Shown one piece after another: positions 1 to 34,091 of a stretch of DNA of 34,091 nt. Source of the DNA: an uncultured Methanobrevibacter sp. (GTDB taxonomy: Archaea > Methanobacteriota > Methanobacteria > Methanobacteriales > Methanobacteriaceae); NCBI RefSeq assembly GCF_902801725.1, contig NZ_CADCJB010000018.1:1-34091 (forward strand). Direction: 5' to 3'. Positions within the stretch are counted from its first letter, which is position 1; every line of letters starts with the position of its first letter. The position numbers and the translations under genes are program-made. Below the pieces are notes generated by a model. The model was not told where the DNA came from, ran no database searches, and saw only the letters and a program-made list of their open reading frames with translations.

Positions 1-9
1 TCTTGCCAA
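1..9 (-). CDS. rpsS: 30S ribosomal protein S19, first three codons only (cut by window edge)
   Basis: Immediately after the L2 stop the minus strand reads a ribosome-binding site GAGGGTG (15-21), five bases, then TTG GCA AGA. This gives Met-Ala-Arg, which matches the usual MARK... start of archaeal S19, the gene that normally follows L2. The start would be TTG, not ATG. Only three codons are inside the window, so the call rests on gene order, the ribosome-binding site and these three residues. Confidence 0.5.
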
Positions 10-24
10 TGAAACACCCTCTAT

Positions 25-750
25 CTATCTTTTTAAACCTGTTCTTTTAGCTGCAATTGAACCAACTTTTCTTCCTGGTGGTGCATGTCTTGAAACAGTA
101 GTTGGACGACCAGGATGTTGTCTGTTACCTCCCCCGTGAGGGTGATCTACAGCGTTCATTGCTACTCCTCTTACAGTCATGAATTTCTTACCTTTAGCTT
201 TGTAAGCATGCCATTTTTTACCAGCTTTAAGGAATGGTTTATCTTTTCTTCCTCCACCAGCTACTACACCAATACTAGCACGGCAGTTAGGATTTAAGTA
301 TTTTAATTCACCTGATGGTAATTCAACAACAGTTTGATTAGCATCGTGAGTAACAACATTAGCGTAAGTTCCAGAAGACCTTACAAAACGACCTCCGTCT
401 CCAGGAGTGTTTTCAATATCATAAATAGGAGTTCCTTCAGGAATTTCAGCAAGAGGTAATGTGTTACCGAATTTGATTGGAGCAGAAATACCGCATTCAA
501 TTTCATCATCGATTTGGATGCTTTCTGGTGCTAAGATAAATTTCTTTTCACCATTTTCGAATTTTACTTCTGCAATAGGAGCGGTTCTTGCTGGGTCATG
601 TACAATGTCAACAACTTTTCCTTTGATACTTCCTTCTTTTTCTAATGCATCGTAAGATCTGTATCTGATTTTATCTTTAAAACGGTGAGAAGCAACACGG
701 TGTGCAGGAGTTCCTCTACCTCTTCTTTGATGAATTAATCGTTTTCCCAT
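25..750 (-). CDS. rplB: 50S ribosomal protein L2
   Basis: This is the 241-residue archaeal L2 (uL2), a core large-subunit protein at the peptidyl-transferase centre. The N-terminus MGKRLIHQRRGRG and the C-terminal stretch with MNAVDHPHGGG (the conserved histidine near the catalytic centre lies here) are diagnostic, and the length is normal for Methanobacteriales. A strong ribosome-binding site AAGGAGG lies just upstream and overlaps the end of the L23 gene, so translation is probably coupled. It is part of the L3-L4-L23-L2-S19 operon. Nothing looks damaged. Confidence 0.98.
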   Translation of the reverse strand: MGKRLIHQRRGRGTPAHRVASHRFKDKIRYRSYDALEKEGSIKGKVVDIVHDPARTAPIAEVKFENGEKKFILAPESIQIDDEIECGISAPIKFGNTLPLAEIPEGTPIYDIENTPGDGGRFVRSSGTYANVVTHDANQTVVELPSGELKYLNPNCRASIGVVAGGGRKDKPFLKAGKKWHAYKAKGKKFMTVRGVAMNAVDHPHGGGNRQHPGRPTTVSRHAPPGRKVGSIAAKRTGLKR

Positions 751-762
751 TATAATTCCTCC

Positions 763-1023
763 TTAGAATACTCCTATTCTGACAGCGAGTTCTTCTGCCA
801 TTTCTTCTTCAACAAGTCTGATATATGCTACTTTTTCACCTTTTGGAGTGATATGAGTATTGACTTTAGCAACTTTTTCTTCATATAACTCTTCAAAAGC
901 TCTTTTGATTTGACCTTTGTTAGCTTTACGATTAACAACAAAAGTGATTTCATTGTTTAAATCGATTAAGTTCATGGTTTTTTCAGTAACATGAGGTTTA
1001 ATAATAATTGAGTATGAATCCAT
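763..1023 (-). CDS. rplW: 50S ribosomal protein L23
   Basis: Archaeal L23 (uL23), 86 residues from the chosen start (MDSYSIIIKPHVTEK...), sits at the polypeptide exit tunnel and helps dock SRP. An in-frame GTG three codons further upstream (1032) is rejected: it belongs to the ribosome-binding sequence AGGTGATT, which is correctly spaced for the ATG at 1023. The PHVTEKTM motif and the basic KANKGQIKRAFEELY stretch are typical. It lies between L4 and L2 with short gaps. Confidence 0.97.
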   Translation of the reverse strand: MDSYSIIIKPHVTEKTMNLIDLNNEITFVVNRKANKGQIKRAFEELYEEKVAKVNTHITPKGEKVAYIRLVEEEMAEELAVRIGVF

Positions 1024-1046
1024 AATAATCACCTATTTATCCAAAA

Positions 1047-1811
1047 TTATTGGAATAAACCTCCTAACTTTTCAACAGCTGATTTGGTGTAAACAGTGAG
1101 TCTTCCTGGGTGAGTACCTGGTGCTAATAATTCAGCATTTAAGTTTTCAACCACAACAACATCTACACCAGCGTGGTTTCTTGCACCTAAGGAAATACCT
1201 TTATCTTCACCAACGACAACAAGAGGTCCTTTTACTTTTTTGTATTTTCTTCCTCTAGTTTTTCCTCTACCAGCTCTGATTCTTTTACCTTCTTTAGCAC
1301 GGATTACATCATCGTAAACGCCTAAGCTTTCAAAGATTTCACGGGATTGTTTTGCAGTTTTTACAGCTTCCAAATCATCTTCAACAATGATAGGTACTTG
1401 TTCTAAATCTGCAACTTTGTGACCTCTGTTTTCAACAATTTCCTTATTGGTAGTTGCTGCAACAGCGGATCTGATTGCGAATCTTCTTTCTTTTACGTTA
1501 ATTTTTTCATGATGATTTTTTTCAGCTCTAGTAGGATGTGCTTGTCTACCACCAATAGCCATTGGTACGAAAGCTGCTTTTGAACCATTTTTAATCCTTG
1601 GTACTCTTGCGGTACCTCTACCTGAACCCCATCCTTTTGCGGAAGTTCTTTTACCTGCCATTGGGTCATTACCCCATGGTTGTACCCTAGCAGATTGTGC
1701 AGAAAGTACAGCTCTTTTGATTAAATCTGGTCTGTATACTTCATCAAAAATAGCTGGAAGTTCAATTTCTTCTTTTACTTCCCCATTAATAGAATAAACG
1801 TTAACTTTCAT
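1047..1811 (-). CDS. rplD: 50S ribosomal protein L4
   Basis: Archaeal L4 (uL4, eukaryotic L4e type), 254 residues. The extended loop that reaches into the exit tunnel is present (RVQPWGNDPMAGKRTSAKGWGSGRG, roughly residues 42-66), as is the C-terminal LGARNHAGVDVV region. Length and all segments agree with the family as I remember it, so unlike the neighbouring L3 this gene is intact. It begins two bases after the L3 stop, with its ribosome-binding site (AAGGGGT) inside the end of L3. Confidence 0.97.
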   Translation of the reverse strand: MKVNVYSINGEVKEEIELPAIFDEVYRPDLIKRAVLSAQSARVQPWGNDPMAGKRTSAKGWGSGRGTARVPRIKNGSKAAFVPMAIGGRQAHPTRAEKNHHEKINVKERRFAIRSAVAATTNKEIVENRGHKVADLEQVPIIVEDDLEAVKTAKQSREIFESLGVYDDVIRAKEGKRIRAGRGKTRGRKYKKVKGPLVVVGEDKGISLGARNHAGVDVVVVENLNAELLAPGTHPGRLTVYTKSAVEKLGGLFQ

Positions 1812-1813
1812 GA

Positions 1814-2732
1814 TTATACCCCTTGTTTAGATTTTGTACTTATATAGTTAATTTGAGGTATATCCTCAGCTTTATTATTAGGTCTAATAGGTTGTCTTAA
1901 GATTACTAATCTTTTGGAAGGACCTGGTAAGGAACCTTTAACTAAGACATAATCATTTTTGACAAGTCCGTATTTTACAAATCCACCATCTGGGTTGATT
2001 TGATCAACAGCAACAGTCCACATAGTTCTTCTTGGTGTCCAAGGACCAATAGAACCAACGTGTCTACCTTTACCTGCTCTTACAGCTTTACCATATTGAA
2101 TTCTAATTCCCCATCTTTTTACTACACCTTGGAATCCTTTTCCTTTTGTAGTTGCAATTGCATCAACAAATTCTCCTTCATTGAAGATTTCGCTAGCTTT
2201 TACTTCATTACCTAATAATTCCAATGCAGTATTTAATTTTTCTTCAGGATTTGCTCCTCCAATTCCACATTCAAATATGTCTGGTTTTTTCTTAGGTACG
2301 CTAGTTACTTTTGGATTTGTGTGTACTAAGACTCTAATTTCTTCTGTGTTTTCTAATGCACCTTGTATTTTTGCAATAGCTTCAGATTTATTGTATTCTT
2401 TAGGAAGTGAAATCTTCCTTGAAAGTTCTTGATCTAAATTGTCTGCAAGTACTTCGGTGATTACTTTCAAACCACGAGAAGTTTTTTCATAAGCTCTCCG
2501 GAGGTACTTCCAATACGGTTACTGGAGTGAAAACTTCCATACCATTAGTTGGAGAGTTTTTATCAGTATCAGTGACTAAAGCGTGAGTCATACCGACTTT
2601 ATAACCTGCGAGGCCGAGTAATTTTGGTTCATCAATTTGAGGCCAAGATTTTACTCTAGGGGTTTCTTTTGCTGCTCTTTTTCTTGGACTAAAAGCAACA
2701 GACCCTTTTCTTGGCTGGTGATGTCTTACCAT
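1814..2732 (-). pseudogene. rplC: 50S ribosomal protein L3, disrupted (frameshift plus internal deletion)
   Basis: This is archaeal L3 (uL3), the assembly-initiator protein that reaches the peptidyl-transferase centre, but it is not an intact ORF. The first frame (2732-2487) reads MVRHHQPRKGSVAF... to VTVLEVPP and stops three codons later. The rest (RAYEKTSRGLKVITEV... to the stop at 1814) is in another frame. Compared with archaeal L3 as remembered, about six residues between PP and RAY are missing with a net loss of about 17 bases. A second, in-frame gap of about 25 residues follows RRTMWTV (near 2009-2016), removing the conserved GQxGYHxRTExNKRI segment. A strong ribosome-binding site (2741-2747, AGGAGGT) precedes the ATG. 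L3 is essential and normally single copy, so an assembly or sequencing fault, or a second copy elsewhere, is more likely than true loss. Confidence 0.93.
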
Positions 2733-3078
2733 TTAATTTAACCTCCTAATTATAATTTTTTCCTTTATTTTTTTAAATCAATTTAAATTTTTAATCAAAT
2801 AGCCAAATGAATAGCTATTCTACAAGTTTGACAAAATCATACGGAGTACAACTTCATCGAAATAATAAATAGCTGTAAAAACAATTACAACTAGATAAAT
2901 ATTAATTTTCAATATATTCCATTGAGTCTAATTCAATTGAAGCACAATAAAGAATATATTCAATGTATAAATCATTCTGTGCCAAGTTTATTTTTAGGTG
3001 AGTCCTAAAAACATCAATGTATAAAAAGTTGAGCAAGTTATCTATCAGCGTGTAAAACTAATAAATTTATAAAGAGAA
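2733..3078 (-). promoter_or_regulatory. Leader/promoter region of the L3 ribosomal operon (no gene seen)
   Basis: This is 346 AT-rich bases with no convincing ORF on either strand. The 12-mer TTTATACATTGA occurs twice on the minus strand, at 3025-3014 and 2971-2960. Between the copies lies a perfect 8-bp hairpin (2991-3011, arms TTTTTAGG/CCTAAAAA, loop of 5). TTTATAC resembles an archaeal TATA box, so tandem promoters for the ribosomal operon are possible. The start site cannot be fixed from sequence alone. Confidence 0.45.
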
Positions 3079-3906
3079 TTAAAATCTCATAAAGTTAAAT
3101 AAAGAAAGTGTAGCGACAACTGCCTCTTCAGTCCTAACAGTTTCAGTTCCCTGATTCGGAATGGTATTTATTTTCAATAAATCCCAATTCCCACTTGAAA
3201 CATCCTCCTGAATTGAAGAATAAGGGCCACCAAATAAAATAGCAATACTATTACATTCATCTACTTTATGTTTTAATTCATCAAAAATAGAATCAATATA
3301 ATCTCCATATCTTGTAGTTTCAAGTACAAGATTCGGTTTAATTAATTTTAAGCTATTTTTAAGACTCTTATTAGAGGAGATAACATTATATCCCCAGTAA
3401 ACGTCATCTGGTTTATCAGGTGTGACTATTACTTCTTTCTTAGCAATTTTAGTAATCTTAAAGTCAAAAATTCTTTTAACTGAAAGTTGCTCTTTACAGA
3501 ATGCAAGTTTATCCATACCTATATCGACAAAAGTTCCTTTCTTATTTCTTTTAACAGTGAAACCTTGTCTATAATCACCCACGTCTGGCTGACTATTAAC
3601 AGGATGATGAGGAGTTCTAAGGGGTGGAAGAATACCAACATGCTTAAGTTCTGCTTTTATAGGAAATGCTTGTTTCCTCAAATATTGAGGAGTATTCATA
3701 TAACTCAAAACTTCAGCAATAAACCTTCCATCATTCTCTCCATCTTCATTTTTAACATTGTCATCATTGTAGATAACAACATTATCTGCTTGAAAAATAG
3801 CTAAAGCTCTACCTAAAATCCCCACTTTATAAGTACGAATTTTGAGATCTTTAGACTCAGAAAGAAATGAATTCGGAATAAATATAGATAGCTCATCTTT
3901 ATACAT
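3079..3906 (-). CDS. Putative RNA methyltransferase, SPOUT superfamily (MTH1/C9orf114-like)
   Basis: A 275-residue protein of the archaeal/eukaryotic SPOUT methyltransferase family whose M. thermautotrophicus member is MTH1 and which normally sits directly upstream of L3, as here. The central PPLRTPHHPVN segment (about residues 94-104) and the inserted OB-fold-like region (RQGFTVKRNKKGTFVDIG, about 113-130) are typical. The C-terminal ILFGGPYSSIQE and IPNQGTETVRTEEAV motifs form the knotted SAM-binding end. The target RNA is not known for the archaeal members; human SPOUT1 has been linked to uridine N3 methylation. A TATA box CTTTATATA lies only about 28 bases upstream of the ATG, which suggests a leaderless or nearly leaderless transcript. 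Confidence 0.9.
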   Translation of the reverse strand: MYKDELSIFIPNSFLSESKDLKIRTYKVGILGRALAIFQADNVVIYNDDNVKNEDGENDGRFIAEVLSYMNTPQYLRKQAFPIKAELKHVGILPPLRTPHHPVNSQPDVGDYRQGFTVKRNKKGTFVDIGMDKLAFCKEQLSVKRIFDFKITKIAKKEVIVTPDKPDDVYWGYNVISSNKSLKNSLKLIKPNLVLETTRYGDYIDSIFDELKHKVDECNSIAILFGGPYSSIQEDVSSGNWDLLKINTIPNQGTETVRTEEAVVATLSLFNFMRF

Positions 3907-3929
3907 TAGTATACATTATGTTAACTAAA

Positions 3930-3940
3930 GTATATAAAGA
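3930..3940 (-). promoter_or_regulatory. TATA box of the SPOUT methyltransferase gene
   Basis: Minus strand TCTTTATATAC, centred about 29 bases before the ATG at 3906. Archaeal initiation about 25 bases downstream would fall almost on the start codon. No ribosome-binding site is seen before this ATG, which agrees with a leaderless message. Confidence 0.6.
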
Positions 3941-4141
3941 TTACCCTACATTTATATAGCTATCACTAACAGACTTACACATTTACAAAAATATTATATC
4001 AATTATAATATCCGTAGCTTCTTTTTATGCTACCAACTTTTTTATACTCAGAGAATATATTAATATAAAATATATACTATCCACTATATAAAGGTATTGT
4101 TTTTTGAGTGAAAATTAGAAAAAAATGAGTTTATAACAATA

Positions 4142-5032
4142 TTATAATTTGCCATGATTTTCAGAAAATGGACATGGTTTTACAGAGACATATCTAATTT
4201 CAGGCAGCTTTAGAATATTCTGTTCAACCTGAGATGCAATTTCATATCCTTCTTTAACCGTAATGTCCGGGTCAACATGAATATGCATAACAACAATAAG
4301 ATATGATGCAAAATTATCTATTTTAATATTATGCACATCACATGCATTAGGAGTGTTTTCAACTATGCTTTCAAGTTTTGAAATAATTTCTTTATTTTCA
4401 GGAACAAAACCCATAATATGCAAAATATTTTCCTTACCTATAGTATATGCAGTTTTTAAAATCAACAAACCTATAAAAAAACCAATAATAAGATCCAATA
4501 CTGGAAAACCTATTTTCGCTACAACTACACCAATTAAAATAGTTATTGAAGTATAGATGTCAGTTCTTTGATGTAGCCCGTCAGCCTCAATTGCCGGACT
4601 GTTAATCTCCCTTCCAATTTTAATGACATATCTGCTGATAAAGAAGTTTAAAAATATGCCTAAAACAGCCATGACAATCACATAATTATCAGGCACCATA
4701 ACATGACCCGGATTTACCATCCGTTCATATGCCGAATCCATAATTTCAAAACTGATTAATGTTAAAAATAACACAATAATAAGTCCTGCCAATGCTTCAG
4801 CACGCCCATAACCTTCGGGAAATCTTTCATTTGCCGGTTTTTGACTTATCTTAAATCCGATATAGGCCACAACAGAAGTTACAATGTCAGTGAAGGTATG
4901 CATTCCTTCAGCAACCAATGCATAACTTCCACCCATCAATCCGACAGTAATGTTTAAAACTGTCAAAACACAATTTGAACCTATTGCAACCATTGAAGCT
5001 TTTTTTCCTTCCTTATCACGGTCTTTTTCCAT
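4142..5032 (-). CDS. Cation diffusion facilitator (CDF) family efflux transporter, site-B-less paralogue
   Basis: A 296-residue CDF transporter with six predicted membrane segments and a cytoplasmic C-terminal domain (about 205-296, ending KPCPFSENHGKL). The transport-site residues are present: H45 and D49 in EGMHTFTDI (TM2) and H154 and D158 in DGLHQRTDI (TM5). This H-D-H-D set is associated with zinc selectivity in the family. The loop after TM2 reads ANERFPEGYGRAEA. At the positions equivalent to D68, H71 and H75 of E. coli YiiP (site B) it has N68, F71 and Y75, whereas the paralogue at 25182-26090 keeps all three. The gene is monocistronic, and a T-run after the stop (about 4117-4125 on the minus strand) may terminate it. 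Confidence 0.93.
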   Translation of the reverse strand: MEKDRDKEGKKASMVAIGSNCVLTVLNITVGLMGGSYALVAEGMHTFTDIVTSVVAYIGFKISQKPANERFPEGYGRAEALAGLIIVLFLTLISFEIMDSAYERMVNPGHVMVPDNYVIVMAVLGIFLNFFISRYVIKIGREINSPAIEADGLHQRTDIYTSITILIGVVVAKIGFPVLDLIIGFFIGLLILKTAYTIGKENILHIMGFVPENKEIISKLESIVENTPNACDVHNIKIDNFASYLIVVMHIHVDPDITVKEGYEIASQVEQNILKLPEIRYVSVKPCPFSENHGKL

Positions 5033-5204
5033 TGAAAATCTCCTTAACAGATTTTATCATCAAATAAAAATATCATATTGAAAAATTATCAAATTTGCAA
5101 AATAAATTTTTCATAACCTATATTATAATTTATATTACATATAAATAAATTTTAAAAATTTCAACAATAAGCAATAACTATCTCCAAAAAAATAGTTCCA
5201 AAGA

Positions 5205-5834
5205 CTATAATTCTGCCCTTATGACAATGACATTTACATTTTGATTTTCTTTTGTGTGAAAATCATAGATTTTTGGAATTGGAAAGTTATACCTGAAGAT
5301 ATGGGAAATATCCAGATTATTTTCACTATAAAAATTTATTAAAAAATCTTCGGTTGACGCCATATGAAAGGAATACAAAACATTGCTCTTTAATTCAATA
5401 GCCTTTTTTACAAATTTCAAATCCTGACCAGAATCCGCTTTTCTCTGAGATCCGAAAGGAGGATTTTGAAATACAGTATCCACATTGAACTCGCAATTAA
5501 AATCAGAGATATCACTTTGAATGAATTTTAAATTATCAACATTTAAATTACATGAAAATTCATTGGCCAAATTAATAGAATCATCATCTATATCGACACC
5601 CACTGCAAGATTTGCACCCATCAAAGCGGAAGCAATTGCAAATATCCCAGTACCGCAGCCCAAATCTAAAATATTTTTTCCTTCAATATCCCCAAGCGAA
5701 AATGCATTCCACACCAAATCTGAAGCTATGACGGAAGGAGTGGTATACTGTTCAAGATTTACTTTAGGATTGGGGTGAGATGGAATATTTTGAAGTCTCA
5801 TCTCTAAATGTTTTTTACGTGTAATTTTTTTCAT
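5205..5834 (-). CDS. METTL5-like N6-adenine RNA methyltransferase
   Basis: A 209-residue class I SAM methyltransferase of the COG2263 family. The SAM loop is D57-L-G-C-G-T-G with an acidic residue D81 at the end of strand 2, and the catalytic N124-P-P-F-G motif marks adenine/cytosine-N methylases. The N-terminus [15 protein letters not shown] and the [11 protein letters not shown] segment before the SAM domain match the archaeal/eukaryotic METTL5 group. Human METTL5 makes m6A in 18S rRNA, so small-subunit rRNA is the likely target here, by inference. The gene is divergent from pycA across about 70 bases. Confidence 0.88.
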
Positions 5835-5906
5835 CTAATCAACATATTTAATTATTATATTTAATATAATTATATTATTAAGAAAAAAAATTACATGAGG
5901 TTTCAC

Positions 5907-7400
5907 ATGTTTGAAAAAGTATTAATTGCAAATAGAGGAGAAATCGCAATAAGGGTTATGCGTGCATGTCGTGAGCTTGACATTGAAAGCGTGGCCATTT
6001 ATTCCGATGCAGATGCAACTTCTCTTTATACAAACTATGCTGATGAAAGCTATCCTTTAGGTAATCCTTCACCGGCAAAATCTTATTTGAATATTGAGAA
6101 AATTATAAACATTGCATTAGACTCTGGTGCTGATGCAATACATCCAGGTTACGGATTTTTAGCGGAAAATCCTAAGTTTGGAGAAGAATGTGAAAAAAAC
6201 GGAATTAAACTTATCGGACCAAGCGGAGAAGTAATCAACCAGATGGGTGACAAAATTACTTCAAAAGCACTGATGAAAAAGGCAGGAGTCCCAGTTATAG
6301 AAGGTACACCAGAGGGAGTCAGCGATATTGAAGAAGCTAAAGAAATTGCTGCTCAAATTGGTTATCCAGTAATTGTTAAAGCTTCAGCAGGAGGTGGAGG
6401 AATTGGTATGCGTGCAGTTTATGAAGAAGATGAACTTGTACGTGCTATCGAGTCTACACAATCAGTTGCTGCTACAAACTTTGGTGATTCAACAGTATTT
6501 ATCGAAAAATACCTCGAACAACCTCGTCATATTGAATTCCAACTTTTAGCTGATGAGCATGGAAATGCCATACATGTAGCTGACAGGGAATGTTCCATTC
6601 AAAGAAGACACCAAAAACTTCTTGAAGAAGCTCCTTCCCCAATCATGACAGAAGAGTTAAGGGAAGAAATGGGAGGAAGCGCTGTAAAGGCAGCAGAATA
6701 CATAGGATACACAAGTGCAGGTACTGTTGAATTCCTGTATGACAAAGGAGAATACTATTTCCTTGAAATGAATACACGTATTCAAGTAGAACACCCAATT
6801 ACAGAACTCGTAACCAACACTGATTTAATCAAAGAACAAATCAAAATAGCTGCCGGAGAAGAATTGAGCTATGCTCAAAATGACATCCAAGTTACTGGCC
6901 ATGCTATCGAATGCCGTATCAATGCAGAAGACCCTCTAAATGATTTTGCACCAAATCCTGGAAAAATCACAGGTTACAGATCACCGGGAGGACCTGGTGT
7001 ACGTTTAGACAGTGGAGTATACATGAATTATACCATTCCTACATTTTATGATTCAATGATTTCAAAATTGATTACCTATGGAAGAAGCAGAACAGATGCA
7101 ATAAACAGAATGAAAAGAGCATTAAGCGAATATATTATTTTAGGTGTAAAAACCACAATTCCATTCCATAAAGCAATTTTAAGAAATCCTAATTTCCTTT
7201 CAGGAGATTTGAATACTCACTTTATTGATGAGCACAAAAAAGGTATCGACAAGGAAATGGAAAACGTAATCGTTGAAGATACCGAAATGATAAACAAATT
7301 AAAATCCACATTTATGCCTAGTAAAAAAATAGCAGCCATTTCAGCTGCTGTCGGTTCTTACCAAAATGCTGTCAAAAGCCAAAAAATGCAAAAAAAATAA
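5907..7400 (+). CDS. pycA: Pyruvate carboxylase subunit A (biotin carboxylase)
   Basis: 497 residues from the chosen start. It carries the ATP-dependent carboxylation of biotin, the first half-reaction of pyruvate to oxaloacetate; the carboxyltransferase/biotin-carrier subunit (PycB) is not in this window. Diagnostic parts: N-terminal [20 protein letters not shown]-binding K116 and K158 with the glycine-rich loop AGGGGIGMR (161-169), E287-M-N-T-R291-I-Q-V-E295-H. The ATG at 5895 is rejected because its TGAGGT forms the ribosome-binding site for the ATG at 5907, where homologues begin. Biotin ligase follows 14 bases downstream, an arrangement known from M. thermautotrophicus. Acetyl-CoA carboxylase AccC is a sequence-level alternative, but methanogens of this group use PycA. 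Confidence 0.95.
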
Positions 7401-7414
7401 TTGGAGAGTAATAC

Positions 7415-8332
7415 ATGCAAAAAGAAATTGTAAACTTATTAAAAAAAGAAAACAAACTTTCTAATGATACAATAAGTGAAATTAAAGATATTGATTTGAG
7501 TGACTTTTCAAACATCGTCAAAGAACTTGGGAAAGAAGACACCGAATACATCAAGGCATCTGAAATTGCAAAAGATTTGAACACTGAATACATCGGTAAA
7601 AATTTATACATCTACAAGGAAGTTTCATCAACCAACACTGTAGCCAAATTTTTATCAATGAACGGTGCTGAAAACGGAACTGTAGTTATCTCCGAAAAAC
7701 AAACAAAGGCAAAAGGAAGATCAGGCAAATCATGGGAATCACCATTAGGAGGAGTATGGCTATCAATCATATTAAATCCTAATGTAGACCATTCAAAAAT
7801 ACCTCTAATTACCTTAGCAACAGGAGTTGCAGTTGCAAAAACCCTTGAAAATATAGGCGTTGAAAATCCTGAAATCAAATGGCCTAACGACATCATGATA
7901 AACGGCAAAAAAGTTTGCGGAATCCTAACTGAAGCCGTAGCCAAATTCAACACAATTGAAAGTGTAATTATTGGTGTGGGCATTGACGCCAATCTGGATG
8001 TTGAACAATTCCCAGAGGACTTGCAGGAAGGAACAACAACACTTAAAGAAGTGCTCGGAAGAGAAGGCAACGAAAATTCCTTAATAAAAACATTCCTGGA
8101 AGAATTTGAAAAAATCAGCGAACAGTTCATCCATGAAGGCTACGAAGATATCCTTAAAGAATGGAGAAAACGTTCATACTCAATCGGAAAAATCGTGGAA
8201 GTTAGAGAACCATTCAATACCTACTATGATGCATATGTCATAGGAATCGGAAAAGAAGGAGCTCTAGTTGTTGAAAAAATTGATGGAACCTTAGAAAAAG
8301 TAATTTCCGGAGAATGTATAATTAAAAACTAA
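7415..8332 (+). CDS. birA: Biotin--[biotin carboxyl-carrier protein] ligase
   Basis: A 305-residue biotin protein ligase. It activates biotin to biotinyl-AMP and attaches it to the carrier lysine of the pyruvate carboxylase B subunit. The biotinyl-AMP loop is present as KGRSGKSW (a variant of GRGRxGRxW) and the catalytic lysine lies in IKWPNDIMINGKKVCGILTE. An SH3-like C-terminal domain ends the protein. The first ~65 residues (IVNLLKKENKLSND..., then KASEIAKDLN) look like a degenerate winged-helix region, so a repressor role as in E. coli BirA is uncertain. It is probably co-transcribed with pycA. Its last 11 bases overlap the converging PLP-protein gene. Confidence 0.95.
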   Translation: MQKEIVNLLKKENKLSNDTISEIKDIDLSDFSNIVKELGKEDTEYIKASEIAKDLNTEYIGKNLYIYKEVSSTNTVAKFLSMNGAENGTVVISEKQTKAKGRSGKSWESPLGGVWLSIILNPNVDHSKIPLITLATGVAVAKTLENIGVENPEIKWPNDIMINGKKVCGILTEAVAKFNTIESVIIGVGIDANLDVEQFPEDLQEGTTTLKEVLGREGNENSLIKTFLEEFEKISEQFIHEGYEDILKEWRKRSYSIGKIVEVREPFNTYYDAYVIGIGKEGALVVEKIDGTLEKVISGECIIKN

Positions 8333-9476
8333 ATACAATCTCCCTGCATTCATCTTCATTTGAAACTACTTCCTGTAGTTTTTTAAATGAAGATTCTATT
8401 TTTTTATTTAAATCATTTAATTTTAATTTAAAAGCATCAGCAGTTGACAAATCAAATCTTATTGTTGCAGATGCTCCAGGCATTGAAACTGGAGGAATAG
8501 TAATAATTCCATAATCCCTTAACAAGATAAAAGAGAATACAAATGCCAGATCATTATCTGACAAGCCATGTTCAATGTCAATTTCCCTAGACAATCCTTC
8601 AGGAGAAATCATCACCCCAGTAGGTGTTTTTTGGAAATTGTCAAAATTAGCATTTAGAAGATCAAATAATTCCTCTTTTCTTACAAAACTGTCAATAAGA
8701 TTATCTTCACTGAAATTTTTAATCCCATTTAACATTGCAAGAACTGCCGGAGGCTGGGCTTCAAGACCGAATTGATTAACCTTAACCTTAATTTCATCAA
8801 TGAGATCCTTGCGACCTGCCATTAATCCCCCTCTTGGACCCGGCATTAATTTATCTGTGCTTGTAATGGCAATATCAGCACCCAAATCACAGGCCTTTTC
8901 CTGATTGAAAATAACCGTTCTCAATCTTGCTCCTGACGCATCATCGACCATAACGGGGATGTCCCTTTCATGAGCCATTTCAATTACCTGCTTGAATTCA
9001 TCTTCATCAATTACCTTATGGTCCATTGTAGAACCTGTGATGACCACAAGGGAAGTATTGTCCGGGATTGAAAACTCATTAAAATCATCAGTTTCAGAAT
9101 AATTAGCTCCGACTAACTTACAGCTTCTTGGAATGGATGGATGAGCCGGCAATTGGGCAAGATAATGTACAACATTAGACCCTTCATTAACCAAAGTCAA
9201 AATAGTGGCAAGTATTCCTGAAGAAGTCCTGTTCAATGGAATAATTTTTTCTCCACCCATATGCTCGATTCCGACCTCCTGAAGAGCATCCTCAAAAATG
9301 GCCGGACCAACATAGGTTTCCAATAAACTTAGTTCGGAAGGGCTTGCAATAAATCCGCCGGACAACCCGGTCAAATCAAATAAAGAAGAACGACCCCTAG
9401 TTTCAACTATATCTTTAATAATTGAAAGAGCATTTTCTCTTTTCTTTACTTCATCTAAAGAATTATTTATTATCAT
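8322..9476 (-). CDS. SelA-like pyridoxal-phosphate-dependent protein (UPF0425 family)
   Basis: A 384-residue fold-type I PLP enzyme of the archaeal UPF0425/TIGR03576 type (M. thermautotrophicus MTH_1914 group). The predicted Schiff-base lysine is K209 in TSTDKLMPGPRGG, the aspartate that holds the pyridine nitrogen lies in MVDDASGAR (about 178-179), and the region matches the SelA/cystathionine-beta-lyase-like layout. The related MJ0158 resembles bacterial selenocysteine synthase but was reported not to convert Ser-tRNA(Sec), so the substrate is unknown. The gene starts directly after the stop of the upstream small gene (TAG then ATG), which indicates translational coupling, and overlaps the 3' end of the opposing birA by 11 bases. 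Confidence 0.85.
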   Translation of the reverse strand: MIINNSLDEVKKRENALSIIKDIVETRGRSSLFDLTGLSGGFIASPSELSLLETYVGPAIFEDALQEVGIEHMGGEKIIPLNRTSSGILATILTLVNEGSNVVHYLAQLPAHPSIPRSCKLVGANYSETDDFNEFSIPDNTSLVVITGSTMDHKVIDEDEFKQVIEMAHERDIPVMVDDASGARLRTVIFNQEKACDLGADIAITSTDKLMPGPRGGLMAGRKDLIDEIKVKVNQFGLEAQPPAVLAMLNGIKNFSEDNLIDSFVRKEELFDLLNANFDNFQKTPTGVMISPEGLSREIDIEHGLSDNDLAFVFSFILLRDYGIITIPPVSMPGASATIRFDLSTADAFKLKLNDLNKKIESSFKKLQEVVSNEDECREIVFSF

Positions 9477-9806
9477 CTAATCAGAGTCATCCAATTGCAG
9501 TTTATAATCCTCAAAGAATTCAATGATGGATTTTAATTGTTTTTCAGTGATGTCAACAGAAGTGTATTCTTCATCTTCAGGAATCTGATAATAATATTCA
9601 GCGAATAAAACTTTACCTTCAGGACTTGTGAAAATAGTTATGCCGTCGGTAAGTTTATCAGGGTTTTTATTTTGGAATTCAATTTCAAAAGAAGTGCCGA
9701 ATTTTTGAGAAAACTTTTCTTTCTCTTCAGGTTCCCGGTTGCATTTCCTAATTTTTGTCATTCTTGATTTCAATTTTTTTTCTGCAAGTTCATTAATATC
9801 AGCCAT
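9477..9806 (-). CDS. Conserved small protein of unknown function, coupled to the SelA-like gene
   Basis: About 109 residues from the ATG at 9806 (MADINELAEKK...). An in-frame GTG at 9815 lies within the probable ribosome-binding region and is rejected. The N-terminal third is basic (KKLKSRMTKIRKCNREPEEK) and the C-terminal half is acidic and aromatic (YYYQIPEDEEY..., IIEFFEDYK). There is no signal peptide and no membrane segment. I do not recognise the family. The stop codon abuts the ATG of the SelA-like protein, so the two are likely made together and may share a function. Confidence 0.8.
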   Translation of the reverse strand: MADINELAEKKLKSRMTKIRKCNREPEEKEKFSQKFGTSFEIEFQNKNPDKLTDGITIFTSPEGKVLFAEYYYQIPEDEEYTSVDITEKQLKSIIEFFEDYKLQLDDSD

Positions 9807-9909
9807 GATTACCACGCCTTGTCTTTATCTCCTATTAAAATTATATAGTAAATTAAAATATACTTTAAATGAAACTCATATATAAGTATTCCTTATTAGC
9901 TTAAAAAAC

Positions 9910-10431
9910 TCAATCATATAAACTGTTGCCTTCACTATCCATTGCCACAATAAGAGGTCCAAAATCTTTCACTTTCAAATTCCACATGGCTTCAGGCATT
10001 CCGAGGTCCAACCAGTCCACACTTTCAATTTTTTCAACAGCATCAACATATAATGCAGCACATCCTCCTGTAGCTACAACATACAGTGCATTGTTTCTAA
10101 TTAATGCTTCCCGAACACTGTCATCCATTCCACCTTTTCCTATGACTATTTTAGGCCCCATATCCAAAACATCACTTTGATAAGGATTCATTCTCATAGA
10201 AGTGGTAGGTCCGATTGCCACCATCTCATATTCGCCATCTTTTTGAGCAATGATTGGTCCGGCGTGGAAAAGAACTGCTCCATCAATATCCAAAGGAGCA
10301 CCTCTTTCAAGAAGTCGTTTATGTGCTTGGTCACGAGCTGTTAATATATTACCTGTCAGATAGACAACATCGCCAGCTTTTAACTCATTTAAATTTTCAT
10401 CTTTAATTGGAACATTCAATTTTCTTTCCAT
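9910..10431 (-). CDS. fumB: Fumarate hydratase, class I, beta (C-terminal) subunit
   Basis: 173 residues, the C-terminal-domain subunit of the two-subunit class I fumarase, which interconverts malate and fumarate with a [4Fe-4S] cluster held by the alpha subunit (not in this window). Typical family motifs are [23 protein letters not shown] (about residues 16-38, split by a flexible loop), [21 protein letters not shown] and ATGGCAALY. The upstream extension to 10476 ([10 protein letters not shown]...) is rejected: it runs over the TATA box (10458-10468), and AAGGGTG is spaced for the ATG at 10431. The nearby pyruvate carboxylase supplies oxaloacetate to the same reductive route toward succinate and 2-oxoglutarate. 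Confidence 0.9.
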
Positions 10432-10457
10432 TTCTACACCCTTCAATAGTAAAAATA

Positions 10458-10468
10458 TATTATATAAA
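10458..10468 (-). promoter_or_regulatory. TATA box of the fumarase beta gene
   Basis: Minus strand TTTATATAATA, about 32 bases upstream of the ATG at 10431. It lies inside the spurious N-terminal extension of the long ORF, which supports the shorter start. Confidence 0.55.
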
Positions 10469-10542
10469 TAATACAAATCTATGATTATATAAAATTTTAG
10501 CTTTAATAAAATTAATGGTTAAAAAAATAATTAGGTAAAAAA

Positions 10543-12360
10543 ATGTCAAGTATGAGCAGTGTTGCAGGATTGTCAAAATACATTACAACCCTGCCAAAAA
10601 CAAAATATTCAATCATAGGAATGATAATAATAAGTTTCCTGAGCGGAACCATATACTTTCTGATAGATTCCATAAGCCAAAGTATTCTGGAAGAAATTAT
10701 CTTTGGAGGCCTTTATTTTCTTATGATTATTGGAATCACCTCAATCATGAGCGGAGCAATTAACCAACAGGTCATAAGTGTGTTGGATGGTATTAATCTA
10801 AAAATAAAGCATTCAATGTTTTTATCCGCACTTTCCATGACAATATTATGCTTAATATTGCTTATTGGTGGAGTCATTTCAAGAATAATGAATATTGACA
10901 TATTTTTAAATTCACTGCTTTTTGGCTGTGTTCTAATCTACGGATTCAACACACTGGTATTTTGGGCCACTTCAAAAATAAGATTTACCAAAGCTGTCCT
11001 GGCCGGACTGATTCAGCCTGTGCTGATTCTGGCAATGTATATTCTGATTACATTCCTAGTTATTGACACCAGTTTTTTAGGACCTATAATTCTGCAAATT
11101 ACTGTAAAAGCGTTGATTGCAGGAGTAATATTTGTTTTAGCCATTTATGCTTTTATTACAGTTATCGCATCACCGTTTAAGAAAAATTTAGGAATAGGTG
11201 TTTTAGACCTTTTAAGCTTATTTATTGCTCACATGAATGAAGGATCAAATTCCCTTGAAGGATTATTTGAAAATATGAGTGAAGCCATCGACACCGTGGT
11301 TACATTCGTCAGCTTCAAAACTGAAAAAGGAATAAAGGCATTATTCATATCCCCATCCGTTCATCCGGGACCTCTCGGAGACCTAGGAGGATCAAACATG
11401 CCCACACTCCTTGCAAATAAATTCGATCACTTTACTATGGTTGCCCATGGACCTTCAACACATGATTTCAACCCAATTGCAGTATCTGAAATAGATAAAA
11501 TTGAAAATGCAGTCAAAAAAGGATTGAATCGTGTTGAATACAATTCAAATGCCAGCGAATTCATAAGATATAATGCGGAAAAGGCGAACATAGGAGTGCA
11601 ATTCTTCAACAAGGGAATGGTGATATTATCCACCTTTGCACCTGAAGGCAGTGACGATATCGAATTTGGTGTCGGACTGACAATGATGGCTCAAAGCAGA
11701 AGCAAATGCGAAGTTGAAGATTCAATAATTGTTGACTGTCACAATTCATTTGCTCCTGAAAGTGGAGAGGTCCTACCTGGAAATGCAGAAGTATTCCACC
11801 TGATTGACGTAATTGACAAAATTGATAAAAATCAACCAAAAAACGATTTAAAAATCGGATGCTGGCAGGACAATATGGACACCATGGACAAACATGACGG
11901 AATAGGTGAAAGTGGTATTAAAACCATGATCATTGAAGTAAACAACCAAAGAACCGCTTATGTCCTTTTCGACTCAAACAACATGGAAGTCGGTTTCAGA
12001 CAAGAAATAATGGATGCAGTCAGTGATTTTGAAATAGATGAAATAGAAGTCATGACTACAGATACACATACAGTAAATACCATTTCAAGAGGATACAATC
12101 CAATTGGAATTACTAAAAGACCTGAAATCATCGAATATGTTAAAGAAAGTATAAAAGAAGCATTGAAAGATATGGAAAAAGTTGAAGTTGGAACTGGAAC
12201 CGAAAAAATAAAAAATCTCAAAACATTCGGTCCAAATAATTCAACCGAACTAATATCAACAATCAGTTCCGTTGTTGAGGTAAGTAAAATTATAGCTCCA
12301 GTCTTATTGATAACTTCATTAATTATAGCCTTCATCTGGATATTCTTCGGAAGCTTTTAA
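10543..12360 (+). CDS. DUF2070 family integral membrane protein
   Basis: A 605-residue archaeal membrane protein of unknown function. About six hydrophobic helices fill residues 20-215, a soluble domain spans about 220-575, and a last helix (IIAPVLLITSLIIAFIWIFF) anchors the C-terminus. The soluble domain has conserved-looking, metal-site-like motifs: SVHPGPLGDLGGSN (about 272-285), AHGPSTHDFNPI (about 301-312), VDCHNSFAPESGE (about 398-410) and TTDTHTVN (about 504-511). Repeated His/Asp in such short motifs suggests a metal-dependent hydrolase, but that is inference; no catalytic activity is known to me. It is divergent from the fumarase gene, with a TATA-like element near 10483-10492. Confidence 0.85.
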   Translation: MSSMSSVAGLSKYITTLPKTKYSIIGMIIISFLSGTIYFLIDSISQSILEEIIFGGLYFLMIIGITSIMSGAINQQVISVLDGINLKIKHSMFLSALSMTILCLILLIGGVISRIMNIDIFLNSLLFGCVLIYGFNTLVFWATSKIRFTKAVLAGLIQPVLILAMYILITFLVIDTSFLGPIILQITVKALIAGVIFVLAIYAFITVIASPFKKNLGIGVLDLLSLFIAHMNEGSNSLEGLFENMSEAIDTVVTFVSFKTEKGIKALFISPSVHPGPLGDLGGSNMPTLLANKFDHFTMVAHGPSTHDFNPIAVSEIDKIENAVKKGLNRVEYNSNASEFIRYNAEKANIGVQFFNKGMVILSTFAPEGSDDIEFGVGLTMMAQSRSKCEVEDSIIVDCHNSFAPESGEVLPGNAEVFHLIDVIDKIDKNQPKNDLKIGCWQDNMDTMDKHDGIGESGIKTMIIEVNNQRTAYVLFDSNNMEVGFRQEIMDAVSDFEIDEIEVMTTDTHTVNTISRGYNPIGITKRPEIIEYVKESIKEALKDMEKVEVGTGTEKIKNLKTFGPNNSTELISTISSVVEVSKIIAPVLLITSLIIAFIWIFFGSF

Positions 12361-12403
12361 AATTAGTCCCAAACCAAATAAAGTAGATTATTTTTGAATG
12401 AAA

Positions 12404-12676
12404 TTATAAGTACATTACAAATAATGTGTATGCAATAACCCATGTAAAGAAGAACGGTGAGATTCCATCCCATAACCATTGGGTAAATCCGGAAATCTCT
12501 TCACCGGCCATCTTTTGACAGAATTGGCCAACAAAATACAATACAACTAATGCAAATAGTCCTGCAAAAATCTCATTTTTAAATCCGAACCAACCTACAG
12601 TCAAACCAGTTGAAATTAAAGCAGATACAAGAGCTGCAACAATATGAATACTTGTAACTTTAATAGTTGTGTCCAT
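12404..12676 (-). CDS. Small three-helix membrane protein (DUF5379-like)
   Basis: 90 residues with three predicted membrane segments (about 9-30, 36-53 and 70-89) and a short polar loop KMAGEEISGFTQWLWDGI between the second and third. It resembles a small methanobacterial membrane protein family that I recall as DUF5379, but the assignment is tentative. A good ribosome-binding site (GGAGGATATAA before the ATG) supports the start. Function unknown. It converges on the DUF2070 gene and is divergent from the Rqc2 homologue. Confidence 0.75.
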   Translation of the reverse strand: MDTTIKVTSIHIVAALVSALISTGLTVGWFGFKNEIFAGLFALVVLYFVGQFCQKMAGEEISGFTQWLWDGISPFFFTWVIAYTLFVMYL

Positions 12677-12760
12677 TTATATCCTCCTTGATTAAATATA
12701 TTAATATAATTTTAGTAATTATAATATATTAAAGTATTGATGAAAAAAAAGGTGTTTACT

Positions 12761-14770
12761 ATGAAATCCATGTCTAATGTAGACATATATACAATAAGTG
12801 ATGAATTGAATAATCTGTTAAGTGGGGCTAGAGTCGACAAATCATTCCAGCCTACCAATGATATTGTCGTGATGCGCTTTCACGTGCCTGGAACCGGAAG
12901 AGTTGATTTGGTAATGCAATGCGGTTCCAGAATACATACCAGCCAATATCCTCTTGAAAATCCAACTACACCACCGACATTCCCCATGCTTTTGAGAAAA
13001 AGAATTAAGGGAGCTCATGTCGAGAGCATTAAGCAGCACAATTTCGACCGTGTAGTTGAAATCAAAGTGAAAAAGGACAAGCACTACACAATAATTGTAG
13101 AATTATTTGACAAAGGAAACATTATTCTTTTAGATGATGAAAACAATATCATTTTACCTCTCAAAAGAAAACACTTAAGCAACAGGGACATAAGTTCCAA
13201 AAAAGAATATCTTTTCCCCGAAGAAAGGGGGATGAATCCAATCACCGTCAGCAAAGATGAATTCAAGAAATTATTTGAAAATAATGAAGACAGTGATGTT
13301 GTAAGAACACTTGCAACCAACGGACTTGGAAGCCTATATGCAGAAGAGGTCATTGCAAGAGCAAATGAAACTGTTGAAATAGACAAGAACACAAAAAACG
13401 GTGAAATAACTGAAGATCAGTATGAGGGATTGTATAATGGCCTTAAGGATTTGTTTGATAATTTGAAAAACGAATCAATTAAACCCCAAATCGTCAAAAG
13501 TGATTCTAAAGAAGATGTTGTACCTCTTGATTTGAGAAAATATGACAGTTTCGAAAAGACATATTATAAAGACTTCAATGAAGCATGTGATGAATTCTAT
13601 TCAAAAAAAGTAAACACCGGCATCAAACAGATTAAGGAAAGCGCATGGAATAAAAAGGTAGGCAAATACGAAAAGAGATTGGCTTTGCAACAAGAAACAC
13701 TTGATAATTTTGAAAAGACCATAACAGAAAGTACACATAAAGGAGAAGTAATCTATTCTAATTACACTACCATTGAAAACATAATAAATGTGGTAAACAC
13801 AGCAAGAGGTAAGAACTATTCTTTCAAAGAAATTGGAAAAACATTGAAGAAAGCCAAAAAGGATGGCATGGATGAGGCCCAAATCTACGAATCCATTGAC
13901 CCGATGGGAGTTTTGACATTAGACATAGACAACACCAAGATAAACATCGATCCTAAATTAACAATACCTGAAAATGCTGAAAATTATTATGAAAAAGCTA
14001 AAAAAGCCAAAAGAAAAACAAAAGGTGCCCTAATAGCTATTGAAAATACCAAAAAGCAGCTTGAGAAAATTAAAGCTAAAAAGGATGTTGCAATGGAAAA
14101 TATTTCAGTGCCTAAAAAGAGAGTTAAGAAAAATCTCAAGTGGTATGAAAAATTAAGGTGGTTTTTAAGCTCCGACGGCATTTTGGTAATCGGAGGACGG
14201 GACGCCAACAGCAATGAAAGTGTAGTCAAAAAATATTTGGAACCTAATGACATTTATTTACATGCAGATATACATGGTGCGACATCAACTGCAATAAAAT
14301 TAAATGGGAATGAATTAAATGACAATATCCTTAAAGAATCAGGTGAGTTTGCAGCATCATTTTCATCTGCTTGGTCAAAAGGTTTCACATCTCAAGACGT
14401 ATTTTGGGTCCGGCCGGACCAAGTTTCAAAAACACCCGAAGCAGGGGAATTTTTACCTAAAGGGTCATTTGTTATAAGAGGACATCGAAATTACATTCGC
14501 GCAGCAAGATTGAAATTGGCCGTGGGAATTGTTGACTACGAAGGCAAACGTATTATGGCAGGTCCCATTGAAGCCCTTGAAAAACACTGCGGAAATTTTG
14601 TTGTATTGAAACCGGGATTTACAAAAAAAGAGGCAATAGCTAAAAAAATATTGCATAAAATCAATGAAGATGACTTGATAAGTCTCGATGACATAATAAG
14701 AGTTTTGCCATCCGGAAAATGTGACATTGATGAAGAATATCATCAAAGAAAAAAATATGAAAAAAGTTAA
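12761..14770 (+). CDS. Ribosome quality control protein, Rqc2/RqcH homologue (NFACT family)
   Basis: 669 residues from the chosen start. Members bind obstructed 50S/60S subunits carrying peptidyl-tRNA; bacterial RqcH adds alanine tails. The layout is NFACT-N (about 1-180), helix-hairpin and coiled-coil (about 290-465, rich in Lys/Glu) and NFACT-R (about 475-600, starting GGRDANSNESVVKKYL). The D96-R97 pair in HNFDRVVEI matches the DR motif that RqcH needs for tRNA recruitment, so tailing activity is plausible. The ATG at 12737 is rejected because AAGGTG (12749-12754) is spaced for the ATG at 12761, where the family begins (MSNVDIYTI). The last four bases overlap the opposing hydrolase gene. 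Confidence 0.93.
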   Translation: MKSMSNVDIYTISDELNNLLSGARVDKSFQPTNDIVVMRFHVPGTGRVDLVMQCGSRIHTSQYPLENPTTPPTFPMLLRKRIKGAHVESIKQHNFDRVVEIKVKKDKHYTIIVELFDKGNIILLDDENNIILPLKRKHLSNRDISSKKEYLFPEERGMNPITVSKDEFKKLFENNEDSDVVRTLATNGLGSLYAEEVIARANETVEIDKNTKNGEITEDQYEGLYNGLKDLFDNLKNESIKPQIVKSDSKEDVVPLDLRKYDSFEKTYYKDFNEACDEFYSKKVNTGIKQIKESAWNKKVGKYEKRLALQQETLDNFEKTITESTHKGEVIYSNYTTIENIINVVNTARGKNYSFKEIGKTLKKAKKDGMDEAQIYESIDPMGVLTLDIDNTKINIDPKLTIPENAENYYEKAKKAKRKTKGALIAIENTKKQLEKIKAKKDVAMENISVPKKRVKKNLKWYEKLRWFLSSDGILVIGGRDANSNESVVKKYLEPNDIYLHADIHGATSTAIKLNGNELNDNILKESGEFAASFSSAWSKGFTSQDVFWVRPDQVSKTPEAGEFLPKGSFVIRGHRNYIRAARLKLAVGIVDYEGKRIMAGPIEALEKHCGNFVVLKPGFTKKEAIAKKILHKINEDDLISLDDIIRVLPSGKCDIDEEYHQRKKYEKS

Positions 14771-15486
14771 TCCTGATAATTTTCAGGATCGAATTCATAA
14801 TATTCATCTGGATTCATGACCACTACATCAATGTTAGGGTTAAACTGACTAACAAAATTAGCAAAAATTGCAGGGTCCTGTTCTATTGGAGGGAATGTAT
14901 TATAATGCATTGGTATAACTACTTTAGGATTTAACCACATTGAAGCTAATGCCGCTTCAAAAGGACCCATAGTAAATTTATCACCAATAGGAAGCAATAC
15001 AATATCAGGCTTATAAATATCTCCAATAATTGTTTTCATATCACCAAATAAACCAGTATCACCAGCATGGAATACTTTAGTGCCGTCTCCAAATGTTATT
15101 AAAAAGCTTGCTGCAGTTCCACCAGGGACCATTTCTTCAACAACATCAATGTCTGAAGAATGTCTTGCTTCAAGCATTGTAAATTTAATATCTCTGAAGA
15201 TGAAAGAACCGCCAATATTTACACCAATATTCCTAATTCCTTGTTTTGCTAAAAAGAGTGAAATTTCGTGGATACAAGCAATAGGAGCATTAGTACTATT
15301 GGAAATTTCCAATGCATCACCAAAATGATCAGAATGACCATGAGTAAGCAGGATTATATCCGGATTCAAATCTTCAACAGGCACCTGACATGCAGGGTTA
15401 TTACTGATAAAAGGGTCAATCAATATTCTAACATTGTCATCAGATATTATTTCAAAAGCTGAATGACCTAACCATCTGATTTCCAT
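14767..15486 (-). CDS. Metal-dependent hydrolase, metallo-beta-lactamase fold (UPF0173)
   Basis: A 239-residue MBL-fold protein. The metal-binding motif is T-H49-G-H51-S-D53-H54 and further ligands lie in HAGDTG (about 139-144) and PMHYNTFP (about 197-204). N-terminal MEIRWLGHSAFEI is typical of the UPF0173 group. Substrate unknown. Its ATG overlaps the TAA of the upstream membrane-protein gene by one base (TAATG), so the two are translationally coupled. Confidence 0.92.
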   Translation of the reverse strand: MEIRWLGHSAFEIISDDNVRILIDPFISNNPACQVPVEDLNPDIILLTHGHSDHFGDALEISNSTNAPIACIHEISLFLAKQGIRNIGVNIGGSFIFRDIKFTMLEARHSSDIDVVEEMVPGGTAASFLITFGDGTKVFHAGDTGLFGDMKTIIGDIYKPDIVLLPIGDKFTMGPFEAALASMWLNPKVVIPMHYNTFPPIEQDPAIFANFVSQFNPNIDVVVMNPDEYYEFDPENYQD

Positions 15487-16652
15487 TATGCACTTCCCCC
15501 AGCACCCATAACAATAGATTCATCCAAAACTGATGCAATATCCCAAGTTTTTTCAAAGTCGGAACGAATATCAGATATGGACTTTCTGTCATCATAAATA
15601 GCACCATACTCGACACCATTCGGACCGTCTGAGATAATCATCGCATGTGAATCATCAGTAATTAAATTAACAGTATGTACTTTAGGAACAGTTCTGATAT
15701 GAACTCCCTGTTTTAAAAGAGAAGATATTAAAAACATATAGGACATGTCTGAAACATCAAATTCATCAATAATTACTCTGGAATAGATTGTTGGAACATG
15801 AGATAAGAATCTATCGGACAAATCATTTAATGAAGGAATTTCAAGCATTATCTCTTTGTTTACATTGACCGCTAATTTGTCGAATGCATCCTGAGAAGAT
15901 ACCATCCCCTCATCATAAATCACATAACTTTGAAGAGATTTTGGAACCGGAAGACTTTCAGGATCATTAATATCAATTTTAATATCCCTAGGTTGATTAA
16001 ATTCGGGAGCAGCAGGTTCCTGATGCTCAACAACAATTTCTTCCGCAGGAGATTCTTGAGATAACGCTTTTTTAATTTCATCAGATTTATCAGTTTCAAC
16101 AATGAATTCAGGCACGTCACTAGTAAAGTAATCTTCTTCACGTCTTTTTGGAGCTCTAGTAACTTTTAACGGCTTATCATATCTAGGGGTGAAATGGAGT
16201 GGCCTATCTAAAGCAGCATCGTCCCTTTCTTCAGCACGAACAACATTTAAAACAGCTTTTGGATTATTTTCTAAAGAACCTCCATAATGCCCTTCAGAAG
16301 AAGACCCCTCATAATCTTCAAGCACCAATTCGCCATAATCAGAATCATCATACTCATTGAATTCCCTACGAACGTGTAAAGGCTGTTTGGGATTATCGGA
16401 TTTCTTTTCAAACCTATTTAATGATGATGAATTAAATTCATTAGACGTAATAAAATCCTTAATCGCATTTGTAGTTCTATCCGCATTTGAATCAACAAAA
16501 TAACTAACAATCAGGATGATTCCAACAATTGTTATGATAAAACCAACAATAAATAAAATATCTACTAAGTTATACACAGCAGTTTCATATGCTATGAGAA
16601 CACCTATTACAAATAAAATAAAACCTGAAACCAACTTTAATGTATTTCCCAC
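15486..16652 (-). CDS. Membrane protein with long disordered linker and PLD-like C-terminal domain
   Basis: About 388 residues from the GTG at 16652, chosen because AAGGGTG lies five bases before it. The ORF is open to 17027, but that part runs antisense through a pilin gene and is rejected. Residues about 4-58 hold two membrane helices. About 60-250 is a polar, acidic and basic low-complexity linker. About 260-388 is a folded domain (SYVIYDEGMVSSQDAFDKL... to the C-terminus) in which RTVPKVHTVNLITDDSHAMIISDG and the closing FEKTWDIAS resemble the degenerate phospholipase-D-like effector domain of TrmB-type regulators. Function unknown. It is coupled to the MBL hydrolase and divergent from two mini-pilin genes. 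Confidence 0.78.
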   Translation of the reverse strand: MGNTLKLVSGFILFVIGVLIAYETAVYNLVDILFIVGFIITIVGIILIVSYFVDSNADRTTNAIKDFITSNEFNSSSLNRFEKKSDNPKQPLHVRREFNEYDDSDYGELVLEDYEGSSSEGHYGGSLENNPKAVLNVVRAEERDDAALDRPLHFTPRYDKPLKVTRAPKRREEDYFTSDVPEFIVETDKSDEIKKALSQESPAEEIVVEHQEPAAPEFNQPRDIKIDINDPESLPVPKSLQSYVIYDEGMVSSQDAFDKLAVNVNKEIMLEIPSLNDLSDRFLSHVPTIYSRVIIDEFDVSDMSYMFLISSLLKQGVHIRTVPKVHTVNLITDDSHAMIISDGPNGVEYGAIYDDRKSISDIRSDFEKTWDIASVLDESIVMGAGGSA

Positions 16653-16836
16653 GTTTTCACCCTTATCCCTTTTAATCACTCTATATTTAACTAATAATAT
16701 TTTATCTACAACACCATTAATAAACCTAATGGAAAAAATAGGAAAATACAGTGCAAAAAAAAATATTTGTAATACTTTTTTAAAAAATAGTAATATTAAT
16801 ATAATTAAAAATACCATAATAGTAACTGGTGAAAAT

Positions 16837-17043
16837 ATGAAAAAAATGAAAACACTCATAAATGAAAATTCCGGACAAGGCGCTGCAGAATACATTTTAT
16901 TATTCGGAGGCGTAATTGTTATTGCATTGCTTGCATTAACAATATATAGATCATATATGGAAACAAGTGACAGAAGTTTAAAAGCAAAAGACGACATCAT
17001 TGATGTGAGAAACACAATATTGGACAACAGAACCCATGTTTAA
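16837..17043 (+). CDS. Class III signal peptide-containing mini-pilin 1
   Basis: 68 residues. The short basic leader MKKMKTLINENSG is followed by Q14-G-A-A-E18-Y and a hydrophobic helix (about 19-38), the archaeal class III signal peptide in which the prepilin peptidase EppA cuts before the glutamine. Glu at +5 is as in type IV pilins. GGTGA (16828-16832) precedes the ATG. The ORF is open upstream to 16516, but that stretch is the complement of the divergent membrane-protein gene. Mature length is about 55 residues, very short for a pilin. It overlaps the next gene by 8 bases. Confidence 0.85.
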   Translation: MKKMKTLINENSGQGAAEYILLFGGVIVIALLALTIYRSYMETSDRSLKAKDDIIDVRNTILDNRTHV

Positions 17044-17218
17044 AAAAAAATTAGACAACAAAGGACAAGGAAGTGCAGAATTAATCCTGATAACCGGAGG
17101 ATTAATAGTAATAATACTTCTAGTAGCCAGTTATATGTCAAATATAACAGGAAAAATCCAAACAAACATGGATAATCTGTTAAAAAAAGAAAGAGATTTT
17201 TTAATAAATAAGATTTGA
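17036..17218 (+). CDS. Class III signal peptide-containing mini-pilin 2
   Basis: 60 residues. The leader MFKKKLDNKG is followed by Q11-G-S-A-E15-L and a hydrophobic helix (about 16-33), the same processing site and +5 Glu as mini-pilin 1. The two share the GQGxAE motif but differ afterwards. The ATG lies inside the last codons of mini-pilin 1 in another frame (8-base overlap), so both are made from one message. Probable pilus or surface-fibre subunits, or minor pilins. A bidirectional hairpin follows. Confidence 0.85.
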   Translation: MFKKKLDNKGQGSAELILITGGLIVIILLVASYMSNITGKIQTNMDNLLKKERDFLINKI

Positions 17219-17244
17219 AAATAGGGAAAATCAACCCTATTTTC
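17217..17244. terminator. Bidirectional hairpin between the mini-pilins and the polyferredoxin
   Basis: A perfect 10-bp inverted repeat, GAAAATAGGG (17217-17226) and CCCTATTTTC (17235-17244), with an 8-base loop. It covers the stop codons of two converging genes. T-rich ends are present in both directions, so it may end both transcripts. Confidence 0.6.
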
Positions 17245-18244
17245 CACTGATTAATGAATTTAAAATTTCACCCCAAGATTCAGAATTAATATTAAACAAA
17301 TTCATACCAGTTCTGGTTAATACTCTAATATTCTGCGGACATGCAGTTACACAGGCACCACATAAATTACAGAAATCCAAATTTGTAACAGATTTTCCGT
17401 CAATAATTTCAACAGCATTACATGGGCAAACATCCAAACAGGCATGACATGAGTCACCTTTACAAATTTGCTCATCAGTTTCCACCAATTCAAGTTTACC
17501 CTCAAACGGTTTGGTGACTGTAATTGCATCTACTGGACAGATTTCACTACACCAGGAACAATTTACACAGGAATTCTCAATAATGAATGCTTCACCAGAA
17601 ATTTCAGGAACTTCAATTTCATCAGAGAACATACATGTTGAACAAACTTCTTTAATTGCATTTTCAGGACATATTCTTTTACAAACACCACAATATACAC
17701 ATTTAGAAGTATCAACTTCAATAGAATTATTTAATTTATCAACACTTGATGAAGCTATATTATTAAGTGTAATAGCTTCAGCAGGACATAAATCTGCACA
17801 GAAAGAACAATAAATACATTTTTCTTCATCAAAACTTATTTCTCCACGAACTAATGAAGATCTATCTGGAAGGTTTCTTTCAAATAATATTGAATCTCTT
17901 GGACAAACAGATTTACATCTTCCACAATAAATACATTCATCATCATCAATTGTAGACTGAACTTTCCAAACAGGATAAGAGTCCATATTTTTAATTTTTT
18001 CTCCATCAATTGTCAATGATAATGAATCAAATGGACAAGCAACTGAACACAATCCGCAAAATACACAGGAGTCACTAACTGAAATTAGGTCCATTTCAAT
18101 TAATCCTCTTGCAATAGGAACTAAAGGACCCATCCTTAAAGAAGAAGTAGGACATGTATCAACACAAATTCCACAACCCACACAATTTTTATCATCATAA
18201 GATAATTTACGGTGTTCCCCACCAATACGTTCTATATCAAACAT
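17237..18244 (-). CDS. Polyferredoxin with eight [4Fe-4S] motifs
   Basis: 335 residues containing eight four-cysteine cluster motifs, starting at C21, C60, C104, C143, C182, C226, C261 and C292. Seven follow CxxCxxCxxxCP; the seventh is CxxxxCxxCxxxCP (C261, C266, C269, C273). An extra pair C201-x2-C204 follows the fifth motif. There is no signal peptide or membrane segment, so it should act as a soluble electron wire. It differs from MvhB, which has about twelve clusters, and I cannot tie it to a particular oxidoreductase. The ferredoxin gene just upstream ends 9 bases before its start, and TGAGGT at that stop serves as ribosome-binding site. Confidence 0.88.
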   Translation of the reverse strand: MFDIERIGGEHRKLSYDDKNCVGCGICVDTCPTSSLRMGPLVPIARGLIEMDLISVSDSCVFCGLCSVACPFDSLSLTIDGEKIKNMDSYPVWKVQSTIDDDECIYCGRCKSVCPRDSILFERNLPDRSSLVRGEISFDEEKCIYCSFCADLCPAEAITLNNIASSSVDKLNNSIEVDTSKCVYCGVCKRICPENAIKEVCSTCMFSDEIEVPEISGEAFIIENSCVNCSWCSEICPVDAITVTKPFEGKLELVETDEQICKGDSCHACLDVCPCNAVEIIDGKSVTNLDFCNLCGACVTACPQNIRVLTRTGMNLFNINSESWGEILNSLISGK

Positions 18245-18253
18245 AAAACAACC

Positions 18254-18445
18254 TCATACTTTAGATATAGCCTGATTTGGGCAATTTTGTATACAAAGAT
18301 CACAATCATCACAATTTTCAGGAACTATTTTTACATCCCCATTGTCTTCAATAATTGCACCTTGTTCACAAAGTTTAATACACAATCCTTGCACGGGACA
18401 ATCCTGGATATGTCCACATGCCTCCGAATCAATTTTTACTGCCAT
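18254..18445 (-). CDS. Small 4Fe-4S ferredoxin with one unusual cluster motif
   Basis: 63 residues. The second motif is standard, CDDCDLCIQNCP (C45, C48, C51, C55). The first is C10-x5-C16-P-x4-C22-x3-C26 (ACGHIQDCPVQGLCIKLCE), with wider spacing than CxxCxxCxxxCP. Such spacing could still hold a cluster or could bind metal differently. It forms a two-gene unit with the polyferredoxin and may deliver electrons to it. A good ribosome-binding site (GGTGGTTATATG) supports the start. Confidence 0.87.
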   Translation of the reverse strand: MAVKIDSEACGHIQDCPVQGLCIKLCEQGAIIEDNGDVKIVPENCDDCDLCIQNCPNQAISKV

Positions 18446-18551
18446 ATAACCACCTCAATAATTCCATATGATTATCATTAAAAAAAAATAATACACATGT
18501 AATTAAAAATTTATCGAAATGAATATATAAACATATCGATTATATTCTTGA

Positions 18552-19010
18552 CTATTCAATAAGATTCCCATTATTATTAATCTCACCACTTCTAATACGA
18601 GTGGATGAAATCGGGTTTCCATCATAAGCCATTACAAAATTAACAACAATAATATCAAGAGGTTTCATACCTTTAGAAACTCTAATTTCATTAATTTTGA
18701 CTGCTGTTGGTTCAGTCTCTTTACTGACAACTATAGCTTCAAAATCACCATCATAAATAGTTGTGCCAAAAGGATCTTCCAAAGGAACAACTGTAAAATT
18801 AGATTTATCTGAAAAAAAACATTTAAGATTTTTCATTCTTTCTTCACAAGGGTCAATATTTCCTTTAAGGCCTCCAAAAGCATCAGAAGTTACCCCAATT
18901 TCAACTCTGTCCCCCATTTCAAAAGCAGTAGATAATAATTTTTTATGACCATCATGGAATTTGTCAAATGTTCCACCAACAGCCACTTTAGAATATTTTT
19001 TAGAATCCAT
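18552..19010 (-). CDS. coaD: Phosphopantetheine adenylyltransferase, archaeal type
   Basis: A 152-residue nucleotidyltransferase of the archaeal/eukaryotic PPAT family (COG1019), making dephospho-CoA from 4'-phosphopantetheine and ATP. The first signature is GGTFDKFHDGHKKLL (T14, H19, H22 in the TxxxxHxxH form) and the second is ISSTRIR near residue 137. Length is normal. It is monocistronic, with a TATA-like TTTATAATA about 45 bases upstream of the ATG. Confidence 0.94.
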   Translation of the reverse strand: MDSKKYSKVAVGGTFDKFHDGHKKLLSTAFEMGDRVEIGVTSDAFGGLKGNIDPCEERMKNLKCFFSDKSNFTVVPLEDPFGTTIYDGDFEAIVVSKETEPTAVKINEIRVSKGMKPLDIIVVNFVMAYDGNPISSTRIRSGEINNNGNLIE

Positions 19011-19119
19011 AATCTTGTCCTAATAGCTTGCTTATTAAAATTTTATTAAAACTATTATAAATTATTAGCTATTGGGAAAAAAAGAATCATAAAAAAAATA
19101 AAAAAAATAGAGTAGGAAA

Positions 19120-22026
19120 TTAGAACTCTAAATCAATATAATAGCCGTTAAGACTATATGAATTTGCATTCCAATTTACTACATTTCCAAACGAGTTTCT
19201 AGTACTTGTTGCATCAGCTACAGTCCAAGTGTCTCCAACTAATACCTGTGACCATACGTGTCCGTAAGTACCACTGGAGAATGTACATGTACCGTGCACA
19301 TACCTAGCTGGAAGGCCTGCTGCTCTAGACAATGCTACAACCAAATGAGCATGGTCTACACAATTTCCAGTTCCAGCATTTAATGTGCCAACAGCTCCAT
19401 ATCTTGTATCATAATAGAAACTATATGAAATTGTATCTCTAACATAATTAAAGATTGCTTTAGCTTTTGCTTTTTCAGATGTCATTCCCTTGGTCAACTT
19501 AGCAGCTAAATTCTTAATTTGAGAATTATGTACTTGACAATTTGTAGTGGCTGTCAAGAACTGTGCTAAATTTTTATAGGTATTTTTAGAGTTTAGATTG
19601 CTAGTTGTTGCATCGGACAATGATCTTACAGCAGTGTAAGCCGGCATGATGCCATTATCACCATAAAATGCAACTGCACGTGAGAGTGCAAATACTACAC
19701 CTTTATACCCAATAGTTCCCACTTTTGAATCAACAGAATTAGGCATGATTCCTTTTGATTGTGCAGTTTTGACAATACTTCTAGCTACAGAGAGATAATC
19801 ATACAAATAACCTTGGTCATAAGCATCACCAGGTTTTTTAGGATTTGCAACCTTCATAACAGGAATATCTTCTTCACTACCTGATTTCAAATTAATTATG
19901 GCTTTGGAAACCAAATATAAGAAATCCGCAGTAGTATAGTATAAATTACCTATTTTAACTTTGGAAGGTAATTTTTCATTATCTTCAATGTAACCATTCA
20001 CATCCTTACATGCTTTAAATAACTGTTTTAATGTAACTTTGTTGACAATGTGAATTATTGAAGTACGTGTAGTGGAGTCGTGTGAAAATTTAATTTTATG
20101 GTCTCCCTTAGGCAATTCACCCAAATTAACTTTAGCTACACCATCATCATTAGTTTTTGCAGTGTAAGTTTTACCTCTTATGGTAAAAGTAATTTTAGCT
20201 TTTTTAATTGGTTTATCTTTACCATCAACAGCTTTAACTGAATAAGAAACCTTGGTTCCAACAGATGCATACAACTGTTTAGCAATAAATTTAGTTCCAT
20301 TAACTAAAATCTTTTTTGTTAGAACATCAGATTTATAATATGCATTTGAAACAGCGACTTTTATAGGATAGTATCCCACTACAGCATTAATTTGTAATTT
20401 AGCTATGCCTTTTGAATCGGTTTTGTAAACGTAAGACTTGCCTTTAAATACAAATTTAACACCAACATTTTTAAGGATATTGCCTTTTTCATCTTTTACA
20501 AGGGCTCTGAAACAAGATTTGTCCTTATATTTCATGTTTAAATTTTTAGCAATTACTTTTGCCTTCAATTTTGAAATAACAATATTGTTTGAACCTTTAG
20601 CATAATATTTTGAACCAATTGAATCATGGGAATACTTGACAACATAATTTCCAGGTTTCAAATTGCCGACAGCAATTTTAGCTACACCTTTTGAATTAGT
20701 TTTTGCATAGAAAGATTTGCCGTTTAAAATGAACTTTACAGTTTTATTGCTTAAAGGATTATTTGATTGTTTTAGAGTTACTTTAAAGTTAGACCCATCT
20801 TTATATGTCATGTTTAAATCAGAAGCTTTGAATGCGTATACAGGATTTTGAACATATAACTTACTGGATCCTGATGTCGCATAAAACATTGAATTTCCAC
20901 GATATGCATACTTAACAGTATAGGTACCTTTTGAAAGTCCGGAAATAGTTATATTAGCTATTCCATCCAAATTTGCCTTTTTGGTTATAGTTTTACCATT
21001 ATAAGTAAAGTCAATTACTCCTTTCTTAATGTTAACATTGTGTTTTGATTTTAAAGCCACTTTGAAAACATACTTTGTGTTAGGAGCAATATATGTTTTG
21101 GAAGGCTTGTGGGTAAGAGTAGATTGATCTTTTTTAACTACAATCTTATTGGATAGCACTTGCTTTGAATATGGGTTAGTTGATGTAATGGTGTAATTAC
21201 CCACATTCAGATAAACATTTACTTTTGCAACCCCATTCTTATTTGTAGTTCTTGTATAAGTCTTACCGTTCAGTTTAAATGAAACTTTAGTATTTGCCAA
21301 AGCCTCCCCATCTTTTAAAAATGTTGCTTGATATGGAGAAGTATATCCATAATATTTTTCTATGTTGCTTCCTTTTACAGATGACAATACTTTAACTTTC
21401 TTTGAAAGAGAAGAAGCAGAATAATTTGAATTACCTGCATAAGTTAAGGAAAGAGAATATGAACCAACAGCCAAAGCAGCTGTTTTGATTGATGCAACAC
21501 CATTATTGTTAGTGTTGGCAGAATATGTTTTTCCGTTAACTTTTAAAGAAATTTTTTGACCCTTTAAAGCATTGCTTGAATTATCTTTTAAAGTAACCTT
21601 AAAAATTGTGCCTGCTTTACTATATGAAGTATCACTGACAGACAACATTGTAGGCACTTTAGTAGTGTTTGCAACATTTGAACCTGATGAATTTGCTGAA
21701 ACAACAGCATCATCATTTGAAACGGAAAGAATATTATCCTCACCGCCAGAATATGAAGACAAATTGTCGCTAGCACCAGCAGATGCAAAGGAAGCTCTCA
21801 ATGTTCCATTATTATCATCATGAGAATTAACTATATTAGTTTCTGAGATAGAATACTCGTTTGAAATTTCTAATTTATTTTGTACAGACAATGTATCGAC
21901 ATCGTCATCTAAATTTGAATATTCACTAATTGAAACATTTGTAGAATCAACAGCACTAACAGCACCCAATAAAATAAAAAGGGATAGTGCGATTGATATT
22001 ATTAATGTTTTATTTTTTATCGAAAT
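19120..22026 (-). CDS. Secreted Ig-repeat, pseudomurein-binding, transglutaminase-domain surface protein
   Basis: About 968 residues if translated from ATT at 22026. Residues 1-26 form a signal peptide (ISIKNKTLIISIALSLFIL, LGAVSA, then cleavage). A Ser/Asn/Asp-rich stretch follows, then about six Ig-like repeats of ~85 residues (each with an NGKTYxAxTNxxGVAxI core), two probable pseudomurein-binding repeats (about 670-810) and a C-terminal transglutaminase-like domain. The expected triad is C889 in GTGNCVDHAH, H923 in YGHVWSQ and D938 in VADATSTRN. The layout of wall-binding repeats plus a Cys-His-Asp domain resembles the phage pseudomurein endoisopeptidases PeiW/PeiP and the adhesin-like proteins of Methanobrevibacter. 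Wall remodelling or adhesion is inferred. The first ATG/GTG/TTG in frame (TTG, 21969) would cut the signal peptide in half. Confidence 0.88.
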   Translation of the reverse strand: MSIKNKTLIISIALSLFILLGAVSAVDSTNVSISEYSNLDDDVDTLSVQNKLEISNEYSISETNIVNSHDDNNGTLRASFASAGASDNLSSYSGGEDNILSVSNDDAVVSANSSGSNVANTTKVPTMLSVSDTSYSKAGTIFKVTLKDNSSNALKGQKISLKVNGKTYSANTNNNGVASIKTAALAVGSYSLSLTYAGNSNYSASSLSKKVKVLSSVKGSNIEKYYGYTSPYQATFLKDGEALANTKVSFKLNGKTYTRTTNKNGVAKVNVYLNVGNYTITSTNPYSKQVLSNKIVVKKDQSTLTHKPSKTYIAPNTKYVFKVALKSKHNVNIKKGVIDFTYNGKTITKKANLDGIANITISGLSKGTYTVKYAYRGNSMFYATSGSSKLYVQNPVYAFKASDLNMTYKDGSNFKVTLKQSNNPLSNKTVKFILNGKSFYAKTNSKGVAKIAVGNLKPGNYVVKYSHDSIGSKYYAKGSNNIVISKLKAKVIAKNLNMKYKDKSCFRALVKDEKGNILKNVGVKFVFKGKSYVYKTDSKGIAKLQINAVVGYYPIKVAVSNAYYKSDVLTKKILVNGTKFIAKQLYASVGTKVSYSVKAVDGKDKPIKKAKITFTIRGKTYTAKTNDDGVAKVNLGELPKGDHKIKFSHDSTTRTSIIHIVNKVTLKQLFKACKDVNGYIEDNEKLPSKVKIGNLYYTTADFLYLVSKAIINLKSGSEEDIPVMKVANPKKPGDAYDQGYLYDYLSVARSIVKTAQSKGIMPNSVDSKVGTIGYKGVVFALSRAVAFYGDNGIMPAYTAVRSLSDATTSNLNSKNTYKNLAQFLTATTNCQVHNSQIKNLAAKLTKGMTSEKAKAKAIFNYVRDTISYSFYYDTRYGAVGTLNAGTGNCVDHAHLVVALSRAAGLPARYVHGTCTFSSGTYGHVWSQVLVGDTWTVADATSTRNSFGNVVNWNANSYSLNGYYIDLEF

Positions 22027-22031
22027 TTTTC

Positions 22032-22038
22032 CACCTCT
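22032..22038 (-). promoter_or_regulatory. Ribosome-binding site placing an ATT start for the surface protein
   Basis: Minus strand AGAGGTG, followed by five bases and ATT in the frame of the signal peptide. No ATG, GTG or TTG exists in that frame between the preceding TGA and codon 20. The site is otherwise unexplained, since the GTG inside it runs into a stop within a few codons. Confidence 0.6.
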
Positions 22039-22052
22039 TGGTTCTCATTACG

Positions 22053-22065
22053 AAAATTTTATAGT
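22053..22065 (-). promoter_or_regulatory. Probable TATA box of the surface protein gene
   Basis: Minus strand ACTATAAAATTTT, about 34 bases before the proposed ATT start. AT-richness of the surroundings makes the exact element uncertain. Confidence 0.4.
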
Positions 22066-22460
22066 AAAAAATGATTATACTAACATATAGGATTTCATAA
22101 TGAGTAGATAAAGATATATAATTTATTCCTATATAAATGTTTTTAAAACTTAAAAAAATGAAAAACAAGTTAAAAACCAATATATTGATAAAAAAAGATT
22201 AAAAATATATAGAAATCGAAAATAAAAGAACAATCTTATTGAAATAAACTATAATAAGATTAAATAGCTTGAATATAATTTAAATAAAAAACAATGCCAT
22301 CATAAATGAAATCTTAATTAAATGTCTTTTTATAGAAAAAATTAGCATATGATTTTGTTTTATAAAAAAATTAGGCAAATTATTGTTTGCATATTAAAAA
22401 TTAAGTGCAAAATTACGAATTATATCAAAAATAAATAATTAAAATTAAAATTGAGATAAT
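22066..22460. other. Gene-free AT-rich spacer between divergent genes
   Basis: This is the rest of the 434-base gap between the surface-protein gene and the radical SAM gene. It is strongly A/T-rich with many poly-A/T runs. I see no ORF above about 20 codons with a ribosome-binding site, no tRNA-like fold and no clear repeat array. It probably holds both promoters and regulatory sites for the surface protein. Confidence 0.6.
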
Positions 22461-24014
22461 ATGTTATATGAAAAAAATACCTTTCAAAAAAACCACAGAA
22501 ATATTGACATTCGCGTGGGATTGGCATATCCTAATGTTTACAAGACTGCAATGTCCTCACTAGGCTATAACATATTATACAACAAGCTTAATGAAAGAGA
22601 GGATAGCTGGTGTGAAAGAGTAATCTTTCCAAATTCAAAAACCATCGAGTCAAATACTCCAATGAAATATCTTGACATCATCAGTTTTACATTGCAATTT
22701 GAAGAAGACTATTTCAATGCATTGGAAATGCTGAAAAATGCCGAAATTCCCCTTAAAAGAAAAGAACGTGACAAAAATTATCCTCTAATCATAGCAGGAG
22801 GACCATGTGCAACAGCAAATCCAATGCCCCTGTCTGACTATATAGATGCATTCATTATCGGTGAGGGAGAATATGTCCTTAGCGAATTTTTAGACACATA
22901 TCTCAATTCTAAAAAAGACCTCGAGAGCTATCTGAAAATATCAGGAGTTTACATTCCAGAGTATAACAACAAAGCAAAAATTTCTCTGGTTTCCGATATG
23001 AATATGGCATATCACATAACCGAGCCGGTAATTAGCAGAAGCGATGATGAAAGTTATCAAACCGTCTTCAACAACACCATAATGCTAAATGTTTCAAGAG
23101 GTTGCGTTAGGGGATGCAGATTCTGCATGTCCAGCTATCTTTACAGGCCAGTTAGGGAAACAAACTATGAAAAGTTAATTGACATAGCAATCAAAACCCG
23201 ACAAAATACTGGGTTGAATAAAATTACGTTAATCGGTGCGGCAGTATCTGACTACAGCAATCTGGAAAATCTAATTGACGGACTTGAAAAAGAGGGTTTT
23301 CAGATTTCAACACCATCGCTTAGAATCGAATCAATTACCAAAAAAACATTAGAAACACTGAGACAAAGTGGACTTAAAACAATAACCCTTGCACCAGAGT
23401 CCATCAGCAGGTTGCGGAAAGTGATCAATAAAGACATACTGGATGAAACAATTTTTACAGTAATAAAAAATGCTGTTGAATTGAACTTCAAAATTAAGCT
23501 GTACTTCCTGATTGGAATTCCTGGGGAAAGCATGGACGACATTAAAGAACTTGCAGAATATATGAAAAAAATAGCGAATATGCATTATAATATTAAGAAT
23601 GTAAAATTCAGTGTGAACCCATTAGTTCCAAAACCGCACACACCACTGCAGTGGGAAAATTTTGATTTTAAAGATATCAAACATAAAACAAGATATCTCA
23701 AAAAAGAAATGAAAAAATACAACATAAAGTGCGAAAGTCCTAAAAAAAGTATGATTCAATATATACTATCTTGTGGAAATAGGGACGTTGGTGGCCTTAT
23801 TGAGAAATCATTGTCAAAATCCCCCACCCTCAAAGATTGGAGGGAACTACTCCCAAAGTACAATATTGATGATGAACTGCCATGGGACAATATTGATGTT
23901 AGTGTAGAAAAAAGATTTTTAAAAATAGAACATTCACGACTAAAAAAATTAAAGCAAACACCATGGTGTGAAACTAACCCATGCTATAACTGTGGGGCAT
24001 GTGAAAAAAAATAA
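22461..24014 (+). CDS. Radical SAM protein with B12-binding-like N-terminus and C-terminal cysteine cluster
   Basis: 517 residues. The radical SAM cluster is C215-x3-C219-x2-C222 in SRGCVRGCRFCMSS. The first ~190 residues (LAYPNVYKTAMSSLGYNILYN..., IIAGGPCATANP, IIGEGEYVL) match the B12-binding/radical SAM group (the TIGR03960-like architecture), although the classical DxHxxG cobalamin motif is not evident. The C-terminus has C503, C508, C511 and C514 (WCETNPCYNCGACEKK), suggesting an auxiliary Fe-S cluster. The reaction is unknown; tRNA or cofactor modification are possibilities. Aminotransferase and CDF genes follow on the same strand. Confidence 0.88.
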   Translation: MLYEKNTFQKNHRNIDIRVGLAYPNVYKTAMSSLGYNILYNKLNEREDSWCERVIFPNSKTIESNTPMKYLDIISFTLQFEEDYFNALEMLKNAEIPLKRKERDKNYPLIIAGGPCATANPMPLSDYIDAFIIGEGEYVLSEFLDTYLNSKKDLESYLKISGVYIPEYNNKAKISLVSDMNMAYHITEPVISRSDDESYQTVFNNTIMLNVSRGCVRGCRFCMSSYLYRPVRETNYEKLIDIAIKTRQNTGLNKITLIGAAVSDYSNLENLIDGLEKEGFQISTPSLRIESITKKTLETLRQSGLKTITLAPESISRLRKVINKDILDETIFTVIKNAVELNFKIKLYFLIGIPGESMDDIKELAEYMKKIANMHYNIKNVKFSVNPLVPKPHTPLQWENFDFKDIKHKTRYLKKEMKKYNIKCESPKKSMIQYILSCGNRDVGGLIEKSLSKSPTLKDWRELLPKYNIDDELPWDNIDVSVEKRFLKIEHSRLKKLKQTPWCETNPCYNCGACEKK

Positions 24015-24071
24015 TTACTAGAAAAAATTAAAATTACTATAATAATAAATAATACAAAAGAGGTAAAAATT

Positions 24072-25181
24072 ATGATTAATCCAGCGAGTAGAACAAAAGT
24101 AATAGAACTGTCATTAATAAGAAAAATGTTTGAGGCAACAAAACCTGGGGCAATAAACCTAGGAATTGGTGAACCTGACTTCGATGTACCTCAAAATATT
24201 AAGGATGCTATGAAAAGATCCATTGACAATAATGACACACATTATACCCCAAACAAAGGGTATATTGAGTTAAGGGAAGAAATAGCCAAAAAATTCAAAA
24301 ATGAAAATGGCATTAACACCGACCCTGAAAACATTATTGTGACTGTAGGAGCCAGTGAAGCATTATACATAAGTGCACAGGCATTTATGGAAAGCGGTGA
24401 TGAAATACTTTTACCAAATCCTAGTTTTTTATTATATGAAGCCTGTATTAACCTTGCAGGAGGAAAAATAGTGCCTGTTGATTGTAAAATGGAAAATGAA
24501 TTTAAGTTGAAAGCTGAGGATGTTTTGGAAAAAATAACCAGCAAAACAAAAGCAATAATTTTAAATTCACCATCCAACCCTACAGGAGCAGTTATGGAAA
24601 AAGAAGACATAAAAGCAATAGCAGATTTATCAATGGACCATAACTTCATGATTATTTCCGATGAGATATATGAAAAAATAATTTATGATAAAAAGCATTA
24701 CTCTCCTGCAAGATACAGTGATAATGTCATTACAATAAATGGATTCTCAAAAACATATGCAATGACAGGATTAAGGGTAGGCTATCTGACTGCAAATGAA
24801 GCCCACTGCGAAGAACTCTTTAAAATTCATCAAAACAGCATTGCATGCTCCAATTCGACTGCACAAAGAGGAGCGTATGAAGCATTGACCGGTCCTCAGG
24901 ACGAAGTTCATAAAATGGTTAGCGAATTTAAAAGAAGACGAGACCTGATTGTTTCAAGACTTAATGAAATGGGCTATGAAACAGTAAATGCTGAAGGAGC
25001 ATTTTACGTATTTCCAAAAATTGAAGATAAAGACTTTGTTAAAAAAGCTGCTGATGCAGGAGTAATAACAGTTTCAGGAGCCGCATTCGGATCTAACGGT
25101 GAAGGACATGTCAGAATGTCTTATGCAAATTCCTATGAAAATATCAAAAAAGCAATGGATATTTTAGAAGATGGTGTATAA
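24072..25181 (+). CDS. PLP-dependent class I/II aminotransferase (aspartate aminotransferase family)
   Basis: 369 residues, fold-type I aminotransferase. The catalytic lysine (about residue 228) lies in NGFSKTYAMTGLRVGY. Other motifs are GIGEPDFDVP, VTVGASEAL, NSPSNPTGAV and the C-terminal HVRMSYANSYE containing the substrate-carboxylate arginine. Members transfer amino groups from Asp, Ala or aromatic amino acids; substrate cannot be set from sequence. A clean ribosome-binding site AGAGGT precedes the ATG, and the CDF gene begins directly at its stop. Confidence 0.92.
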   Translation: MINPASRTKVIELSLIRKMFEATKPGAINLGIGEPDFDVPQNIKDAMKRSIDNNDTHYTPNKGYIELREEIAKKFKNENGINTDPENIIVTVGASEALYISAQAFMESGDEILLPNPSFLLYEACINLAGGKIVPVDCKMENEFKLKAEDVLEKITSKTKAIILNSPSNPTGAVMEKEDIKAIADLSMDHNFMIISDEIYEKIIYDKKHYSPARYSDNVITINGFSKTYAMTGLRVGYLTANEAHCEELFKIHQNSIACSNSTAQRGAYEALTGPQDEVHKMVSEFKRRRDLIVSRLNEMGYETVNAEGAFYVFPKIEDKDFVKKAADAGVITVSGAAFGSNGEGHVRMSYANSYENIKKAMDILEDGV

Positions 25182-26090
25182 ATGGATGAATTTAGAAACA
25201 AAGCCGGTAAAAAAGCAGCTACAGTAGCTATCATTGCTAACTGCTTTTTAACTGTTTTTAACATTGCAATAGGCATGATAGCCGGAAGTTATGCATTAAT
25301 ATCTGAAGGAGCACACACTTTATCCGATGTCATAACATCCATTATAGCTTATCTGGGGTTTAAAATAGGTCAAAAACCGGCTGATGATGAACATCCTATT
25401 GGTCATGGACGTGCAGAAGCAATAAGCGGACTGGTAATTGTTATTTTTTTAGTATTGGTGTCCTACGAAATCATGTTAGGTGCAATTGAAAAGCTAATCA
25501 ATCCATCAACAATTACAGTACCCGAAACAATAGCTGCAATAATGGCCATTTTCGGAATAATCATCAACTTCGCCGTAAGTGAATATATCATAAGAATAGG
25601 AAAACAAATTAATAGTCCAGCCATTGTTGCTGATGGAAAGCATCAAAAAACAGATATTTTTGCATCAATTGCTATTTTGGCAGGTGTTATCGCATCAAAT
25701 CTAGGTTTTCCTATAATCGATCCATTAGTAGGATTAATAATAGGATTTTTTATTTTAAAAACTGCATATGAAATTGGAAAAGAAAATATCGACAACATCA
25801 TGGGAAAAGTCCCATCAAAAGAACTTATAAGCGAAATTGAAAAAGTTGCAAACAATTCCACACCAAAGGCTCAAAATGCACATGAAATTAAAGTTGATTA
25901 TTTGGGTTCCTACGCAACAGTTACCCTGCATGTTGAAGTCGATGGAAGCATGACATTGGATGAAGCACATAAAATTATTCATATTATTCAGAATAACATT
26001 ACTCAAGAGATACCTGAAATAAAATATGCAGTAGTGCACGCATGCCCAATTGGATTAGAGTACAACCATGACCAAGAAATAGACAATTAA
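25182..26090 (+). CDS. Cation diffusion facilitator (CDF) family transporter, complete-site paralogue
   Basis: A 302-residue CDF efflux transporter with six membrane helices and a cytoplasmic tail domain (about 205-302). Transport site: H45 and D49 (EGAHTLSDV) and H154 and D158 (DGKHQKTDI), the set linked to zinc. The loop after TM2 reads ADDEHPIGHGRAEA and keeps D68, H71 and H75, the YiiP site-B residues that the paralogue at 4142-5032 has lost. The two paralogues align from end to end with the same residue numbering up to position 160. The ATG abuts the stop of the aminotransferase gene, with GGTG as ribosome-binding site. Confidence 0.93.
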   Translation: MDEFRNKAGKKAATVAIIANCFLTVFNIAIGMIAGSYALISEGAHTLSDVITSIIAYLGFKIGQKPADDEHPIGHGRAEAISGLVIVIFLVLVSYEIMLGAIEKLINPSTITVPETIAAIMAIFGIIINFAVSEYIIRIGKQINSPAIVADGKHQKTDIFASIAILAGVIASNLGFPIIDPLVGLIIGFFILKTAYEIGKENIDNIMGKVPSKELISEIEKVANNSTPKAQNAHEIKVDYLGSYATVTLHVEVDGSMTLDEAHKIIHIIQNNITQEIPEIKYAVVHACPIGLEYNHDQEIDN

Positions 26091-26099
26091 TAATAAAAA

Positions 26100-26183
26100 C
26101 GCCGGGACCGGGATTTGAACCCGGGTGGTCGTATGACCATCGGATTAGCAGTCCGACGCCGTACCAGGCTGGGCCATCCCGAC
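26100..26183 (-). tRNA. tRNA-Ser (anticodon GCU)
   Basis: 84-base class II tRNA. Acceptor GTCGGGA/TCCCGGC (with one U-G pair) is followed by discriminator G. The D arm is GCC...GGC. Anticodon stem TCGGA/TCCGA carries loop CTGCTAA, giving anticodon GCU, which reads AGU/AGC serine codons. The long variable arm TGGTC...GACCA and the T arm CCGGG-TTCAAAT-CCCGG are complete. CCA is not encoded and no intron is seen. Confidence 0.97.
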
Positions 26184-26223
26184 ATATGAAAAAAACAAGT
26201 ATAATAAATTATATGTTGAAACT

Positions 26224-26233
26224 TATTTATAAA
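26224..26233 (-). promoter_or_regulatory. Probable TATA box of tRNA-Ser
   Basis: Minus strand TTTATAAATA in the short gap between the SRP RNA 3' end and the tRNA. Initiation about 26 bases downstream would give a roughly 20-base 5' leader. Confidence 0.5.
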
Positions 26234-26252
26234 CTTAATTATTTATATAAAT

Positions 26253-26558
26253 GGCATGTCCAGAAGTGGACTAATCTCAAAAATATAAGTGATCTAAAAA
26301 ATCCAACTCCACCCCGGGATTCTACAAGCATCGAATGTTAATGGTAGAGCTGCTCCCTTCCGGGCCTGACCCGTTCCCATACCGAAGATGACTAATTTTT
26401 ACCCTCCAGTAAAAATCTCACCACCACCAATCCTGCAGGACGAGGTTTCTATGTTGTTTTTTCTAGGCTTACACTCTTTTAAAAAGCCGCCTCCTGAACT
26501 TCAACTGCACCAAAGGGGGTGTGTGCTTACAGAGGACCCCTAACCCTCCAGTCTAGCC
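26253..26558 (-). ncRNA. ffs: Archaeal signal recognition particle RNA (7S RNA)
   Basis: About 306 bases. Helix 8, the SRP54-binding hairpin, is clear: GGGTCAGGCCCGGAAGGGAGCAGC with the GGAA tetraloop (about 26351-26370). Helix 6 is GATTTTTAC...GTAAAAATT capped by GGAG (26394-26417), the SRP19 site. The 5' end (GGCTAGACTGGAGGGTTAG) pairs through helix 1/2 with the 3' end (TTAGTCCACTTCTGGACATGCC). An A6/T6 block (near 26456-26463 and 26293-26303) extends helix 5. The 3' end is set by this pairing and the 5' end by a TATA box 27 bases upstream; allow about 10 bases error at each end. Confidence 0.92.
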
Positions 26559-26580
26559 ACTAATAATATATGATATTAAT

Positions 26581-26590
26581 ATTATATAAA
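26581..26590 (-). promoter_or_regulatory. TATA box of the SRP RNA gene
   Basis: Minus strand TTTATATAAT, centred 27 bases before the inferred first base of the SRP RNA, the spacing expected for an archaeal TATA box to the start site. Confidence 0.75.
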
Positions 26591-26715
26591 TGTTATCAAA
26601 AAACCATTAAAAAATAAAAAAAATCAGTGAAAAAATATTTTCTAGAAAAAAATATATTATAGTAACTAACTAAAAAAGCTTAAAAAATGAATAAAATAAA
26701 TAAAAAAAATGTAAA

Positions 26716-27105
26716 TTAAAATATCTCTTGAATTATATCCCCATCAGAAATAATTCCAACTAATTTACCATCTTCAACCACAGGAAGTTGATTTAATATT
26801 CCTGAAGATGAAACACTATCTTTCATTACCTTAATTACAGTTTCGAGTGTGTCATCAGGAGATATTGTAATCACAGATCTAATCATTATTTCCTCAACAC
26901 TGGTTCCCAATTCATACTTATCCAGAATTAAGTTATGCCCTACATCTGTTGCAGTTATTATTCCGACTAGCTTATCGTCCTCAACAACAGGAAGAGAACT
27001 GATTTTATATTTCATCAACTTTTCAAAGGCATAAACGACATCAATATCTGAAGTAGTTGTAATTACATCAGTAGTCATTATTTCCTTCACTTTCTTGTTT
27101 AACAT
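26716..27105 (-). CDS. CBS domain-pair protein
   Basis: 129 residues from the ATG at 27105 (MLNKKVKEIMTTDV...). It consists of two tandem CBS motifs (about 5-60 and 70-129) and little else, with repeated LPVVEDxKLVGIIxxxDxxxxI signatures, as in stand-alone adenosine-nucleotide sensors. GGAGG before this ATG lies in the end of the upstream gene, so the longer ORF to 27138 is rejected. It follows the 2-phosphoglycerate kinase gene with a one-base gap and may sense adenylate charge for it (inference). Confidence 0.92.
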   Translation of the reverse strand: MLNKKVKEIMTTDVITTTSDIDVVYAFEKLMKYKISSLPVVEDDKLVGIITATDVGHNLILDKYELGTSVEEIMIRSVITISPDDTLETVIKVMKDSVSSSGILNQLPVVEDGKLVGIISDGDIIQEIF

Positions 27106-27106
27106 T

Positions 27107-27997
27107 TTATTTTCCTCCAAATTCTTCGAGAATATCATTTACCATGATATCAATTGTCTTGTTAATATCCACATTATTAATTATACGCGCATCATGAATT
27201 TTTGCTTGCTCAACTAAAAAGTCTTGAGTTTTTCTGATTGTTGGGAAATATTCCATATATCTCTCGAGAGACCTTTTAACCCAAGGTTGTCTGCATCTTG
27301 AGTAAAATCTCTGTTTGTGAGACTCTTCGTCATCAACAGTTAAAGTGAAAATGATTATATTGTTATTTTCAAGTAATTCTGATTTTATAAAACCAGGCAC
27401 TATATGGACACCTTCAATAATTGTACTTATTCCCTCTTTAATTGACCTTTCAATAATCGCTTCAATGCCCACATTGACAACATCAACGTGACTAATGAAT
27501 CCTTCAACAACAGGATCCATTCGAATCGAAGGAGTTCTTATGCTTTCATATGCATCAAAACTGGATTTATGAATAACAGGACTTAATTCTTTAGATATTA
27601 TCTTACGCATGACTTCCCTAATCATATCCGTACTGATAAGGTTTTTTAATCTTAATCTGTTAGCCAATTCAAATGCCATTGAAGAAGTTCCAACACCTGA
27701 TGCTCCACCAATCAGAATGATTAAAGGTTTTTTTGAAGTCCTGAGAGACCTCCAATTACAGTATTTTTTGGCTATATTAGGGTCAATATTTTCAAGATGA
27801 TTCAAAACAACATTCGCCAAATCGTAACTGTTAATTTCAGTAATATTATTCTTTATCAATTCTGCTTCAATGCCGCTAGCAATCTCATGCGCTCTTTCAG
27901 TCCCTAAATCCGCAACATTAAGAGAACGAGACAGAATTCCTTTTGAAAATGGTTCTTTATACTGTTTACCATCAACGTTTCCAATAACCCAAATCAT
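27107..27997 (-). CDS. pgk2: 2-phosphoglycerate kinase
   Basis: 296 residues. It phosphorylates 2-phosphoglycerate to 2,3-diphosphoglycerate, the precursor of the methanogen solute cyclic 2,3-diphosphoglycerate. An N-terminal ATP-cone (about 1-90, with KEPFSKGILSRSL) precedes the kinase domain, whose P-loop is GGASGVGTSS (97-106), with Thr in place of the usual lysine, a form I recall for this family. The TDMIREVMRKII segment (about 123-134) and IIEGVHIVPG are also typical. A CBS protein is coupled downstream. The family name is firm; whether this strain makes cyclic 2,3-diphosphoglycerate cannot be told here. Confidence 0.9.
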   Translation of the reverse strand: MIWVIGNVDGKQYKEPFSKGILSRSLNVADLGTERAHEIASGIEAELIKNNITEINSYDLANVVLNHLENIDPNIAKKYCNWRSLRTSKKPLIILIGGASGVGTSSMAFELANRLRLKNLISTDMIREVMRKIISKELSPVIHKSSFDAYESIRTPSIRMDPVVEGFISHVDVVNVGIEAIIERSIKEGISTIIEGVHIVPGFIKSELLENNNIIIFTLTVDDEESHKQRFYSRCRQPWVKRSLERYMEYFPTIRKTQDFLVEQAKIHDARIINNVDINKTIDIMVNDILEEFGGK

Positions 27998-28104
27998 AAT
28001 ATCACATATAGAAATCTGATTTAATATTTTGAATTATTGTTAAATAAAATTTGTTATTTGATTCTCAAAATATAAAAAAAATAGAAGAAAATGAATAAGA
28101 AAAA

Positions 28105-28794
28105 TTATTCATCTAAAGATATAAGGCTCAAATCATAATTGGAACCGTCTTTAATATCTATTAAAATAGCCCCATTATCTTTAAGCATTCCTGGATTTGC
28201 TACATCGGTAACTGTACCAATTTTACTAATTGATTTAGCTTCATGAATATGTCCGCAAAGATTTATTTCAGGCTCAAATTCATGAATTGATTTTTGAATT
28301 CCGGAACTTCCCACATGTTCACCGTTTTCAACCCTGTCAGCTTCAGTATTGAAAGGCGGTGCATGAGTAACTAGGATTCTTACTTTAGGAATATCAGAAT
28401 TGTAAACATAATCATAGTTAGCCAATAAATCATAAACTGCAGCATATATCTTATCGTCATCCATTTCTCCAGGAGTATCAAATGGAGTAGGATTGGATCC
28501 GCCAAATCCGAATAATATAGCATCCCCATAAGCAATAATATTATTATGAAGACAGAAAGATACCTCATTAATAGCATTGCAAATGCCGGTAGGGTCACAA
28601 TTACCCGGAATAGCTATTACATCAACACCACAGTCAGCAACTTTATTTATAAATGTTGAAACAAAGTCTAAAGGACCGAAATCAGTAATATCCCCTAAAA
28701 TTAAAACCAAATCAATATCATTATTATTCAAATAAGTGTATAAATTTTCGTTTTCTTCACCATGAACATCACTAATTGCTAAAATTTTAGTCAT
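28105..28794 (-). CDS. Calcineurin-like metallophosphoesterase
   Basis: 229 residues with the five metal-binding blocks of the family: D9-V-H11 (ISDVHGE), G-D35 (LILGDITD), G-N65-C-D67 (IPGNCDP), TH (LVTHAPPFN) and GHIHE near residue 187. It is a soluble archaeal phosphoesterase with unknown natural substrate. It is the last gene of an operon with the two small unknown genes upstream (11-base gap). Confidence 0.92.
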   Translation of the reverse strand: MTKILAISDVHGEENENLYTYLNNNDIDLVLILGDITDFGPLDFVSTFINKVADCGVDVIAIPGNCDPTGICNAINEVSFCLHNNIIAYGDAILFGFGGSNPTPFDTPGEMDDDKIYAAVYDLLANYDYVYNSDIPKVRILVTHAPPFNTEADRVENGEHVGSSGIQKSIHEFEPEINLCGHIHEAKSISKIGTVTDVANPGMLKDNGAILIDIKDGSNYDLSLISLDE

Positions 28795-28804
28795 ATAATC
28801 ACCT

Positions 28805-29332
28805 CTATTCTTCTAAAAAGAATGATCCCATTTCTTTTAATCCCATTTGCAGGTCAGATTTATCACCATGCAATTGTACAGTTACATCATCATCAAATTC
28901 AATGATAAGACCATTCCACTCTGCAATTTCTTGAACTCTTTCTTCAGCCAATGGAACTTTTAAATTAATTCTACCTGTTGTCAATCCTGGAGGAGTATTT
29001 ACAAGAAATCTTGATCTTGATTTTGCAAATTCGAACACTTCCTCTCCTCTCATGACCTGCTTTAATAAATCAAGCCAATGATCGACATATTCGTCTCCTT
29101 CTTCCTCTGCAATAGTTAAAAGAGTTCCTTGAATATTATTTAAAGACATTTCAGCTTTTGCCAAACCATTGATCAATTCAGGATGGGAAGGGTCTCTTTT
29201 ATATGAACTAATTGAAGACCTAATCAATCCCATTTCAGGGTTAATCCCCTCAGGAATATCATATCCTTTCTTGTTCAAATCAGTAAGGAGATGATGTAGA
29301 ACCAACCAATTTTGTTCAGAGGGTAAGCTCAT
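28805..29332 (-). CDS. Conserved archaeal protein (DUF2096-like)
   Basis: 175 residues, soluble, no signal peptide. The N-terminal half is helical (SEQNWLVLHHLLTDLNKKGYDIP, MGLIRSSISSYKRD) and the C-terminal half strand-rich (GLTTGRINLKVPLAEERVQEIAEWNG, then DDDVTVQLHG). I recall this as a methanogen family named DUF2096, without tested function; the name needs confirmation. Its ATG overlaps the stop of the upstream DUF749-like gene by four bases, so they are coupled. Confidence 0.82.
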   Translation of the reverse strand: MSLPSEQNWLVLHHLLTDLNKKGYDIPEGINPEMGLIRSSISSYKRDPSHPELINGLAKAEMSLNNIQGTLLTIAEEEGDEYVDHWLDLLKQVMRGEEVFEFAKSRSRFLVNTPPGLTTGRINLKVPLAEERVQEIAEWNGLIIEFDDDVTVQLHGDKSDLQMGLKEMGSFFLEE

Positions 29333-29595
29333 AAATGTCCACCTATAATTTTTAAAGTAGTATGGTTAATTTTAGCATCAGCATCTTGTAGTTCTTGTTC
29401 AATCTCACTAATATTTTGATAAGAATCTAAAAATAATACATGATGAGTTGAAGTACCGGCAATGTTTAAAATTGCGATTTCATCGCTTTGCTTTAATTCT
29501 CTTTTTTCAATAGTTGCTTTGAATTGTACATAAGGCTCATATTCTTCTGGAAGGTCAGAATATTTGAATATGCCATCCAATGTTGCTAAAAACAT
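29329..29595 (-). CDS. Conserved archaeal protein (DUF749-like)
   Basis: 88 residues, soluble. MFLATLDGIFKYSDLPEEYEPYVQFKATIE with GTSTHHVLFLDSYQN and the closing KIIGGHL agrees with a small methanogen family that I recall as DUF749. Function unknown. It is first in a three-gene operon (DUF749-like, DUF2096-like, metallophosphoesterase), with ATGA-type overlap to the second gene. A good ribosome-binding site (AGAGGTGTAATTATG) supports the start. Confidence 0.83.
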   Translation of the reverse strand: MFLATLDGIFKYSDLPEEYEPYVQFKATIEKRELKQSDEIAILNIAGTSTHHVLFLDSYQNISEIEQELQDADAKINHTTLKIIGGHL

Positions 29596-29696
29596 AATTA
29601 CACCTCTAATATATTTTAATTAATTTTATCTTGATAATCCTATATAAATATAATCACTAATTATTCGTATGGATACAAACAAAAAAAATAATTCAT

Positions 29697-29722
29697 AAAA
29701 AAAAGGTTATCCAAAGATAACC
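29697..29722 (-). terminator. Hairpin and T-run terminator downstream of hdrB
   Basis: On the minus strand GGTTATC-TTTG-GATAACC (arms 29716-29722 and 29705-29711) is followed directly by eight T (29704-29697). It looks like a bacterial intrinsic terminator; a T-run alone usually suffices in archaea. Confidence 0.7.
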
Positions 29723-29765
29723 GATACCCGAATTGTGTTTTCAATGCCTAAAAATAAAAAAATTA

Positions 29766-29783
29766 AAAGGATAAAAATCCTTT
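29766..29783 (-). terminator. First hairpin just after the hdrB stop
   Basis: On the minus strand AAAGGAT-TTTT-ATCCTTT begins five bases after the hdrB stop codon and is followed by a T-rich stretch. Together with the hairpin at 29705-29722 it makes a tandem 3' end for the hdrCB transcript. Confidence 0.5.
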
Positions 29784-29787
29784 AAAT

Positions 29788-30684
29788 TTATTTAGCGTTT
29801 TCACCTAATGCTTTTGCAAGAGCAGGAGTTGCATCAATTCTTTGAGCATCAAATGTTAACTCTTCTGGGGATAAGCCCATAGCTAATCCGTATAATTGAG
29901 CTAAGTGGAATACAGGAAGTGCAAAGTCAGTTCCGTATTTTTCATTAACTTCAACTTGTCCTTGGTCAAATTGTAAGTGACAGAATGGACATACGTTAAC
30001 AATTGCATCTACTCCAGCTTCGGTCATGTGATCAAGTTTTTCTTTGGTGAAACTAGTAGTTACATCAAGGTCTCTGGATCTTAAACCTCCACCTGCACCA
30101 CAGCACATCATTTTGTCTTTGTAATCTACAGATTTAGCACCGGTAATTTCAACGAGGTCATCTAAGATAGATGGGTTTTCTGCGTTGTCTTCGATACCGA
30201 TTTCATCAGTAGGTTTTAAGAAGTGGCAGCCGTAGTGTACTGCAACATTTAAGTCTAAAGGTTTTTCAATTAATGAAGCTAATTTTTCAAATCCTACATC
30301 GTCTCTTAAGATTTGAGCAAAGTGTTTTACGTTGGTAGTTCCTTTGAATTCTCTTCCAACTTCTGCTAAGTTAGCGTTGATTTTTGCTTTTTTGTCTTCA
30401 TCTTCTTTTAACATGTGGTTACATTCGAATAATGAACCGAAACATCCGTTACATTCGGTCATGATGTCAGCACCCATGTCTTCAGCAATAGTTAAGTTAC
30501 GAGCTGCAATGGTAGCCCAGGTTTCTTCATCAAAAGAACCAAATACACCAGGAGCAGGACAACAAGATGCTCCTTCCATATCTTTTAATTCAATATCTAA
30601 AGCTTCAAATAATTTTCTGGTAGCTTTTTCAACACCAGGATAACGGTTGTTCATGATACAACCTAAGAAGTATGCAATTTCCAT
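29788..30684 (-). CDS. hdrB: CoB--CoM heterodisulfide reductase subunit B
   Basis: 298 residues, the catalytic subunit that reduces CoM-S-S-CoB, in the soluble HdrABC complex with MvhADG hydrogenase. Two CCG motifs hold the noncubane [4Fe-4S] clusters: C9-x31-C41-C42-x35-C78-xx-C81 and C153-x40-C194-C195-x36-C232-xx-C235. All cysteines are present and length is normal. TAGGAGAG precedes the ATG. It lies 21 bases after hdrC in one transcript that ends with tandem hairpins. HdrA is not in this window. Confidence 0.97.
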   Translation of the reverse strand: MEIAYFLGCIMNNRYPGVEKATRKLFEALDIELKDMEGASCCPAPGVFGSFDEETWATIAARNLTIAEDMGADIMTECNGCFGSLFECNHMLKEDEDKKAKINANLAEVGREFKGTTNVKHFAQILRDDVGFEKLASLIEKPLDLNVAVHYGCHFLKPTDEIGIEDNAENPSILDDLVEITGAKSVDYKDKMMCCGAGGGLRSRDLDVTTSFTKEKLDHMTEAGVDAIVNVCPFCHLQFDQGQVEVNEKYGTDFALPVFHLAQLYGLAMGLSPEELTFDAQRIDATPALAKALGENAK

Positions 30685-30705
30685 ATTATAACTCTCCTAA
30701 TAAAT

Positions 30706-31665
30706 TTATTCTTTTAATCCACCGGTTGATTCATCGTAACCGATTAATTCGTCAAATCCAGTAAGTTTACAAATTTTTTGTACTTCTTCTAATGCTTCAG
30801 GATAAGCGTGAGTGGTTGGTGGAATTTCAGCAAGACCGATTTTAGCTCTTAAAGCTTTTGTAGCATCGTTGATTGGTACACCGTGACCGGTATTCATTAC
30901 AAATACACCAGTCATTTTGTGAGGTTTTGCCATGTAACCAGCGTGAGCTGCAATGTTACGTGCTTTTTTGATAATTTCCACAATTTTAACACTTCTGAGA
31001 CATCTTTCTTGGCAAGTGTAACAGGTAGTACACATCCATAAAGCGTCATCAGCAATAACTTCTTCTTTTAATCCTAATAAACATTTTCTGACAATTTGTC
31101 TTACTTTGTATGGAGTCCTTCTTCCAGATGGACAACTTCCACTACAAGTACCACATTGGAAACAGTGTTTAACAGTTTCGATTCCAGCATCGATGAACTC
31201 AGCAGTGAAATCTGGGTCACGATTACTATCATTTAATAATTCTTTATCAGTTAATAAAGTCATATTATCTCCTTTTGTATCTTTGTTTGATTTTTCTTCA
31301 ACTTTTTGTTTAACATCCTCTTCAATAATCTCAATAGTCTCTTTGACTTTTTCTTTGATTTCATGAAGTTTTTCAACTTTTTCCTCTAAAGGATTTTCCT
31401 TTATTTCGGGAAGTTCCTCAACAACTTCTTCGTCTTCAGTTTCGATGTCACTCAAAGTTAAATCTTTTTTATCATCTTTTGGTTCTTCTTTTACTGTATT
31501 TTCTCTAGGAACAGTAGTTTTAGTACCAGAGACGACATCATCATTTACAACTTTTGAAGATGTAACTTCGACATCATCAGATGTGTTTGAAACATCAGTC
31601 TTGATGTCTTCTACATTTTTATTTTCTCCTTTAAATAGAGTTTTAAGACGATTTATAATAGACAT
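30706..31665 (-). CDS. hdrC: CoB--CoM heterodisulfide reductase subunit C with 134-residue N-terminal extension
   Basis: 319 residues from the ATG at 31665. The last 185 residues are a complete HdrC starting MTLLTDKELL, the length of ordinary methanogen HdrC. It carries electrons from HdrA to HdrB through two [4Fe-4S] clusters: CFQCGTCSGSCP (C34, C37, C40, C44 of this part) and CTTCYTCQERCL (C78, C81, C84, C88), where the usual Pro after the last cysteine is Leu. The 134 residues before it are unusual: an amphipathic start (MSIINRLKTLFKGE), a Ser/Thr/Asp-rich stretch and a Glu/Lys-rich coiled coil. They have their own ribosome-binding site (GAGGTG, 31674-31679) and TATA box (about 31737). The canonical ATG at 31263 also has a perfect site, so both forms may be made. 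Confidence 0.9.
   Translation of the reverse strand: MSIINRLKTLFKGENKNVEDIKTDVSNTSDDVEVTSSKVVNDDVVSGTKTTVPRENTVKEEPKDDKKDLTLSDIETEDEEVVEELPEIKENPLEEKVEKLHEIKEKVKETIEIIEEDVKQKVEEKSNKDTKGDNMTLLTDKELLNDSNRDPDFTAEFIDAGIETVKHCFQCGTCSGSCPSGRRTPYKVRQIVRKCLLGLKEEVIADDALWMCTTCYTCQERCLRSVKIVEIIKKARNIAAHAGYMAKPHKMTGVFVMNTGHGVPINDATKALRAKIGLAEIPPTTHAYPEALEEVQKICKLTGFDELIGYDESTGGLKE
31269..31276 (-). promoter_or_regulatory. Internal ribosome-binding site for canonical-length HdrC
   Basis: Minus strand AAAAGGAG, then five bases and the in-frame ATG at 31263 that starts the family-length HdrC (MTLL...). It lies inside the longer ORF and is among the strongest such sites in the window. Confidence 0.75.
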
Positions 31666-31731
31666 TGAAAACACACCTCGGATAATCATTGGATAATTTC
31701 CTCAAATCCTTACTAATATTCTTTAAAGAAA

Positions 31732-31742
31732 CATATATAAAG
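31732..31742 (-). promoter_or_regulatory. TATA box of the hdrCB operon
   Basis: Minus strand CTTTATATATG, about 72 bases before the ATG of the extended hdrC. The expected start would leave a leader of roughly 46 bases that contains GAGGTG. Confidence 0.6.
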
Positions 31743-31762
31743 GTTACTAAAATTTTTGCTAA

Positions 31763-31781
31763 TGTAATCCAAAAGATTACA
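31763..31781. promoter_or_regulatory. Palindrome between divergent promoters of hdrCB and the ArcS-like gene
   Basis: TGTAATC (31763-31769), CAAAA, GATTACA (31775-31781): a perfect 7-bp inverted repeat. It lies between the hdrC TATA box and a TATA-like TTTTATAAACC on the plus strand (about 31794-31804). The position suits an operator for one or both genes; no regulator is identified. Confidence 0.45.
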
Positions 31782-31849
31782 CCCTATAAAAAATTTTTAT
31801 AAACCTAAAAAAAGAAAAAGTATACTATAACTAAAAAGGAACGACGCAA

Positions 31850-32593
31850 ATGATAAAAAAATTCGAAATCAAATCACATGACGGACCTGGAAGAATTGGA
31901 AAAATCGATGAAAAACTGACTCCAAAAATATTCTATAGAAGCGATTTAAAAATCGCACCGAATGAAGGATCAGCATACAATATTGACCGAGAAATTGCAG
32001 AGTTCAATGTAAATGAAACTTTAAGATTGGCTGAAGAGAACGTGGATGATGCAGACATTGCAGTAATTCAGGGTTCCAAATACATTGATTTGAGAATTGA
32101 ATGCATGAAAAGCCTGGAGGAAATTGGTTACAACGGATTTATTATTGCCAATGGAGATGCACTCCTAACAAATCCAAAAGAATTGGTTGAATTAGTCGTT
32201 TCACTTAAAAAAGAAGCACAAAAAACAAGTTATTTTATTTTTTCATTTGCAGAACTTTCATTCATGCCTATTTTAACATATATGGGAATCGATGGCTTTT
32301 TAGCTGATTCAACAAATTACTACAGTCATTTGAATGTTTTGCAAACACCAACAAAATCATACGATTTGAATACATATCCGATTTATGAAAATGTTTCTCA
32401 AAAACAGCTGGAGAAAATGAACATTGAGAATATGGAATTTGTGATAAAAGAAATCCATGCTCATATGAAAAATAATTCCCTGAGAAATCTGGTTGAAGAG
32501 AGATCAGGAACAACACCTCAAAACATTTCAACCCTAAAGATACTCGACAGGACACAAATGGACTATCTGCTTGAATACACTCAATTATTTTAA
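31850..32593 (+). CDS. ArcS-like tRNA-guanine transglycosylase-fold protein, N-terminal part only
   Basis: 247 residues resembling the N-terminal TGT-like domain of archaeosine synthase ArcS (TgtA2). It opens with FEIKSHDGPGRIGKI...LTPKIF and ends with NNSLRNLVEERSGTTPQNISTLKILD, as in ArcS at the end of that domain. The second half of ArcS, with the PC-x3-KPY-x2-S-x2-H motif required for activity and a PUA domain, is absent; the stop is followed by an unrelated opposing gene. It may be half of a split ArcS, an inactive paralogue, or a distinct enzyme. A ribosome-binding site (AAAGGA) lies about ten bases before the ATG. Its end overlaps the opposing PsbP-like gene by nine bases. Confidence 0.72.
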   Translation: MIKKFEIKSHDGPGRIGKIDEKLTPKIFYRSDLKIAPNEGSAYNIDREIAEFNVNETLRLAEENVDDADIAVIQGSKYIDLRIECMKSLEEIGYNGFIIANGDALLTNPKELVELVVSLKKEAQKTSYFIFSFAELSFMPILTYMGIDGFLADSTNYYSHLNVLQTPTKSYDLNTYPIYENVSQKQLEKMNIENMEFVIKEIHAHMKNNSLRNLVEERSGTTPQNISTLKILDRTQMDYLLEYTQLF

Positions 32594-33007
32594 AATTTCA
32601 AAGGATTCGATAATATTTTTGAACTGCCTTTCGGATTCGCCTGAAACATCCAATGTCCTCAATTCGAAAATATAGATATCCCCATTCTCTATGAATACGT
32701 AAGTATGGATATCGAAATTGATTTCAGGAGTATCCATATTTGCATGCAATTTAATCGCATTCTTTTTGCTGATTTCAACAAAATCAGAAGCGATGATTAC
32801 ACCGCCATCATCTGAAATCGCATCCTCCATGAATATCTTATAGTCATCCAGATTGGTTGCAGTCGGAAACATCACAGCATTAATCAGATTATCAGAACCT
32901 TTGGACAATGTTGCAATACAATCAGGATTGGACAGGATATCTGCTTTTTCAACTTCCCATTCATCAGGATATTCAAAAGTGATTCTTCCAGTATTGAATG
33001 TCCTCAT
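32585..33007 (-). CDS. PsbP/MOG1-fold-like small protein, unknown function
   Basis: 140 residues. The start FNTGRITFEYPDEWEVEKA, the central VMFPTATNLDDY and the closing IFELRTLDVSGESERQFKNIIESFEI follow the pattern of PsbP-related archaeal proteins (a single alpha/beta domain that opens with a strand carrying YPxxW). No signal peptide, so cytoplasmic. GAGGAATGACCT before the ATG overlaps the end of the upstream coiled-coil gene (3-base gap), so they form one transcript. Function unknown. Confidence 0.8.
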   Translation of the reverse strand: MRTFNTGRITFEYPDEWEVEKADILSNPDCIATLSKGSDNLINAVMFPTATNLDDYKIFMEDAISDDGGVIIASDFVEISKKNAIKLHANMDTPEINFDIHTYVFIENGDIYIFELRTLDVSGESERQFKNIIESFEILK

Positions 33008-33010
33008 AGG

Positions 33011-33925
33011 TCATTCCTCTTTTTTAGATGTTACTTCAATAGTTTCAGGAGATTCCTCGATAGTGTCAATATATTTGGAGAAAGGTTCTGGAAGTTTTGG
33101 CATTACTTCTTTTAAGATTTCAGCTGCATCAAGCTCCAATGCCTGGCCTGAAAGTAACTGATTAACATCAAAGTCAAATTCAAACGGTTTTAGTAAATCC
33201 TCAGTAGGCACTCTCAGATTTATCTTGTTTTTGTTTAATATCATTTTAAGAGTGCTGGTATTTCTTATCTGCTCGTTCATGTCTTCAACAGTAGAATTAA
33301 TATCATATGCAATAGCCTTGTTCTTCTCATTGACATCTTGTTTTGATTTTTCAATTGATTTTTCCAAATCCTTGACTAAAAGCGCATTTCTCCTATTGAT
33401 ATTATCACGAGCCTCGTCAATAACCACATTAATTGCATTGAGAATAGATTTATTGAGCTCCACATTATATGCCAAAATCATTTTATTCTTATAGTCAAGC
33501 TCTTTAAAAATAGCCACCCTTTCATCATCTATTCTGGTAATTTTCTTATTCAACTCATGAATCTCATCTTTAGCCTTTATGAGTTCTTCCTTATCTGTCA
33601 GCTGTTCTTTTAAAGAATCGACATCATCAAAAAAGGAACCTTTAAGTGTTTGAAGTTGATCCTGAAGATTGGCGATTTCATCATCCTTTTCCTGTATAAT
33701 CTGATTAAATTCTTCAAGTTTTTCATCAGAAAACTGATTGTTCACCATATTTTCATATTCATCTCTTGCAAGAACCTTCACAAGTTCATTGTCTTCAAAA
33801 GGGTCTTCCTTCTTAAGGCTGACCTGTTTTTGCTTGGACTCTTTTTCAACTGTATTGCCATCTTTATCCTTACTATTATACTTTTTAGTATAAACTCTGA
33901 CAGTTCTAAATTCATCACTTTCCAT
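33011..33925 (-). CDS. Coiled-coil protein of unknown function
   Basis: 304 residues from the ATG at 33925 (MESDEFRTVRVYTKK...). The longer ORF to 33937 runs into the GGTGTC ribosome-binding region. A basic N-terminus (about 1-40), a long coiled coil (about 65-230, with regular heptads such as IIQEKDDEIANLQDQLQTLK) and an acidic C-terminus (LRVPTEDLLKPFEF..., about 235-304) make an elongated cytoplasmic protein without membrane segment. Not recognised as a named family. Co-transcribed with the PsbP-like gene. Confidence 0.8.
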   Translation of the reverse strand: MESDEFRTVRVYTKKYNSKDKDGNTVEKESKQKQVSLKKEDPFEDNELVKVLARDEYENMVNNQFSDEKLEEFNQIIQEKDDEIANLQDQLQTLKGSFFDDVDSLKEQLTDKEELIKAKDEIHELNKKITRIDDERVAIFKELDYKNKMILAYNVELNKSILNAINVVIDEARDNINRRNALLVKDLEKSIEKSKQDVNEKNKAIAYDINSTVEDMNEQIRNTSTLKMILNKNKINLRVPTEDLLKPFEFDFDVNQLLSGQALELDAAEILKEVMPKLPEPFSKYIDTIEESPETIEVTSKKEE

Positions 33926-34091
33926 TATTGACACCACTCTATATTAATAAATAGATTAGTTTAATTTAAATAGTTAATTATTATTTACAGTAAAAAAAGA
34001 GGATGTGACACGAAGTCAGTATTTTTTTAATTTTATTTTGTTTATTTTTTCTTTAATTTTATATACTATGAAGTACAATCTTTTATTATAG
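33926..34091. other. AT-rich intergenic end of the window
   Basis: No ORF is supported here. It contains the promoter region of the coiled-coil gene and T-rich runs. A gene beyond the window edge cannot be judged. Confidence 0.5.

Follow-up and report, generated by a model that had tools for sequence, protein, structure and literature searches.

An in-frame N-terminal extension and a conserved internal start in the hdrC gene of Methanobacteriales

The hdrC gene of Methanobacteriales is probably a nested two-start gene, in which one mRNA would give rise to both a soluble and a membrane-tethered HdrC; we hold this reading with moderate confidence. The gene was analysed in a 34,091-nucleotide stretch of DNA from an uncultured Methanobrevibacter sp. 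(hereafter the window) and compared with its homologues in related genomes. In the window the canonical 185 residues of HdrC are preceded on the minus strand by 134 residues in the same reading frame, as the first-pass annotation of this DNA had claimed, and the same frame is kept in most relatives. At the level of DNA, the comparison shows that the long frame is conserved as a coding sequence and that both starts and the N-terminal helix are conserved.

The hdrC locus and the spread of its extension

The window gene was identified as hdrC by the equivalog model TIGR03290 (NCBIfam), which is matched above its cut-off of 160 bits at residues 165-308, covering the whole model (1-144), and by the adjoining hdrB (Table 1). 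The same protein scored below the cut-offs of the models for ferredoxin-dependent HdrC (NF041890, 54.8 against 270 bits; NF041779, 57.9 against 350 bits). The internal ATG at 31263 corresponds to residue 135 of the 319-residue frame and is the first of the 185 HdrC residues; the Shine-Dalgarno (SD) sequence AAAAGGAG, which the first-pass annotation had placed five bases from the canonical ATG, was found at exactly this spacing. The TATA box and ribosome-binding site (RBS) that it had assigned to the long start were likewise located 5' of 31665, as TTTATATA and GAGGTG. Another in-frame ATG lies eight codons 5' of 31665 in the window and is used by 327-residue database records, and some in-frame Met precedes the long start in 51 of 108 loci; position 31665 is favoured as the long start because its Met, SD and downstream motif are the conserved elements. 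The divergently oriented neighbour on the plus strand (31850-32593) encodes 247 residues, whose match to archaeosine synthase ArcS is confined to the initial part of that protein (65.3 bits against a cut-off of 440).

Table 1. Features of the hdrC locus in the window
Feature	Position	Strand	Description
hdrC, long frame	30706..31665	minus	319 aa; ATG at 31665, stop 30708-30706
Canonical HdrC	30706..31263	minus	185 aa; internal ATG at 31263; TIGR03290 233.9 bits
N-terminal extension of hdrC	31264..31665	minus	134 codons
N-terminal amphipathic helix MSIINRLKTLFK	31630..31665	minus	motif in 107/108 loci; muH 0.57
Acidic low-complexity linker	31264..31626	minus	net charge -19 over 121 residues
SD GAGGTG of the long start	31674..31679	minus	ends 8 bases before long ATG
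SD AAAAGGAG of the internal start, within the reading frame	31269..31276	minus	ends 5 bases before internal ATG
TATA box TTTATATA	31734..31741	minus	starts 76 bases 5' of long ATG
Palindrome TGTAATCTTTTGGATTACA, possible operator	31763..31781	minus	conserved at same place in relatives
hdrB, directly 3' of hdrC	29788..30684	minus	TIGR03288 494.2 bits, cut-off 345.15

A search with the 185-residue core matched 126 of 150 Methanobacteriales genomes (115 of 138 in the family-only search). The DNA 5' of the core was taken from 122 of the 126 matching genomes, giving 123 loci; G020, G031, G063 and G077 were left out, as their 5' end is missing at a contig edge. The 24 genomes without a match to hdrC include G122, G138 and G147 (94-99% completeness; identified by subtraction). 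Two of these, G122 and G147, are rated 99% complete, though a long HdrC (P0147) is present in the protein database. One metagenome-assembled genome, G058, carries two hdrC copies (L005 and L125) with 98% and 88% identity to the window core, which could be contamination or duplication.

Long starts, called with a profile of the first 15 residues, were found in 108 of the 123 loci, representing 107 of 122 genomes, and were absent in 15 loci. The extension varies in length from 71 to 202 residues, with 59 distinct values among the 108 loci, and typically begins with the consensus M-S-[IVLM]-[ILF]-x-R-L-K-x-[LM]-[FLI]-x-G. The long ATG is preceded within 20 bases by GGTGTG in 101 of 108 loci, and the internal ATG, followed by TLL, SLL or TIL, is kept in all 123. 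Conserved are the N-terminal helix, the character of the linker and the internal start. The 15 short-only loci belong to 13 genomes of group g12, to G096 and to G002; we take g12 to be Methanosphaera, partly from its missing Eha and not from a record name. The extension occurs in all three families sampled, and since it is present in all 10 analysed genomes of the two families other than that of the window, it was probably present in the ancestor of Methanobacteriales. Outside the order, the helix motif was found in frame before the core in none of 12 loci. One Thermoplasmata locus (L109, from a metagenome-assembled genome) carries about 136 unrelated residues, rich in Thr and Pro and without the helix motif, in frame before HdrC.

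Coding extension, promoter and the two starts

In each of the 108 long loci the long frame continues into HdrC without a stop codon. Both alternative frames of the extension are interrupted in every one of them (mean 6.5 and 27.3 stops), and base-shuffled extensions were open in 0 of 2160 trials. Ratios of dN/dS, calculated from ungapped blocks and from pairs that are not independent, were 0.20, 0.10 and 0.12 for helix codons 2-13 in g1 (53 loci), g19 (7 loci) and g8 (5 loci), with weaker constraint in g9 (0.42, 12 loci) and g13 (0.57, 6 loci). The core gave 0.05-0.08 in g1, g9, g13 and g19, and in g1, g9 and g13 the helix ratio was at least three times the core ratio. The 'core' and 'coreN' values of g8 (1.22 and 4.53) look like an indel artefact and were discarded. 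Translation of the long frame, as far as it can be judged from these patterns, is close to certain.

Among the 108 loci, 102 have the TATA box TTTATATA between -110 and -40 relative to the long ATG; a scan limited to this TATA form found it inside the extension in none of the 108, and a second promoter within the extension was rejected on this ground. Since the sole TATA box found is 5' of the long start, one mRNA with internal initiation is the simplest reading for two forms. The palindrome begins 40 bp 5' of the start of the TATA box, 116 bases 5' of the long ATG, and is of the type TGTAACCT-NNN-AGGTTACA. It was detected at a score of at least 19 in 104 of 122 loci, against 2 of 122 shuffled controls, and is present in short-form genomes too; it is a likely operator of hdrCB. 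The same palindrome was seen about 350-450 bases 5' of hdrA in 2 of 12 genomes examined (L240 in G019 and L242 in G000, the window's own included), which suggests that some members of the order have a common regulator of their hdr genes.

Codon usage is constrained at the putative SD ahead of the internal ATG. Glu at codon -4 is encoded by GAG in 44 of 44 cases (585 of 3581 elsewhere in the extensions), Arg by AGG in 14 of 14 (14 of 104 AGR codons elsewhere), and Lys by AAG in 29 of 45 (209 of 1774 elsewhere), the remaining 16 Lys codons being AAA, every one of them followed by GG. At codon -4 conservation is highest at the wobble base (entropy 0.77 versus 1.19 and 1.58 for the other two bases), which in the core is the least conserved (1.31 versus 1.03 and 0.96). 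This reversal is clearest against the core, because the linker control (-40 to -11) has similar entropy at all three positions (1.50, 1.37 and 1.45). The constraint spans several genera with differing residues at codon -4 (E, K, R, V). In short-only genomes the same bases are non-coding and provide the sole RBS, which reads AAGAGAGAT in G096 (fuller form AAAAAAGAGAGATAATATG), AAGAGTGAT in G002 (fuller form AAGAGTGATGACATG) and GGAGTGA in g12 (TGGAGTGAAAAAATG or TGGAGTGAAAATATG).

The codon-choice test, the more telling of the two, was applied after a mixed outcome of a test of duplex energy, in which the anti-SD letters were assumed. Across all loci the duplex was stronger than the reshuffled mean in 48 of 108, with p<0.05 in 15 of 108; among other in-frame Met codons, used as controls, 7 of 437 reached this level. 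Relative to synonymous reshuffles, pairing was stronger in g4, g12 and g14-g19 (median p 0.003-0.054) and leaned the same way in g2, g3, g9 and g11 (0.08-0.22); no excess was found in g1, g5, g6, g7, g8, g10 and g13. In g1, the genus of the window, the value was -3.81 against -3.89 for reshuffles (56 loci), so that the case for an internal SD in Methanobrevibacter rests on codon choice and on the homologous short-only genomes.

Losses of the extension were mapped on a quick maximum-likelihood tree of the cores, comprising 119 of 123 rows, with four 3'-truncated loci left out. The fewest state changes correspond to three losses, in g12 after the branching of G119, in G002 and in G096, and all three lineages keep the internal start. 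In G096 (L132) inspection of the DNA by eye revealed a copy of the long start region with altered SD and ATG and an intact internal start; a profile scan in three frames detected no helix remnants above threshold in the 15 short loci. Because the extension was lost there and the internal start left intact, the short form seems sufficient in some lineages, and the long form dispensable. The prediction of two HdrC forms in the first-pass annotation is largely supported: the codon constraint at the internal SD and the three losses that keep the internal start speak for it, and the duplex-energy test in g1 does not. On these patterns, internal initiation is very likely.

Helix, linker and the likeness to SepF

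The amphipathic helix proposed in the first-pass annotation was recovered both as a motif (Table 1) and in an AlphaFold2 model based on 37 sequences (mean pLDDT 60.2, pTM 0.46). In this model residues 2-11 are helical, 13-91 are disordered, and a weak helix spanning 92-125 leads to the folded core. The pLDDT averages 69 over residues 1-10, is below 50 for 13-91 and is about 50 for 92-125. The coiled coil of the first-pass annotation was not borne out: it corresponds to the low-confidence helix at 92-125, in a linker that varies between relatives, and is no conserved feature. The net charge of the linker is negative in 102 of 108 loci, with a median of -31, and is not negative in the other 6. 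R6, L7 and K8 are invariant in the 37-sequence alignment, and over the 108 loci they are found in 92, 104 and 104, respectively. The helical moment averages 0.53 versus 0.33 for composition shuffles, individual sequences reaching p<0.05 in just 10 of 107, and the window helix exceeds 23 other N-termini tested in the window, the highest of which has muH 0.47.

The helix resembles that of SepF from the same organisms. SepF was found in four of five genomes searched, and three of these proteins begin MGFTDNLKRSLGF, MGFTDALKRSLGF or MSFTDNLKKSLGF. The HdrC of G042 begins MSIIDNLKSLFKR; G042 also carries the SepF of Methanobrevibacter smithii and was taken as that species because its SepF matches the published peptide and length. 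The values of muH are 0.49-0.69 in four HdrC examples and 0.39-0.45 in three SepF helices. The M. smithii SepF has been described as consisting of an amphipathic helix (residues 1-12), a flexible linker and a core, and its helix binds vesicles with an affinity of about 43 uM (PMC8178401). By analogy, membrane tethering by the HdrC helix is likely.

In the window's genome, a search with the extension as query found only itself. A degenerate DNA pattern covering codons 1 to 10, with one mismatch allowed, gave 25 matches in 9 genomes, of which 7 were hdrC; the reversed control gave 17. Among the 18 other matches, 11 were inspected, and ten proved to be short frames and one to lie inside a longer frame. 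No wider protein family sharing the anchor of HdrC emerged, and this candidate was dropped.

Two proposed forms of HdrC, rival readings and known systems

In the proposed mechanism, one promoter would produce one hdrC mRNA. Translation from the upstream start would give a long HdrC, in which an N-terminal amphipathic helix (about 12 residues) and a flexible linker (about 60-190 residues, mostly acidic) precede the complete HdrC, and translation from the internal SD start would give the classical 185-residue protein. Both would assemble with HdrA and HdrB. The short form would serve the soluble bifurcating complex, and the long form would anchor some of the Hdr-hydrogenase complexes at the cytoplasmic membrane, much as FtsZ is held there by SepF. 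Such a tether would keep the turnover of heterodisulfide and ferredoxin close to enzymes of the membrane, for instance Mtr, Eha or Ehb. We infer internal initiation and lipid binding of the helix; the choice of a membrane partner for long HdrC is speculative.

The extension is also present in the model organism Methanothermobacter marburgensis. A 317-residue HdrC of this species in the database (P0127) is identical to the long frame of locus L197, for which reason its genome (G142) was taken as M. marburgensis, and residues 133-317 of P0127 are identical to the 185-residue chain of PDB 8rvu. A 322-residue HdrC (P0147) is encoded on a 1751429-base Methanothermobacter contig, and 185-residue versions are also in the database (P0164). 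PDB 8rvv comprises 183 residues, starting at Thr2 of the short form, which may be only the modelled range. The structures are consistent with either the presence or the absence of the long form, because a disordered extension would hardly be visible in cryo-EM. N-terminal sequencing of the M. marburgensis HdrC was reportedly performed by Hedderich et al. HdrABC in Methanothermobacter has been described as cytoplasmic (PMC3087415), and proteomic intensities of HdrC have been published for nickel-limited cells, the available part of that source mentioning no two forms (PMC12350162). No description of an N-terminal extension or long form of HdrC was found in the available portions of open-licence papers. 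On contig 7 of G000 (33764-36302), a second, distant HdrA-like gene (41% identity) lies close to an HdrC-like match (29%), and the pair is possibly a paralogous Hdr-type cluster.

Both forms could be made and the helix could nevertheless dock on a protein partner, such as a subunit of Mtr, Eha, Ehb or MCR, rather than on lipid, with the linker as a leash. The conservation of R6, L7 and K8 may reflect a binding site just as readily as a lipid helix. There is also a hint of co-occurrence with Eha: of the 15 genomes without the extension 14 lack EhaA (PF17367), as do 9 of the 107 that carry it, 11 of the negatives being derived by subtraction. However, only three losses lie behind these counts, two without EhaA and one (G096) with it, and G119 has kept the extension without EhaA; Eha as the partner of the helix was retained as a hint only. 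FwdC (TIGR03122) and MtrA (PF04208) did not separate extension-bearing from extension-less genomes. For Methanosphaera cuniculi, a published table includes Ehb but no Eha (PMC5563889). The pattern and moment of the helix match those of a measured membrane helix, that of SepF, and docking on a protein is accordingly considered unlikely, if deserving of attention.

Three further readings were weighed. In the first, translation would yield the long protein alone; the 185-residue form would come from proteolytic cleavage, inside the cell or later, or from annotation, and the codons would resemble an internal SD by coincidence. This would agree with the many NCBI records that carry the long frame and with the failure of the duplex-energy test in g1. 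The reading is improbable in view of the wobble constraint at codon -4, which recurs in several genera with different amino acids, of the short-only genomes, which begin at exactly the internal ATG with the same RBS, and of duplex energies well above reshuffles in g4, g12 and g14-g19. The extension might instead be a translated leader that times or couples the translation of short HdrC and yields a long product without a role, as its poorly conserved linker sequence and length would allow; yet a leader normally has its own stop codon, the frame runs open into HdrC throughout, and the N-terminal helix is conserved as protein, so that we give this reading very little credence. An untranslated leader, with the 185-residue form alone being made, would fit the deposition of the M. 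marburgensis HdrC structure as 185 residues, or 183 from Thr2 in 8rvv. It is scarcely conceivable with the coding frame alone open in all 108 loci, the helix under purifying selection and an SD conserved before the long ATG. The first-pass annotation had named comparison across relatives as a check on this last reading, and because the frame, the helix and both SD-like starts are kept in most of the order, the lack of conservation expected of such a leader was not observed at the level of sequence.

The two-start reading is therefore retained, and a wider version of it is put forward tentatively, as quite possible. Most Methanobacteriales would maintain free and membrane-leashed Hdr populations from one gene, placing turnover beside the ion-pumping Eha, Ehb and Mtr, and this arrangement would be ancestral, overlooked, and relaxed in Methanosphaera after the loss of Eha. 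If true, it would concern a previously overlooked spatial organisation of methanogenesis in cytochrome-free methanogens. The Hdr-Mvh complex of Methanothermobacter serves as a model of flavin-based electron bifurcation. If a membrane-leashed HdrC is made in this model organism as well as in methanogens of the gut and rumen, this would bear on how the enzymes of cytochrome-free methanogenesis get near the membrane. In nickel-depleted cultures 50-70% of MCR has been placed close to the membrane, M. marburgensis being named for this effect (PMC3596918).

Among known systems, the archaeal SepF of M. smithii, a membrane anchor of FtsZ, is similar to the long HdrC in having an N-terminal helix in the first 12 residues, a flexible linker and a folded core. 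The two share a similar helix pattern in the same genomes, and no homology of cores or helices is claimed. Lipid binding has been measured for the SepF helix alone, to which the HdrC helix is likened by pattern and moment; long HdrC may work like a helix-linker-core tether of the SepF type without being a member of that group. The HdrC of the HdrABC-MvhAGD complex of M. marburgensis (PDB 8rvu) has the same 185-residue core, with hdrB adjoining, and its own gene carries the extension; the long HdrC would add a helix and a linker to it.

In-frame internal starts that yield long and short proteoforms are known from CheA, IF2 and ClpB, whose genes have one mRNA, one frame and two SD sites, the short form being without an N-terminal module; hdrC would share this pattern. 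In hdrC, by contrast, the extra module resembles a membrane tether on a central catabolic enzyme, and the arrangement spans most of an archaeal order. The HdrDE of Methanosarcina is membrane-bound through an integral cytochrome subunit and uses methanophenazine. Heterodisulfide reduction would sit at the membrane in both cases, although the proposed long HdrC would be a peripheral tether only, without such redox coupling. Two-start genes and helix-linker membrane tethers are thus known kinds; what would be new in hdrC is a tethered and a free form produced by internal initiation.
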